Shown here: piece by piece, positions 1 through 64,000 of the stretch
Layout: each line of letters opens with the position of its first letter
Position numbering within the stretch: the first letter of the stretch is position 1
Assembly: GCA_022652985.1 (NCBI GenBank)
Contig: JALCRY010000005.1
Span: forward strand, 1 to 64,000
Reading direction: 5' to 3'
Origin: Eubacteriaceae bacterium
GTDB lineage: Bacteria > Bacillota > Clostridia > Peptostreptococcales > Anaerovoracaceae
DNA length: 64,000 nucleotides
Made by a program: the position numbers and the translations under genes
The notes under the pieces: generated by a model
What the model saw: only the letters and a program-made list of their open reading frames with translations
Told to the model about the DNA's origin: nothing
Databases searched by the model: none

Positions 1-435
1 GTTTTTTCCGCAGTAATGTTTCAGCTTTTCCCGCAGCTTTTTCAGTTCTTCGTTTGCCTGTGCAAATTCGCCCTCGGTGATCCCCGCCCAGCTTGCCGCC
101 GCGCTTACGGGATCGCACAGGATCGGGAAACATATCACCGGCGCCGCCCCGCCGCGCTCTGCCGCGCGCACCATCTCCGCGATATTTTCAAACGTTTCCT
201 CACTGCCGCATATGCCGAAAATGTAATCATTCGTACCGCACAGGATCATTACTGCATCAGGCCGCTGTTTCATCGCCCGCGGGAAACGAGCGAGCACTTC
301 GGAGGACGACTGTCCGGATATGCCGGCGTTGATGACTTTCCACCCTGTCAGACGTTCAAGCTCAGCAGGGAAACTCTCTGATCTCGCATACGGATATCCG
401 TCTATCATACTGTCGCCTATGCATACCAGTTTCAT
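1..435 (-). CDS. SGNH/GDSL-family hydrolase, 3'-truncated by the window edge
   Basis: Reverse-strand translation from ATG at 435: MKLVCIGDSMIDGYPYARSESFPAELERLTGWKVINAGISGQSSSEVLARFPRAMKQRPDAVMILCGTNDYIFG...; GDS block I and GTND block typical of SGNH hydrolases. Not in the ORF track because its stop is outside the window. Confidence 0.85.
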   Translation of the reverse strand, partial: MKLVCIGDSMIDGYPYARSESFPAELERLTGWKVINAGISGQSSSEVLARFPRAMKQRPDAVMILCGTNDYIFGICGSEETFENIAEMVRAAERGGAAPVICFPILCDPVSAAASWAGITEGEFAQANEELKKLREKLKHYCGKN

Positions 436-519
436 ATTTCTTGTCCTCTGTCAAATGTGCTATAATATGTGGATATTATACTATTTTATAATGATTATGG
501 AAATAATGGGAAAATAAAA

Positions 520-1701
520 ATGAGTCACTGGCTGATAAAAAAATTTGTAAAGAACTGGGAAGATGCTCATGAACCGGAAGTGCGCACAAATTATGCGAAG
601 CTCGCAGGCACTGTCGGCATATTCACGAACTTTCTTCTCTGTGTTATGAAAATAGCGATCGGATGGCTCGCATCCAGTATCGCCATAATCGCCGACGGCG
701 TGAACAACCTCACCGACGCATCGTCATCTATTATGACGCTCGTCGGTTTCAAACTCGCTTCGCAGCCTGAAGACAGCGAGCATCCTTTCGGGCATGCGCG
801 CATAGAATATCTTACCGGCGTGCTGATCTCCGTCGTCATCCTTATCGTGGGCATAATGCTGCTCAAGTCGTCCGTTCTCAAGGTCATACATCCTGAAGAG
901 CAGACTTATGATGCAGTCACGATACTCGTGCTCGTCATATCCATACTGGTCAAACTCTGGCAGTGTTTCTTCTACAGAGGGATCGGCAAAACTATAAATT
1001 CGCTTACGGTAATGGCGGCTTCGGCCGACTCGCGCAACGATGTCATCACTACGTCTGTCGTGCTTATCGGCGTTATCATCAACAAGCTCATGGGCTATAA
1101 CCTCGACGGCCTGCTCGGCTGCGGCGTCGCGATATTCATCATCATTTCCGGAGTCCAGCTCGTAATGGAGACTATGAGTCCGCTGCTGGGAGAAGCTCCC
1201 GATCCGGAACTCGTGAATCAGATCATCCGCATGGCAAAGTCTCATCCCGGCGTGCACGGAATACATGATCTGATGGTCCACAACTACGGTCCGGGCAGGA
1301 TTTTCGCTTCCGCCCATATCGAGGTCGACTGCGAAGCCGACATGATGGAATCGCACGATACGATAGACAATATCGAAAGAGAGGTCTCGTCGGCGCTGGG
1401 CATCAATTTTGTAATACATATGGATCCTGTCAAGCTGCATGATCCGATCATAGATGAACTGAAGGTAGAAGTGGCGAGAGCGCTGAAGGATATGGACGGC
1501 GTGATCAGCTTCCACGATCTGCGTATCGTACCCGGCCCGACGCACACGAACGTCGTGTTCGATGTCGTTGTCGGCCCCGACTGTAAAATTTCCCAGGAGG
1601 AGATCACTGCACACGTGGAAAGGCATCTCAGAAGGATCGACCCGCACTATTTCGTCGTGATCACATTTGACAAGGCATATACGCATATTACGGAGGCTTG
1701 A
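520..1701 (+). CDS. Cation diffusion facilitator (CDF) family transporter
   Basis: CDF-like IADGVNNLTDASSS and HPFGHARIEYLTG motifs plus C-terminal cytoplasmic domain; start taken at MSHWLIKK rather than 469. Confidence 0.9.
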   Translation: MSHWLIKKFVKNWEDAHEPEVRTNYAKLAGTVGIFTNFLLCVMKIAIGWLASSIAIIADGVNNLTDASSSIMTLVGFKLASQPEDSEHPFGHARIEYLTGVLISVVILIVGIMLLKSSVLKVIHPEEQTYDAVTILVLVISILVKLWQCFFYRGIGKTINSLTVMAASADSRNDVITTSVVLIGVIINKLMGYNLDGLLGCGVAIFIIISGVQLVMETMSPLLGEAPDPELVNQIIRMAKSHPGVHGIHDLMVHNYGPGRIFASAHIEVDCEADMMESHDTIDNIEREVSSALGINFVIHMDPVKLHDPIIDELKVEVARALKDMDGVISFHDLRIVPGPTHTNVVFDVVVGPDCKISQEEITAHVERHLRRIDPHYFVVITFDKAYTHITEA

Positions 1702-1703
1702 TA

Positions 1704-2480
1704 ATGAAAAACAGTATCGCTAAAATCACAGCCGTCATCTGCTGCGCGGCGCTGGCCGCTGTGTCCTGTCTGCTCCCGGCTGCGGTTTCCGTCCCGGCGC
1801 AGGCGGCGGTCCTTTCCAGATCGCAGATAACGGTGGCTATCGATCCCGGGCATCAGAAAAAGCAGGATCTCGGCATGGAACGCGTGGATCCTGACAATGC
1901 CAAGCTCGGCAAAAAATACAAAATGGCCGGCGGATGTTCTTCCGTCTATAATCATATGGGCGAATACAGATATACTATGATCATCGCGAAGAAACTCCGC
2001 GCTGATCTGCTGAAGCGCGGTTATAAGGTCTATATGGTCAGGACGTCCAACGATGTCGATCTCAGCTGCCAGAAACGCGCCAGGATGGTCAACACCAGCG
2101 GTTCGAAGATATGCGTCCGTCTGCACTGCGACTCGTACGGGAGCTCGGCTCACGGCGTATCGACTATATACAAGCCGGGGCACAACAGTTATTACAGCAC
2201 CGCCGATGCTGCGCGCAGCAAAGTGCTGGCCTCTTATATGCTGAACGGTGAATGCCGGACCACTGGTTTCGCGAAGCGGTATAACGATGCGCGGAACGAT
2301 ATGACGGGGCAGAACTGGAGCAGGATACCTGTTGCACTCATCGAAATGGGATTTTTCAGCAATTACAGCGAAGCGAAAAAGATGAGTACCGAGAAGTATC
2401 AGGACAGGATCACAAGGGGCATTGCCAACGGCATCGAGAAGTACATGGTCAGGTATTACCATGTCGACGAGGCGCAGTAA
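1704..2480 (+). CDS. N-acetylmuramoyl-L-alanine amidase (Amidase_3-like), secreted
   Basis: Signal peptide followed by VAIDPGHQ, RLHCDSYG and IEMGFFSNYSEAKKM motifs of amidase_3. Confidence 0.85.
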   Translation: MKNSIAKITAVICCAALAAVSCLLPAAVSVPAQAAVLSRSQITVAIDPGHQKKQDLGMERVDPDNAKLGKKYKMAGGCSSVYNHMGEYRYTMIIAKKLRADLLKRGYKVYMVRTSNDVDLSCQKRARMVNTSGSKICVRLHCDSYGSSAHGVSTIYKPGHNSYYSTADAARSKVLASYMLNGECRTTGFAKRYNDARNDMTGQNWSRIPVALIEMGFFSNYSEAKKMSTEKYQDRITRGIANGIEKYMVRYYHVDEAQ

Positions 2481-2731
2481 TGTCCGGGCATTTTGTTTAT
2501 ATTCTGAAATGCGGTGACGGCAGTTATTACACGGGATGGACCACCGATGTCGAGCACAGGGTCGCCGCGCACGCCGCGGGCCGCGGGGCGAAATACACGC
2601 GCGGAAGAGGGCCTGTCGAGCTCGTCCATGTCGAAGAATTCGCCACTAAAAGCGAAGCGCTCTCGCGCGAGATCGCTATCAAGAAACTTTCACGTTCACA
2701 GAAGGAAGCTCTTATCAACGGAGATCAATAG
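2480..2731 (+). CDS. GIY-YIG nuclease family protein
   Basis: YILKCGDGSYYTGWTTDVEHRVAAHAAGRGAKYTRGRGPVELVHVE: canonical small UPF0213/GIY-YIG protein. Confidence 0.9.
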   Translation: MSGHFVYILKCGDGSYYTGWTTDVEHRVAAHAAGRGAKYTRGRGPVELVHVEEFATKSEALSREIAIKKLSRSQKEALINGDQ

Positions 2732-3357
2732 GCGTTGATCTTTTTATCGTTGAATTTTTTGTACGTCTTCCAGCACACATAACCTACCAGGAGTTTGGCG
2801 GCCATGCCGAGATATGTCATAGCTGAGCTTATTGCTGCGCCCGCTCCGGATGTCGAGCCGAGAATGTTCGACGCTATCCCGCCGACGACGTATGACACTC
2901 CGAATGCCGCCAGGTATATTACCCAGGAACGGTTGCAGAATATCTCGTGATTTTCGTCGCCCTGATCTTCGCCGATATCAGCGCACCCCCGCAGGAGATA
3001 ATAAACCATCAGCAGAGATACCACTACCAGGGCTATCGCCAGCACTGCCGCCGCCGACCCCAGCGCAATAAAGCTGAAGTAGTAGGCCGCAGCCGTCATA
3101 AGGAACACAGCCACGGACAGCGCGAGCATCCAGATGATACATATCTTCGCGCGTCTGAAATATTCGAACTGCGTTTTTATGATCACTATGCCGATGATGT
3201 ACAGTACAGACGAAATCACGCTTATCCCGTATCCTGTATAGACGAGCGCTTTTCCGCTGGCAAGTTCAAGTATGATGCTTGCGCAGGCATCAAAAAGCAT
3301 GCCGGCAGCCATAAGCAGCAATCCTCTCAGCACATAATAGTTGTTTTGTTCTGTCAT
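2725..3357 (-). CDS. Multi-pass membrane protein, paralog 1 of a tandem trio (210 aa)
   Basis: Hydrophobic segments throughout; same length and topology as the next two ORFs. Confidence 0.6.
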   Translation of the reverse strand: MTEQNNYYVLRGLLLMAAGMLFDACASIILELASGKALVYTGYGISVISSVLYIIGIVIIKTQFEYFRRAKICIIWMLALSVAVFLMTAAAYYFSFIALGSAAAVLAIALVVVSLLMVYYLLRGCADIGEDQGDENHEIFCNRSWVIYLAAFGVSYVVGGIASNILGSTSGAGAAISSAMTYLGMAAKLLVGYVCWKTYKKFNDKKINAY

Positions 3358-3372
3358 AAATTTTCCTTTATA

Positions 3373-4005
3373 TTATATTGCGTTTTCGGTTTTGAGCCTG
3401 CTGCCGTCCAGGAGGTCACAGACATTGCCGAACCGCAGCGACGCCATGATATTGACTCCCAGCACGGCAACGGCCGACATTATTATCAGCACCAGGAACG
3501 CGCTGTTGTTGTTCCCCGGAATAAATGCGATGCACGGCTTGATGACAAAGGCGATAATGCTGACTGCGAGAAATATTGTTTTCGTATTCGTGCAGGCTAT
3601 GCTCATGCTTTCCTCTCCGCTCTGTTCGGCGAGTTTTGAACATGCACCGAGCATAAACGCCGCGGCCAGAAGTTCAAAAACGAAAAGCGCCAGATCTATT
3701 CCCAGAGCCGCATACCCGGCAGCTGCCGTTCCCGCGCGCAGCCCGAAGGCCATCGAACCCATGAATGCGACATCGGCAATGATCGCCGCTATCACAAATA
3801 TCTCGCTGCGTTTGAAGCAGGCATTGTAATTTACCGTTCTGAATGATCCAACGAGCATGATCGCCAGTGCGGCCAGGCTGATAAGCGCTGCCGAAAAATT
3901 GATGATTTTCCCTGCATCGAGATCGATAAAATATTCCGTGCCGGCAAAAATTATCATCCCGGCTCCGAAAAAACCCAATCCGCTCAAATCATATTTTCTG
4001 TTCAT
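3373..4005 (-). CDS. Multi-pass membrane protein, paralog 2 of a tandem trio (210 aa from internal ATG)
   Basis: ORF track start 4209 overlaps the next gene; the internal ATG at 4005 (MNRKYDLSGLGFFGAG) gives exactly 633 nt like its neighbours. Confidence 0.6.
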   Translation of the reverse strand: MNRKYDLSGLGFFGAGMIIFAGTEYFIDLDAGKIINFSAALISLAALAIMLVGSFRTVNYNACFKRSEIFVIAAIIADVAFMGSMAFGLRAGTAAAGYAALGIDLALFVFELLAAAFMLGACSKLAEQSGEESMSIACTNTKTIFLAVSIIAFVIKPCIAFIPGNNNSAFLVLIIMSAVAVLGVNIMASLRFGNVCDLLDGSRLKTENAI

Positions 4006-4010
4006 TGTCA

Positions 4011-4643
4011 CTATCCTCTTCCCCTGCCATTCATTAATTTTCGTCCCCTGCCCAGCAGCCATACTATGCGCATCTGATAGGCAAACGAAACGGCCGCAAA
4101 TGCTGCGGTGCCGATCCACTCGACCATCTGCGGAAACACTGAGACCGCCGGTTCCAGTATCATCATCAGAAGCACGGTCACCGTCACCGGTTTCCAGGTA
4201 TGCCGGCATGTCCCCGCATAATCGCCGTGTCCGGATTTTCCTCCCAGCGCGGCCAGCCCTTTCATCAGCTGTGCGTACACGAAAACAAGACCTATCGTCG
4301 AAAGGTATCCGAGAAAAAGTACTTTGACTTCAATAAACGTCTGGTTTGCCATCCCTGATCTGTAATTGTATACCGCCAGCGCAATAGCAGCCGCGCTGAA
4401 AACCGTACACAAGACCGCTGCCGTCCTTACCTTTGAGAATTCAGGTCTGTACGAGGCCGCGGAAACGATCCCGCCTAAAATGAAAAGCCATCCTATAAGC
4501 ACCAGAAACTGAGCTGCGAACTCTCCGAAAGCATAATACTTCCATGCTCTGAGAACAGCCAGCGCCGCCTGTTCAAGCGCTATAATAAATATACCCGCTG
4601 ATATCAGTTTCAGTCCCGTTAAATAGTGTCCCTGCTTACTCAA
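4011..4643 (-). CDS. Multi-pass membrane protein, paralog 3 of a tandem trio (210 aa)
   Basis: 633-nt ORF, hydrophobic, N-terminus MSKQGHYLTGLKLISAGIF resembles its neighbours. Confidence 0.6.
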   Translation of the reverse strand: MSKQGHYLTGLKLISAGIFIIALEQAALAVLRAWKYYAFGEFAAQFLVLIGWLFILGGIVSAASYRPEFSKVRTAAVLCTVFSAAAIALAVYNYRSGMANQTFIEVKVLFLGYLSTIGLVFVYAQLMKGLAALGGKSGHGDYAGTCRHTWKPVTVTVLLMMILEPAVSVFPQMVEWIGTAAFAAVSFAYQMRIVWLLGRGRKLMNGRGRG

Positions 4644-4812
4644 TAATAGTCCTCCGACGCTTTATTATCACATATTTTTGTTTATATTTCAACACTTATC
4701 GGGTTTATGCTTGACAAAGTGACTCATTCGTTATATCGTAATTAGGCGATACATCTCGCGGCCTGCACCGCGGATATGACATGAACTCGACCCGAACAGG
4801 AGGACTTTAAAC

Positions 4813-5139
4813 ATGAGAATACGAAAAGACACTGACGACATGAACGAGCAGGAAGTAATGCTGATGGCCAAATGCTCCGATGCGCTCGCGCACCCGGCGA
4901 GGATATATATATTCCGCTTCATAATGAAATGCAATACGGAAAGGACCAAAGTCTGCAATAAAGATATCGTCGAGGCCTTCGACTACGCCCAGGCGACGAT
5001 CTCCCAGCACATAAACAAACTTTCATCCGCCGGCCTCGTCGACGTTAAAAAAGAAGACAAATATTCATATTACTACGCGAATATCGGGATGCTGATAAAG
5101 TATCTCGACATCACCAGGAAGTTCGAACTGTCGCTCTGA
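4813..5139 (+). CDS. ArsR-family winged-helix transcriptional regulator
   Basis: LAHPARIYIFRFIM...CNKDIVEAFDYAQATISQHINKLSSAGLVDVKKEDKYSYYYAN: ArsR wHTH pattern. Confidence 0.85.
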   Translation: MRIRKDTDDMNEQEVMLMAKCSDALAHPARIYIFRFIMKCNTERTKVCNKDIVEAFDYAQATISQHINKLSSAGLVDVKKEDKYSYYYANIGMLIKYLDITRKFELSL

Positions 5140-5192
5140 GGCGGCAGTTTTTTCGCGGGCCGGCGCACCATCTGTCCGCAGTCTAAAAGAAG

Positions 5193-5217
5193 AGCCCCGG
5201 GCGGAATGCCCGGGGCT
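5193..5217. terminator. Intrinsic terminator hairpin between convergent genes
   Basis: Perfect 10-bp stem AGCCCCGGGC-GGAAT-GCCCGGGGCT flanked by A-rich and T-containing sequence. Confidence 0.7.
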
Positions 5218-5258
5218 TTCAAGTGCAATAGATTAACTATATTTTATCCGGCTATAGT

Positions 5259-6746
5259 CTACCAGAACCAGATGAACATATCGATGATGAATACCGGCTC
5301 GAGTATGGCCAGGGCCCATCCCATGTATCCGAAGAAGGAAGGCATCTTGACGCCGTTCTCCTCCGCGATGGACTTAACCATGAAGTTCGGAGCATTACCG
5401 ATATATGTGTTAGCTCCCATAAATACAGAACCGGCCGAAATAGCCATCAGGTCGATAGCCTGTACGATGCCGACCTTTGTCGCAACGCCCTGTGTGAATC
5501 CGACAGCACCTGCAGTCGTAAGGAATACGAGGTATGTAGGTGTATTGTCGAGGAACGATGAAAGTGCGCCTGATGCCCAGAAGAACTGTGCAGGATGCGT
5601 GATCCCGAGTGCGGCTCCGTTCGATTTGAGCAGTGCCAGCGCAGGAATCATCGTCAGGAATATTCCCAGGAACAGCTTGGCAACTTCTGCGATAGCTCCG
5701 TAATTGAACTCGTTGGCCTCGTGGCATTCCGGCTTTGTCGTCTTGAGCGAAAGGAAGGCGGCCAGCAATATGATTGCCAGTTCCAGGACATCATTCCACG
5801 GGAAAACAATATCATGATAAATATGAATACCTGTAAGTACGCCCGTAGCCTGATTCATGAATGCAGGAAGCTTTGTTACGAATCCCTGAAGCAGAACTGC
5901 GCCGACGATCATGAGCAGGAAGATGAAGTTGTGTGCGCCTTCGATCCTGATAGGCTCTTTCTCCATCTGGTTTCCCGTCATATCCTGAGGGCTCTTGCCT
6001 GCAGCCAGATCCTTCTTGTAGTAACGCGTATCAATGATAAGGAATACTGCGGAAAGGATCACAACGTTCAGAAGCAGTATTGGGAAAAGCTTCATTGTCC
6101 AGAAGAACGGAACGTTTCTCAGATAGCCCATGAACAGCGGCGGGTCTCCTACAGGAGTAAGGCATCCGCCCATATTGGCTACCATGAAGATGCAGAATAC
6201 GATAACGTGTGCTTTCTTTTCTCTCCATGCGTTTGCTCTGATCAGCGGTCTGATCATCAGCATAGCAGCGCCTGTTGTTCCTACCCAGCTGGCGAGCACA
6301 GTACCTATAAGAAGGAGTATGAGGTTCGTCTTCGGCTTGCCGACGATAGTACCTTTAAGCACTATGCCTCCGGCTACTACGAACAGTCCGAACAGCAAAC
6401 CCAGGAACGGCAGGTAGTCGAGCAGCAGCATTTCCAGTGTCTGATACCACATTTCTCCGAATCCGTATGCCACAGCGAACGGAACGAGGAATGTCAGCGA
6501 CCAGAAAATTGCCACCCAGAGTTCATTTTTCTCCCACCAGTCTCCCTTTACAAGAGGTACAATGGCGATCGACAGCAGCATGCCCACAAACGGAATGATA
6601 CTCCAGATAGGAAGTGATTTGCCTATCTCTACGGTACCCGGTTCCGGATGTCCCGCAGCCTGGGCCAGAAGCCCGCTGCAGAGTACGAGCAATGCTACAG
6701 CTAAGAACATTTTAATGTACTTTTTCTGAAACATAACTTTAAACAT
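5259..6746 (-). CDS. Sodium:proton antiporter, ArsB/NhaD permease superfamily
   Basis: Polytopic; MVANMGGCLTPVGDPPLFMGYLRNVPFFW and DNTPTYLVFLTTAGAVG motifs of NhaD/UIT-type antiporters. Confidence 0.75.
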   Translation of the reverse strand: MFKVMFQKKYIKMFLAVALLVLCSGLLAQAAGHPEPGTVEIGKSLPIWSIIPFVGMLLSIAIVPLVKGDWWEKNELWVAIFWSLTFLVPFAVAYGFGEMWYQTLEMLLLDYLPFLGLLFGLFVVAGGIVLKGTIVGKPKTNLILLLIGTVLASWVGTTGAAMLMIRPLIRANAWREKKAHVIVFCIFMVANMGGCLTPVGDPPLFMGYLRNVPFFWTMKLFPILLLNVVILSAVFLIIDTRYYKKDLAAGKSPQDMTGNQMEKEPIRIEGAHNFIFLLMIVGAVLLQGFVTKLPAFMNQATGVLTGIHIYHDIVFPWNDVLELAIILLAAFLSLKTTKPECHEANEFNYGAIAEVAKLFLGIFLTMIPALALLKSNGAALGITHPAQFFWASGALSSFLDNTPTYLVFLTTAGAVGFTQGVATKVGIVQAIDLMAISAGSVFMGANTYIGNAPNFMVKSIAEENGVKMPSFFGYMGWALAILEPVFIIDMFIWFW

Positions 6747-6752
6747 AACTAA

Positions 6753-6902
6753 TTAGCTCTCCTCTTTTCTGATTAATTTAGTTAATCTATCTTTTTGCTC
6801 TTGTCTCTGAAACTCATACCCGTATTGGTAAAAGTCCAGGATGTCAGCATCCTTGACGATTTCCTGCAGAAGAGTCTTCCCCTGATTCCCCTGAATGGTA
6901 TT
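6753..6902 (-). pseudogene. Possible gene remnant (HD-domain-like C-terminal fragment)
   Basis: Frame following an in-frame TGA encodes NTIQGNQGKTLLQEIVKDADILDFYQYGYEFQRQEQKDRLTKLIRKEES*; protein-like, with a DAD motif reminiscent of HD hydrolases, and no convincing start. Confidence 0.3.
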
Positions 6903-6975
6903 TCACTGCCGGCGCATTTGCCCTTGACCATCAACCGCGCGTTATGCAGTTTAAATACTTTATTCAGAACTCTTC

Positions 6976-7428
6976 CTATTTGTGATACGGTTCGTGCTTC
7001 GATATCTTGAAGCTCCTGTACACCTGCTCAAGCAGTATCACGCGCATGAGCTGATGCGGAAATGTCATCTTCGAAAACGAAAGCTTATACGCCGCCCGGG
7101 CGCTGACCTCATCCGACAGACCGTTCGATCCGCCTATGACAAAAGTCACATCACTCGTTCCGCCGAGCGCCAGATCGTCCAGCTTTGCGGACAGCTCCTC
7201 GCTCGTAAGAGCATTTCCCTTTATCTCCAGAGTGATCACATGATCATGGTCACCTATTCTTTTCAGTATATTTACGCCCTCTTCATCAATATCATCCGCA
7301 GGGCTTTCCTTCACTTCGTCAATAGTCAGCTCGCAGTAAGGCCTCAGCCTTTTCTCATACTCACGCACCGCTTCGGTCCAGTATCTCTCCTTGAGCCTGC
7401 CGACACAGACGATCTTTATCCTCATCAT
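6976..7428 (-). CDS. rlmH: 23S rRNA (pseudouridine1915-N3)-methyltransferase RlmH
   Basis: KIVCVGRLKERYW...FVIGGSNGLSDEV...MTFPHQLMRVILLEQVYRSFKISKHEPYHK. Confidence 0.95.
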   Translation of the reverse strand: MMRIKIVCVGRLKERYWTEAVREYEKRLRPYCELTIDEVKESPADDIDEEGVNILKRIGDHDHVITLEIKGNALTSEELSAKLDDLALGGTSDVTFVIGGSNGLSDEVSARAAYKLSFSKMTFPHQLMRVILLEQVYRSFKISKHEPYHK

Positions 7429-7430
7429 GA

Positions 7431-8225
7431 CTACACCTCGTACAGCCTGCTCAGGCGGTCTCTCATGACCACGTCGACTTTCAGCGAAGCTCCGACCTGC
7501 AGTCCCGCATCCTCGAGGATGTTCTTTACAGTAATGGCCGCAAGTTCCGGGGTGTTGTTGTTGCTGCTGAGGTGCGACAGCAGGATCTCTCTGTCCTTAT
7601 GCTGCTGCTCCTCGATCTTTATTATGCATTCCGCCGCCGCCTCGTTGGAAAGGTGCCCCTTGTCTCCGAGGATCCTCCTCTTGAGGTAATACGGGTACCT
7701 GCCCGACTTCAGCACGTCCGGTTCATGGTTCGCCTCGAGCGACAGTATGTCCGCTCCGCATATCTCGCTGATGATGTCATCGCTGACATATCCGGTGTCC
7801 GTAACTATGCTTATCTGTCTGTTATTACAATAAAAAGAGAAGCCCACCGGTTCCGCGGCGTCATGCGACGTCCTGAACGACTTCACGCCGATATCGCCGA
7901 TATCGAACATGCTGCCGCTTTCGAATATTTCCTGTCGGTCTTCTTCTACTAATCCTACTAGCTTTTCCCAGGTGCTCTCATTGGAATAAACCGATGCTCC
8001 CGGACATCTCTTCGCCGCGATACGCAGTCCTCTTATATGATCGCTGTGCTCGTGCGTAATGACTATCCCCTTGAGCATTGACGGATCCGTTTCCGTCTCG
8101 GCCAGTCCTTCCATTATTCTCTTGCCGCTTATTCCCGCATCTACCAGTACTGCTGAAGTTTCGCTTCTTATAAGATAGCAATTCCCGCTGCTTCCGCTGG
8201 AAAACGAGCAAAATTTCAAGCTCAT
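7431..8225 (-). CDS. MBL-fold metallohydrolase, WalJ/YycJ-like
   Basis: FCSFSSGSSGNCYLIRSETSAVLVDAGISGKRI...ITHEHSDHIRGL. Confidence 0.9.
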   Translation of the reverse strand: MSLKFCSFSSGSSGNCYLIRSETSAVLVDAGISGKRIMEGLAETETDPSMLKGIVITHEHSDHIRGLRIAAKRCPGASVYSNESTWEKLVGLVEEDRQEIFESGSMFDIGDIGVKSFRTSHDAAEPVGFSFYCNNRQISIVTDTGYVSDDIISEICGADILSLEANHEPDVLKSGRYPYYLKRRILGDKGHLSNEAAAECIIKIEEQQHKDREILLSHLSSNNNTPELAAITVKNILEDAGLQVGASLKVDVVMRDRLSRLYEV

Positions 8226-8404
8226 TCCTGTCTCCCTATTGATTCACGCATGGCTTAATAATACTATACTTCATGCCATTTTTCAAGTATGTTTGAAGAA
8301 TTGCGACTTTTTAAGGCGGTGCTTGTTATTTAATTAACATTCGACCCTGTTGCTTGTTTTTCAATGATATGAGATACTGTTAATATTGCAGAAAGGAGAA
8401 ACAC

Positions 8405-8947
8405 ATGGCTGTTTTAAAGATATATACTGACGGAGCATGTTCGGGGAACCAGAACGAGAACAATATCGGAGGCTGGGGAGCCGTGCTCGAATACGGAGAG
8501 CATAAAAAAGAACTCCACGGCGGGGAGAAAAACACCACTAACAACCGGATGGAAATGACCGCGCTTTTGAAGGCTTTCGAAGCCATAAAAATCGACGGTC
8601 AGACGATAGAGGTCTTCTGTGACAGCTCGTATCTGATGAACTGTTTCCGCGAAAGATGGTATGCGAAATGGCGAGTGAACGGATGGCAGACATCCGGCAA
8701 AAAAGACGTCGAGAACCGCGATCTGTGGGAGGCTCTGCTGCCTTTCCTCGACCGCCACGACATCAGTTTTTTCCGCGTCAAGGGACACGTCAGCACTAAC
8801 AGCACCGAGACGGTACTGAAGAAAACCTATGCCAAATTCAAAGACTGGAACGGGGGAAGATTCACCTACGACGACTTCAAATACATTACTGCCATGAACA
8901 ACCGCTGCGACGAGCTGGCGAACGAAGGGGTGGACGAACTGCGATGA
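8405..8947 (+). CDS. rnhA: Ribonuclease HI
   Basis: IYTDGACSGNQNENNIGGWGAVLEYG...NNRMEMTALLKAFEAI...CDSSYL...VKGH...NNRCDELAN. Confidence 0.92.
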   Translation: MAVLKIYTDGACSGNQNENNIGGWGAVLEYGEHKKELHGGEKNTTNNRMEMTALLKAFEAIKIDGQTIEVFCDSSYLMNCFRERWYAKWRVNGWQTSGKKDVENRDLWEALLPFLDRHDISFFRVKGHVSTNSTETVLKKTYAKFKDWNGGRFTYDDFKYITAMNNRCDELANEGVDELR

Positions 8948-9696
8948 GAGACGAGATTCTGAAAAGACTTTTTGCCGCGCAGGATGCGGAATACAAAAAG
9001 TTCAACGACATACTCACGCCGGGCGCCGATCCTGCGCTGACCATCGGTGTCAGGAAACCCGCGATGCGCATCATCGCGAAGGAAATCGCCGGGGGCGACT
9101 ATCTGCGCTACATCGGCGAACTGCCGCATCAGTGTTACTGGGAGGAGCGTCTGATCCACGGCATGGTGATCGGCTACGCCAAGATGCCGCATGACGAGTG
9201 GCAGGAACTGATGCGCGGGTTCGTTCCGTTCATTCATGACTGGGCGCTGTGCGACAGCACTGTCACCACACAGAAACGCATAAAAAAAGAGCGTGCCGAA
9301 ACATGGGATTTCATCGCCGGCTGCCTGCGTTCGGCCAGCGAGTTCACCATGCGCTTCGGGTGCATCGTCTGTCTGGATTATTACCTGGATGGAGAATATA
9401 TCCCGCGCGTGCTCGCTGAGATCACGGATATAAGCAGGCATTTCCTCGCGAAGACTCCGCCGGAAAAGCTGCGTCTGAAAAAGGGCGCTGCTCCGGACGA
9501 CGCGTATTACACGATGATGGGCGCCGCCTGGTGTCTCGCCGAAGCCTGCGCGAAATGTCCGGAGGAGGCTTTCAGTCTCCTTGAAAGCAGATGCCTCGAT
9601 GCCGTCACGCAGAACAAGGCCATCCAAAAAGCACGGGAGTCTTTCCGCCTGAGCCCCGCGGATAAAGAAAAACTTCTGCAGTTGAAAATCGTCTGA
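8944..9696 (+). CDS. DNA alkylation repair protein (AlkD-like)
   Basis: HEAT-like architecture; GVRKPAMRIIAKEI and DWALCDSTV motifs. Confidence 0.8.
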   Translation: MRDEILKRLFAAQDAEYKKFNDILTPGADPALTIGVRKPAMRIIAKEIAGGDYLRYIGELPHQCYWEERLIHGMVIGYAKMPHDEWQELMRGFVPFIHDWALCDSTVTTQKRIKKERAETWDFIAGCLRSASEFTMRFGCIVCLDYYLDGEYIPRVLAEITDISRHFLAKTPPEKLRLKKGAAPDDAYYTMMGAAWCLAEACAKCPEEAFSLLESRCLDAVTQNKAIQKARESFRLSPADKEKLLQLKIV

Positions 9697-9700
9697 GGTA

Positions 9701-10432
9701 TTACTGTGTGGAAAGTCCCGAACCGGAGATGTCTATTTTTTCACCGAGATAGGTAGGCTCCGGTTTTGTTATGCACTGCACGAAATCCTTGTCGCGCGCG
9801 AAAACTTCTCTCGCGCTGTAAAACGGCTGACCGCTGTATATCTTCTGATTCGAGCAGGCGCCGACCGCGGATACGCCGAGGTGTTTCGCAATATAAAGAG
9901 CCCTGTACATATGATATTTCTGCGTTACGATTATCATCCTGGATACGCCGAAAATGTCGCGTGCGCGGTACACGGATTCATACGTGGAAAAGCCCGCGTG
10001 ATCGAGAAAAATGTCGTCTTTCGGCACGCCCTGTTCGACCGCGTAATCCTTCATGCATTTCACTTCATTATAGTAGGCCGATCCATTGTCTCCGGACAGC
10101 AGAAGCTTCGGCGCTATGCCTTTTTTATAGAGCGATATCGCGACATCGAGTCTGTCTTTGAGCATCTTGCTCGGCGATCCGTCCGGCTTCACCGCCGCCC
10201 CGAGCACGAGGATGCACTGGGCATCTTCGCTTTTCAGATTTTCGATCTGATCCTTGGAGAATGATACCGATGAGTCGGTCACGTTCGCCTCTATCTGCGA
10301 ACCGCCGGAAATGACCACCACAAAATTGACGATGAGCACCGCCGCGACGATAAAAATTATCAATTTTATTATAAATAAAAGCATCTTTCCGATAACCCGC
10401 ATTGCTTTCTCCGTTTCTACAATACGTAGCAT
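9701..10432 (-). CDS. YdcF/SanA (DUF218) family protein
   Basis: CILVLGAAVKPDGSPSKMLKDRLDVAISLYKKGIAPKLLLSGDNG pattern with one N-terminal TM. Confidence 0.85.
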   Translation of the reverse strand: MLRIVETEKAMRVIGKMLLFIIKLIIFIVAAVLIVNFVVVISGGSQIEANVTDSSVSFSKDQIENLKSEDAQCILVLGAAVKPDGSPSKMLKDRLDVAISLYKKGIAPKLLLSGDNGSAYYNEVKCMKDYAVEQGVPKDDIFLDHAGFSTYESVYRARDIFGVSRMIIVTQKYHMYRALYIAKHLGVSAVGACSNQKIYSGQPFYSAREVFARDKDFVQCITKPEPTYLGEKIDISGSGLSTQ

Positions 10433-10479
10433 ATCTTAAAGATGCCTTGCTTTCAAGCGTTATTACACTATTGTAATCG

Positions 10480-11751
10480 TTATTTGACGAGCCTGATATG
10501 AGCCGCCACGGCATGCCCGGAAAGGCCTTCCCCGTTCGCCAGGTTTTCCACCAGCGACGCCAGTTCCCTGCTCGCCTGCGAGCTCATGCTCTGGTGTGTG
10601 CAGACTTTCAGGAATGTGCCGACCCACACGCCGCCGGTATATCTGGCCGCGCCGAGAGTAGGCAGTGTATGGTTCGTGCCCGAAGCGTAATCCCCGAACA
10701 CTTCCGCCGTGTTCTGACCTATGAACAGCGAACCGTAATTATGCACTGCAGCCGCCGTTTTTTCCGCGTCCTTTTCAGCCACGCATATTTCCAGATGCTC
10801 CGGCGCATAATCGTTGGCGTACTGCACCGCCTCGTCCAGATCGTCCGCCAGAAGCACTTCGCCGTAATCGTTCCATGATCTCGCGGCAATATCTTTTGTA
10901 TCGAGCGTTTCGAGTTCTTTCTCGACAGCATCGACCACCGCGCGTCCGAGCGCTTCGTCCGTTACTACGGCAATGCCTTTCGCGACTGGGTCGTGTTCCG
11001 ACTGCGCCAGCAGGTCCGCGGCAATGATCTCCGGGTCCGCTGTACTGTCGGCGATGCACATTACTTCACTCGGCCCCGCCAGAAAATCTATGCCCACTTT
11101 CCCGTAGCACTGACGCTTCGCCTCGGTGACGAAACTGTTCCCCGGCCCCACGATCATGTCCACGGGAACGATCTCTTCCGTCCCGTAGGAAACCGCAGCA
11201 ATGGCCTGAGCTCCGCCCATCGCGTATATTTCCTGTATGCCCGCGATATCCATCGCGACAAGTGTCTTCGGATGCACTTTGCCCGTGCCCTTCATCATCG
11301 GCGAGCAGGCGATGCGCCTCTTCACGCCCGCAACTCTTGCCGGGATCCCGAGCATCAGCGCCGTCGAATAAAGCGGATACCCTCCGCCCGGCACGTAGCA
11401 GCAGACATTTTCTACCGGTATGACTCTGTGTCCGAGGTGGATCCCTTTCTGCGGCTGGAAATCATCCAGCGCGCTGAACGCGCCCATCTGCGCCCCGGCA
11501 AACGCCTCGATATTCGCGGCCGCCGCCTTGATGTCTTCTATTTCTTTTTCGTCGACAACCTCGTACGCCTCCTGGATCTCCTCCGCGGAAACTCTCAGCG
11601 AATCTCTTCTGCAGTTATCGAATTTCTCATTCAGCTCGTGTATGACGCTGTCGCCTTCCGCCTTCACCCGTTCTATGATCGCTCTCACATCATCGGTGAG
11701 AGTTTCCGCATTCGCCAGCGAACGCGGCCTGGCCTTCTTTATCTCTTTCAT
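10480..11751 (-). CDS. hisD: Histidinol dehydrogenase
   Basis: CCYVPGGGYPLYSTALMLGIPARVAGVKR, DFLAGPSEVMCIAD, EHLEI and YASGTNHTLPT motifs. Confidence 0.95.
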   Translation of the reverse strand: MKEIKKARPRSLANAETLTDDVRAIIERVKAEGDSVIHELNEKFDNCRRDSLRVSAEEIQEAYEVVDEKEIEDIKAAAANIEAFAGAQMGAFSALDDFQPQKGIHLGHRVIPVENVCCYVPGGGYPLYSTALMLGIPARVAGVKRRIACSPMMKGTGKVHPKTLVAMDIAGIQEIYAMGGAQAIAAVSYGTEEIVPVDMIVGPGNSFVTEAKRQCYGKVGIDFLAGPSEVMCIADSTADPEIIAADLLAQSEHDPVAKGIAVVTDEALGRAVVDAVEKELETLDTKDIAARSWNDYGEVLLADDLDEAVQYANDYAPEHLEICVAEKDAEKTAAAVHNYGSLFIGQNTAEVFGDYASGTNHTLPTLGAARYTGGVWVGTFLKVCTHQSMSSQASRELASLVENLANGEGLSGHAVAAHIRLVK

Positions 11752-11763
11752 TTTATACTCCCG

Positions 11764-12972
11764 TTATGCGCCCGTTCCCGTGGCGGACGCTTCAGTCACA
11801 GTAACGGTTATTTCCTTTCTGCTGATCTTCGATGTATCAGAAGGATCGTGCGCGACTATCTTGATCTTGTATTCGCCTGCAGCCATGAACTTGTATTCCG
11901 ACGCCTGCGCATATGTGTACGCGCTGCTGTATTCGGTCTTACCCGGCTCCATGATGTAAACCGATGCGTCTGCCGTAATATCCTTCGACCCTATCTTCAC
12001 GGTAACGCCTGTTACTGCATTCGTACTTCCGACTGTCGCTGTCCGGTCTTCCGCCGAAATGACCGGTGTATCGGCCTTTTTGACCGTGACCTTGAATGTC
12101 GCTTTCGTCGTTCCGCGGCAGTACTTGTCGGTAACCGAATAAGTTATCTTATATGTGCCCGGCTTCTTCGTCGAGAAAGCTGCCGTCTCCCACGCACCGT
12201 CTTTTCTTATCTGAACACTTGAGACTTTCAGCTCATTCGTGATATTCTGAAGCGCGTTCGTGTTCTTCGCTTTCACTCCTGCTTTAAGATCGTATGACGC
12301 CCCGTATTTCACCGACGTCTTCTTTGCGGACGAGATCCTGATGACCGGCTTGCGCAGCTTGAAATTCGGATTTCCCGCCGCCGGATCTGTCGGATCCCAG
12401 TTCAGACCCGTGCTCGAAGACGACTTGATAGCTTTCGGCTTTCCGAGCGGCCCCGCTTTTTTGCTGGAATATATGGAAACTTTCGTGCCGGCCGGGCAGT
12501 TGTCATATATCCATTTCGCATCTATGCATGCCAGCCTAACGCATCCGTGTGATGCCACCGTGCCGAGCTTGTTGAACTCGGAAGTCGGCTGCGAAGATTT
12601 CGTATACTGGTAATACCATACCGAATGGAACAGTACCGAAGTCGTGATATTGGAGCAGTACTGCCCTTTGACATCTTCCATAAGCAGTCCCCAGCGCTGC
12701 TTTTTCCCGATGCTGAAGGTCCCCGAAGGCGTCTTCGATCCTCCCGTAGAAACCAGCATCGCGCGGAATGCTTTCCATTTTCCGTCGGTTTTTTTATATA
12801 CCGTAGCGACATTTCTGTACTTGTTTACTTTTATCCAATATGTTGAGCTCGTCGCTTTGGCGGTCACAGCAGCATGGACATCCGGCGCACTGAACGCAGC
12901 CGGTGCAGCAGTCATCGCAAATGCAACTGCGATCATGGATACCGCCGCTATGATCCTTTTTGCTTTATTCAT
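11764..12972 (-). CDS. L,D-transpeptidase (YkuD) with C-terminal Ig-like repeats, secreted
   Basis: Signal peptide; catalytic HGCVRLACIDAKWIYDNCPAGTKVSIY. Confidence 0.88.
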   Translation of the reverse strand: MNKAKRIIAAVSMIAVAFAMTAAPAAFSAPDVHAAVTAKATSSTYWIKVNKYRNVATVYKKTDGKWKAFRAMLVSTGGSKTPSGTFSIGKKQRWGLLMEDVKGQYCSNITTSVLFHSVWYYQYTKSSQPTSEFNKLGTVASHGCVRLACIDAKWIYDNCPAGTKVSIYSSKKAGPLGKPKAIKSSSSTGLNWDPTDPAAGNPNFKLRKPVIRISSAKKTSVKYGASYDLKAGVKAKNTNALQNITNELKVSSVQIRKDGAWETAAFSTKKPGTYKITYSVTDKYCRGTTKATFKVTVKKADTPVISAEDRTATVGSTNAVTGVTVKIGSKDITADASVYIMEPGKTEYSSAYTYAQASEYKFMAAGEYKIKIVAHDPSDTSKISRKEITVTVTEASATGTGA

Positions 12973-13077
12973 AGAACTTTCCCCTTCTTGCTGAATATAA
13001 TGTGTTTTTCATTATACCACAGCATCCCGCGATTGAAAAAGGTCATAATTTCATGTGACAATATTTCAACGCAGGCT

Positions 13078-13273
13078 GCATGGGCCTGCCGGGGTGTTGG
13101 GCCGTCCCGGAGCGCGGCGCCTGCCGGGGGTGTGGGGCCGTCCCGGAGCACAGGGGCCTGCCGGGGTGTTGGGCCTGCTGTGGTGTGGGGCCGTCCCGGA
13201 GCACAGGGGCCTGCCGGGGCGTTGGGCCTGCCTGCCGGGGCGTTGGGCCTGCCTGCCGGGGCTCCGGGTACCT
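13078..13273. repeat. GC-rich degenerate tandem repeat (CCTGCCGGGGNGTTGGGCC / GTCCCGGAGCACAGGGG modules)
   Basis: Read directly: repeated CTGCCGGGG(T/C)GTTGGG and GGGGCCGTCCCGGAGC blocks. Confidence 0.85.
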
Positions 13274-13452
13274 CAGGATCACGCTCCGTTCACACCACTC
13301 GCACCCCGTGAGGCGCTTCCGCGCAATGTATGTCCGCATTACTACTCATGCTCTCACACTTGTGGCATTGTATGTACACGTTATTGCTCTTACTGCGCTC
13401 TGAGTAAGTGTATCCAGCTTTTCCAACACGGCTCAAAAAAAGTTAATCGCTC

Positions 13453-13681
13453 AATTATGCAAAAGTACTGTTTTCAGAAGGTGCTTTGCATAATTTCTTC
13501 TCGTTTTTGCGATATATTTCGATATTCATTTAAAATTTCTGCCGGCAGCTTCCATATTCTGACAATTGCTATGCAAAATCAACAGATATCTTTCCTTATT
13601 TGCATAATCCAGTCACACATCTGCGTGAATTTCACAAAAATTATGCAAACGACTCCTTGAAATACAGCGTTTTGCATAATT
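13453..13681. repeat. Three inverted-repeat units, AATTATGCAAA-N21-TTTGCATAATT
   Basis: Arms at 13453-13463/13485-13495, 13570-13577/13599-13606 (8-bp core) and 13639-13649/13671-13681; every spacer is exactly 21 nt with unrelated sequence. Confidence 0.85.
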
Positions 13682-13734
13682 TGAAAATGATTCTATTTTT
13701 CCGGTCCATTAAAGCCGCCGCATCTCTCAAAGCG

Positions 13735-13878
13735 GTGAGAAAGTCTGCCGAGACCCCAAAGACTTTCTTCCATTCCCAGATCGTGAGAAAGTCCGCCATC
13801 ACCCCAGGGACTTTCTTCCATCCCCCTGTCGTGAGAAAGTCCGCCATCACCCCAGGGACTTTCTTCCTCACCACACTA
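13735..13878. repeat. 48-bp tandem repeat, 3 copies, each with an internal GAAAGTC...GACTTTC dyad
   Basis: GTGAGAAAGTC starts at 13735, 13783 and 13831 (period 48). Confidence 0.85.
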
Positions 13879-13890
13879 TAATAAGTTGTA

Positions 13891-13921
13891 AAAATCCGTT
13901 CCGCGACCCGGAACGGATTTT
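13891..13921. terminator. Hairpin AAAATCCGTTCC-GCGACCC-GGAACGGATTTT (bidirectional terminator-like)
   Basis: Perfect 12-bp stem ending in T-run/A-run. Confidence 0.6.
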
Positions 13922-13940
13922 ATCATCGCCACAAGATGCA

Positions 13941-13970
13941 GGTATCCGTTCCGCAGGCGGAACGGATACC
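13941..13970. repeat. Near-perfect palindrome GGTATCCGTTCCGC-AG-GCGGAACGGATACC
   Basis: 14-bp arms separated by 2 nt; shares the TCCGTTCC core with the 13891 hairpin. Confidence 0.8.
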
Positions 13971-13985
13971 ACCGTCTCCAGAGTC

Positions 13986-14081
13986 GTGAAAAAGTCCACC
14001 ATACCCCCAAAGACTTTCTTCCATTCTCAGATCGTGAGAAAGTCTGCTGAGACCCCAAAGACTTTCTTTCATTTCCCCACC
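13986..14081. repeat. 48-bp tandem repeat, 2 further copies
   Basis: GTGAAAAAGTC at 13986 and GTGAGAAAGTC at 14034 (period 48). Confidence 0.8.
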
Positions 14082-14094
14082 CGTGAACACATCC

Positions 14095-14640
14095 AGCAGG
14101 CGCCGTGCCTAACCCTTTCAACAATTTGCTAGTTCAGCCCTCTCAACGCAGACGCGCACGTCGTTGATACCCGCCAGCTCAACCTGCTCCGGCAGGCGCC
14201 GTACCCCGCCTTTCCAACAGTATGCCACTCCAGCCCGCTCAACGCGGACGCGCACGTCGTTGATACCCGCCAGCTCAGCCTGTTCCGGCAGGCGCCGTAC
14301 CCCGCTTTCCAACAGTATGCCAGCCCAGCCCGCTCAACGCGGACGCGCACGTCGTTGATACCCGCCAGCTCAATCTGCTCCGGCAGGCGCCGTGCCTAAC
14401 CCTTTCAACAATTTGCCACTCCAGCCCGCTCAACGCGGACGCGCACGTCGTTGATACCCGCCAGCTCAGCCTGCTCCGGCAGGCGCCGTGCCTAGCCCTT
14501 TCAACGATTTGCCAGTCCAGCCCGCTCAACGCGGACGCGCACGTCGTTGATACCCGCCAGCTCAACCTGCTCCGGCAGGCGCCGTACCCAGCATTTCCAG
14601 CAGCGTGCCGGTCCGTCCCACTCAACGCAAGCGCAGGCGC
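14095..14640. repeat. ~96-bp tandem repeat, 5 full units plus partial ends
   Basis: TCAACGC anchors at 14143, 14239, 14334, 14430, 14526 and 14622 (periods 96, 95, 96, 96, 96). Confidence 0.9.
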
Positions 14641-14802
14641 ACGGATGCTGCAAACGTGCAGATACTGCAGGTGTGAATACCTGCTTGGATAAAATAATTG
14701 TATATTCTCACAATTTTATATAGATTTTTGTGTGATTTTGCATTATATTCTTTAGTAGCAGAATGGTTAATAGCGAATACAGGGAAAGCAGAGGGAAAAC
14801 AA

Positions 14803-15825
14803 ATGAGCAAGAAAAATTTAGATTGGTCAAATATACCTTTTGATTATGTGGTAACGGATAAAAGGTTCGAGTCGCACTGGAAGGAAGGCGCCTGGGATGC
14901 AGGCGGGCTTACTGATGATCCGACGATGCATCTCAATGAGTGCGCGCAGGTGCTTCAGTATTCTCAGTGCTGTTTCGAGGGCCTGAAGGCGTACGAAACA
15001 AAGGAAGGCAATATTGTTATTTTCCGTCCGGATCTGAACGCGCAGAGAATGTACGATTCTGAGAAGAGACTGGAAATTCCGCCGTACGATAAAGACCAGT
15101 TTGTTGACGCGGTCAAGACCGTGGTCAGAGCAAATGCGGACTGGGTACCGCCTTACGGTTCAGGTGCTTCCCTTTATATCAGGCCGTTTGTGATAGGCAG
15201 CGGCATTATGATCGGTGTAGCGCCGGCTCCTGAATTTACTTTCAGGATTTTCTCAACGCCTGTAGGGCCGTACTTCAAGGGCGGCGTCAGGCCTATTTCA
15301 GTAATGGTGGCTGATTCGGACAGAGCAGCTCCGAGAGGTACGGGCGACATCAAGGCGGGACTTAACTACGCGATGAGTCTCAGTACAGTAATGGCTGCGC
15401 ACAGAGCGGGCTTCGACGATTGTATTTATCTCGATCCTGCAACGCAGACCACTATCGAAGAAGCGAGCGGCGCGAACATTATATTCATCGACAAAGACGG
15501 CGGGCTTGTTGTTCCTAAATCGAACAGCATACTTCCGTCAGTAACGCGCAGGTCGCTCGTGGACATGGCGAAGGATACTCTGGGCATGAAGGTCACGGAG
15601 AGAGTCGTCAGATACGACGAGATAAAAGATTTTGCGGAATGCGGACTCTGCGGAACAGCAGCGGTCATCGCGCCTGTATATAAGATCACCAAGGGCAGCG
15701 ATGAGATCATCTACGGATCGTCTTCAGAGATCACACCTGTACTTGCGAAGATGCGCAAGACGCTCACTGACATGCAGGTCGGAGATATCCCGGCTCCGGA
15801 AGGCTGGGTAGTTCCGGTAGAATAA
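14803..15825 (+). CDS. ilvE: Branched-chain amino acid aminotransferase
   Basis: FEGLKAYETKEGNIVIFRPDLNAQRM...YIRPFVIGSG...GLNYAMSLST; start at MSKKNLDWSNIPFDY. Confidence 0.92.
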   Translation: MSKKNLDWSNIPFDYVVTDKRFESHWKEGAWDAGGLTDDPTMHLNECAQVLQYSQCCFEGLKAYETKEGNIVIFRPDLNAQRMYDSEKRLEIPPYDKDQFVDAVKTVVRANADWVPPYGSGASLYIRPFVIGSGIMIGVAPAPEFTFRIFSTPVGPYFKGGVRPISVMVADSDRAAPRGTGDIKAGLNYAMSLSTVMAAHRAGFDDCIYLDPATQTTIEEASGANIIFIDKDGGLVVPKSNSILPSVTRRSLVDMAKDTLGMKVTERVVRYDEIKDFAECGLCGTAAVIAPVYKITKGSDEIIYGSSSEITPVLAKMRKTLTDMQVGDIPAPEGWVVPVE

Positions 15826-15880
15826 CTGTGGCATCTGATCACAATATCTTACGAAGATATTATAGATATAACTGATTTAC

Positions 15881-15920
15881 AACCGAAACCGGCGGACCAT
15901 ATGGTCCGCCGGTTCCGGTT
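15881..15920. terminator. Bidirectional terminator built on a perfect 28-bp palindrome
   Basis: AACCGGCGGACCATATGGTCCGCCGGTT at 15887-15914, outer AACCG/CGGTT pairing; lies between convergent ilvE and permease. Confidence 0.7.
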
Positions 15921-15971
15921 TGGTAGTTTTACATTATATTATATTGAAAAGTGAAATCTTAACTTATTTAA

Positions 15972-17534
15972 TTATGCTATTTTGTCTTTTTTTTCCTCGT
16001 CGTTCCCATCGTTATTTTTTTTTCCGTTTTTTGCCACGATGCCTTCATATCTCTTGTACATAAGTACAGCGACTATTCCGAAGAGGACAGGACCTGCGAT
16101 CGACCAGATCGTTGTTATTTTATCGCCGTCTATCCAAGGCTCAATAATTGCAAACAGGTTGGCAAAACCGAGCATTGCTGTAACGATTATCGACCAGATC
16201 ATTGTGCTTGTCTTCGTCTTGAACATCTGGAAAGGTCTGTCGAGATCGTTGAGTGTCTTGAATCTCGGGAATGCGCCCGAAAGGAACATGTAAGGGATAG
16301 TCATTCCTACGTTTACCATAGCTGTGAGGATGAGGAAGAACTTCGCCATGGAGTTTCCTCCGAAAGCTACGAGGAAGATCATGATGCATACTACGATGCA
16401 CTGTACCCACATAGCGTTTACAGGCATTCCGTCTTCTTCTCTGACTTTACCCATTTTGCCCGGCCAGAGCTGATCCGGCGTTCCGTCGATGATCTGCTTG
16501 AGCGGTGAATATGTCAGTGTGAAGAATGCTCCGAAGAGTGCGAGCGACATTGCCAGTCCATAGAGTCTGGCAACGAGATGTCCCAGCATTACCTGAGTAG
16601 CGACTGTCGCGCCGAACACCTTGCCGAGTCCTACACCGAAGTTTGTCATTACTATATATGAGCAGTTTCCGAGGTTTACCATCGGGTTGGCCATAACGTT
16701 CTGCCAGTTCGTGAACGATCCTACGAGGAGGATGAGCAGCGAATAACCGACAACTACGACGCCTGCAGCGATGAGCACGCCCTTAGGGAATGTTTTGTTA
16801 GGGTTTTCTGTTTTATCTACGAGTCCGCCGACTGCCTCGAGGCCGCCGTATGCGAACAGTGCGTATACGATGAATGCGAGCATCAGGATAGGGTTTCCTG
16901 CATAATCAGGGTTGGTCGAATGAGCGAGTGAGCTGATGCCGTGGAACGGTTCAGCAAACTGTCCGTGGTTTCCGATCACGATAACGATGGAGCCGACCAG
17001 TACGATGATGTTTGTCAGTACTACAGCAGTACCGCCTATCGATGTAACTTTCTTTATCTTATCGAGTCCCTTTGTACATGTAAATGTTACGAGTATGATG
17101 AACAGTACACCCAGCACACCGAGTGCTCTCGGTCCGGAAAGAGCCTGGATCCCCAGGAGATGCCAGGACTGTGTTGTGTCTGCGCCGAACAGTGCGTTCG
17201 ATACAGGTACCCAGAGTCCGAAACCTACGTTTACCATCCAGATAACGTATGATGTGTACCACATGAATGTGCCGATAAATGCGTATTTAGGTCCTACTGA
17301 TTTTTCCATCCATGAATAGATACCGCCTGTTTCTTTTTTGAATGCGGAACCATATTCAGCTACCATGAAAGCATATGGAATGAAGAATGTGATGCCTGCG
17401 AGTATGAACCAGGGAATTGATGCATAACCCATTTTGTAAAATGCTCTCGGAATATTGTTGAAGCCGTAAACTGATGTAAAGATCATCAGGATCAGCGACA
17501 TGAGTCCGAGTTTTTTCGCGTCAACTTTTGCCAT
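15972..17534 (-). CDS. APC-family amino acid permease (GadC/YjeM-like)
   Basis: Polytopic; GFNNIPRAFYKMGYASIPWF...EYGSAFKKETGGIYSWMEKSVG. Confidence 0.85.
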   Translation of the reverse strand: MAKVDAKKLGLMSLILMIFTSVYGFNNIPRAFYKMGYASIPWFILAGITFFIPYAFMVAEYGSAFKKETGGIYSWMEKSVGPKYAFIGTFMWYTSYVIWMVNVGFGLWVPVSNALFGADTTQSWHLLGIQALSGPRALGVLGVLFIILVTFTCTKGLDKIKKVTSIGGTAVVLTNIIVLVGSIVIVIGNHGQFAEPFHGISSLAHSTNPDYAGNPILMLAFIVYALFAYGGLEAVGGLVDKTENPNKTFPKGVLIAAGVVVVGYSLLILLVGSFTNWQNVMANPMVNLGNCSYIVMTNFGVGLGKVFGATVATQVMLGHLVARLYGLAMSLALFGAFFTLTYSPLKQIIDGTPDQLWPGKMGKVREEDGMPVNAMWVQCIVVCIMIFLVAFGGNSMAKFFLILTAMVNVGMTIPYMFLSGAFPRFKTLNDLDRPFQMFKTKTSTMIWSIIVTAMLGFANLFAIIEPWIDGDKITTIWSIAGPVLFGIVAVLMYKRYEGIVAKNGKKNNDGNDEEKKDKIA

Positions 17535-17592
17535 TGTGACTTTCCTCCTAATAATGAATAATGTTATAGAATAGTGGTAATAGTGCGATGAA

Positions 17593-18702
17593 CTAGTTGA
17601 GATTCTCCGGATTCAGACATGCCAGCTCCGGAATGACGAACCTGCCGTCTTTTCTGATGAGCTGATCATCGAAGTAGATCTCCCCGCCTCCGAAATCTTC
17701 GCGCTGTATCAGCACGAGATCCCAGTGTATCGCGGAATCGTTTCCGTTGGGAGCGTCTTCGTATGACTGTCCCGGTGTGAGGTGGATGCTGCCGCTTATC
17801 TTCTCGTCGAAGAGCGTATCCTTCATCGGATTGAGTACATAAGGGTTGATCCCGAAGGAGAACTCCCCGAAGTATCTCGCGCCCTCGTCTGTATCGAGGA
17901 TCTTGTTGATCCTTTCCGTGTCGTTAGCCGTAGCTTCCACGATCCTGCCGTCCTTGATAAGGAATCTGATGTTTTCAAAGGTAAATCCCTGCTGTTCCGA
18001 AGGGGTGTTATAAGCTATCGTTCCGTTCATCGATTCTCTGACAGGTGCGGTATAAACTTCTCCGTCCGGAATGTTCATCGTGCCTGCGCATTTGACCGCC
18101 GGTATGCCTTTGATGGAAAATCTCAGGTCTGTTCCCGGTCCCGTGATCCTGACCTTGTCGGTCCTGTTCATGAGACTCACGAGCTTTTCCATTGCTTTGC
18201 CCATCTTCTCGTAGTCGAGCGTGCACACGTCGAAATAGAAATCCTCGAAAGCTTCCAGACTGCTGTTGGAGAGCTGAGCCATAGCATGATTCGGATAACG
18301 GAGTATTACCCATTTCGTGTTGTTGACTCTGTAGTTCAGCGTCGGCGACATATACTTCAGATACTTGTTCATATTGTCGCCCGGTACGTCTGACAGCTCG
18401 GATACGTTGTCTGTACCCTTCACTTTGATGTAGCAGTTCATCTGCTTCATCTGTGCGAGCTGTATCTCGTTTTCGAGTTTGATCTGTTCATCCGGCGCCT
18501 GCATGAGGATCGATCTCATGATGCGTGAATCTCTGTTCCTTACGAACGGTATCCCTCCCGCTTCATATACATCGTCCACGATCTTCGTGACAAGACCCTT
18601 GGTAGCTTCGCCCTCATAATCAATGAGAACTTTTTCGCCCGGCTGCACATTCGTCGAATAGTTTACGAGCAGATTCGACAGCTTATTGATCCTTTCGTCC
18701 AT
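17593..18702 (-). CDS. Aminopeptidase, M29 family
   Basis: KLSNLLVNYSTNVQPGEKVLIDYEGEA...GEVYTAPV...LTPGQSYEDAPNGNDSAIHWDLV. Confidence 0.9.
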   Translation of the reverse strand: MDERINKLSNLLVNYSTNVQPGEKVLIDYEGEATKGLVTKIVDDVYEAGGIPFVRNRDSRIMRSILMQAPDEQIKLENEIQLAQMKQMNCYIKVKGTDNVSELSDVPGDNMNKYLKYMSPTLNYRVNNTKWVILRYPNHAMAQLSNSSLEAFEDFYFDVCTLDYEKMGKAMEKLVSLMNRTDKVRITGPGTDLRFSIKGIPAVKCAGTMNIPDGEVYTAPVRESMNGTIAYNTPSEQQGFTFENIRFLIKDGRIVEATANDTERINKILDTDEGARYFGEFSFGINPYVLNPMKDTLFDEKISGSIHLTPGQSYEDAPNGNDSAIHWDLVLIQREDFGGGEIYFDDQLIRKDGRFVIPELACLNPENLN

Positions 18703-18780
18703 AGTTATGTTTCCTCTGAATCATTTGGTGGTTTTATATTAAATACATACACTTTTGCCTGGATTTCTCCGGCAAGTGTC

Positions 18781-18808
18781 ATTATATCCAATAAAAAAAG
18801 CGTGTCAA
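18781..18808 (-). promoter_or_regulatory. sigma-A promoter of the M29 aminopeptidase gene
   Basis: Reverse strand TTGACA-N16-TATAAT, perfect hexamers, ~80 bp upstream of the start codon. Confidence 0.75.
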
Positions 18809-19010
18809 CCCCTTGAAAAACAGGCGTTTCCACGCTTTAAGTCATTTTTGACTTGACTTTTGTCGAGCAACTTTTGCTTTAAGTCGAATCCAACTTATAT
18901 GCCCAATTTTAAGTTATTTATGACTCAGAAATTAAATTTTGTTTTTTTTTGTTTTTTTGGAATTCGTGCTCAAAGTATCCGGGCACCGGCAATTTTTATC
19001 ACGTACTTTA

Positions 19011-19364
19011 TCACGTATTCATTACGTTATATACGAGCTGCCCGGCAAAAGTCACAGCCAGGACCAAGAGCACGACAAGCGAAATATTCGCGACTTTGTC
19101 GAACGACCTTTCCTGCGCTTCAGACAGTCCGCCGGTTTTCTGCACCTTTGACGCCAGCGAAGCGAGATACAGCCAGTAGAATACGTAATAGACGAGACAT
19201 GCGACCATTACCGCATAGCATATCCGCGCCCACTGCACATTTCCGGGTCCGCCCATCTGACCGTAGTCTATCCAGATCAGCGCCGCGAAAAGCACCGCCC
19301 AGATGACGCACCTCTTCGGACCCATATAAATATTATCCTTCATTTTCTTCTTTAATCCGTTCAT
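19011..19364 (-). CDS. Small membrane protein of unknown function
   Basis: 117-aa ORF with several hydrophobic segments, overlapping the upstream regulator stop by 4 nt. Confidence 0.6.
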   Translation of the reverse strand: MNGLKKKMKDNIYMGPKRCVIWAVLFAALIWIDYGQMGGPGNVQWARICYAVMVACLVYYVFYWLYLASLASKVQKTGGLSEAQERSFDKVANISLVVLLVLAVTFAGQLVYNVMNT

Positions 19365-20698
19365 TTTCCCTTCTCTTTCATCTTGCCGATGCCGTATTTG
19401 CGCATCAGCCTTGACGCCTTTGTCTGCGACATTCCCATCGCGCCGGCTATCTTGTACGAACTTCCGTACTGCCGGTACGCCTCTTCAAGCATGCGCCTTT
19501 CATAAGTTTCCACAGCATCGTCGAAATCCGGCGGCAGCTGCGCGTCGAAACTGCCGAGCGGCGCTATTATCGTATCCGGCAGATCCGCTGTTTCAATGAC
19601 GTTTTCCTTCGAAGTGACTATCACCCGCTCGACCGCATTCTGCAGTTCGCTGACATTGCCCGGCCACTCGTATTTCCGCAGCGCGTACCGCGCCTTGTCC
19701 GAAAAACTCTTGTTCATGTGATACTGGTAATTGAACCTGGCAGCGAAATAATCCAGGAGAACATCAAAATCCTCCTTCCGCTCCTTGAGCGTCGGTATGT
19801 TGAACTCGATGACTCTGAGGCGGTAATACAGGTCTTCTCTGAACCGTCCGTCTTTGATCTGGTTCTCGAGGCTCATGCTCGTGGCGGATATTATCCTCGC
19901 GTTCACTTTCCTCTCCTTGGCCGCGCCGAGCGGCACATAAGTCCCGTCCTGTATCATCCGCAGGATCTTTCCCTGCACGGACAGAGGCATCATCCCGATT
20001 TCATCTATAAACAGAGTCCCGCCGTTCGCGATCTCGGCCAGTCCCGCTTTGCCGGTCCCGCCTATGTCAGGCCCGGCGCCCGGAAGATAGCCGAATAAAA
20101 CTGCCTCCATCTGATTCTCGGGAACAGCGGCGCAGTCGATCGCCACGAATTCTCCCTTCGATCTTTTGCTGCTCTCGTGGATGAATTTTGCGAGAGTGCT
20201 CTTTCCCGATCCCTTTTCACCGGTGATCAGTATCGTGGAGTCGAATGTCGAGATCCTCTCTATCGTCATCTTTATTTCATTCATCTTCTGACTGATGAAG
20301 ACCATGCTGTCGCCGGTCCGTTCTTCGCCGGAGAAATAATCGGCAGGCTCGTCGGAAGTCCTTCTGTCGTCGTAGATGGCTTCGATCACATACTTTATAT
20401 CGCCGTCGCTGTCCGTGACAGGTGTAGTAATGATGGCGTAGTCCTCCCCGGACTTGTCCTGCTTTTCCACAATTACAGTCCTTTTCAGCTCAAGCACGCG
20501 GGGGAGCGCCGTTATCCGGTCGACATACACCGGATCGGTATCATAAAGACTTTTTCCTTCATATGAGGCGGCGCCTTCCATAAACAAATCGGCAAAACCG
20601 CGGTTGCAGTAAATGATATTGCGTTCCGTGTCAAATACACACACGCTCACCTGAAGTGTGTCTATTATATTTTTGAAGAATGTGTTTTCATCCGCCAT
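19361..20698 (-). CDS. PAS-AAA+-HTH (TyrR/NtrC-type) transcriptional regulator with altered GAFTGA loop
   Basis: Walker A GEKGSGKST, GGTLFIDEIG, C-terminal HTH; loop reads FGYLPGAGPDIGGTGKAG instead of FGYxxGAFTGA. Start taken at MADENTF. Confidence 0.85.
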   Translation of the reverse strand: MADENTFFKNIIDTLQVSVCVFDTERNIIYCNRGFADLFMEGAASYEGKSLYDTDPVYVDRITALPRVLELKRTVIVEKQDKSGEDYAIITTPVTDSDGDIKYVIEAIYDDRRTSDEPADYFSGEERTGDSMVFISQKMNEIKMTIERISTFDSTILITGEKGSGKSTLAKFIHESSKRSKGEFVAIDCAAVPENQMEAVLFGYLPGAGPDIGGTGKAGLAEIANGGTLFIDEIGMMPLSVQGKILRMIQDGTYVPLGAAKERKVNARIISATSMSLENQIKDGRFREDLYYRLRVIEFNIPTLKERKEDFDVLLDYFAARFNYQYHMNKSFSDKARYALRKYEWPGNVSELQNAVERVIVTSKENVIETADLPDTIIAPLGSFDAQLPPDFDDAVETYERRMLEEAYRQYGSSYKIAGAMGMSQTKASRLMRKYGIGKMKEKGK

Positions 20699-20832
20699 AG
20701 TATATTTCTCCTGCTGAAATTGTATCATTGGAAAGACCCGATTACAAGATTTTAGCGCCGAAGACACTTTACACACCGCCTGCCAGCCTATAAAATGTTA
20801 ATGTCAGAGTTTTTTACGGAGGGAGACACATC

Positions 20833-22245
20833 ATGGATTTCAATCAGGAAGTCGAGTCGTATAAAGACGATATCATATCAGACGTTCAGAAACTGATAGC
20901 AATAAAAAGCGTCAAAGAAAAGACGGGAAAAGAAGGCGCGCCTTTCGGCGACGGCATCTCGCAGGCTCTCGGCTTCTGTCTTGACCTCGCGTCATCCATG
21001 GGCTTCAAAACGAAAAATATCGACGGTTACTGCGGATATGCCGAATACGGCGAAGGCCCGTCATATATCTGCGCGGTCACGCACCTCGATACTATTGAGG
21101 AAGGCCGCGGCTGGAAACACGACCCGTTCAGCGGCGATATCGAAGACGGAAAAATATACGGCCGCGGAGCCATCGACAACAAGGGTCCGGCAGTCACTCT
21201 TCTGTATGCGCTGAAAGCGCTTGCCGACAGCGGCGTGCAGCCCGGCAGAAAGATCCGCGTGATCTTCGGGACAGATGAAGAAGGCGGCCTCAGCACCGAC
21301 TCTCTCTACCGCGATATGATGCATTACCTGAAGAAAGAAGCTCCGCCGCTGATGGGTTTTACCATCGAAGCTAATTTCCCGGCGGTCTACGCGGAAAAGG
21401 GACTGCTGTTCACGCAGTTCACCAAAAAGATCATGCAGCCTGACGATGAAAAAGTTCTATATATCAAAGGAGGCGTGCAGCCGAATACCGTGCCGGCATA
21501 CTGCAAAGCCAAGCTGATCACGAACGACCGCAGCGCCATCATTGAAAAAATCAGAAAATACGCTCTCGACAACATGCTCGACTTCAACGTCGACATGGAA
21601 GAGGACGGTATAATAGTTGAAGCCTTCGGCAGTGAAGTTCACAGCGGCTGGCTCGAGTCCGGCAAAAATGCCGCGCTCATGATCATCAGACTGCTGGCCG
21701 AAACACGCTTCGGCGGGAGCGATATGGCGGAGACCATGCAGTTCCTGATCGACAAGCTCGGGAGCGGCATCTACGGCGAGGGCCTCGGCATCGAATACGA
21801 AGACGAATTTTCCGGCAAGCTCACGCACAATCTCGGCGTGATAGATTTCGACAACCGCTTCATCAGAGTGGACCTCGATTTCCGCTATCCGGTCACCTGC
21901 GACTTTGAAGAGTCTATGGAAGTAATAAAAGAAGCTTTCGGAAAGGCCGGCTTCGATCTGAAGATCTGCTGCAGCCTGAAGCCGATATATTATCCTCCGC
22001 GCGATCATTTCGCGATCAAGCCTCTCGTGGAAGCCTACCGCGCGATCACCGGAGATGTCACCGAACCTATTGCCATAGGCGGCAGCACATATGCCAAATC
22101 GATGACCAACATCGTCGCCTTTGGGCCGGTATTCCCGGGCGAAAAACAAGTTGCCCATACAGTGGACGAGTACGTCAAGATCGACGACCTCATGCTGATG
22201 GGCAAGATATATGCGAAAGCTCTTTACGACCTTTCCAACGTATGA
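20833..22245 (+). CDS. M20-family dipeptidase (PepV/Sapep-like)
   Basis: THLDTIEEGRGWKHDPFSGDIEDGKIYGRGAIDNKGP...GTDEEGG. Confidence 0.88.
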   Translation: MDFNQEVESYKDDIISDVQKLIAIKSVKEKTGKEGAPFGDGISQALGFCLDLASSMGFKTKNIDGYCGYAEYGEGPSYICAVTHLDTIEEGRGWKHDPFSGDIEDGKIYGRGAIDNKGPAVTLLYALKALADSGVQPGRKIRVIFGTDEEGGLSTDSLYRDMMHYLKKEAPPLMGFTIEANFPAVYAEKGLLFTQFTKKIMQPDDEKVLYIKGGVQPNTVPAYCKAKLITNDRSAIIEKIRKYALDNMLDFNVDMEEDGIIVEAFGSEVHSGWLESGKNAALMIIRLLAETRFGGSDMAETMQFLIDKLGSGIYGEGLGIEYEDEFSGKLTHNLGVIDFDNRFIRVDLDFRYPVTCDFEESMEVIKEAFGKAGFDLKICCSLKPIYYPPRDHFAIKPLVEAYRAITGDVTEPIAIGGSTYAKSMTNIVAFGPVFPGEKQVAHTVDEYVKIDDLMLMGKIYAKALYDLSNV

Positions 22246-23166
22246 TCAAAAATTTCTTTCGAGCAGTCTGACCAGTGTGCAGACTGTTTCGTTTCTCGGC
22301 ACCGGATATCCGGCTGCCCGCGCGCGGCGGACGATCTCGCCGTTCAGGCAGTCTATTTCCGTGCGCCTGCCGTTCATTATGTCCTGAGCCATCGACGGGA
22401 AATGCCCTTTATGCGTGACCATTATCGTGCGGGCGCGGGCGAAAGCCGCCTCCCGGTCGACATTCACGCCGAGCTTTTCCGCCAGTCCCAGAGTCTCCTC
22501 CATGATATCGAACACGAGCCTTTCCCCGTCTTCGACTTCACAGAATCTGCTCTGCGGCAGACGCGTAAGAGCGGACACCGGATTGAACCCGCTGTTGAGA
22601 GCGGCCTTCCCCCAGATGGCGCCGTACACATCATCCGCGATTTCCGCAGTCAGTCCGCAGGCGTTCATCACGCCGCACACCTCGTGCAGTAATGCGCAGT
22701 CACTTTCATCGGCCATGCCTATGTACGCCTTTCTGTCTGTGCCCATCGTTCTGATCTCCCCCGGGCCTGTGACCGCCCCCGGCATCGTGAGCGCCCCGCA
22801 GATTATATGATCACGCGGAACGAACTTCTCCGTGCGTTCAACGTTCCCGAGCCCGTTCTGCAGAGTCATGAGATAAGTATCGCCGCCGATCATCCCGCGG
22901 CATTTTTCCAGCACAGCGGACGAGTCCTGCGCCTTGGTGAACAGGATCACCAGATCGAACGGATCATGAAGCTCACCCGCCATCGCAGTTCTGACCTTTA
23001 CGTATATATCCTTCTCATCCCACAGCATATGAATGCCGTGCAGGCGGATCGCCTCTTCAGTTTCTCTTCTGCCGGCGGTGACCATCGTCACGTCTTCGCC
23101 TCCGTCCGCGAGACACGCGCCGAAAAGCATCCCCATCGCGCCCGTGCCTATTACTGCAATTTTCAT
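22246..23166 (-). CDS. panE: 2-dehydropantoate 2-reductase
   Basis: IAVIGTGAMGMLFGACLADGGEDV...TLQNGLGNVE...AIWGKAALNSGFNPVSALT. Confidence 0.88.
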   Translation of the reverse strand: MKIAVIGTGAMGMLFGACLADGGEDVTMVTAGRRETEEAIRLHGIHMLWDEKDIYVKVRTAMAGELHDPFDLVILFTKAQDSSAVLEKCRGMIGGDTYLMTLQNGLGNVERTEKFVPRDHIICGALTMPGAVTGPGEIRTMGTDRKAYIGMADESDCALLHEVCGVMNACGLTAEIADDVYGAIWGKAALNSGFNPVSALTRLPQSRFCEVEDGERLVFDIMEETLGLAEKLGVNVDREAAFARARTIMVTHKGHFPSMAQDIMNGRRTEIDCLNGEIVRRARAAGYPVPRNETVCTLVRLLERNF

Positions 23167-23238
23167 CTCCGTATCCTTTCTTTTTGTGTTCTACACACAA
23201 TATAATGCCTCTTATTTATGTGATTATCAAACTTTTTC

Positions 23239-23267
23239 TTTACATCCCCTGCCGAAAGTGTTAATAT
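23239..23267 (+). promoter_or_regulatory. sigma-A promoter of the aro operon leader
   Basis: TTTACA-N17-TAATAT, placing the transcript start just upstream of the leader ORF. Confidence 0.65.
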
Positions 23268-23301
23268 AGGGACAATCACTAAAGAAAGGACGCACTTACA
23301 A

Positions 23302-23388
23302 ATGCATATTTCAGCATTTACAGCAGCATACGCTTACTATTATTCTTACTACTATTTCGGTAAGAAGAGTTTGGCTGTTGTGAAATGA
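23302..23388 (+). CDS. Tyr-rich leader peptide of the aro operon (28 aa)
   Basis: ATG CAT ATT TCA GCA TTT ACA GCA GCA TAC GCT TAC TAT TAT TCT TAC TAC TAT TTC GGT AAG AAG AGT TTG GCT GTT GTG AAA TGA = MHISAFTAAYAYYYSYYYFGKKSLAVVK; 7 Tyr in a 9-codon stretch plus 2 Phe. Confidence 0.85.
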   Translation: MHISAFTAAYAYYYSYYYFGKKSLAVVK

Positions 23389-23427
23389 CGTATGCTGTCG
23401 TCCCGATAACATAATTGAGATCATTGT

Positions 23428-23458
23428 CCGCAGGCGAACTCAGCCTGCGGATTTTTTT
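23428..23458 (+). terminator. Intrinsic terminator (attenuator) upstream of aroF
   Basis: CCGCAGGC-GAACTCA-GCCTGCGG followed by ATTTTTTT, ~55 bp upstream of the aroF ATG. Confidence 0.88.
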
Positions 23459-23512
23459 ACGTCATCACAAACCATTATATAAAGCCGGGGAAGCCGGCAG
23501 GAGGAAAGTAAA

Positions 23513-24538
23513 ATGATAATAATACTGAGGGAGAATCCCGAACAGAAGCAGCTGGAAAATCTCGTCTCATGGCTGAAGAGCATGGGCCTTGATATCCATT
23601 ACAGCAAGGGCGTCAACAAAACCATCATGGGTCTTATCGGCGATACCGCTTCTGTAGACATGGATCTGATCCAGGCGCTCGACATCGTCGAAAAGGTTAT
23701 GAGAGTCACTGAGCCTTACAAGAACGCCAACAGGAAATTCCATCCGCAGGACACAGTCGTCACCGTCGGCAGCGGCGAGAACGAAGTGAAGATCGGCGGA
23801 GGAAATTTCCAGATCATCGCCGGCCCGTGTTCGGTTGAAAGTGAAGAGCAGATCATCGAAGTAGCCAAAGCCGTCAAAGAGGCGGGCGCGGGACTGATGA
23901 GAGGCGGCGCCTTCAAGCCGAGGACTTCGCCTTACTCGTTCCAGGGACTGCGCGGTGAGGGACTCGATCTTCTCAGCCTGGCCAAGAAAGAAACCGGTCT
24001 CCCGATCGTAACTGAAATCATGGATCTGTCCCAGCTCGATCTCTTCGAAGACGTCGATGTCATCCAGGTCGGAGCGAGGAACATGCAGAACTTCGAACTC
24101 CTGAAGGAACTCGGTCATCTCGACAAGCCGATCCTGCTCAAGCGCGGACTCTCCAGCACGATCGAAGAGCTCCTCATGAGCGCGGAATACATCATGTCGG
24201 GCAGGAACCAGAATGTCATCCTCTGTGAAAGAGGCATAAGAACATTCGAAACAATGACCAGAAACACTCTCGACCTTTCCGCCATTCCGGTGCTCAAGGA
24301 AAAGACACACCTGCCGATCATCGTCGACCCGTCGCATGCTACCGGCATCAACAGCCTTGTAAAGCCTATGGCCATGGCGGCCACAGCGGCAGGCGCGGAC
24401 GGACTTATGATCGAAGTGCACAATGACCCGGCACACGCGCTCTGCGACGGACCTCAGTCGCTCAGACCGGAGCAGTTCGCAGACGTCGTCAAAGCGGTCG
24501 AGGCGATACGCCCGTTCGCATTCGGAGTACAGCAGTAA
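23513..24538 (+). CDS. aroF: 3-deoxy-7-phosphoheptulonate synthase with N-terminal ferredoxin-like domain
   Basis: IIAGPCSVESEEQI, RGGAFKPRTSPYSFQGL, VDPSHATG motifs. Confidence 0.95.
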   Translation: MIIILRENPEQKQLENLVSWLKSMGLDIHYSKGVNKTIMGLIGDTASVDMDLIQALDIVEKVMRVTEPYKNANRKFHPQDTVVTVGSGENEVKIGGGNFQIIAGPCSVESEEQIIEVAKAVKEAGAGLMRGGAFKPRTSPYSFQGLRGEGLDLLSLAKKETGLPIVTEIMDLSQLDLFEDVDVIQVGARNMQNFELLKELGHLDKPILLKRGLSSTIEELLMSAEYIMSGRNQNVILCERGIRTFETMTRNTLDLSAIPVLKEKTHLPIIVDPSHATGINSLVKPMAMAATAAGADGLMIEVHNDPAHALCDGPQSLRPEQFADVVKAVEAIRPFAFGVQQ

Positions 24539-24555
24539 TATCGGAGGAAAGTGAA

Positions 24556-25398
24556 ATGATGATAGGAGTAGTCGGTCTCGGCCTCATCGGCGGATCGATG
24601 GCAAAAGCAATAAACAGTCTGCAGGACCATTCGGTATACGGATACGATATAGATGAAACGGTCATCCGCAAAGCTGTCCTGGTCAACGCCATAGAAGAAG
24701 AACTGAAACCGGATATGATCCCTCTGTGCGATCTGATAATCATCGCGCTCTATCCGAAGGACGCGGTAGCTTTCGTGGAAAAATACCGGGATGATATCAA
24801 GGAAGGTTCTGTTATAATGGACACATGCGGAGTGAAGAAATGCGTATGTGACGGCATTGAACCGATCGCCCGAGAAAAAGGTTTCTGGTACATCGGCGGA
24901 CATCCGATGGCGGGCATAGAACACGCCGGCTTTGACCACGCGAAAAAAGCCCTCTTCCAGAATGCCTCGATGATATTACTGCCGATGAAACGCACGCCTA
25001 TCGAGGTCGTCGACATCATCAAGCAGCTGGTCGAAAAGATCGGTTTCACTAACGTCGAGATCACGGAAGCAGACGAACATGATGAGATCATCGCCTTCAC
25101 TTCACAGCTTGCGCACGTGCTTTCGAGCGCGTACATCAAAAGCCCTACGGCGGAAAAACACAGAGGTTTTTCTGCGGGGAGCTACAACGACATGACGCGT
25201 GTGGCCAATCTGAACGAGGACATGTGGACGGAACTGTTTCTCGAGAATCCCGACAATCTCGCCAACGAGATCGACGGACTGATCGAAAGACTGCACGAAT
25301 ACAGCGCCGCGATCAGAGACAATGACGAGACACGCCTCCACGATCTCCTGAAAGCAGGACGCGAGCGCAAGACCCTTATAGACAAAGAAACGTTCTGA
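24556..25398 (+). CDS. tyrA: Prephenate dehydrogenase
   Basis: GVVGLGLIGGSMAKAI, GGHPMAGIEHAGFDHA, AHVLSSAY motifs. Confidence 0.9.
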   Translation: MMIGVVGLGLIGGSMAKAINSLQDHSVYGYDIDETVIRKAVLVNAIEEELKPDMIPLCDLIIIALYPKDAVAFVEKYRDDIKEGSVIMDTCGVKKCVCDGIEPIAREKGFWYIGGHPMAGIEHAGFDHAKKALFQNASMILLPMKRTPIEVVDIIKQLVEKIGFTNVEITEADEHDEIIAFTSQLAHVLSSAYIKSPTAEKHRGFSAGSYNDMTRVANLNEDMWTELFLENPDNLANEIDGLIERLHEYSAAIRDNDETRLHDLLKAGRERKTLIDKETF

Positions 25399-25411
25399 TT
25401 GGAGATATTGC

Positions 25412-26473
25412 ATGAACAAGATAACGATCAATACCGCTGTACCGTACGATGTAGTAATGGAAAGAGGTCTGCTGTCGAGAGCGGGCGAACTCGCGCTTGG
25501 TGTTTCGGACCAGTGCAAGGTGTGCATCGTCACCGATGAAAACACGCACAGGCTGTACAATGACACCGTCGCGGAATCTATGGCGCTCAGCGGATTCGAC
25601 GTTTACAAAATAACTTTCCCGGGCGGGGAGATGACAAAAACGATCGACTATTTCAGCACTCTGCTCGAATTCCTCGCCGAAAACCAGTTCACCAGAAGCG
25701 ACATGCTCGTTGCACTCGGCGGCGGAGTGATAGGCGATCTGACAGGTTTTGCCGCCGCTTCGTATCTCAGAGGCGTAGGCTTCATACAGATCCCGACCAC
25801 GCTTCTGGCGGCAGTCGATGCCTCTGTGGGAGGCAAGACGGCGATCAACCTGGTCGCGGGGAAAAATCTGGCCGGTGCCTTCCACCAGCCGAAGCTGGTC
25901 ATCTACGACCCGGCGACCGCGGAAACTCTCTCGCACGATATTTTCCTGGACGGGCTGGCGGAAGCGGCCAAATCCGGAGTCATTGAAGACAGGGAGCTTT
26001 TTGAATACATACTGGCAGCTGACGAACCGCCGTTCAGCGAGTTTGTGATGAGACTCGTCGACAGCTCGGTCAGGGTAAAGGCGAAGCTGGTAGAACAGGA
26101 TGAGCACGACGGCGGAGTCAGGCAGCTCCTCAACTTCGGGCATACATCGGCGCACGCCATCGAAAGGCTGAGCAATTACGACATCAGCCACGGACATGCC
26201 GTCGCGACAGGCATGCTCATAGCCTCCAAAGCCGCGCTCGTAAACAAATGGTCCCGTTCAGACTGTTATTCTCAGATAAAAACTTTCCTCGTGAGATACG
26301 GTTATGATACGGAATGCAGATTCACTCCGGAACAGATGGCTGCGGCAGCATCCGTCGACAAGAAGAGAAGAGGCGACACAATATCGGTCGTCATTCCGCT
26401 CGACATAGGAGAATGCGCGCTCATGGACATCCCGGCCTCCGGTCTGGTCGATTTTTTCAAAGCAGGTATATAA
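25412..26473 (+). CDS. aroB: 3-dehydroquinate synthase
   Basis: ALGGGVIGDLTGFAAASYLRGVGFIQIPTTLLAAVDASVGGKTAINL...LNFGHTSAHAIE. Confidence 0.95.
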   Translation: MNKITINTAVPYDVVMERGLLSRAGELALGVSDQCKVCIVTDENTHRLYNDTVAESMALSGFDVYKITFPGGEMTKTIDYFSTLLEFLAENQFTRSDMLVALGGGVIGDLTGFAAASYLRGVGFIQIPTTLLAAVDASVGGKTAINLVAGKNLAGAFHQPKLVIYDPATAETLSHDIFLDGLAEAAKSGVIEDRELFEYILAADEPPFSEFVMRLVDSSVRVKAKLVEQDEHDGGVRQLLNFGHTSAHAIERLSNYDISHGHAVATGMLIASKAALVNKWSRSDCYSQIKTFLVRYGYDTECRFTPEQMAAAASVDKKRRGDTISVVIPLDIGECALMDIPASGLVDFFKAGI

Positions 26474-27700
26474 ATGAACATCAGGATAACACCACATGTA
26501 CTTAAAGGAAATATAGAGGCCGTGCCTTCCAAGTCCCAGGCGCACAGAGTCCTTCTCGCAGCAGCTCTAGCAGCAATGCAGAGCGGTGAGGAAACTGGGT
26601 TCCGCATCAGCGGGACTTCCGAAGACGTCAGGACGACAGCACGGTGTATAAAAGCGCTCAGAGAGGCGGCGGCAATTCCCCGGAAACCTCTGCTTACAGA
26701 CTGCGGCGAATCCGGCACGACGCTGAGATTCCTTCTGCCGGTATGCGCGGCGCTCGGAATAGACACGACATTCACCGGACACGGCAGACTGCCCGCAAGG
26801 CCGCTTTCTCCGCTCAGAGAAGAGATGGAAAGGCACGGTGTGACATTTTCCGACCCCGACGACAAAGGTTCATCCGCAGCTGCGCCTATCTGCAGGATAC
26901 AGGGCAGACTGAGCGGCGGAGAATTCCGGCTGGCCGGCAATGTCAGCTCGCAGTTCATCAGCGGGCTCTTTTTTGCTCTGCCGCTTCTGAAAGAAGGAGG
27001 CTCCGTCGTCATTACGACCGAACTGGAATCCACGCACTACATCGATATGACGCTGGATGTCCTCAGAGACTTCGGGATCGTGATCGAGCTCGCAAACAAA
27101 GGCCCTGACGGCATCGGCAATACTTATACTGCAGCCGGCGGACAGCATTTCGTTTCGCCGGGAACAGTCGAACCGGAAGGAGACTGGTCAAACGCGGCAT
27201 TCTGGCTCGCGGCCGACAGCCTCGGGTCGGACATCGGCATTACCGGCCTCAGTCTCGGCTCGTCTCAGGGCGATAAAGAAATACTCAGAGTGATCAGAGA
27301 CATCGAAAGCAGCGACGTCATCGATGCGAAAAATATCCCGGATCTCGTACCGATCATAGCGGTCCTGGCTGCTGTGAAACCGGGCACACGCACGATTACC
27401 AACGCGGCCAGACTGCGCCTCAAGGAAAGCGACCGGCTCGCGTCCATGGCAAAATGCCTGAGCGCGCTCGGAGCTGACATAACAGAACGTCCGGAAGGAC
27501 TTATTATCAGAGGCGCCGGCAGACTGACCGGCGGGACCGCGGACGGATGCGGGGATCACCGGGTAGTAATGGCCATGGCGATAGCCGCAACTGTTGCGGA
27601 CGGTCCGGTCATCATAAAAGGCGCGGAAGCGGTCGCCAAATCATACCCGGGATTTTTCAGGGACTTCCGGAAGCTCGGCGGCATTGCGGAACGGATTTAA
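26474..27700 (+). CDS. aroA: 3-phosphoshikimate 1-carboxyvinyltransferase (EPSP synthase)
   Basis: PSKSQAHRVLLAAALA, DCGESGTTLRFLLPV, RLKESDRLASMA, GCGDHRVVMAMAIAA. Confidence 0.95.
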   Translation: MNIRITPHVLKGNIEAVPSKSQAHRVLLAAALAAMQSGEETGFRISGTSEDVRTTARCIKALREAAAIPRKPLLTDCGESGTTLRFLLPVCAALGIDTTFTGHGRLPARPLSPLREEMERHGVTFSDPDDKGSSAAAPICRIQGRLSGGEFRLAGNVSSQFISGLFFALPLLKEGGSVVITTELESTHYIDMTLDVLRDFGIVIELANKGPDGIGNTYTAAGGQHFVSPGTVEPEGDWSNAAFWLAADSLGSDIGITGLSLGSSQGDKEILRVIRDIESSDVIDAKNIPDLVPIIAVLAAVKPGTRTITNAARLRLKESDRLASMAKCLSALGADITERPEGLIIRGAGRLTGGTADGCGDHRVVMAMAIAATVADGPVIIKGAEAVAKSYPGFFRDFRKLGGIAERI

Positions 27701-27712
27701 GGAGGTCACGGC

Positions 27713-28792
27713 ATGCAGTCGCAGTTCGGAAACAATGTCAAAGTTACAATCTTCGGAGGCTCCCACGAGCCTGAGATCGGATGTATCATAGAAGGTCTTC
27801 CCGCAGGTGTCATGTCTGAAATAGACATGGACGAGCTGCAGGCGTTCCTCGACAGGCGCGCTCCGGGCCGGAACGAATTCTCTACGCAGAGAAAAGAGTC
27901 CGACGTACCGCTGGTAAGATCCGAGGATCCCCTGACGCTGGTCATCCGCAATAAAGATCAGCATCCGGGCGATTACAAGAAGCTTGCCTCGGTCCCGAGA
28001 CCGGGACATGCTGATTTCACAGCCCGCGTAAAATACGGCGGTGCACTTGAAATGTCGGGAGGCGGCCCTTTCTCGGGACGCATGACGGCCCCGCTGTGCA
28101 TCGCGGGCGGGATCGCGAAACAGCTGCTGAAGAAGAAAGGCATTACTGTATGCGCAAGGATAAACGCCATACACGGCATATGCGACATACCGCTCGACCC
28201 CGTGAACATTACCGCGGCAGTGCTCGAGGAGATCGCTGCCAAGGATTTTCCTGTCTTTGACGACGAAGCGGGCATGGAGATGAAGGACGAGATCAGGACC
28301 GCAAGGGCCGAAGGAGATTCCGTCGGCGGCATCGTTGAGGTCTATGTGCTCGGATGTCCGGCCGGTGTCGGCGGACCTATGTACGACGGCGTCGAATCCG
28401 CGATGGCTGCTGTTTTCTTCGGGATACCTGCTGTGAAGGGCGTGGAATTCGGCGCCGGTTTCTCAGCCGCCTTTATGAGAGGCTCCGAGAACAACGACCC
28501 GTTCTGCCTCAGAGACGGCAAAGTCGCGACGATGACCAACAACTGCGGCGGGATACTCGGCGGCATAACAGACGGCATGCCGATAATCGCCCAGCTGGCG
28601 TTCAAGCCGACACCGTCGATTTCTATCGAACAGGATTCGGTGGATCTCGATAAGATGGAACCCGCAAAACTCGTTATCGGAGGAAGGCACGATCCGTGCG
28701 TCGTACTCCGCGCGGTGCCCGTGGCCGAAGCGGCAGCGGCGCTCGCGATACTTGATCTGATGTCAGAGGAGAATGCACATGGAAAAAAATAA
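27713..28792 (+). CDS. aroC: Chorismate synthase
   Basis: FGNNVKVTIFGGSHEPEIGCIIEGLPAG, GRMTAPLCIAGGIAKQLL, NNCGGILGGITDGMPI. Confidence 0.95.
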   Translation: MQSQFGNNVKVTIFGGSHEPEIGCIIEGLPAGVMSEIDMDELQAFLDRRAPGRNEFSTQRKESDVPLVRSEDPLTLVIRNKDQHPGDYKKLASVPRPGHADFTARVKYGGALEMSGGGPFSGRMTAPLCIAGGIAKQLLKKKGITVCARINAIHGICDIPLDPVNITAAVLEEIAAKDFPVFDDEAGMEMKDEIRTARAEGDSVGGIVEVYVLGCPAGVGGPMYDGVESAMAAVFFGIPAVKGVEFGAGFSAAFMRGSENNDPFCLRDGKVATMTNNCGGILGGITDGMPIIAQLAFKPTPSISIEQDSVDLDKMEPAKLVIGGRHDPCVVLRAVPVAEAAAALAILDLMSEENAHGKK

Positions 28793-29048
28793 TCTCGACC
28801 TCCTCCGCGAGGAAATAGACGCGATCGACACTGAATTGATCGAGCTCTTCAAAAGGCGTCTCGGCACGGCCGGCCGCATCGCGGAATATAAAAAGGCAAA
28901 CGGACTGCCCGTAGCCGATGAGAAACGCGAAATGAAGGTACTCGAAAAGATAGCGGAAAAGGCGGGTGCGGAATACGCGGAATACGCGCAGGAACTTTAC
29001 CGCACGATGTTCAGAGTCTGCAGAGAATATGAAAGCAGAGGGATGTGA
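28779..29048 (+). CDS. Chorismate mutase (AroQ type)
   Basis: LREEIDAIDTELIELFKRRLGTAGRIAEYKKANGLPVADEKREMKVL; overlaps the aroC end. Confidence 0.88.
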   Translation: MEKNNLDLLREEIDAIDTELIELFKRRLGTAGRIAEYKKANGLPVADEKREMKVLEKIAEKAGAEYAEYAQELYRTMFRVCREYESRGM

Positions 29049-29049
29049 A

Positions 29050-30309
29050 ATGTCTTACGGACTCGTCGGTGAAAAACTCGGACACAGCTATTCGAAAATA
29101 ATACATGAAAAGCTCGGGCTCTACAGCTACGGGCTTTTTGAGGTGCCGCGCAGTGAGTTCGGCGCTTTCATAGACGCGCGCGGATACAGCGGACTAAATG
29201 TCACAATTCCGTACAAGCAGGAAGTCATAAGCCATCTGGACAGCATCGACGCGGCGGCAAAGGAGATCGGCGCGGTGAACACGCTCTGCTTCCTCAGCGC
29301 AAACGGGACCGCGGCCGGAGATATTCTGACCGGGGCCAATACAGATTATTACGGCTTCCTTTATATGGCGGACAGGGCCGGGATCGATTTTGCGGGACAG
29401 CATGTCCTGGTCCTCGGCACCGGCGGTGCGAGTCTCATGGTGCAGAAGGCAGTAATGGACAAGAACGCGAAGTCGATCACTGTCGCCTCAAGGTCGCAGC
29501 ACGCAGGTGTGGTCACATATGATGAACTTTCCGCTGACAGCGCGCTGCGCCGGTCTGTCGGCATCATCGTGAATGCGACGCCTGTCGGAACATACCCGGA
29601 CAACTATGCCTCAGTCCTGGATCCGGGCGATTATCCGTCATGCGCGGGAGTGCTCGATCTGATCTACAACCCGTTCCGGACCAGACTGCTCCTCGAAGCC
29701 GAGGCGCATCATATTCCCAGCTCCAACGGACTCCCTATGCTGGTCGCGCAGGCTGTGAAATCCGCTGAACTCTGGACCGGCAGAAAACTCATGGACAAAA
29801 CCGCCGCTATTATCGCGGAGCTTAAACGCGAGCTCGGTAATATTGTCCTGACCGGGATGCCGGGATGCGGAAAATCTACTGTGGGCCGCGCGCTTGCAGA
29901 CCTGCTCGGCCGTAAAATGATCGACACTGACGAAGAAATAGAGAAACGCACCGGCAGGCATCCTGCCGAAATAATAAACGAAGACGGCGAAGCCGCTTTC
30001 CGCAAAATCGAAACAGAGATCATCAGAGACATCTGCCGGGAAAACAGCCTGGTCATATCGACCGGCGGCGGCGCGGTCCTGCGGCAGGAAAATGTCGACG
30101 CTATGCGCCAGAACGGGACCGTGTTCTTCATAGAAAGAAAAATTGAGAATCTGGCCGCCGACAAAAGGCCGCTGTCCGGAGACCTGGAAAAACGGCGCGC
30201 GCTGTACGGCAGAAGGCTGCCTATGTACATGAACGCCGCCGATCATACAGTCGACAACAACGGCTCTGTGGAAAAAACCGCAAAAGCAGTCATCGCTCTG
30301 CTGGGCTGA
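29050..30309 (+). CDS. Bifunctional shikimate dehydrogenase-shikimate kinase (AroE-AroK fusion)
   Basis: N-terminal YGLVGEKLGHSYSKIIH...GLNVTIPYKQEV; C-terminal NIVLTGMPGCGKSTVGRALADLLGRKMIDTDEEIEKRTG...VISTGGGAVLR. Start at 29050. Confidence 0.92.
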   Translation: MSYGLVGEKLGHSYSKIIHEKLGLYSYGLFEVPRSEFGAFIDARGYSGLNVTIPYKQEVISHLDSIDAAAKEIGAVNTLCFLSANGTAAGDILTGANTDYYGFLYMADRAGIDFAGQHVLVLGTGGASLMVQKAVMDKNAKSITVASRSQHAGVVTYDELSADSALRRSVGIIVNATPVGTYPDNYASVLDPGDYPSCAGVLDLIYNPFRTRLLLEAEAHHIPSSNGLPMLVAQAVKSAELWTGRKLMDKTAAIIAELKRELGNIVLTGMPGCGKSTVGRALADLLGRKMIDTDEEIEKRTGRHPAEIINEDGEAAFRKIETEIIRDICRENSLVISTGGGAVLRQENVDAMRQNGTVFFIERKIENLAADKRPLSGDLEKRRALYGRRLPMYMNAADHTVDNNGSVEKTAKAVIALLG

Positions 30310-30335
30310 TGACATGTTCTGTTTTGAATTTCATA

Positions 30336-30349
30336 TTTCAAATATGAAA
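30336..30349. promoter_or_regulatory. Putative sigma-54 activator site TTTCA-AATA-TGAAA
   Basis: Embedded in a larger perfect palindrome ATTTCATATTT-C-AAATATGAAAT (30328-30350), ~105 bp upstream of the -24/-12 promoter. Confidence 0.6.
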
Positions 30350-30445
30350 TCGTATTTTTATGACGTTCTGTCTTTCTTATATTATACTGTAAATATGATC
30401 TTTGAAATTTGGGGATTTTTCTGTACATCCGTGCCATTATTATTT

Positions 30446-30461
30446 TGGCACGGTATTTGCT
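30446..30461 (+). promoter_or_regulatory. sigma-54 promoter P1, TGGCACG-GTAT-TTGCT
   Basis: Exact match to TGGCACGN4TTGCW; 45 bp upstream of the ALDH start. Confidence 0.88.
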
Positions 30462-30505
30462 TATATCATATAGTAGAACGTATAACAGAAACGGAGGTTT
30501 AAATA

Positions 30506-31930
30506 ATGTCGAATAAATATTCAGAGGAAGAAGTACAGACTTATGTTGCCGGCCTGATAAGCCGCGCAAAAGAAGCACAGGAAGTCATCAACGGCTATAC
30601 GCAGGAACAGGTGGATAATCTTGTTTCCATCATAGCTTATAAAATGACGCGTCCGGATGTGGAAAAACAACTGGCTGAATTCGCGCTCAAGGATACTGAG
30701 CTTGGTGATATCCCTTCAAAAATCGGGAAAATCGAAATCAAGGTCAAAGGCGTTTATTCTGAAATCAAACATGCAAAAACCGTAGGCGTGATCGAAGAGA
30801 TCCCTGAACGCGGTCTTAAACGCATTGCCAAGCCGGTAGGCGTCATCGGCGCTCTTATCCCGAGCACACAGCCGGAAATGATCCCTATTACAACCGCAAT
30901 GATGACGGTAAAAAGCAGAAATGCTGTAGTTATCGCACCGCATCCGCGCGGCCGTTACACTTCGGAACTCGCTATCAACATGATGCGCGATATCCTGAAA
31001 GAAAACGGATGCCCGGAAGATATTCTTGTTTGCTGTGATCCGGATCATGTCACAGTCGATGTAACAAATGAAATAATGAAGCAGTCTGATCTGGTAATCG
31101 CTACGGGCGGCGCAGGCATGGTAAAAGCCGCATATTCTTCGGGAACACCTGCATATGGTGTAGGCGCCGGCAATGCAGTAATGTGCATAGACGATACAGC
31201 AGATCTTAAAGATGCCGCGCATAAGATCATGATGAGCAAGACCGGAGATCTGGCAGCAGGATGTTCATGCGACAATTCTCTGATCATCTTCGACAGCGTT
31301 TACGATGAAATGATCAAAGCTCTGGAAGCAGAAGGCGGATATATGTGCAAGGGGAAAGAACATGATAAGATCCGCAGCGCTATATTCCCGGAATGGCCTT
31401 CCAACAACACGATCAACCGTAACATAGTGGCTAAGCCTATTGACGTGATCTCCAAGATTTCCGGAATATCTGTTCCAAAGGCGACTAAATTTATCATGGC
31501 AGAGGAAACCGGCGCCGGATTCGATTATCCGCTTTCCGGTGAAAAAATGTGCATGACGCTGGCAGTATACCGCGTCAAAACACTTGATGAAGCTATAAAA
31601 CTTCTCAATAATATCCACGCTTATTCAGGAGCAGGACATTCATGCGGTATCTATTCCAACAATCAGGATAATATCCTCAAGTTCGCTCTGGAAACAAAGA
31701 CGGCGCGTGTAAACAATAACCTGCCGAACAGTGTTGTCAACACAGGCAACTGGATGGCAGGACATCCGTTCTCACCGTCGCTCGGATGCGGCACATGGGG
31801 CGGCAATATCGCTTCAGAAAATATTACACTCAAGTTCTATATGAACAACACATGGCTCGCTACCGGTATCGACAGAAAGGCTCCGACAGACGAAGAGCTC
31901 TTCGGAGATACAGGTGTAATGAATAACTAA
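30506..31930 (+). CDS. CoA-acylating aldehyde dehydrogenase (EutE/SauS-like)
   Basis: IPSTQPEMIPITTAMMTVKSRNAVVIAPHP...GGAGMVKAAYSSGTPAYGVGAGNA...candidate catalytic Cys in AAGCSCDNSLI. Confidence 0.82.
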   Translation: MSNKYSEEEVQTYVAGLISRAKEAQEVINGYTQEQVDNLVSIIAYKMTRPDVEKQLAEFALKDTELGDIPSKIGKIEIKVKGVYSEIKHAKTVGVIEEIPERGLKRIAKPVGVIGALIPSTQPEMIPITTAMMTVKSRNAVVIAPHPRGRYTSELAINMMRDILKENGCPEDILVCCDPDHVTVDVTNEIMKQSDLVIATGGAGMVKAAYSSGTPAYGVGAGNAVMCIDDTADLKDAAHKIMMSKTGDLAAGCSCDNSLIIFDSVYDEMIKALEAEGGYMCKGKEHDKIRSAIFPEWPSNNTINRNIVAKPIDVISKISGISVPKATKFIMAEETGAGFDYPLSGEKMCMTLAVYRVKTLDEAIKLLNNIHAYSGAGHSCGIYSNNQDNILKFALETKTARVNNNLPNSVVNTGNWMAGHPFSPSLGCGTWGGNIASENITLKFYMNNTWLATGIDRKAPTDEELFGDTGVMNN

Positions 31931-31972
31931 TTGGTTTCAGTTTAACTGTACATAGTTTCACTCCAGTATCAC

Positions 31973-32010
31973 AAAAAACATCCGCTGCTATTCACCGGCG
32001 GATGTTTTTT
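31973..32010. terminator. Intrinsic terminator between convergent genes
   Basis: AAAAAACATCCGC-N12-GCGGATGTTTTTT. Confidence 0.85.
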
Positions 32011-32020
32011 ATATGTCTGA

Positions 32021-33970
32021 TTATTTTTCGTTAAGCTTGCGCCATAATGTCGTTTTCCCGATGCCCAGCTTTCTTGAAACTTCGTCCTGATCACTGCATC
32101 TGTCCATCTCCTGCTGTATCACGGATTTCTCAAATTGCGCCACAGCGCCTTTCAGCCCGTGTTCAAAAGAAATATTCACACTCCACTGCGGCTGGTTTTG
32201 CGCCGATTCTACCAGTAAAGTCTTTTCAATGCTGTCATCAAATTCCGAAAGAAAAGATGTAAAGATCTGCTCTTTTTCCAGCTTGATCCCTTTGCTCACG
32301 CTGCTGAGAACGACTAACCGTTCCACTATATTCTGCAGTTCTCTGACATTTCCCGGCCAGCTGTAATCAATAAGCCATTGCAGGTATTCATCCCAGCCAT
32401 CAGGCAGACCGTTCATATAATTGACGGCGTAATTCTCAGCCAGCGGTTTTATATCAGAGCGGCGCGCGCGCAGAGGCGGAATGATAAGATTGAACACGTT
32501 TATCCGATAGTACAGATCTTCTCTGAATTCTCCTTTGCCGACTTTTTTCAAAAGGTCATGATTGGTTGCGCTGATGATCCTGACATCGATAGAAATGATT
32601 TTGCTGCCTCCGACCCGCATTATTTCACGCTCCTGGATCACCCTAAGCAGTCTGGCCTGAAGTTCAAGCGGGACTTCTCCTATCTCATCAAGAAATAAGG
32701 TGCCGCAGTCCGCAAGTTCGAATAAGCCCTTCTTGCCCTGTTTCCGCGCACCGGTAAAAGCACCTTCCTCATATCCGAATAGTTCACTTTCCAGAAGTTC
32801 CGCCGGTATGGCCGCGCAGTTTACGGCCACGAAAGGTCCGTCGGCCCTGCCGCTTTCATTATGAATGCCCTGCGCAAACATTTCCTTGCCGGTACCAGAT
32901 TCTCCTTCGATCAGAACACTGGCATCGGAATGCGCGATCAGAGCAGCCATATCTTTGACCTTATTCATCCCCTTGTCGCAGGTGATGATATCATCCAGAT
33001 AATGTCTGGCTTCAAACCCCCTTGTATGGATCTCATGACGTATCTGTTTCTGCATCTCCTGGATCTTCGTAACATTTTCAAATGTGCTCACGACGCCGAC
33101 AAATTTATTATCGCGTATGATCTGCCTGTGGCTTGTAGCCAGAAGTTCCCTCTTATGCTTTTTTACATAGCTTATCTCCGTCAGCTCCCGCGAAAAAACT
33201 TTCCGGTATGACTCATCTTCCAGTGCATTGCTTCCCATGGTGTCATCGTTCTTCTGCCTAGGCGCATCCAGAAATGCAGCAGCCGGGTCGTTGCAGATAA
33301 TGATATTCTTTTTATCATCCGTAACTATCACGCCTTCCGACAATGAATTGAAAGCCGCTTCCAGACGCGCCGCATTATCTTTCTGATTTTGTGATTCCCT
33401 CAGGATATCGATCGTCTCTTCAAATGCTTTATGAACGCTATATTCTCCTGCACTGACTTCAAGGCCGTTCAGACCGAGTGAATTGGCATACCTGACAGCG
33501 ACATTTCCTCCTATGACTGTCCTGATATGGTTTTCCATGGCATCATTTACCGCTTTAAAGATGTCTCCCTCATTTGTGAATGTATATTGTACGATCCTTA
33601 CCCCGTACATTTTTTCTATATCTCTGATATTCGGTATGTCGGCTCTGTAATGGATAAACGCGGCAGTTTTGACTGAAGGCGGCAGCTGATCGATCACCTG
33701 GAGTACGTCGAACGGGGTTATCGGAATAGTAATGACCGGGATATTTACTACCTTCCGTATGAATGCAGCTGTCCCGCCGCGGCTCAATATAGCATCTACT
33801 TTCGTTTCTATTTCCAGAGCTTTCACCGCAGCATCATCGAATGACGCGTAATAATCAAGTGCCTCAACGCCGTTTTCTTTAGCGACTTTTTTGAATATTT
33901 CCGACATCATAGGGTATGTCGCGATCAGCGCCAGTGTCTGTTTCTGCATAAAATTATTTTTATTATCCAT
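32021..33970 (-). CDS. sigma-54 activator, PrpR_N-PAS-AAA+-Fis (regulator A)
   Basis: PrpR-like N-domain ([18 protein letters not shown]...DAILSRGGTAAFIRK), [53 protein letters not shown]-terminal Fis-type HTH. Start taken at MDNKNNF (ORF extends to 34039). Confidence 0.88.
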   Translation of the reverse strand: MDNKNNFMQKQTLALIATYPMMSEIFKKVAKENGVEALDYYASFDDAAVKALEIETKVDAILSRGGTAAFIRKVVNIPVITIPITPFDVLQVIDQLPPSVKTAAFIHYRADIPNIRDIEKMYGVRIVQYTFTNEGDIFKAVNDAMENHIRTVIGGNVAVRYANSLGLNGLEVSAGEYSVHKAFEETIDILRESQNQKDNAARLEAAFNSLSEGVIVTDDKKNIIICNDPAAAFLDAPRQKNDDTMGSNALEDESYRKVFSRELTEISYVKKHKRELLATSHRQIIRDNKFVGVVSTFENVTKIQEMQKQIRHEIHTRGFEARHYLDDIITCDKGMNKVKDMAALIAHSDASVLIEGESGTGKEMFAQGIHNESGRADGPFVAVNCAAIPAELLESELFGYEEGAFTGARKQGKKGLFELADCGTLFLDEIGEVPLELQARLLRVIQEREIMRVGGSKIISIDVRIISATNHDLLKKVGKGEFREDLYYRINVFNLIIPPLRARRSDIKPLAENYAVNYMNGLPDGWDEYLQWLIDYSWPGNVRELQNIVERLVVLSSVSKGIKLEKEQIFTSFLSEFDDSIEKTLLVESAQNQPQWSVNISFEHGLKGAVAQFEKSVIQQEMDRCSDQDEVSRKLGIGKTTLWRKLNEK

Positions 33971-34050
33971 ATTAATTATCTCCTCTGCGCTGATACTAAA
34001 ACGAGAAAGCACAGCAGCCTGCGCTTTCTCTGAACACACTCCCGGGATGA

Positions 34051-35052
34051 TCAGCCTTTGATTTTTTCTATTGCCACAGCAATATATACTGTAGCGCCGA
34101 CCATTGGATTATTACCCATGCCAATAAACCCCATCATTTCCACATGTGCGGGAACTGATGATGACCCTGTGAAAACAGCATCCGCATACATGCGCGCCAT
34201 CAGATCCGTCTGCCCGTAAGACGACGGTCCCGCAGAGGTGTCATCAGGATTAAGCGTCCTGCCGATGCCTCCTCCCGAAGCACAGGCGAAGTAGTTCCGC
34301 CCGTTGTCATTGGCATATTTTTTATATGCGCCGCATACCGGATGCTGGAATCTGATCATATGTGTAGCATTGCCGGTTATTGAAACATCAACTTTCTCTT
34401 TTATCATTATCGCCACGCCTTCGCGCATTTCGTCGGCGCCGTAACATCTTACATTACTGCATTCTCCGTCCGAATATTTGATTTCATCAACAATGCTCAG
34501 TTTGTCGTTTTCAAAATCGTATTCCGTCTCCACATAAGTGAATCCGTTTATCCTGGCTATGATATCGGCGGCATCTTTCCCCATCCCGTTTAATATTACA
34601 CGAAGCGGTGTTTTTCTGGCTTGATTAGCAGATTTTGCTATGCCGATAGCGCCTTCTGCAGCGGCAAACGATTCATGTCCGGCTACAAACGCAAAACACT
34701 TCACATCTTCGGAAAGCAGCATTGCCGCCAGTCTTCCATGCGATATTCCGACCTGTCTCTGATCCGAAACAGAACCTTTTTCACAGAAAGCCTGCAATGC
34801 TTCTCCTATTATTACAGCCGCGTCTCTGGCATTCTTCACTTCGGCGCTTTTTACAGCCGCCGCCGCGCCCGCGGTATATGCCCATCCGGCATCCTCAAAA
34901 CTGATTGGCTGTATCTCTTTTATTATTGCCCTGACATCTATGCCCGCGCCGCAGCAAATTTGCTCCGCTTCTTCAAGAGATCTGATGCCGTATTTATTTA
35001 AAAAGCTTTGTACCTGACCGCTCTTATTCTCTGAGTTTTCATATACAGCCAT
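34051..35052 (-). CDS. GGGtGRT family protein
   Basis: Contains the signature YFACASGGGIGRTLNPDDTSAGPSSYGQTDLMARMYADA; next to a NifU-like scaffold gene. Confidence 0.8.
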   Translation of the reverse strand: MAVYENSENKSGQVQSFLNKYGIRSLEEAEQICCGAGIDVRAIIKEIQPISFEDAGWAYTAGAAAAVKSAEVKNARDAAVIIGEALQAFCEKGSVSDQRQVGISHGRLAAMLLSEDVKCFAFVAGHESFAAAEGAIGIAKSANQARKTPLRVILNGMGKDAADIIARINGFTYVETEYDFENDKLSIVDEIKYSDGECSNVRCYGADEMREGVAIMIKEKVDVSITGNATHMIRFQHPVCGAYKKYANDNGRNYFACASGGGIGRTLNPDDTSAGPSSYGQTDLMARMYADAVFTGSSSVPAHVEMMGFIGMGNNPMVGATVYIAVAIEKIKG

Positions 35053-35055
35053 CTC

Positions 35056-35748
35056 TTACTCCTTCCTCGGATCGATATATCTTACGGCTTCGTCGAATCT
35101 GCCGTATGTATCAGTCGCATCTGCAAGTGCTTTTTCGGCATTTTCTCCGTCACTGACAGCGCTCATCATCTTCCCGATATTTACATATTCATAGCCGATT
35201 ATTCTATCCTTTTCATCAAGCGCAAGCTTGCGGATATACCCCTCGCCCGCCTGCAGATATCTCGGACCCGTCTGTACCGAGCCGTAACTGGTTCCAACCA
35301 TTGAGATCTTGTCATTGCTCAGATCCTCCAGCGCCGCACCTACTTCAAGTCCATCTTCCGTAAAGGCCGACTGGCTCCTTCCATAAACCAGATTAAGAAA
35401 TTGTTCGCGCATAGCCACGTTTATGGCATCGCAGACTAAATCTGTATTGATTGCCTCCAGAAGTGTTTTCCCCGGTAATATTTCCGAAGCCATAGCCGCC
35501 GACTGTGTCATTCCGCTGCATCCTATCACTTCAATGAGCGCTTCCTGTACGATGCCGTCTTTCACATTCACCGTAAGTTTGCACGCGCCCTGTTTCATTG
35601 CGCAGGTGCCCACGCCGTGACTGAAGCCGTTTATCTGATCAATGCTTTTTACAGAAGTAAATTTCCCTTCCTGCGGGATCGGTGCAGCGCCGTGCTGCCT
35701 GCATCTGTTAACGCATATCATCTGTTCGAGATTCTTTTTTACTTTCAT
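35056..35748 (-). CDS. Iron-sulfur cluster assembly scaffold (NifU-N-like) protein
   Basis: GTCAMKQGACKLTVNVKDGIVQEALIEVIGCSGMTQSAAMASEILPGKTLLEAI resembles the scaffold partner of GGGtGRT proteins. Confidence 0.7.
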   Translation of the reverse strand: MKVKKNLEQMICVNRCRQHGAAPIPQEGKFTSVKSIDQINGFSHGVGTCAMKQGACKLTVNVKDGIVQEALIEVIGCSGMTQSAAMASEILPGKTLLEAINTDLVCDAINVAMREQFLNLVYGRSQSAFTEDGLEVGAALEDLSNDKISMVGTSYGSVQTGPRYLQAGEGYIRKLALDEKDRIIGYEYVNIGKMMSAVSDGENAEKALADATDTYGRFDEAVRYIDPRKE

Positions 35749-35769
35749 TTTGCTGTTCTCCTTACGCCT

Positions 35770-36708
35770 TTAGACGGCTTCCGAAGCGATTCCTGTCAGG
35801 CAAAGTTCTTTTGACAAATGTCCCATATGTCCTGTAAGATCCTCTTTGATGTTCGACTTGACTATTTCGATTGCCTCATAATAATCCCCGAAATCTATGC
35901 CGGTTTTCACACCCATGGAATCGAACATATTCAGAAGATCCTCCATGGCTGTATTTCCTGCCGCGCCCGGCGCAAACGGACACCCGCCCAGACCGCCTAT
36001 TGAGGCTTCAAAACGTGTGATGCCCGCCTGATATCCGGCCAGTACATTTGCGGTTCCTATGCCCCTTGTATCGTGCAGGTGCAGCGCCACCGGAATGTCT
36101 CCCGCCATATCGAGGACTCTGCGGCTTATGCGGCAGACCTGCTTCGGATCCGCGATCCCGATCGTATCGCAGAGAACCAGTTCGCATACTCCCATTTCCA
36201 GACCTTCTGCCGCCATCCTCATTACCTCGTCCTCGGATATCGCGCCTTCTATCGAACATCCGAATGTTGTGGCAAGATCCAGTCTGACATTCAGTTCCGG
36301 ATAACTTTTTATAAGATCTTTCAGCTCTTTTTTTGATTCTTCTCTGGTCCTGGAAACATTGGCCCGATTATGAGATTCACTGACTGAGATCACGCAGCTG
36401 ACTGTCCTGATTCCTGCCTTGAGCGCATTCTCTGCGCCTTTCTTGTTTGGTATCAGAGCAATAAACCCGTTGTCATCCTCCGCATCGGCCAGAACCGCCT
36501 TCACTACATCAGCGGCATCTGCCATCTGAGGGATGGCTTTAGGATGAACAAAAGATGTCAATTCTATTTCTTTAACGCCTGAAGCGATTATCTTTTTGAT
36601 AATGTCGATCTTGATATCCGTAGGGATAAATTTTTTGATATTCTGGAAACCGTCTCTTGGACCCACTTCAATCAGATCGACTTTATCATTTACGCACATA
36701 TCTGTCAT
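35770..36708 (-). CDS. HMG-CoA lyase-family (DRE-TIM) protein
   Basis: IEVGPRDGFQNIKKFIPTDIKI...ELTSFVHPKAIPQMADA...LHLHDTRGIGTANVLAG...GGLGGCPFAPGAAGN. Confidence 0.88.
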   Translation of the reverse strand: MTDMCVNDKVDLIEVGPRDGFQNIKKFIPTDIKIDIIKKIIASGVKEIELTSFVHPKAIPQMADAADVVKAVLADAEDDNGFIALIPNKKGAENALKAGIRTVSCVISVSESHNRANVSRTREESKKELKDLIKSYPELNVRLDLATTFGCSIEGAISEDEVMRMAAEGLEMGVCELVLCDTIGIADPKQVCRISRRVLDMAGDIPVALHLHDTRGIGTANVLAGYQAGITRFEASIGGLGGCPFAPGAAGNTAMEDLLNMFDSMGVKTGIDFGDYYEAIEIVKSNIKEDLTGHMGHLSKELCLTGIASEAV

Positions 36709-37901
36709 CAGATCACCTTCTTGTTCCTGAGCTCTTTGATTTCTGATTCATCCAGACCCAGCGATTTCAATATCTCCTCGTTGTTCTGGCCGAGCTCCGG
36801 TGAAGGAGTACGGAATCCCGGTTTGGTTTCCGACATTTTTATATGCGTATTTGTCACTTTTAATTTTCCCACCTTAGGATATTCTTCTTCAATGAACATG
36901 TTCCGTGCACCTGCTATCTGCGGATCCTCGGTCACTTGTCTGATGTTATATATCGGACAGGAAGGAATTCCTTCGGACAGCAGCCTGTCAACGATTTCTC
37001 CGCTGTTCTGTGTTTTTGTCCATTCCATAACAACGTCTCTGACAAAATCGTGATTCTGCACACGTTCCCTGTTGGCTTTCGTCCTCGGATCATTGATCAG
37101 ATCCTCGCGTCCCATAAATCCGCAGAGCAGTTTCCAGAACTTATCATTTGCACAGCCGATCACAACATCGGTCCCGTCTTTTGTCGGGAATGTGTCATAC
37201 GGATATGATGACTCATACCGGTTTCCGATCCTATCCGGGATCCTTCCCGTAGCCAGATATATCTGATTGATGATCTGCAGACTGGCCACTAATGTATCGA
37301 CCAGCGCAATATCCACTTTCTGCCCGATGCCCGTTTCCTTACTGTAATGAAGCGCGGATAAAATTCCGACGCACAGCGATATTCCGCCCATTACATCCGA
37401 CATCGGTCCGCCGCATCTTGTTGCGGAACCGTCCGGCCATCCTGTCACGCTCATCAGCCCGCTCATCGCCTGACCGATAATATCGTATCCCGCTCTCTTG
37501 GAATACGGGCCTGTATGACCAAATCCGGAAACAGCACCATATACCAGCTTCGGATTAACTTCTTTCAGGGTTTCCCACCCGAGTCCGAGTTTTTCCATTG
37601 TTCCCGGCCTGTAATTTTCGACCAGGATATCGGCCTTTTTTACCAGCTCAAGAAAAATCTTTTTGCCCTCTTCACTTTTTAGATTTAACGTAATGCCTTT
37701 CTTATTCCGATTCAGATTCATGAAATAAACGCTTTCGCCTTCTATAAATGGAGGGAAAGCACGGCTGTCATCGCCTTTTTCCGGCATTTCGACTTTTATT
37801 ACTTCGGCTCCCATATCTGCCATCATCATAGTGCAGAACGGGCCTGCCAGGACCCTGCTGAGGTCCAGGACTCTTACACCTTCCAGCGCACCGTTACTCA
37901 T
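36708..37901 (-). CDS. Class III (CaiB/BaiF, formyl-CoA-transferase family) CoA-transferase
   Basis: LEGVRVLDLSRVLAGPFCTMMMADMGAEVIKVE...NLNRNKKGITLNLKSEEGKKIF...ENYRPGTMEKLGLGWE. Confidence 0.92.
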   Translation of the reverse strand: MSNGALEGVRVLDLSRVLAGPFCTMMMADMGAEVIKVEMPEKGDDSRAFPPFIEGESVYFMNLNRNKKGITLNLKSEEGKKIFLELVKKADILVENYRPGTMEKLGLGWETLKEVNPKLVYGAVSGFGHTGPYSKRAGYDIIGQAMSGLMSVTGWPDGSATRCGGPMSDVMGGISLCVGILSALHYSKETGIGQKVDIALVDTLVASLQIINQIYLATGRIPDRIGNRYESSYPYDTFPTKDGTDVVIGCANDKFWKLLCGFMGREDLINDPRTKANRERVQNHDFVRDVVMEWTKTQNSGEIVDRLLSEGIPSCPIYNIRQVTEDPQIAGARNMFIEEEYPKVGKLKVTNTHIKMSETKPGFRTPSPELGQNNEEILKSLGLDESEIKELRNKKVI

Positions 37902-38397
37902 TGTTATTCTCCTTATATTCCTGCATCAGCATATTTCTGAGTCCGCCGCTCTCAAGTATTTTCATGATATGCGGCGGCAATTTGCTGCATTTGTATGTTT
38001 CCTGTTTTGTAATGTTGTTGATTGTTCCTTCTTCGATATCGATCTCAATGTTGTCTCCTTCACCGATCTTTTCAGCTTCTTCGCATTCAACGACCGGCAG
38101 ACCGACATTTATGCAGTTGCGGTAAAAGATTCTGGCAAAAAACACTGACACAACAGCGCTCACGCCGAGATATTTCAGTGCCAGGGGAGAAGTTTCCCTG
38201 CTTGACCCCGATCCAAAATTTTTGCCGGCGGCAATAATATCTCCTTTTTTCACGCGTTTGGCAAAATCTTTGTCGACAGCCTCCATCGCGTGTATTGACG
38301 CCTCTTCAATACCCATTTCCATATACTGCGGTGGAGAAATAATATCGGTGTTGATATTGTCGCCGAATTTTAACGCCTTTCCTTTGATATCTATCAT
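37894..38397 (-). CDS. Aconitase-family dehydratase small subunit (LeuD/DmdB-like)
   Basis: KFGDNINTDIISPPQYM...GKNFGSGSSRETSPLALKYLGVSAVVSVFFARIFYRNCINVGLPVV. Confidence 0.88.
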   Translation of the reverse strand: MIDIKGKALKFGDNINTDIISPPQYMEMGIEEASIHAMEAVDKDFAKRVKKGDIIAAGKNFGSGSSRETSPLALKYLGVSAVVSVFFARIFYRNCINVGLPVVECEEAEKIGEGDNIEIDIEEGTINNITKQETYKCSKLPPHIMKILESGGLRNMLMQEYKENNNE

Positions 38398-38409
38398 ATT
38401 CGCATCTCC

Positions 38410-39675
38410 TTACAGATAATCCCGGGGATCCGCTATCTGTCCCTGCAGTGCACTCGCTGCAACTGTCATCGGCGATCCCAGATATATGTTCCCCTGTTTG
38501 CTTCCCATACGGCCTATGAAGTTTCTGTTCGAGGAAGAAATACATGTTTCTCCGCCGGCGATCAGACCGGAATGAACTCCGACACAAACACCGCATGTCG
38601 GCCCGAGTACTGTTGCCCCGCTTTCAACCAGGTCGGCAAGAATACCATCTTTATCAGCACGTTTCCACACTTCTGTCGATGCCGGCGAAACCAGCAGTCT
38701 TACACCCTTGTGTATCTTTTTGCCTTTCAGTATCCGGCTGGCGGCTTTCAGATCATTATATCGACCGCCTGTGCAGGACCCCAGATACGCCTGATCGACT
38801 TTCTGATTTGTTAATTCCGAAACCGGATGTACATTATCTACTGCATGCGGGCATGCGACCATAGGCTCAAGCCTGTCGGCTGCATATTCCTTTACTGTAT
38901 AAAAAGATGCATCCCGGTCGCTTGTTACTGCCATCATATTTGTCAGATCGGCGTCATGCGCCTTAAGAAAATCAATAGTTTTTTCATCGGCTTCCATAAG
39001 TCCGGCCTTAGCGCCCATTTCCACCGCCATATTCGATATGCACATACGCTCATCGAGACTCATATTCCAAATCGTATCGCCTGTATACTCCACAGTCATA
39101 TATGTTGCTCCGGCATGGCCGATAGATCCTATCGTATAAAGAGATACATCTTTTGCCATTACACCTTCTCCGAGTATCCCTTCCCATCTGACCTTAATGG
39201 TCCGGGGAACTCTCAGCCATGTTTTTCCTGTGATCAGTATCCCCATCATTTCTGTCGAACCGATACCGCTGGCGAATGCTCCGAAAGCACCACCCATGCA
39301 GGTATGCGAATCGGTACCCAGGACTATGCTTCCCGGAATGACATTCCCGGTCTCAGCCATGATCTGATGACACGGACCCTGAAATTCGTAATATTTATCT
39401 ATGCCGTGCGCAGCGGCCCATTTCCTCGTGAAATTGACTATCTCCGCCTGTTTTTCACTGGCCGGCGGCGTATAATGATCAGAAATGATGACTACCTTCT
39501 CAGGATCCCATACCTTATCGTGGATCTCTTTCATACCGTCTGCTATCTGTACTCTGGGACCTAGAATATCATCCATCATAGCTCTGTCGACATTTACCCA
39601 GACGATATCATCCGCTGATACCGAATCAACGCCTGCCGCACGGGCAATTATCTTTTCTGACATTGTTTTTCCCAT
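38410..39675 (-). CDS. Aconitase-family dehydratase large subunit (LeuC/DmdA-like)
   Basis: VLGTDSHTCMGGAFGAFASGIGSTEM...YLGSCTGGRYNDL...GPTCGVCVGVHSG: [4Fe-4S] dehydratase motifs. Confidence 0.9.
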   Translation of the reverse strand: MGKTMSEKIIARAAGVDSVSADDIVWVNVDRAMMDDILGPRVQIADGMKEIHDKVWDPEKVVIISDHYTPPASEKQAEIVNFTRKWAAAHGIDKYYEFQGPCHQIMAETGNVIPGSIVLGTDSHTCMGGAFGAFASGIGSTEMMGILITGKTWLRVPRTIKVRWEGILGEGVMAKDVSLYTIGSIGHAGATYMTVEYTGDTIWNMSLDERMCISNMAVEMGAKAGLMEADEKTIDFLKAHDADLTNMMAVTSDRDASFYTVKEYAADRLEPMVACPHAVDNVHPVSELTNQKVDQAYLGSCTGGRYNDLKAASRILKGKKIHKGVRLLVSPASTEVWKRADKDGILADLVESGATVLGPTCGVCVGVHSGLIAGGETCISSSNRNFIGRMGSKQGNIYLGSPMTVAASALQGQIADPRDYL

Positions 39676-39677
39676 GA

Positions 39678-40844
39678 TCAGTCCTCCTCTTCAAGCACTG
39701 ACTTCCGTATATAGACCTGTCCGTCAAGGATCCGTCTGGCCGTTCTGTATACCGCAAGCTTATTCATCCAGACATGTCCGTCTTCGACTTCGGCATCAGC
39801 CTCCACTTCGACAACGCCGCCCGGATGTCCTATTCTCAGAACTCCGTTTTTTCTTGCTTCTTCGCTTATCATGTCATAAACAATACTGCCCGGGATCCTT
39901 GCTGCTGCACCTGTACACACAGTCCCTGTAATAGGATATGTTTTATGCATTTTCAGCATGAACGATAATCTTGCTACGACATCGACATCGTCAGCCGTGA
40001 TCTTTTTCCCGTCCAGTGCAGTATAAGGAGCCGGCGGACTCACGATTGCAAAAAACGGATTATACGGGCTTTTTTCCTCCGCGTCTTTAGCGTCATCCAC
40101 TAAACCGAACATTACTGCCGCCTGTGACCTTATCAGCTGTATTTCCCTGAGAAGATTTTCATTCGCTTCTATTTCAGCTGTCGTTTCCGTACCTGCCATT
40201 CCCAGTGATGATGCAGCGATAAATACCAGCGGATTGCCGGCCTCAACCAGAGAAACTTCATAATTATTTTTCCCTACACGGATGATGTCTTTTGTATTTC
40301 CAGTAGGCAGTAATTTCCCCGAGAAACATCCCGCAGTATCCGACCAGTCCATAGTTATCCTGGCCCCGGTGCCCAGAACTCCGTCGATGTGGAAATCCCC
40401 GTCGACCTCGGCTTTTCCATCCCTGACCGGCACTTCGGCCGTTAATATAGTGTTGCTGTTTGTCTGCCGGATCCTTACAGTTGTGATCGGCTCTTTCGGC
40501 GGAACCAGTCCGTTATCTATGGCAAAAGGCCCGACGGCGGATGAAATATTGCCGCAGTTCCCTTTATAATCAATGAACTTCCTTTCAAAACTCACCTGTC
40601 CGAATGTATAATCCACATCAGCGTCATCCGAATCCGACGGCCCGATTATTGCCAGTTTACTCGTAAGCACATCTGCCCCTCCCAGTCCGTCTATTTCTCT
40701 CGGGTCAGGACTTCCGAAAGCAGCCATAATAACCTTATCACGCTCCTCCGGATCGGACGGCAGCTCGTTTTTCATGAAAAATATTCCTTTGCTAGTGCCA
40801 CCGCGTACTATAGAACACGGATAGCTTTTCATTGTTGTATACAT
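39678..40844 (-). CDS. PrpF/methylitaconate isomerase family protein (DUF453)
   Basis: PCSIVRGGTSKGIFFMKNELPSDPEERDKVIMAAFGSPDPREIDGLGGADVLTSKLAIIG...YKGNCGNISSAVGPFAIDNGLV. Confidence 0.88.
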   Translation of the reverse strand: MYTTMKSYPCSIVRGGTSKGIFFMKNELPSDPEERDKVIMAAFGSPDPREIDGLGGADVLTSKLAIIGPSDSDDADVDYTFGQVSFERKFIDYKGNCGNISSAVGPFAIDNGLVPPKEPITTVRIRQTNSNTILTAEVPVRDGKAEVDGDFHIDGVLGTGARITMDWSDTAGCFSGKLLPTGNTKDIIRVGKNNYEVSLVEAGNPLVFIAASSLGMAGTETTAEIEANENLLREIQLIRSQAAVMFGLVDDAKDAEEKSPYNPFFAIVSPPAPYTALDGKKITADDVDVVARLSFMLKMHKTYPITGTVCTGAAARIPGSIVYDMISEEARKNGVLRIGHPGGVVEVEADAEVEDGHVWMNKLAVYRTARRILDGQVYIRKSVLEEED

Positions 40845-40868
40845 ATCAATACCTCCTACTATATGTTT

Positions 40869-40884
40869 AGCAAGTTCTGTGCCA
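40869..40884 (-). promoter_or_regulatory. sigma-54 promoter P2, TGGCACA-GAAC-TTGCT
   Basis: Reverse strand; immediately upstream of the PrpF-dehydratase-CoA-transferase operon. Confidence 0.85.
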
Positions 40885-40968
40885 ACTCATTGCAAACGAT
40901 CAAATACTGCAAATTCGCCGTTTTGGAGCATTCAGGAAATTTCTGTTCACCCGTAACGTCCTGCGGTG

Positions 40969-41002
40969 TTCCATAAAAGAAACATTGTTTTCAATTATGG
41001 AA
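40969..41002. promoter_or_regulatory. Two putative activator sites TTCCATAAAAGAAA and TTTCAATTATGGAA
   Basis: Dyads centred 20 bp apart, ~95-115 bp upstream of P2. Confidence 0.55.
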
Positions 41003-41009
41003 CGGTAAT

Positions 41010-41507
41010 TTATTTATATCGGCGATAGGCCCCTGATATGCGGGCAGACTCTATAACATGTCCTTTCATGGCGGCGCGCATTTCTTCGACCGTAAATCCC
41101 TGTTCAACATTCAGCATGTCATTCAGAGCATATATATGCAGATCATATACATGTGTACGGTCGGGAGGCGCCATCCCTCCGTACCCCGTAAATTCCACTT
41201 TGCTTCCGCCCTGATACCAGCTGTTTACACCCTGCACAAAATCTCCGGCAGTAATGCTTTCATTTTCTCCGACGACCGTTCTGGTGATGTTTGCTGCGGT
41301 CCAGTGCGTCCATATATGTCCGCAGACCGGTATAGCATCGCTGTCATCGAGTATCAGTGCATACGACATTGTTCCATCCGGCGGATCTGTAATCTCGAAC
41401 GGTATGGATCTGCTGGGAACACCCAAGGTATTGAAATCATCTCCGTGTGACCCGAATCGGTCAGAAAAGAAACCGTTTTCTATTGCTTTGCTTTGTATTT
41501 TCATCAT
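41010..41507 (-). CDS. YbhB/YbcL (PEBP, Raf-kinase-inhibitor-like) family protein
   Basis: IPFEITDPPDGTMSYALILDDSDAIPVCGHIWTHWTAANI...VNSWYQGGSKVEFTGYGGMAPPDRTHVYDLHIYALN; start at MMKIQSKAI. Confidence 0.85.
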   Translation of the reverse strand: MMKIQSKAIENGFFSDRFGSHGDDFNTLGVPSRSIPFEITDPPDGTMSYALILDDSDAIPVCGHIWTHWTAANITRTVVGENESITAGDFVQGVNSWYQGGSKVEFTGYGGMAPPDRTHVYDLHIYALNDMLNVEQGFTVEEMRAAMKGHVIESARISGAYRRYK

Positions 41508-41518
41508 CTGTTCTCCCT

Positions 41519-42682
41519 TCACGAACATCCCCAGGCTGATTGATAGATTGCTGTTAATTCTTTTTTGGAAAACGGACTGAACGAACACGAAAGCAGTTTC
41601 TGCTGCTGCTCCCAGCAGTCTGTTCCCAGCCTGATGCACTCCTTCTTTGTCAGCCCGCGTTCTCCTGATCTGCTGCGCCGATAAATACAATTCAGAAGAT
41701 CATTCAGACTTTCTATAATTTCTTCATCATCGGCGCCCTCTATATCCATGCCTTTTGCCATTATCACCATTAGATCTCCCCAGACCGCAGCCTGGTCTTC
41801 CGTGACCCTTTCCCCTGTTATATCGCGAAGATATTTCTTCAGGACTGCATCCAGAAAGGAAAGGCATGCTTCTGCATGCGGTATGTCTATCTTTTCCATA
41901 AGCTGATTCCCGAGAGCATGGGATGCCGACGGCGGTGCAATTGACGCAGCCGCGCCGGCATATAATGAAGCAAGCTGCATAAAATAAATGTATTTGATCC
42001 GTGCGTTCATTCCTTCGGCGCATAGATGTTCAAATACCAGAAGTATTATTTCCAGGGCTTTTTCGGCAAGCATCCTGCTGCTTTTCGTCGACTGCAGCAT
42101 GTTGCTGAAACTTTCGACCGCATATATCAGCGCATCGATGCAGCCCCCTGCGAATTCCGCTTCAGGCAGAGAATACAGAAGCGAAGGGATCATTACGGCA
42201 TAATCCGCACGCAGTGCATGATCAGTGAACCATATTTTGCTGCCGTTTCCCGAACGACAGATAACCGCTGACTCGGCGGCTTCGCTTCCGCTTCCGCAGG
42301 TCGTCGGTATCGCTATCAGTTCTTTATTATGTGAAAACGGAAAGTGATCTGTATCCGGTATTTCATCAAGTCTTATTTCACCTGCGGCGCAGAGCATCTT
42401 CGCCATGTCGATGCATACCCCGCCGCCTATGGCGATCACGCGGTCAAACCACATTTTTGACGCATCATGCCGCAGGGCCTCAAAACCTGTATCGGTGACT
42501 TTGCCTTCGCCGTATTTTTCAATACAGACGACTGCGGCGCCCGGCGGGACCTCTGCGCGAAAATTCTGCAGCGATGAATTATCTGTCAGAATAATATCTC
42601 TGTCGCCTGCTCTGTGAGCCCGGACGAATTCTCCAAAAGAATCAAATCTTTGTATTTCAGGCAGGAAACACAATTCTCTCAT
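41519..42682 (-). CDS. Iron-containing alcohol dehydrogenase homolog with substituted metal ligand
   Basis: Paralog of 49534..50688; CIDALIYAVES where the paralog has SIDALIHAVES. Start at 42682 (MRELCFLPE) has SD AAAGGAG and is compatible with P3. Confidence 0.8.
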   Translation of the reverse strand: MRELCFLPEIQRFDSFGEFVRAHRAGDRDIILTDNSSLQNFRAEVPPGAAVVCIEKYGEGKVTDTGFEALRHDASKMWFDRVIAIGGGVCIDMAKMLCAAGEIRLDEIPDTDHFPFSHNKELIAIPTTCGSGSEAAESAVICRSGNGSKIWFTDHALRADYAVMIPSLLYSLPEAEFAGGCIDALIYAVESFSNMLQSTKSSRMLAEKALEIILLVFEHLCAEGMNARIKYIYFMQLASLYAGAAASIAPPSASHALGNQLMEKIDIPHAEACLSFLDAVLKKYLRDITGERVTEDQAAVWGDLMVIMAKGMDIEGADDEEIIESLNDLLNCIYRRSRSGERGLTKKECIRLGTDCWEQQQKLLSCSFSPFSKKELTAIYQSAWGCS

Positions 42683-42732
42683 TATCTGCTCCTTTGCATC
42701 AACGGTATAAAACATATATATCTGAATTAAAA

Positions 42733-42748
42733 AGCAAATATCATGCCA
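42733..42748 (-). promoter_or_regulatory. sigma-54 promoter P3, TGGCATG-ATAT-TTGCT
   Basis: Reverse strand, upstream of the 41519 ADH homolog and PEBP gene. Confidence 0.85.
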
Positions 42749-42838
42749 TCTGATTATCCGCGGCTGAAGATCCGGTCAGCGGTTAGAATTTCAGTGCGGT
42801 TACGGCATTCACCAACTTTCGGCCATCATCAGTCCGCA

Positions 42839-42871
42839 TTTCAATAACGGAAATCGTTTTCAATTATGCAA
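42839..42871. promoter_or_regulatory. Two putative activator sites TTTCAATAACGGAA and TTTCAATTATGCAA
   Basis: Centred 19 bp apart, ~100-120 bp upstream of P3, in the divergent region shared with the flavoenzyme gene. Confidence 0.5.
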
Positions 42872-42998
42872 TACGGCCGGCGGAAGCATTCCGTTATAAT
42901 TTTGCTGAAAGTGGACATTTCAAAAGCATTGTAAATTACGTCCTTTTATCTTTGTCGCTATACTGAAAGCAAAAACAATAAGGAGGTTTTGTAGTATT

Positions 42999-44933
42999 AT
43001 GAGTAATTATGATTTTAAAGAATCATTATCGCCGATAGATATCGGCGGAATGAAAGTGCGCAATCGTTTCGTGGTCCCGCCTATGGGCACAAACTTTGCT
43101 GATGAAAACGGCTTTGTAACTGATAAACTTATCAATTACTATACGGCTCGTGCAAAAGGCGGATTCGGCCTGATCATACTCGAGGTAACAGCTGTTCATC
43201 CGGGAGGCCGTTCGATCCCAAATGAAGTCGGAGTCTGGGATGATGAACATATAGAAGGTCTGAAAAGACTTACTGAGTCGGTCCATCGCTATGGAGCGAA
43301 AATATGCCTGCAGCTGCATCATGCAGGTCGTCAGACATCTGAAGAAACAACGGGATCGTGGCCTGTCGCTCCATCCGCAGTTTCCTGCCCTATGCTCAAT
43401 ATCATACCAAAAGAGCTTACAAATCAGGAATGCTGGGATCTGATCGAGGATTTCGGCGACGGCGCAAGACGCGCAATGATCGCAGGATTCGACGCAGTCG
43501 AAGTACACGGAGCACACGGATACCTGATCGGACAGTTTATGTCCGCCCACTCGAATAAACGTATGGATGAATTCGGCGGAGATCTGCAGAGCAGAATGCG
43601 CTTCCCTCTCGAAGTTATGAGAAACATCAGAAGCAAGGTCGGAAACGGATTCCCGGTACTCTTCAGAATGAGTACAAGAGAACTGGTGCAGGACGGCGTT
43701 GATATCGAACAGGCTAAGGCTATTTCCAGAATGATGGTAAGCGCCGGTGTAAATGCAATCCATGCATCACTCTGCACTTACGGCAGTCTCGAATGGATGT
43801 CTGTTCCGGCAGCTGTTCCGGGCGGATTCAATGCCTTTGCCGCAGGTGAGATCAAAAAAGCAGTTGATGTTCCTGTCATCGCAGTAGGCAAGATCAATGA
43901 CCCTTATCTTGTGGAAAGTATCATCTCCTCCGGCGAAGCGGATCTCTGCGCGCTGGGACGCGAATCACTTGCCGATCCTGAAATCCCTAATAAAGTCGCT
44001 TCGGGAAGAATCGATGAAATATGTCCTTGCATAGCATGTGAACAATCATGCCACGCTTATCTCGACCTGGCGAAACCGATCTGCTGCCTCGCCAATCCTC
44101 TGCTCGGCAAAGAGGAGACATTGCCTGCCGCCGCGGCGAAGAAAAAGGTCGTGATAGTGGGAGCCGGCCCTGCCGGACTGGAAAGTGCATGGCGTCTGGC
44201 AAAATCAGGCCATGATGTAACATTATTTGAAAAGCAGGAACTTTTAGGCGGAACATTCAGGATCGCCGGACTTCCTCCAACAAAACAGGAAATCATCCGT
44301 CTGCTGAAATACTGGATCAGAATGTGTAATGTATTCGGAGTAAAAATCATCTCCGGAAAAGAAATCACGGCTGAGGAAATCATCGCGGAGAAAGCCGATG
44401 CTGTTATTCTCGCAACAGGATCCAAACCTATCTCACTGCCTATTTCAGGCATGGACAATCCGAAATTCTTACAGCCGGCTGATATACTCGAAGGCAAAAA
44501 GAACTTCGGCAAGAACGTGCTTATCTGCGGCGGCGGTATGATCGGTGTAGAAACAGCCGAATTTATTGCAGAACGCAGAAGCAGCGTAACAGTTATAGAT
44601 ATGCTCCCTGACTGGGCAACAGATCTGCATGCCTTTGTAAGAGCATTCCTTATCCCTAAACTTAAGGATGAAGGCGTACAGTTTATCGGCAATGCTAAAA
44701 TCACCGAGTTTATGGATGACGGCGTCAAATATGACAACAAGTCAGATACGGTAACGCTTAACGGCTTTGACAGCGTTGTACTGGCTATGGGTACTGTCTC
44801 CAATAACCCGCTGGAAAAAGAGCTTAAGAATAAAGTCTCTGATCTCTACGTGATCGGTGACGCTTCCCGGGCAGGCACTGCCAACAAGGCCACGGAAGAA
44901 GCTCTGGAAATCGTCAGAAAAATCAATGGCTAA
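42999..44933 (+). CDS. Old-yellow-enzyme/2,4-dienoyl-CoA-reductase-like NADH:flavin oxidoreductase (FMN, Fe-S, FAD)
   Basis: TIM-barrel OYE domain (GYLIGQFMSAHSNKRMDEFGGDLQSRMRF), Cys cluster CPCIACEQSCHAYLDLAKPICC, then GAGPAGLESAWRLA dinucleotide-binding domain. Confidence 0.9.
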   Translation: MSNYDFKESLSPIDIGGMKVRNRFVVPPMGTNFADENGFVTDKLINYYTARAKGGFGLIILEVTAVHPGGRSIPNEVGVWDDEHIEGLKRLTESVHRYGAKICLQLHHAGRQTSEETTGSWPVAPSAVSCPMLNIIPKELTNQECWDLIEDFGDGARRAMIAGFDAVEVHGAHGYLIGQFMSAHSNKRMDEFGGDLQSRMRFPLEVMRNIRSKVGNGFPVLFRMSTRELVQDGVDIEQAKAISRMMVSAGVNAIHASLCTYGSLEWMSVPAAVPGGFNAFAAGEIKKAVDVPVIAVGKINDPYLVESIISSGEADLCALGRESLADPEIPNKVASGRIDEICPCIACEQSCHAYLDLAKPICCLANPLLGKEETLPAAAAKKKVVIVGAGPAGLESAWRLAKSGHDVTLFEKQELLGGTFRIAGLPPTKQEIIRLLKYWIRMCNVFGVKIISGKEITAEEIIAEKADAVILATGSKPISLPISGMDNPKFLQPADILEGKKNFGKNVLICGGGMIGVETAEFIAERRSSVTVIDMLPDWATDLHAFVRAFLIPKLKDEGVQFIGNAKITEFMDDGVKYDNKSDTVTLNGFDSVVLAMGTVSNNPLEKELKNKVSDLYVIGDASRAGTANKATEEALEIVRKING

Positions 44934-44959
44934 CGATGAACGCTTAAGATGACGATATA

Positions 44960-45665
44960 ATCATAACCACCGGCTCAGCCGGTGGTTTGTTTTAGGCCCT
45001 AGAAGGGCCCATTACCTGCAGCGTCTCAAGACGCGCCGAAATAATCCGCCAACCGCACCATCTTTTCTACCAGCCCTAAAGGGCTACTTTTTCTTTTCTC
45101 CGGTGAACGGATCTATATATTCTTTCATTGTCAACTGGTCATCAGCAATGTCTTCCTGAAGTTGTGTACGTATGTACTCCTCGATTTTCTTTGCATTTTT
45201 CCCTGCTGTATCAACATAGTAACCTCGACACCAGAAGTGTCTGTTTCCGTATTTGTATTTCAGATTCGCATGTCTGTCGAAAATCATCAGCGAACTCTTT
45301 CCTTTGAGATATCCTACGATTTGGGAAACACTGTATTTTGGTGGTATTTCAACAAGCATGTGAACATGATCCGGACAGCATTCCGCTTCGATGATATTAA
45401 TTTCTTTCCTTGCACACAGCAGTCTTAATGTTTTTCCAATGTCTTCCCTGATTTGTCCATATATCACACGTCTTCTGTACTTTGGTGCGAACACTATGTG
45501 ATACTTACAATTCCAGGATGTGTGTGCTAAACTATTCTTGTCTTTCATAGACATCCTCCTTTGCAATTGATAGCTTGGTTGGCGAACCATTGCTATCATA
45601 GCATAGGAGGTTTTATTTGCCTAAAACTCAAGTGGATTAATCCACCTGCATAGCAGGTGGTTTTT
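44960..45665 (-). mobile_element. IS200/IS605-type insertion sequence (tnpA only)
   Basis: tnpA flanked by end hairpins CCACCGGC-TCA-GCCGGTGG (44967-44985) and CCACCTGC-ATA-GCAGGTGG (45642-45660); boundaries approximate. Confidence 0.8.
45084..45599 (-). CDS. tnpA: IS200/IS605 family transposase TnpA
   Basis: KYHIVFAPKYRRRVIYG...AECCPDHVHMLVEIPPKYSVSQIVGYLKGKSS...HFWCRGYYVDTAG: HUH and catalytic Tyr present. Confidence 0.95.
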   Translation of the reverse strand: MIAMVRQPSYQLQRRMSMKDKNSLAHTSWNCKYHIVFAPKYRRRVIYGQIREDIGKTLRLLCARKEINIIEAECCPDHVHMLVEIPPKYSVSQIVGYLKGKSSLMIFDRHANLKYKYGNRHFWCRGYYVDTAGKNAKKIEEYIRTQLQEDIADDQLTMKEYIDPFTGEKKK

Positions 45666-45716
45666 TATTCCTCACCTATTCGGCTCGGAATCACCGCTAA
45701 AGCTACAATAAAATAA

Positions 45717-45756
45717 AAGGACAGGTCCGGGTGTTCAGCCGGACCTGTCCTTTTTT
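45717..45756. terminator. Strong bidirectional intrinsic terminator
   Basis: AAGGACAGGTCCGG-GTGTTCAG-CCGGACCTGTCCTT-TTTT, 14-bp stem. Confidence 0.88.
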
Positions 45757-46350
45757 CTATCTGTTTGTTCTGCGCTCGCTCCTGTCTGCTTCACGATGAA
45801 TCATCTTTTCTTCCTCTTCTGTAACCAGATACTGACGCAGAGATTTTGGAATACAGTCCAAAAATGTTTCCACAAGTCTCTGAGGGCTTTCCGCAAAATC
45901 GTTCATGACCCAGTTGCCCGTCACTCTTACACAGGCAGTGCAGTAGAAATCAAGCTCGGCATCAAGTTTTTCAGTTTCCTTCGCCCCTATCTTTTTGGCG
46001 ATGGAATCTTTATACAGCGTTTTGGTGATATTGAAAAAAGAATTCAGAAACCACTCCTGCCGGTACGCCTGTCGATAAAATTTCCGGTTGTTCTGCACCA
46101 TATGAAGCTTGGCGATCACAGCCTCATACCAGGAATATTCCGTGCCGATCAGCGAAAAGAAATCGACTGCTTCAGTACGGTATATCCAGTCAATGACATC
46201 ATACTTATCTTTGAAATTATTATAAAAGCATTGTCTGCTTACGCCGCATTCTTTACAGATGGAAGCAATAGTCATATTTTCCAGCGAATCTGTAAGCATC
46301 ATACGATTAACAGTTTCAGCAATGCGCTGCTTGGCAGGTGTTTTCCCCAT
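45757..46350 (-). CDS. TetR/AcrR-family regulator
   Basis: RIAETVNRMMLTDSLENMTIASICKECGVSRQCFYNNFKDKYDVIDWIY. Confidence 0.88.
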   Translation of the reverse strand: MGKTPAKQRIAETVNRMMLTDSLENMTIASICKECGVSRQCFYNNFKDKYDVIDWIYRTEAVDFFSLIGTEYSWYEAVIAKLHMVQNNRKFYRQAYRQEWFLNSFFNITKTLYKDSIAKKIGAKETEKLDAELDFYCTACVRVTGNWVMNDFAESPQRLVETFLDCIPKSLRQYLVTEEEEKMIHREADRSERRTNR

Positions 46351-46527
46351 TTTTCTGCTTTCCTTTCTGTTTTCTTTAAATTATAGCATTTTCAGAATTA
46401 TTATCCAGTATCTTTTCCTCATAAGTGGACATACCGGCCATACTGTAAATTGTTTTCCGTGTCAAAAATATTAGCATATTGTTATAAGAATCGATCATGA
46501 TCTGCAGGACTATCAGAAACGATCCGA

Positions 46528-46541
46528 TTCCATTTTTGCAA
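46528..46541. promoter_or_regulatory. Putative activator site TTCCA-TTTT-TGCAA
   Basis: ~107 bp upstream of P4; same dyad format as the other sites. Confidence 0.4.
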
Positions 46542-46640
46542 TTTGAAACAGCTTTTATTTCATTCTGTTTAGCGGAAAAAACAGTTTGTTTGCTGTATGT
46601 CGAAACACGTGTTTTTACCCTTATTTCGTGTCGATTTCTC

Positions 46641-46656
46641 TGGCATCGTAATTGCT
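46641..46656 (+). promoter_or_regulatory. sigma-54 promoter P4, TGGCATC-GTAA-TTGCT
   Basis: 49 bp upstream of the MIP channel start. Confidence 0.85.
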
Positions 46657-46704
46657 TATTACTATAGTAAGTTATTTTACATATTTAATAATGGAGGTTC
46701 AAAA

Positions 46705-47418
46705 ATGATCACAAAAGCAATAGGTGAATTTGTCGGCACTATGATACTTATCTACATAGGCGACGGTGTTGTCGCCAACAACATACTAGATGACAATAAT
46801 GCCAAAGGACTCGGTGTACTGGCTATAGACATCGCATGGGGCGTTGCCGTCGCGATCCCGGCATACATTTTCATGGGCGTCAGCGGTTCTTTCTTCAACC
46901 CCGCTATAGTAATCGCCTATATGCTCAGGGGGACTATGCCTTTGTCCAGCGCTTTAGTATATATTCCTTCCGAAATACTCGGAGCATTCGCAGGATCGGC
47001 ACTAATGTATTTAACATTCCTCGATCAGTTCAAAGGCACGAGCGACAAAGGCCTGAAACTAAATGCATTTACAACGAGGCCTGCCAAAAAACATTACTTT
47101 GCCAATTTCCTTACAGAATTCATCGGCACATCTTTCCTCGTATTCGGCGTATACGAAATCGTCGATCTGCCATCCCCTTATATATTAAAGGGCTGCATGA
47201 TCGGTGCACTGGTATTCGGCCTTGCAGTGTGCATGGGAGGCCCTACAGGCGCTTCCCTGAATCAGGCCAGAGATCTCGGTCCAAGACTTGCACACTGGAT
47301 ACTTCCTGTATATGAGAAAGGAAGTTCAGAATGGAGTTACGGATGGTGTCCCGTGCTGGCACAGACCTGCGCAGCTTTCGCCGCATTCGGTTTTTACACT
47401 CTTATTCATGCTCTGTAA
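46705..47418 (+). CDS. MIP-family (aquaporin/glycerol facilitator) channel
   Basis: NPA motif in SGSFFNPAIVIAYML and second half-motif SLNQARDLGPRLAHW; start at 46705. Confidence 0.88.
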   Translation: MITKAIGEFVGTMILIYIGDGVVANNILDDNNAKGLGVLAIDIAWGVAVAIPAYIFMGVSGSFFNPAIVIAYMLRGTMPLSSALVYIPSEILGAFAGSALMYLTFLDQFKGTSDKGLKLNAFTTRPAKKHYFANFLTEFIGTSFLVFGVYEIVDLPSPYILKGCMIGALVFGLAVCMGGPTGASLNQARDLGPRLAHWILPVYEKGSSEWSYGWCPVLAQTCAAFAAFGFYTLIHAL

Positions 47419-47457
47419 TACAAGGACCCGGATAGCGATAATACACATTCCGGGTCT

Positions 47458-49422
47458 TTACTTATCTCCCCCGTTGTAATTTGCTTTCCGCCAGAGTGTG
47501 GTTTTCCCTATTTTAAGCTTTTCCGCCGCGTTTTCGCTGTCCCCGCCGTTCAGCTCGTGTCTGATGACTTCTCTTTCAAAGACAGCGGTCGCCTCTTTCA
47601 GGCCGTTCGACAAATCCACACTGATATTCCAGCTCTTACCTGAGGACGTCACGTCCGCCGAGACAGCCTGTTCCGTCCCCTCTGTATATAACTGGTCATG
47701 CGCGGCAATAATTTCATCTATACTAAGGCTGTGGGTATCCTCCAGCTGACTTAAAACCGCTATTCTTTCGGTTACGTTCTGCAGCTCACGGATATTCCCC
47801 GGCCAGTCATAATGCGACATCCAGTCCAGATATTTGTCCCACGACTTCGGGAGCTTTCCGTCATTATAATTTGCAATAAAATTACCGGCCAGAAGACTGA
47901 TGTCATTTTTTCTTCTGCGCAGCGGCGGGATCTTTAAATTGAAAACAGCCAGCCTGTAGTACAGATCCTCTCTGAACTTATCTTGTTTTATCCTCTCCAG
48001 CAGATTATGATTAGTCGCGCTTATTATCCTTACATCGATCGGTATTATTTTGCTGCCGCCGACTCGCATAACTTCTCTTTCCTGTATCACACGCAGAAGT
48101 CTTGCCTGCAGCGCCGGCTGTATCTCTCCTATTTCATCCAGGAAAATCGTGCCTCTGTCCGCTAATTCGAACATGCCTTTTTTCCCTTCTTTTCTGGCGC
48201 CGGTAAATGCTCCCGCCTCATATCCGAACAATTCACTTTCCAGCAGGTCCTGCGGTATAGCCGCGCAGTTTATGGCCACGAACGGCCCGGTTTTTCTCTC
48301 GCTTGCATTATGCAGTCCCTGGGCAAACATCTCCTTGCCTGTTCCGGATTCACCTTCTATCAGAACGCTGGCATTCGTTTCGGCAATTACTGCGGCCATA
48401 TCTTTTACCGCCTGCATTTCCTTGTCGTTTGTCAGAATATCCTCGAATGTGTATCTGGCTTCAAAGCCTTTATCGTGTATCTCATGTCTTATCTGTTTTT
48501 CCAGCGCCTGTATCTTAGTTACATCCTCAAATGTACTGACAGTCCCCAGAAATAAGCCGTCGCCTTTTATCTGACGATGACTGGCGGCAATAAGCCCATA
48601 TTCATATTTTTTGATATAATTCGCATCCGGCTCCTCCTGCCCGAACACTTTCTGAAAATGCGCATCCGAAATAACTGAATCGATTTTTTCCGGAACAGGC
48701 TTATTGATTGGATCATACAGAAACTTCGCAGCGGAAGGATTGCATAAAACAATGTTTTCATCCTGATCAGCTACCACTATTCCTTCAGACAATGATTCGA
48801 ATGCTGTATGAAGCCTGTACGCGCTTTCTTTCTCTTTTCTTTTTTCATAAAGTATCTGCATCGTCTCATTAAAAGCCTGTGTGACGGCATATTCTCCGGA
48901 ACTGACTTCTATGCCGGTAAGCCCGCGGGAAACAGCATATTTCACAGCCACATTCCCCCCTACAACAGTTTTTATGCCCCGCTCGCTGATATCATTTATG
49001 TTGCTGTAAATATCGTCCTTGTTGCTGAATGTGTATTCGTATATTTTTATTCCGTACATCTGCTCAATATCATCGATATTCTGCAGTCTGACATAATTCA
49101 GAAAAGCTATTTCTTTAATTTCTTCCGGAAGCGAATGTACTACTTTTAAAACATCGAAAGGTGTGATCGGTATGAATATTACAGGGATATCCACAGCATC
49201 CTGTATATGCGCCGCCGTACTGCCTCTGCTCAGTATAGCATCGACCTTCGGCTCTATTTCCTTCGCCTTTTTTACGGCATCATCAAACGAAGCAAAAATA
49301 TTGACCGCATCCGTTCCATTTTTTTCAGTAACCTTCATGAATATTTTTGACATCTTCGGATATGTCGCTATCAGAGCCAGCCTCTGGCTCCTGATAAATT
49401 CCCTCGCCGGATCACGCATCAT
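47458..49422 (-). CDS. sigma-54 activator, PrpR_N-PAS-AAA+-Fis (regulator B)
   Basis: Paralog of regulator [53 protein letters not shown]. Confidence 0.9.
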
Positions 49423-49533
49423 TGCACCCCTTTAGTATTACGCTTTACATATACGCTTATTATAATACAAAGAAGGATACCATGAAATAATATCCTTCTT
49501 CTGTGTATATGAAATTCAATGACACCTTTTTGA

Positions 49534-50688
49534 TTAGTAAACCGATTTGAATGCTTCTATCAATTCTTCTTCCGTATACGGGCTGAAAGCACATGAAAGC
49601 AGTCTCTGCTGCTGTTCCCAGCAGCTTTTGCCGAATGCGATGCAGTCTTCCGGAGACGCGCCGTATTCACTTAGTCTCTTTCTCGGACAGATGAATCCGA
49701 GAAGTTCATCCATGCTGTTGAGCACAGCTTCATCATCTGCTCCTTCCATTCCCATACCTGAAGCAATGATCTGCATCATGTTGCTCCAATCCTTTTTCTG
49801 CTGGTTATCTACTTTATCCACACGGACATCCGCGAGATATTTCTTTAATGTTACATCCAGAAATACATAACACGCTTCACCGTGCGGCCTGTGAAATTTC
49901 CCCGCAAAAGGATATCCCATGGCATGCGATGCGGATGGCAGCGCATTAGCAATTGCGACGCCGGCATACAGTGACGCCAGCTGCATTTCATAAATGTACT
50001 TGCTTCTGTTATCCATGCCCTCATCTTTAATATGTCTGTAGATCGGCAGTATCATTGAAATTGCCTTTTCTGCGAACATGCGGCTCCCGTTTGTCGCCTG
50101 CGCGGCATCCGTATAGCTTTCAACAGCATGTATCAGCGCATCTATACTGCTTGTAGCAAATACAGATGCGGGAAGCGTACTCAGAAGCGACGGTATCATG
50201 ACTGCAAAATCAGTATGCAGCGCATAGCTGGTCAGGCCCATTTTAGTTCCTTTTCTTGTGCGGTCAAATACCGCTGTCACAGTGACTTCACTGCCGGTGC
50301 CGCATGTCGTAGGTATTACTATCAGTGTTTTATTATGTTTGAGCTCCGAAGGATCCGCTTCGAATACTTCATCAAGGTTGCGTCCGTCAGCCACGCAGAG
50401 CATCTTGGAGATATCTATGCAGGAACCGCCTCCTACAGAAATGACTCTGTCAAATCCCGCTGCCGCTGCGTCTGCCTGAAGCTCTTCGAACATGACATCA
50501 GTCGGTTCACCTTTACCGTATTTTTCAACGCATATAGTATTTGTTCCTTGTGGAATATCTTTTTTGAAATTCGGAAGTATCGGTTCGCTGGTAACGATCA
50601 GGTCATGCTTTCCGATCTGATGATCACCGGCAAATTCCGCAAAGCTTCCGTAACTCTGCACCTCCGGAAACAGAAATAATTCTCTCAT
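49534..50688 (-). CDS. Iron-containing alcohol dehydrogenase (4-hydroxybutyrate dehydrogenase-like)
   Basis: VGGGSCIDISKM, IPTTCGTGSEVT, SIDALIHAVES, PSASHAMG, HRPHGEA. Confidence 0.85.
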   Translation of the reverse strand: MRELFLFPEVQSYGSFAEFAGDHQIGKHDLIVTSEPILPNFKKDIPQGTNTICVEKYGKGEPTDVMFEELQADAAAAGFDRVISVGGGSCIDISKMLCVADGRNLDEVFEADPSELKHNKTLIVIPTTCGTGSEVTVTAVFDRTRKGTKMGLTSYALHTDFAVMIPSLLSTLPASVFATSSIDALIHAVESYTDAAQATNGSRMFAEKAISMILPIYRHIKDEGMDNRSKYIYEMQLASLYAGVAIANALPSASHAMGYPFAGKFHRPHGEACYVFLDVTLKKYLADVRVDKVDNQQKKDWSNMMQIIASGMGMEGADDEAVLNSMDELLGFICPRKRLSEYGASPEDCIAFGKSCWEQQQRLLSCAFSPYTEEELIEAFKSVY

Positions 50689-50776
50689 TATGAAGACCTC
50701 CTCAGTCGTTTATTATAACAAACAGCCATCTTATCTGCCACTGCGGGATAAGACGGCTGTCTGACCATAAGTATTG

Positions 50777-52042
50777 TTACTTTTTGATTACTAATGCCGC
50801 TGCTGCTGCAATAATGGCAAGAACTATACAAATATATGATGACATCATATTCGTACCTGTCGCCGCAGTGACCGATACGAGTATCGGTGCTGCGATAACG
50901 CCGCCGATGTTAGCTACAGTCATTACCGAAGCGCTGCTCTTGACTGAAATAGAAGGTTTTACTATCTCAGTCGGCAGGGTCCAGAATGTTCCGCAGACTA
51001 TAGATGTCGAGCCGTATGCCAGAATAAACATCAATGTCAGTGCTCCTATGGATCTAAGATGCGGTATCGCCAGAAGTGTGATAACTGTCAGCATACAGCC
51101 AAGTGCCAGAAGCTGATATCTTTTCCCCTTGAATACCTTGTCTGATATTATGCCTCCGAGCGGTGAAGCGATAAATGTCACAAAATATGTTGCGCTGATA
51201 ATATTAGTAGCTGCGCTGCCCGCAATGCCCATATCATTAGTCAGCATGCTCGGAAGAAATGATGTAAATCCGTACACCACCCAGCCATTTACAAACCCGT
51301 AAACTGCCGTTGCCCAGAAAGTTTTGCTTTTATATGCTTCAGACATCGTTGCCGGTCTGTCATCCTGTAATGTCTCTGTACTATGCCCGCTGGTATCTTC
51401 GTCAGGCAGTGCATCTGCAACTGCGTCCACACCGTATAAAGTTCTGATGTCACGCATAGTGAGATAATATATCAATCCCAGAATAACTCCCGGAATAACT
51501 ATTATCAGCACGAGTGCTGTCGACCAGCTCAGTCCTGCAGCGAACAACTTCGGTGCGAAGAACTGGTCCACTGCAAACCCTACTCCTAAAATCCCCAGAT
51601 TCAAGCCGGATGCAAGTCCTCTTTCACGTATCGGGAACCATAGCGGAGTACTGCCTACAACAGTTCCTGTCATTAGTCCGCCTGTTGCTCCATGAAGCAG
51701 TCTGATAACTATTATTGCTGCATAATGCTGATTTACAGCCGGCAGAAGGAACAGTAACGTCACTGCTACATTCCATAAGAATGAAAACGATACAATGTTT
51801 CTGCCGCCGATTTTCGATGCTAGCTGTGCGCCGAATGTCGGAACTATCGCAAATGATATCATTACAGCCGTAGTCATAAATGTCAGTTCGGTCGATGTGA
51901 TGCCGAATGCTGTCTGCACCTGCGATGTCATAGCGTTTATTACATTGACTGTCATAAAGAAATATCCATAGGCAAGCGCATTCATCAGCAGAGCATACCA
52001 TCTTCTTACAGGCGGCTTATTCAATGTTGTCACTGCATTCAT
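50777..52042 (-). CDS. Major facilitator superfamily transporter
   Basis: 12-TM-like hydrophobic profile; RLLHGATGGLMTGTVVGSTPLWFPIRERGLASG. Confidence 0.85.
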   Translation of the reverse strand: MNAVTTLNKPPVRRWYALLMNALAYGYFFMTVNVINAMTSQVQTAFGITSTELTFMTTAVMISFAIVPTFGAQLASKIGGRNIVSFSFLWNVAVTLLFLLPAVNQHYAAIIVIRLLHGATGGLMTGTVVGSTPLWFPIRERGLASGLNLGILGVGFAVDQFFAPKLFAAGLSWSTALVLIIVIPGVILGLIYYLTMRDIRTLYGVDAVADALPDEDTSGHSTETLQDDRPATMSEAYKSKTFWATAVYGFVNGWVVYGFTSFLPSMLTNDMGIAGSAATNIISATYFVTFIASPLGGIISDKVFKGKRYQLLALGCMLTVITLLAIPHLRSIGALTLMFILAYGSTSIVCGTFWTLPTEIVKPSISVKSSASVMTVANIGGVIAAPILVSVTAATGTNMMSSYICIVLAIIAAAAALVIKK

Positions 52043-52053
52043 ACTGTCACCTC

Positions 52054-53217
52054 TTATCCCTGATATGAATCGTAGACTTTTCCGAGAAGCTCTTCCAGTT
52101 CAGGCTTTGTAAGTTCTCTTGGAATAACAGGCCAGCAGTTATCTTCCATTACTATGTCGGCTATTCCGATAAGGCCGTCGCGGTCTATGCCGTATTCTGA
52201 CATAGGCTTGATGTGAACTACATGCATGAAATCACTGATTGCTTCCGAGACCAGTTTCCCTATTCTCTCGTTAGAAATATTTTCAGGATATTTTAGTCCC
52301 ATATAATCTGCTACCATCTTAACTTTCTCAGGTTCTGAGATCGCACTGTATTCCATAGTTGCAGGAAGAGGCCACGCGCACGAAATACCGTGTGTCGTAT
52401 GATATCTTGCGCCTATGCACTGGCCGATCGCATGTCCGAGATGGCATCCCATTACTCCGAATCCTCTGCCGATCAGGTTGCTGGCTATCATCAGATTATC
52501 TCTTGCTTCCTTATTGTCAGGCTGCTCGACCGCAGTCGGAAGATTGTTCATCAGCAGCGTGATGCCGAATCCGCAGAGGGCATCTGTTAATGCGCACTGG
52601 ATCATGCCTGTCATAGTCTCTGCCGCATGTGCAAAAGCATCCATGCCTGTTGCAGCGGTCAGTCCCGCAGGGAGTCCGTACGTGAGTTCAGGATCGCATA
52701 TCGCGAGATCCGGTTTCTTCAGCGGTACCTTTTTGACATTAAGCGTCGTATCCGAAATTACACTGTAATATGTGTTTTCGCTTCCTGTCCCCGTCGTAGT
52801 AGGTACTTCGAACACAGGCGGGCCCGGCTTATAATCCCAGCTGTAATAATACTGTGAAAGCGGACGCGGATTTGTCATCAGGATATCGATCGATTTTGCA
52901 GCATCCATTGAGCTTCCGCCGCCTACCCCGACAAGTCCGTTGACTTTTTCAGCTTTGGCGAACTCTTCTCCTTCATAAACTATAGTATCCAGCGGATCTA
53001 CATTTATCTTATCGAAAACAACATATTCTATTCCGTTATCTTCAAGCGACTTTTTTACTTTGCCAACCACATTCTCCTGCTTTGCCAGGAACGGATCGGT
53101 CACTATCATCATTTTTGTTATACCTTTTTCTTTGGCGGATATTCCGACCTGCTTAACAGATCCGGGACCCATATATGTATAACATGTCTGTTCATAAAAG
53201 TTTGTATAATAAGACAT
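52054..53217 (-). CDS. Iron-containing alcohol dehydrogenase (copy 2 of tandem pair)
   Basis: VGGGSSMDAAKSI, VPTTTGTGSE, GMDAFAHAAE, GHAIGQCIGARYHTTHG. Confidence 0.92.
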   Translation of the reverse strand: MSYYTNFYEQTCYTYMGPGSVKQVGISAKEKGITKMMIVTDPFLAKQENVVGKVKKSLEDNGIEYVVFDKINVDPLDTIVYEGEEFAKAEKVNGLVGVGGGSSMDAAKSIDILMTNPRPLSQYYYSWDYKPGPPVFEVPTTTGTGSENTYYSVISDTTLNVKKVPLKKPDLAICDPELTYGLPAGLTAATGMDAFAHAAETMTGMIQCALTDALCGFGITLLMNNLPTAVEQPDNKEARDNLMIASNLIGRGFGVMGCHLGHAIGQCIGARYHTTHGISCAWPLPATMEYSAISEPEKVKMVADYMGLKYPENISNERIGKLVSEAISDFMHVVHIKPMSEYGIDRDGLIGIADIVMEDNCWPVIPRELTKPELEELLGKVYDSYQG

Positions 53218-53249
53218 ATGATTAAACCTCCTTGTTTAATATCATCATA

Positions 53250-54413
53250 TTACTGGTAAGAGTCGAAGCATTTGCCGAGTAATTCTTCCAGTTCAGGTTT
53301 TGTAAGCGGGCTAGGTATTACCGGCCAGCAGTTATCACCCATGACTATATCAGCAATTCCGATCAGACCTTCGCGGTCGATTCCGTATTCCGACATCGGC
53401 TGAAGATGAACATCATGCATGATCTGAACTATACCGTCAGATACGATTTTGCCGATTTCTTCATCGGAAACATTTTCAGGATATTCAAGTCCCATACTGT
53501 CTGCTACCATCTTGACTTTATCGGCTTCTGTCTTTGCGCTGTATTCCATTGTTACAGGCAGCGCCCATGCACATGAAATTCCATGAGTCGTATGATATTT
53601 CGCTCCTATGCACTGACCGATCGCATGACCTAAATGGCATCCCATTTCGCCGAACCCGATACCTATCAGATTGCTGGCTCTCATAAGATGTTCTCTTCCC
53701 TCTTTGTCGCCCGGATTATTGACTACTCTTACGAGATATTTGCAGAGCTCTTTGATCCCGAAACTGCAAAGCGCATCAGTATGAGGATTCTGAATGAGAC
53801 CCGTCATCGTTTCCGCAGCATGTGCAAAGGCGTCAAGGCCTGTCGCCGCTGTCAGTGACGGCGGTAAACCATATGTTAATTCCGCGTCGCAGAATGCCAT
53901 ATCTGCATTTTTAAGCGGGACTTTTTTAACGTGCAGGGTAGTATCCGAAATAACGCTGTAAGAAGTACATTCACTGCCCGTTCCTGTTGTGGTAGGTACT
54001 TCAAAGAGCGGCGGGCCCGGTTTGTAATCCCAGCTGTAATAATACTGAGATAACGGGCGCGGATTCGTCATCAGGATCGCTATTGACTTAGCAGCATCCA
54101 TCGAGCTTCCGCCGCCTACTCCGACAAGACCGTCAGCCTTTTCAGCTTTGGCAAAATCTTCGCCTTCGTAAACTATCGTATCCAGAGGGTCTACATTGAT
54201 TTTATCAAACAGTGCATAAGCAACTCCTGCATCCTCCAGCGATTTCTTGACCGCATCGATAACAGGCGTTTTTGCCAGTCCCGGATCGGTTACTATTACA
54301 AGTTTTTTGCATCCAAATGCTTTTGCCTGAGGGCCAAGCTCTTTTATTACTCCGGGTCCCTCATAAACCGGACACTTCTGGCCATATGTGTAGTATTCTT
54401 TAGGGTAAGCCAT
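53250..54413 (-). CDS. Iron-containing alcohol dehydrogenase (copy 1 of tandem pair)
   Basis: Highly similar to the 52054 ORF throughout; GLDAFAHAAE, GHAIGQCIGAKYHTTHG. Confidence 0.92.
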   Translation of the reverse strand: MAYPKEYYTYGQKCPVYEGPGVIKELGPQAKAFGCKKLVIVTDPGLAKTPVIDAVKKSLEDAGVAYALFDKINVDPLDTIVYEGEDFAKAEKADGLVGVGGGSSMDAAKSIAILMTNPRPLSQYYYSWDYKPGPPLFEVPTTTGTGSECTSYSVISDTTLHVKKVPLKNADMAFCDAELTYGLPPSLTAATGLDAFAHAAETMTGLIQNPHTDALCSFGIKELCKYLVRVVNNPGDKEGREHLMRASNLIGIGFGEMGCHLGHAIGQCIGAKYHTTHGISCAWALPVTMEYSAKTEADKVKMVADSMGLEYPENVSDEEIGKIVSDGIVQIMHDVHLQPMSEYGIDREGLIGIADIVMGDNCWPVIPSPLTKPELEELLGKCFDSYQ

Positions 54414-54461
54414 AATCAATCTCCTTTCATATCATATAGATCGATATTGAATAATTGTTTT

Positions 54462-55862
54462 CTATTTATTGAAAACCCCTTTTACTATGTAAGATTTGAT
54501 CTGCGAATGTTCTTCCAGAGTTGCGGAAACGCCTTCTCTTCCTATTCCAGTCATCTTATATCCGCCGAACGGCTGCTCCATGTGACGGTAGCTGCTCTGT
54601 CCGTTAAGAACACATGCGCCGGATTTGATTTCAGCCGCCATACGCATAGCCTGCTTCAAATCTTTTGTAATGATTCCCGACGAAAGTCCGTTGGAGCAAT
54701 TGTTAAGGATCTCCAGTGCCTCTTCATCAGTTTTATACGGAATGATTGGGAAAACAGGTCCGAAAATCTCAAGATCCGAAGCAATATCATAGCTCTTATC
54801 TACATCGACAAGAACTGTAGGCGTTACAAATGCTCCGTCTCTGGTACCGCCGTAGATGCATTTTGCACCCTGGCCGATAGTGTATTCTACCTGATCGATG
54901 ACTTTCTTAGCTCTTACTGCCGAAACAACAGTACTCATATCATTCTTCGGGTCCATCGCATCGCCGACATTTAACTTCTTCAATGCTGCCACGAGTTTTT
55001 CAGCCAGTTCGTCCTTGATCGATTCATGAACGATAAATCTCTTGCATGCGCAGCATGTCTGACCTGCGTTAAATATACGTCCGGCGATCATTTCGCTTAC
55101 TGCATAGTCCAGATCAGCATCCTGGCGAATGATATTTCCGTCGTTTCCGCCGAGCTCAAGACAAAGATGCTTCAAAGTAGGAGCTGCACACTGTGCCATC
55201 TGCACGCCTGCACCCGAACTGCCCGTAAGACTTATTGCTGCGATGTGTTTATTCTGCAGGAGATGCTCGGTGACGATATCTCTCTCACATGCCATGCACT
55301 GTACAAGATTTTCCGGTGCTCCTATTTTCTCAAACAAAGCTCCGAGTTTGAGCATAGCCAGCGGATTATCTGTAGGCGCCTTAACTACGACTGAATTGCC
55401 CATTATGAGTGCAGGAACAACCTTGTGAACAAATAACTCGATAGGATAATTGAACGGGATAACGCAGGCGATCACACCAAGCGGTTCTCTCATCGTGAAG
55501 ATAAGATCGTTCTCAAATCCAGGCTGATTTTCTGTTGACAGAACTTCACCGTATAAGTGATTGGCTCTTTCAATAAAACCTCTCGCAATGTTCGCGCTTC
55601 CGCCGGTTTCCATTCGTGCCTGCTCGATTGGTTTCCCCATTTCTTTGCAGAGTGTAACTGCGATATCTTCTGTGTTCTCTGTAATAGCATCACAGAACTT
55701 ATACAGCAGTTTTGTTCTTGCCCAAAGCGGCTGCTTCGCCCAAAGAACCTGTGCAGCGACTGACTTTTCGACCATAGCATCGACTTCCTGCGCTGTCGGC
55801 AGAGCCACTGTTCCTACAACTTCATTGCTGCAAGGGTTTGTTACTGTCAAAGTATTCGACAT
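54462..55862 (-). CDS. NAD(P)-dependent aldehyde dehydrogenase
   Basis: ACVIPFNYPIELFVHKVVPAL, SLTGSSGAGVQMA, LELGGND, FNAGQTCCACKRF; start at MSNTLTV. Confidence 0.9.
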   Translation of the reverse strand: MSNTLTVTNPCSNEVVGTVALPTAQEVDAMVEKSVAAQVLWAKQPLWARTKLLYKFCDAITENTEDIAVTLCKEMGKPIEQARMETGGSANIARGFIERANHLYGEVLSTENQPGFENDLIFTMREPLGVIACVIPFNYPIELFVHKVVPALIMGNSVVVKAPTDNPLAMLKLGALFEKIGAPENLVQCMACERDIVTEHLLQNKHIAAISLTGSSGAGVQMAQCAAPTLKHLCLELGGNDGNIIRQDADLDYAVSEMIAGRIFNAGQTCCACKRFIVHESIKDELAEKLVAALKKLNVGDAMDPKNDMSTVVSAVRAKKVIDQVEYTIGQGAKCIYGGTRDGAFVTPTVLVDVDKSYDIASDLEIFGPVFPIIPYKTDEEALEILNNCSNGLSSGIITKDLKQAMRMAAEIKSGACVLNGQSSYRHMEQPFGGYKMTGIGREGVSATLEEHSQIKSYIVKGVFNK

Positions 55863-55951
55863 AATGTTTACCTCCATTCATTATTTGGACTTTGATTGAT
55901 TAGTTATATGCAATTATCAAAATAATCGATATATTCTCTGTCTATTGTTAA

Positions 55952-55967
55952 AGCAATTTCTATGCCA
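55952..55967 (-). promoter_or_regulatory. sigma-54 promoter P5, TGGCATA-GAAA-TTGCT
   Basis: Reverse strand, upstream of the ALDH-ADH-ADH-MFS operon. Confidence 0.85.
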
Positions 55968-56090
55968 GTTTTCCTGCAGCGCGGCATCCCGGCCTCCGCA
56001 GGCGATAATTATCGGGAAAAAGCCCGATTCAGCGTCCCCCAATCAAAACTTCCGGGATGTGAAAATCTAAATGATATTCTTTTTTTTGTT

Positions 56091-56121
56091 TTTCAAAGAT
56101 GAAACCATTTCAGATTTGAAA
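56091..56121. promoter_or_regulatory. Two putative activator sites TTTCAAAGATGAAA and TTTCAGATTTGAAA
   Basis: Perfect TTTCA-N4-TGAAA dyads centred 17 bp apart, ~130-147 bp upstream of P5. Confidence 0.65.
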
Positions 56122-56214
56122 CCAAAAAATGGTCAGTCCGGTCCTGACGCCGCTTTCCCGCCGCACAAAAATACAGCCATGCATATCACACATGGCTGTA
56201 TCGTTAAATTTATC

Positions 56215-56709
56215 TTATTCCTCATCATCTGCCACATCGTCGAGCTCGGCATTTGCCGCGCGCAGAAGATCTTCCGTCCTTATCTCCAGCGACATCCCGA
56301 TGCGCCCCGCGCTCACGCAGATCTTTTCCTGCGCGGCGGCTCTTGCATCCACCACTGTAGGCAGCGGCTTACGCATGCCCAGCGGAGAACACCCGCCGTG
56401 GACATAGCCCGTCACCTTCATGATATCGGCCGTCTTCAGCATCTCGATCTTCTTTTCCCCGAAATGCCTGGCCGCGCGCTTGAGCGACAAATGCTTGTCC
56501 ACCGGAATAACGCAGACATAATGCCCGCCGCTCTGTCCGACCGTCACCAGCGTCTTGTACGTCTGCTCGTACGGCCGTCCCGTTATCTCCGCGGCATCCA
56601 TGCCGTTCGTGAACCCGTGCGACATATCGTATTCGATGATCTCATATTCAATGCCTTCGCCGTCGAGAAACCTCGCGGCGTTGGTTTTTTTATTCTTGTC
56701 TTTACTCAT
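56215..56709 (-). CDS. ybaK: Cys-tRNA(Pro) deacylase
   Basis: YKTLVTVGQSGGHYVCVIPVDKHLSLKRAARHFGEKKIEM...TGYVHGGCSPLGMRKPLPTVVD. Confidence 0.92.
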   Translation of the reverse strand: MSKDKNKKTNAARFLDGEGIEYEIIEYDMSHGFTNGMDAAEITGRPYEQTYKTLVTVGQSGGHYVCVIPVDKHLSLKRAARHFGEKKIEMLKTADIMKVTGYVHGGCSPLGMRKPLPTVVDARAAAQEKICVSAGRIGMSLEIRTEDLLRAANAELDDVADDEE

Positions 56710-56710
56710 A

Positions 56711-58702
56711 TTACTCCGTCGTACTCAGGATCGTATCGTTCTTCGTATCCGTCTGACTCACCTTCATCTTGGAGATATCCGAAGGGTCGACATCCTCGTT
56801 CAGGCCGAGTATAGTCGGTCCGAGATACGTCGTCTTGAGCACCTTGTCTCCTACCGTGATCTTGCTGTACTCCGTGAAATTCTGTCCCTTGATGTAATAC
56901 TTTTCTCCGATCTTGACGATCTTCTTGATCTTTATTTCCTTCACGCCCATTTTCAGCGATATCGGTTTGAACGGATTCGTCCCGCCGTAGATATATTTCT
57001 CGCCGTAGAGCATATCATACTGCAGCATTTTCATCTCCGCCCTGTAATTTTTATCGCTTCTGTGATCCTGCTGGAATGTGACCATCGTGCCGTTGTGTAT
57101 GCCTATCCTGTTCAGAAGTTCCGAACCGATCTGATACGCGGTTAGGTCTTCGACCTTTCTGCTCCCGTACTTGTAATTGCTCCAGATGACATAATTCGTC
57201 TGGTATACGCTCCTGTTGCCCTTGAGGTTATCTTCGGTCAGATTGTCCAGGGCCGGCAGATGATCGCCGTACATGACAAGAATCGTCGGCTCGTCATATT
57301 TTTTGAGAGTCGTCGTCAGCTGCTTCACGAACTGATCCATTTCATATATCTGATTCGCGTAATACTCCCACGACCACTTCAGCTCATCCGTCGGCGCGGA
57401 CGTGCAGGTGATAGTCGGATCGTTGATGACTTTTTCCGTCGGATATTTCCCGTGTCCCTGAACAGAGATCGTGTAAATATAATCGCTGCCCTTCGTGGAC
57501 TTCAGCGCATCCATGATATTGCTCGTCAGAACATAATCCCGCGCCCAGCCCTTCGGTGTCCTGCTGACATTGTTCATATACTCCACAGATGTAAATGTCT
57601 GATAGCCGAGATTCCCGAAGACTTCGTTCCTGTGATAAAACGCCGCCCTGTGGTCATGGATCGCATGCGTGGAATAACCCAGCTGCTTAAGATCATACGG
57701 TATGCTTTCGCAGTTTTCTTTCAGTAATATCGAATTGTACGGATATTCTCCCGGTCCGAAGAAGTGCACGCTCATGCCGGTCATCGATTCAAATTCGGTG
57801 TTCGCTGTGCCCGCTCCTACAGCCGGCACTCTCAGCTTGCCCGTAGAGCAGGTCTTCATCAGATAGCGGTAATACGGTATCGGATCCTGTGAAAGCTTGA
57901 TGTCCTTGACAAAGCTCGGGTCGATAAATGATTCGAGCTGCAGGAAGATAATATTCGGTTTGGTAACGCTCGTGGATGTTTCTTTGCCCGCGACTGTTGT
58001 CTCCATTTCCTTCGTGGTAAATATCTTCTTTACATTGGCTTCCGAATAATTCGCGGGCCTGCGCACGCCCTTGTCAAACCCCGTAGCCAGGAAGCAGTAG
58101 GAGAATCCGTTGTCTCTGTACCCGTAGTTGAGGTTCGGGAAATACGTGTCGAGGATGCCTGTTTTCACACACCCGAAAGTCGCGAATATTGCAATTGCTA
58201 TAATCAGAAGAACGCGCGGGACCGCCTTTTTGTATACGACCTTCGCCGCCGCTTTCTTGCTCTTGAAAAATATCAGCACCAGCAGCGCGACGATCGCAGC
58301 GATGCCGGCAACGAGAAGAATGATCTGCATCTTCGACAGATAAGTCGTCGCGATCGAAAGTCCGTCCTTGAGTTCCATGATGTCGTTCGTCGTGAACGGA
58401 GTCATTCTGTTGGCCTGGATAATGCCGTTGACAATACCGAGCACTACCCATATGCCGCCGAACAGGATCAGGAAAAACCGCCTGTTCTTGAACAGGAGCG
58501 ACAGCGACATGCAGGTGAATATAATCAGTGAGTTGAAAAGAAAGATCAGAGGATGTCTGATCATAAATTCCAGCCCGGCCGCAGGTGATGTCGACAGTCT
58601 GGCAAAAGTCTCAATAAACAAATTGACAAGGATCGCCAGGACTGCGTACTGCGCTATGAAATTGTGCCATATCTTAAGCCAGTTTGTCTTCAACTTATCC
58701 AT
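56711..58702 (-). CDS. LTA synthase-family membrane sulfatase
   Basis: N-terminal TM bundle; PNIIFLQLESFIDPSFV, GAGTANTEFESMTG, HGKYPTEK, MYGDHLPAL. Confidence 0.9.
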   Translation of the reverse strand: MDKLKTNWLKIWHNFIAQYAVLAILVNLFIETFARLSTSPAAGLEFMIRHPLIFLFNSLIIFTCMSLSLLFKNRRFFLILFGGIWVVLGIVNGIIQANRMTPFTTNDIMELKDGLSIATTYLSKMQIILLVAGIAAIVALLVLIFFKSKKAAAKVVYKKAVPRVLLIIAIAIFATFGCVKTGILDTYFPNLNYGYRDNGFSYCFLATGFDKGVRRPANYSEANVKKIFTTKEMETTVAGKETSTSVTKPNIIFLQLESFIDPSFVKDIKLSQDPIPYYRYLMKTCSTGKLRVPAVGAGTANTEFESMTGMSVHFFGPGEYPYNSILLKENCESIPYDLKQLGYSTHAIHDHRAAFYHRNEVFGNLGYQTFTSVEYMNNVSRTPKGWARDYVLTSNIMDALKSTKGSDYIYTISVQGHGKYPTEKVINDPTITCTSAPTDELKWSWEYYANQIYEMDQFVKQLTTTLKKYDEPTILVMYGDHLPALDNLTEDNLKGNRSVYQTNYVIWSNYKYGSRKVEDLTAYQIGSELLNRIGIHNGTMVTFQQDHRSDKNYRAEMKMLQYDMLYGEKYIYGGTNPFKPISLKMGVKEIKIKKIVKIGEKYYIKGQNFTEYSKITVGDKVLKTTYLGPTILGLNEDVDPSDISKMKVSQTDTKNDTILSTTE

Positions 58703-59582
58703 TCGGAACTTCCTTTTTTACTCTGTTTGCAAGTTTTGCAAACTCTTCTATCGTCAGCGTCTCGGCCCTTCTCATCGGGTCGATATCTATCTCCTCAAGA
58801 AGCGAACGCATAGCGGCCTTGTCCATTCCCCGGAGGCCCGTCATGCAATTCAGCAGTGTTTTCCTCCTCTGAGAAAACCCCGCTTTTATACACACAAAAA
58901 ACATATTTTCATCGATCAGATCCACAGGTTTCTCACTGCGGACATCAAGACGCAGGACAGCCGAATCGACCTTCGGCCTCGGTACGAAAACTTCCTTCGG
59001 GACATCCGCGACCTTCGTCACATCGCAGTAATACTGCACCGCGACCGAAAGCGCCCCGTACGACTTGACCCCGGCAGGCGCGCATATGCGCTCTGCCACT
59101 TCCTTCTGCATCATTACTGTAATGCTGTCGGCAGGCGTTCCCTCTTCGAGAAGCTTCATGATGATCGGCGTGGTGATGTAATAAGGCAGATTGCCTATCA
59201 CCTTGACTCCGGCTATCCCCGGATTCTCCGCCTTCGCTTTCTCTATGATATCCGTGATGTCCGTCTTGAGTACATCACGGTTGATTATCTCTATATTGCT
59301 GAAATCCCCGAGCGTGACGCCGAGTATCGGGATCAGCGCCTTGTCTATTTCTATCGCGATCACTCTGCGCGCCAGCCGTGCCGCCTCACAGGTGAGCACT
59401 CCGAGTCCCGGTCCTATCTCTATCACGAGATCGTCCGGACCGATGCCTGTCGCATCTATGATCCTGTCAATTATATTCTTGTCGGTCAGGAAATTCTGCC
59501 CGAGGCTCTTGGTCATCTTAAAACCATGCGCCGCCCCGAGGTTTTTTATCGCTTCATGCGAATAAAGTTTCATCTGACTCAT
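58695..59582 (-). CDS. rsmA: 16S rRNA (adenine1518/1519-N6)-dimethyltransferase
   Basis: KSLGQNFLTDKNIIDRII...VIEIGPGLGVLT...VIGNLPYYITTPIIM. Confidence 0.95.
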   Translation of the reverse strand: MSQMKLYSHEAIKNLGAAHGFKMTKSLGQNFLTDKNIIDRIIDATGIGPDDLVIEIGPGLGVLTCEAARLARRVIAIEIDKALIPILGVTLGDFSNIEIINRDVLKTDITDIIEKAKAENPGIAGVKVIGNLPYYITTPIIMKLLEEGTPADSITVMMQKEVAERICAPAGVKSYGALSVAVQYYCDVTKVADVPKEVFVPRPKVDSAVLRLDVRSEKPVDLIDENMFFVCIKAGFSQRRKTLLNCMTGLRGMDKAAMRSLLEEIDIDPMRRAETLTIEEFAKLANRVKKEVPNG

Positions 59583-60109
59583 CTATTCAAATGCCTTTCA
59601 AATTCTTCTTTCGTGATGCCGTAATCATTGAGCTTTCTTAGAAAGCCGGCGGCATTTCCGTAGCCTATCCCGAGAGCCTTTCCCAGCTCCCTGCGTCTTG
59701 CCGACGAGCCCGCGCCTCCCGCAAGACCCGCCGCGTACATATCTTTCATGTCAAATACCGGGGCGCCTTCCGTTTTCGTCGCCCTGGCTTTGGCCAGAGC
59801 CTCGAGTATGGCCTCCGGCCCCGCATTTTCTATGCCAATGTCGCCTTTCTTCTCAGCCTCGTCCCTCGGCAGGAACGCCTGCCTGGCATCCGGAAATCTT
59901 TCCGTCAGCCTGGACCTTATGGTCTCGCCGGCATGATCCGGATCTGTGAAAATTATGAGACCCCTGGTGCTGTAAGCTTTTTCAAGCATCTCCCATGTCG
60001 CATCGGAGATCCCGAATCCGTGAGTCTCAATAGTATCTGTATCCAAAGCTCTTCTGACAGCCGCGGTGTCATCTCTGCCCTCCACGACTATCACTTCTTT
60101 TATTTTCAT
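59579..60109 (-). CDS. rnmV: Ribonuclease M5
   Basis: Toprim: IKEVIVVEGRDDTAAVRRA...LIIFTDPDHAGETIR; coupled to rsmA. Confidence 0.93.
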   Translation of the reverse strand: MKIKEVIVVEGRDDTAAVRRALDTDTIETHGFGISDATWEMLEKAYSTRGLIIFTDPDHAGETIRSRLTERFPDARQAFLPRDEAEKKGDIGIENAGPEAILEALAKARATKTEGAPVFDMKDMYAAGLAGGAGSSARRRELGKALGIGYGNAAGFLRKLNDYGITKEEFERHLNR

Positions 60110-60568
60110 CTATTTGCTGTCCTTATCGGGCATAACATAAAGGGTTTCTCCCGGCATGACCATCTTGAGTTTGTCTCTCGCTTCCTCCTCGATGTAGTCG
60201 GGATCATTCACCTTTTTAAGTTCTTCCCTGAGTTCCTTCTTTTCCTTTGTAAGCTTCTGCTGTTCCGCTATCAGCGAATTCTTTTCCGTTTCCGCCTTGT
60301 ATATATTGTATGTCGAATAGCCGACCATACATGCGAGTATACAGATCACGACAGCATAAACCAATGCACGCCTGCCGCTCATTTTTCTGGAAACACGTTT
60401 TTTCTTCGCGTGTTTAGCGGCAACAGGCGTCTCTTCAGCCGGTGTTTCTTTTTGTGCCCGGCGCTCCTCACGGCTCTGACGTTCACGATCCTTCCGGTAT
60501 TCCCTCAGATCGACAACCCCATTTTTCTTATCGAATTTAGCCTTGCGCCCTTTACTTCTTTTCGCCAT
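60110..60568 (-). CDS. Septum formation initiator (DivIC/FtsB-like)
   Basis: Basic N-terminus, one TM, coiled coil, ...DPDYIEEEARDKLKMVMPGETLYVMP. Confidence 0.85.
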   Translation of the reverse strand: MAKRSKGRKAKFDKKNGVVDLREYRKDRERQSREERRAQKETPAEETPVAAKHAKKKRVSRKMSGRRALVYAVVICILACMVGYSTYNIYKAETEKNSLIAEQQKLTKEKKELREELKKVNDPDYIEEEARDKLKMVMPGETLYVMPDKDSK

Positions 60569-60635
60569 CTGTTTCCTTTGATTACCATATTTTTCTTATT
60601 GTGATTATAACACAATACATACACGAGTGCCATAA

Positions 60636-63218
60636 TCAGAACGAGCCTTCTTTAAGTAAATCCAGCATGCCCGTCTTTCTCACCTTATGCATAGAATACC
60701 ATATCGTCAGCATTACCACGACTCCCAGACTCACGATGCTTATCGCGATAGCGCCCCACGGTATCACAAACAGGATGCTGTAAGTGCCGCCGATGAACCT
60801 GTACATAAGATATGTCAGCAGCAGGGAAACCGGCAGCCCGTACAGGAGCGCCCTCGCCCCGTAAAAAATACATTCGAGATTTATCATCTTCTTGAAGCTC
60901 TTCGGTCCCATCCCCACAGCCTGCAGCATCGCGAATTCCCGCCGCCGCAGCAGCATGTTCGTCGCTATCGTGCTGAAGACATTCGCCGCCGCTATCAGCG
61001 ATATCAGCGTTATGAAACCGTATGAAAGCAGTTTTATCATCGAGATCACATTCCTGACCGTTTCGTACTGCCCCTGCATGTTCACGATCGCGTACGAAGA
61101 TATCCCCTCCGCCCGGCAGATCTTTTCCATATCGCTGTATGTGACCGCCGGATCGCTGCTGCGGAAAAACGCGGCAGGCCTCATGCTTCCGTTGGACTTC
61201 GCATTTTTTATATACCGGCTGCCCAGCAGATTTTCCGCATTGCTCCGGGAAGTATATATACCGACAAGTGTATTATACGCATCGGATCCCATAGGCAGTT
61301 TGCTGCCGTATACCACTTTTACGGTAAATTGCCTCCCGTTATCTCCTTTAAGCGTCATCTGCTCGCTGCGGGCAGAGGAAATATCGGCCGTAAAACTTTC
61401 GGTCCCTTTGTCCGAATAACCGTAGACTTTTCTCGCCGCTATGAATCCGCTGTCGTCAGCGGCGGCTATCCCGTTCTTCTGCGCCAGTTTTGCATACTGC
61501 GCATCCGGCATTACTATCAGCCCCGCATAGAGTTCGGCTTTGCCTTTTGATACCGGGAAAGACGAAGACTCGATCTTCTTCCTGTCCGTACTGGAAAAAT
61601 CGGCCAGAGATTTCTTCACCTTCATCGTATACGCGTTATAGTAAGCGCCTGCGGTCACGTCCTTCGCATCTTTCAGCTTCTCATAGCCCGCATGCGTGAC
61701 ATCGCTCATATAATCGATATCATAATCTATGTTTGTTCCATACTGCTGATCGATCCCGTCCGAAAGATAGCGGATCATCCCGTTGGCCGAGATGAAAAGC
61801 ACCAGGCTCAGGAAAAGCGAAATGATCGCCGCTCTGTAACGCTTCCTGTCGCGCTTGAAATTCTTGCTCGCCAGCACGCCCTCAAATCCGAACAGCTTCT
61901 GCGTCAGCTTCGAGGTCTTCAGCCGTTTGGCCTTGACGGTCTGCGGGATCGCGTTGCGTCGCATGGCCTCCTTCACGCTCACTCTGTATCTCATATGAGC
62001 TGGAAGATAAGCCGAAATCACCAGCATCAGAAACGCCAGTCCGGCGCCTGCCGCCACAAAGCCCCAGGAAATTTGCATGTTGAACGCAGTAATATTGCTC
62101 CCCGCTGTAAAAATAGCCGCGAACTTTTTCCCGACGATCTTAATGACCGTATATATCCCCGCGATGCCTCCGAGAATCCCCGGCGGTATCCCGGCAGCGC
62201 CTATCACAGAAGCTTCGAAAAGCACACAGGTGCGTATCTGTTTCTTCGTGGCGCCGTAAGCCGACAGCATCCCGAAAAGTCCCGTCTTGTCGGCGAACGA
62301 TATCGAAAAAGCGTTGTAAAGAAGCAGCAGAGAGCCCGCCGCGATCAGCAGGATCAGCAGTATTACCGCCACGAGAAGCGTAGTCATCTCGTCTATCCCG
62401 CCGGAAGCTCCGAGGTACATCAGCAGAATATCGTTATAGGTGTAATTTACCGACGAAGGCACCAGGTCCGAGGTGAACGAATAAATGTCGCCCGGATCGT
62501 AAGTCTTGACGAATACAGTGTATCTGGCATTCCGGTTATTGTCGGGTACAGTAATAGCCGTATATCCCGGCGCGTTGTAATCCTCGACGCTCAGTCTCTC
62601 GCATATCCCGACCACGCGGTACGTCTTCTTCTTCGTGCCGGTCAGCTTTTCCTTCGCGTGAGCATATTCGATGCTCTGGCCGAGCAGCGACCCCCTGGCA
62701 ACCGCATTGCCGGCATAGGAAGTATATTTTCTGACCGCTTTCCTGTTCCCGACTTCCAGGGTTATCTTCTGCCCGATGCGGTAATGTATGCGTCCGTTTT
62801 CGAAAAGATGTTCCGGAATAACGATCTCGCCGCTCGTCCGCGCTGCTCTTCCTTCGACGATATTGACGGCGGCGGTATTATACATCTCTTTGCCGAACCC
62901 TGTCACGAACAGGTACGGCTTGTCGCTGTTCGCGCTGTTCACCCTGGCATAGCCTATGTCCTCCGCCGCATCCAGCTCCGACAGTCTGCCGTCGGCTTCC
63001 ATCGTCGCGATTTTCGTCTGCGACACCTGATCGGCGCGCATGTACCAGTCTCCTTCGGAGGCCTCCGTGGATCTCACGAGGAATCCCTGCAGACTGGACG
63101 CGAAAACAAACACCGCGGTCAGCATCGCAGTGGAAAGGATGACGCCTGCGATCATTACTACAGTCCTCATCCTGTTTCTCTTCATATTTTCCAGTACTAT
63201 CTTCCGGAATATATTCAA
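60636..63218 (-). CDS. ABC transporter permease (FtsX/MacB-like)
   Basis: IVLENMKRNRMRTVVMIAGVILSTAMLTAVFVFASSLQ, C-terminal FtsX domain NMLLRRREFAMLQAVGMGPKSFKKMINLE. Confidence 0.9.
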   Translation of the reverse strand: MNIFRKIVLENMKRNRMRTVVMIAGVILSTAMLTAVFVFASSLQGFLVRSTEASEGDWYMRADQVSQTKIATMEADGRLSELDAAEDIGYARVNSANSDKPYLFVTGFGKEMYNTAAVNIVEGRAARTSGEIVIPEHLFENGRIHYRIGQKITLEVGNRKAVRKYTSYAGNAVARGSLLGQSIEYAHAKEKLTGTKKKTYRVVGICERLSVEDYNAPGYTAITVPDNNRNARYTVFVKTYDPGDIYSFTSDLVPSSVNYTYNDILLMYLGASGGIDEMTTLLVAVILLILLIAAGSLLLLYNAFSISFADKTGLFGMLSAYGATKKQIRTCVLFEASVIGAAGIPPGILGGIAGIYTVIKIVGKKFAAIFTAGSNITAFNMQISWGFVAAGAGLAFLMLVISAYLPAHMRYRVSVKEAMRRNAIPQTVKAKRLKTSKLTQKLFGFEGVLASKNFKRDRKRYRAAIISLFLSLVLFISANGMIRYLSDGIDQQYGTNIDYDIDYMSDVTHAGYEKLKDAKDVTAGAYYNAYTMKVKKSLADFSSTDRKKIESSSFPVSKGKAELYAGLIVMPDAQYAKLAQKNGIAAADDSGFIAARKVYGYSDKGTESFTADISSARSEQMTLKGDNGRQFTVKVVYGSKLPMGSDAYNTLVGIYTSRSNAENLLGSRYIKNAKSNGSMRPAAFFRSSDPAVTYSDMEKICRAEGISSYAIVNMQGQYETVRNVISMIKLLSYGFITLISLIAAANVFSTIATNMLLRRREFAMLQAVGMGPKSFKKMINLECIFYGARALLYGLPVSLLLTYLMYRFIGGTYSILFVIPWGAIAISIVSLGVVVMLTIWYSMHKVRKTGMLDLLKEGSF

Positions 63219-63898
63219 CGTCTCACCACCTCGTCGGATGTGAGCCTGCCGTCGTCTATGGACATTATCCTGTCCGCCTGAAGGGCAATGTTCTCATCAT
63301 GGGTTATGACTATCAGTGTCTGATTATACCGTTTGTTCGAGCGCTTCAGAAGCTCGACGATCTCCTGGCTGTTCTTTGAATCAAGATTTCCGGTCGGCTC
63401 GTCCGCCAGCACCATCATCGGCGAATTGATCAGCGCCCGCCCTATGGAAACGCGCTGCTGCTGTCCGCCCGAAAGCTGACTCGGAAAATTGAATTCCCTG
63501 TCCTTCATGCCCAGATTTTTGAGGATCTCGTCGATCAGACGCTCGTCCGGCTCCCGGCCGTCCATGAGGATCGGCAGAGCAATATTTTCCCTTACATTGA
63601 GCACCGGGATCAGATTGAAGAACTGATAAACGAATCCGACCTGCCGCCTTCTGTACACCGCCAGCTCCTCTTCGCTGCGGTCGAAAAGATTCATTCCGTC
63701 GACATAGACATACCCCGACGTAGGTTCATCCATACCTCCGATCATGTGCAGCAATGTGGATTTCCCCGAACCGGAAGGTCCGATGATCGCGACGAATTCG
63801 CCCTTCTGCACAGTAAAAGAAACATCGTCGAGAGCCTTCACTTCACTCTCGCCGCTGCCGTAACTTTTACACAGATTTTTAACTTCTAAAATCTCCAT
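63215..63898 (-). CDS. ABC transporter ATP-binding protein
   Basis: [50 protein letters not shown]. Confidence 0.95.
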
Positions 63899-63915
63899 CG
63901 GCGCCCGCCCCCGTA

Positions 63916-64000
63916 TCAGACCAGCTTTTTATAGAATTTGACCGTGAATCTCGCACCCGGTCCGTCTTTTCTGTTTTCGGCTTTTATGCTGCCGTTCTGT
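63916..64000 (-). CDS. Sensor histidine kinase, C-terminal fragment (rest outside window)
   Basis: Reverse-strand translation QNGSIKAENRKDGPGARFTVKFYKKLV* matches the end of an HATPase_c domain; adjacency to the ABC genes supports a Bce-like two-component pairing. Confidence 0.7.
   Translation of the reverse strand, partial: QNGSIKAENRKDGPGARFTVKFYKKLV

Follow-up and report, generated by a model that had tools for sequence, protein, structure and literature searches.

The window analysed here, that is, the whole stretch of 64,000 nucleotides from an Eubacteriaceae bacterium (contig JALCRY010000005.1), carries on its forward strand a cluster of genes for the common aromatic pathway. Pfam confirms the order aroF-tyrA-aroB-aroA-aroC given in a preliminary description of this DNA, and adds an aroE-aroK fusion. 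The first of these genes, aroF (23513-24538, +), encodes a DAHP synthase (DAHP_synth_1, 9.7e-80, together with a ferredoxin-like domain) and would be the first to be regulated by the leader described below. It is followed by tyrA (prephenate dehydrogenase; 24556-25398, +), aroB (3-dehydroquinate synthase; 25412-26473, +), aroA (EPSP synthase; 26474-27700, +) and aroC (chorismate synthase; 27713-28792, +). The aroE-aroK fusion, coding for shikimate dehydrogenase and shikimate kinase (28966-30309, +), is the probable last gene of the operon, and its listed GTG start gives it a possibly spurious N-terminal extension. The gene upstream of the leader (22246-23166) lies on the opposite strand, and hence neither the promoter nor the terminator of the leader belongs to it. 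Two large proteins encoded on the reverse strand flank the region (19361-20776 and 32021-34039), and their translations suggest features of PAS/AAA+ sigma-54-dependent activators.

The interval upstream of aroF opens with a sigma-A-like promoter (TTTACA-N17-TAATAT; 23239-23267, +), proposed from its consensus match only (9 of 12 positions, with a TG before the -10 element). The sequence AAAGGA (23285-23290, +), 11 nt before the ATG, reads as the probable ribosome-binding site of a 28-codon leader ORF, computed directly at 23302-23388 (+; ATG at 23302, TGA stop at 23386-23388), the product of which would be MHISAFTAAYAYYYSYYYFGKKSLAVVK. Seven Tyr codons fall within codons 10-18 (23329-23355, +), namely at codons 10, 12, 13, 14, 16, 17 and 18; the last of them occupies 23353-23355 and is followed by Phe19. 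When the 300 nt upstream were dinucleotide-shuffled 300 times, no shuffle contained a short ORF with the density of eight Tyr/Phe in 12 codons seen here. The ORF is thus short, looks translated and bears a run of codons for Tyr, an end product of the operon, and an intrinsic terminator sits between it and the first structural gene, aroF. This terminator (23426-23458, +) comprises a 10-bp stem and a 7-nt loop, the hairpin GTCCGCAGGC-GAACTCA-GCCTGCGGAT (23426-23452), and then a T-run. In relatives, both the Tyr/Phe run and the terminator are found at the same places. When the sequence was read again, the ORF, the promoter-like site and the terminator were all located where the preliminary description had put them.

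Four strands can be computed directly in this leader. Strand 1, the protector (23304-23332, +), is defined by the minimum-energy fold, duplex energy and co-evolution, and lies upstream of the first Tyr codon, which it overlaps. Strand 2, GAGTTTGGCTG (23367-23377, +), is the 5' strand of the antiterminator and lies within the leader ORF, downstream of the last Tyr codon and ahead of the stop. Strand 3, CAGGCGAACTC (23431-23441, +), is the 3' strand of the antiterminator and covers part of the 5' arm and of the loop of the terminator, the 3' arm of which is strand 4 (23443-23452, +). Strands 2 and 3 pair at 10 of 11 positions, and the resulting antiterminator competes both with the terminator hairpin and with the upstream protector helix 1:2. 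The preliminary description had been unable to resolve a clear antiterminator by eye; folding and co-evolution reveal that there is one, formed by GAGTTTGGCTG and CAGGCGAACTC. A different antiterminator, found by hand at the outset and pairing GCTGTCGTC (23393-23401) with the terminator loop, was dropped because folding and comparison favour GAGTTTGGCTG with CAGGCGAACTC. In the minimum-energy fold, a strand 1 free of the ribosome pairs with strand 2 and with the segment just after it. The complementarity between CAGCATACG (23324-23332) and CGTATGCTG (23389-23397) reported earlier does exist, and represents an alternative register of this 1:2 helix, of which the minimum-energy fold takes a longer, slightly shifted version. 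The leader RNA as a whole folds at -61 kcal/mol (z -7.0), whereas shuffles average -36.3 +/- 3.5 and none of 200 is as stable, and the 1:2 duplex reaches -27.3 kcal/mol (z -3.6 vs shuffles). For the 2:3 duplex, the advantage of the window's copy over shuffles is no more than moderate (z -2.0).

The effect of a translating ribosome was computed directly by folding the RNA ahead of it for every codon position, on a transcript that ends just before the 3' arm of the terminator. With the A site at codons 3-18, the window's leader forms the full antiterminator (12.5 expected pairs); this number is 10.5 at codon 19, 6.3 at codon 20 and 0.5 at codon 21, and no pairs are left at the stop codon. A stalled ribosome thus leaves strand 2 fully free up to the last Tyr codon and no further. 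A ribosome at the start codon only leaves 2.5 antiterminator pairs, because strand 1 then holds strand 2. In folding, the leader thus behaves as an attenuator of the trp/phe type, its antiterminator being present as long as the ribosome has not moved past the last Tyr codon, and lost thereafter. The same pattern extends to 99 leaders, in which the mean number of antiterminator pairs is 11.4 with the ribosome stalled mid-run, 5.1 without ribosome and 5.2 with the ribosome at the stop codon (Wilcoxon p about 1e-16 for the difference with ribosome position). As judged by folding only, a stall frees strand 2 and a ribosome at the stop codon masks it. For the full transcript, equilibrium folding always favors the terminator over the antiterminator, so that the decision of the switch, if it operates like the established attenuators of the trp/phe type, must be kinetic.

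We infer from sequence and folding that the leader is transcribed, that its ORF is translated and that the ribosome stalls on it, and it is very probable that the leader acts as a trp/phe-type transcription attenuator in which the ribosome gauges the supply of charged tRNA-Tyr, and possibly also that of tRNA-Phe. According to this model, RNA polymerase would start near 23275, with a ribosome following on the leader ORF. If Tyr-tRNA were scarce, the ribosome would stall within codons 10-18 and cover strand 1, leaving strand 2 free to capture strand 3 as it emerges; the terminator would then be blocked and aroF-tyrA-aroB-aroA-aroC-aroEK would be transcribed. With plentiful Tyr-tRNA, the ribosome would reach the stop codon and mask strand 2, strand 3 would pair with strand 4 and transcription would end at about 23458. 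Should no ribosome be present, strand 1 would tie up strand 2 and termination would be the default outcome.

The mutual exclusion between antiterminator and terminator, and between protector and antiterminator, is computed directly and apparent both in folding and in the joint evolution of the strands. Since spacing and sequence are too variable between subgroups for a covariance model, we applied an alignment-free strand-swap test, in which each strand 3 is paired with its own strand-2 region and with those of all other leaders. In 62 non-redundant leaders, own 2:3 partners pair at -14.9 kcal/mol and swapped ones at -11.05 kcal/mol (z -11.8), and the same test yields z -10.9 for 1:2 and z -27.9 for 3:4, which serves as the positive control; 0 of 5000 permutations reach the 2:3, 1:2 or 3:4 values. 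Pairings that the model does not predict give no signal in these 62 leaders (1:3, z 0.2; 4:2, z -0.4). The result is repeated in 30 separate leaders, with z values of -5.5 for 2:3, -10.0 for 1:2 and -14.9 for 3:4, and of -0.5 and 1.1 for the 1:3 and 4:2 controls. The permutations ignore relatedness, but relatedness is equally present in the control pairings, which remain at zero. The signal is less strong when each locus is tested against shuffles individually, with p <= 0.05 at 30 of 59 loci for 2:3 and at 22 of 59 for 1:2. Covariation across relatives had been proposed as a check on the leader, and the swap test answers it for the antiterminator, since 2:3 co-evolves in both sets (62 + 30 leaders).

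The extent of this design among relatives was assessed in other genomes, at 79 aroF loci for which sufficient upstream sequence was available, by searching within 300 nt upstream for a short ORF with at least six Tyr/Phe in 12 codons. Such an ORF precedes aroF at 63 of the 79 loci, whereas the reverse strands give 4 hits in 79 and shuffled sequences 13 in 395. It is found again in 40 of 58 aroF upstream regions from order- and phylum-level samples (same density cut, with Trp also counted). The conservation of Tyr runs in homologous aro leaders, on which the preliminary description had made its proposal depend, is thus borne out in the form of a Tyr/Phe run. In total, about a hundred sampled relatives present the same design before aroF, including culturable ones such as Oscillibacter valericigenes (L046) and Angelakisella massiliensis (L028), and a strong terminator follows the leader in most relatives with a leader ORF. 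As DNA, the leader is recognizable in one same-genus genome only (79% identity), where the homologous leader is MQIATFTAAYAYYYSYWYTDKTSLAAAK; the architecture is therefore kept while the sequence changes, and the relatives had to be found by protein-anchored searches on aroF. Among the aroF upstream regions examined, no leader was found at most aroF copies on contigs labelled as Spirochaete, Treponema or Bacteroidaceae, nor at second aroF paralogs adjoining aroE-aroK/pheA. Aromatic leader ORFs do precede aroF on Lentisphaerae-, Thermoguttaceae- and Victivallales-labelled contigs (L035, L040, L062), which points to misbinned contigs or horizontal transfer.

These comparisons also bear on two other readings of the locus. 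That the leader ORF is there for its product, a peptide with a function of its own or an unrelated small protein, with the hairpin as an ordinary terminator, might be suggested by the motifs that some leader subgroups share around the aromatic run (AAEY, FGKA). However, outside that run the peptides are highly variable, both in sequence and in length (about 15-55 aa), the conserved flanking codons fall where strands 1 and 2 must pair, and the terminator cannot serve the upstream gene, given the orientation of the latter; we consider this reading highly improbable. Much the same low probability attaches to translational coupling or Rho-dependent polarity as the output in place of intrinsic termination, because nearly every relative has a strong intrinsic terminator behind its leader, co-evolution with strand 2 involves precisely the 5' arm of that terminator, and the hairpin leaves the aroF ribosome-binding site uncovered.

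In the Firmicutes, where T-boxes are common, control by a T-box, a riboswitch or a TRAP-like element, with an incidental leader ORF, has also to be weighed. The window's own genome (G000) contains five T-box candidates (L084, L085, L086, L087, L088), below the curated cut-off but with E 9e-11 or better, which precede asnB, valS, a trpB-like gene, leuA and ileS; none is at aro. No Rfam family (release 15) is detected in the window at the gathering threshold, and at E up to 10 the leader yields only unrelated chance matches, with no T-box among them. The T-box covariance model (RF00230), with its specifier loop and T-box bulge, finds no counterpart at the leader, nor do the models for Phe_leader, Trp_leader and the other Rfam leaders. 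Among relatives, the first 20 loci contain no Rfam family, and 20 further loci contain one T-box and one cobalamin riboswitch, neither of them in an aroF leader. The T-box that would have spoken against a Tyr-stall leader is hence missing both from the window's leader and from the aroF leaders of 40 relatives' loci. Together with the recurrence of the aromatic codon run in relatives without other DNA similarity, this renders control by such an element extremely improbable, and supports ribosome-mediated attenuation by a Tyr-rich leader, as initially proposed, as the best reading of the Tyr/Phe runs and the co-evolving antiterminator. With five candidates elsewhere and none at aro, the organism seems to rely on T-boxes where several other amino acids are concerned, and to control its aro operon through a leader peptide.

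Regarding the amino acid sensed by the attenuator, the window's leader has seven Tyr and one Phe in its densest 12 codons, at the Tyr-rich end of the range, whereas most relatives' leaders mix Tyr and Phe about equally and some add Trp; within a family of aromatic leaders, the window's copy therefore stands at the Tyr-rich extreme. Tyr makes up a share of 0.53 of the run in the 69 leaders that precede operons containing tyrA and of 0.40 in the 20 others, a modest link (p = 0.012) in a statistic that ignores relatedness. An all-Phe leader, MNNLYFAAVFFFFFGFFFFKKDVFCCGRFR, precedes an aroF-aroB-aroA-pheA cluster without tyrA in another genome (G033; L122 / L147), and can be regarded as a naturally occurring version of the window's leader with its control codons swapped. 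In other families of the order, aroF is preceded by a second leader subtype (L161, L163-L165, L148, L152-L155, L157, L158), which combines codons for Phe, Tyr and Trp, e.g. YSFFYFMFWGFYFSAGYFFYK, and some genomes with this subtype harbor two tandem aroF copies with one leader each (L152, L153).

It is possible, though on balance unlikely, that the attenuator is real but senses aromatics generally, or mainly Phe, and that its Tyr richness reflects drift within a Tyr/Phe code. The even mixture of Tyr and Phe in most relatives and the Phe/Tyr/Trp subtype within the same order are congruent with such drift, as is the Corynebacterium glutamicum aroR leader, which contains Phe-Tyr-Phe but is reported to respond to Phe, not Tyr (PMC11802643). 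On the other hand, general or Phe sensing fits poorly with the seven-to-one excess of Tyr in the window's leader, with the presence of tyrA in its operon, with the Tyr-dominated run YAYYYSYWY retained in the same-genus leader and with the all-Phe leader before a pheA cluster that lacks tyrA. Judging from its codons, Tyr is likely the main signal of the window's leader. More broadly, there is an even chance that each leader has its proportions of Tyr, Phe and Trp codons matched to the genes that follow it, across a large, uncatalogued family of aromatic attenuators in the Clostridia and their relatives, with the window's copy being Tyr-specific; leaders would then be Tyr-dominated before aroF-tyrA, all-Phe before the aroF-pheA cluster and composed of all three aromatics in another subtype.

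The common aromatic pathway of many Clostridia, including gut, rumen and digester organisms, is thus probably controlled by leader-peptide attenuation and not by T-boxes, even where, as in the window's genome, T-box candidates are present for other amino acids. The natural series of Tyr-, Phe- and Trp-biased leaders on the same gene makes the relationship between codon choice and signal specificity directly testable, and the data would support a new Rfam-type entry and the annotation of about a hundred unannotated leader ORFs.

A Tyr-stall leader was initially deemed notable in the Firmicutes. This has to be tempered by the aroF leader peptides already described in Gram-positive bacteria, in C. 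glutamicum (aroR) and Acholeplasma (uORFC-13-1). The aroR-aroF attenuator of C. glutamicum (Neshat et al. 2014, as described in PMC11802643 and PMC11525245) likewise places an aromatic-codon leader peptide upstream of a DAHP synthase gene under ribosome-mediated attenuation, but it is actinobacterial and contains Phe-Tyr-Phe only, whereas the window's leader is clostridial, with seven Tyr codons and an operon that includes tyrA. The uORFC-13-1 motif of Acholeplasma aroF, with 24 representatives from Acholeplasma and environmental sequences only, shares a predicted short upstream ORF with aromatic codons (at least one Phe) and a terminator before aroF (PMC8632094). Its mechanism was only suggested, with no four-strand model, and it is by the text description of that motif only that the window's leader is set apart from it (PMC8632094). 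Beyond aroR and uORFC-13-1, the open-access literature searched contains no Tyr-rich aro leader in the Clostridia, and the window's leader belongs to a large family absent from that literature and from Rfam release 15. Leader-peptide attenuation where T-boxes would be expected has precedents within the Firmicutes in the leader peptides reported for hisS/hisZ (PMC2965389) and in the Leu-rich attenuator of Staphylococcus aureus ilv (PMC5794164), although amino acids and genes differ. The type of mechanism is already known, since the enterobacterial pheL-pheA and trpL-trpE attenuators, which differ in genes, phylum and codons and whose Rfam models (Phe_leader, Trp_leader) do not match here, follow the same four-strand logic of protector, antiterminator and terminator, with the control codons in the leader.
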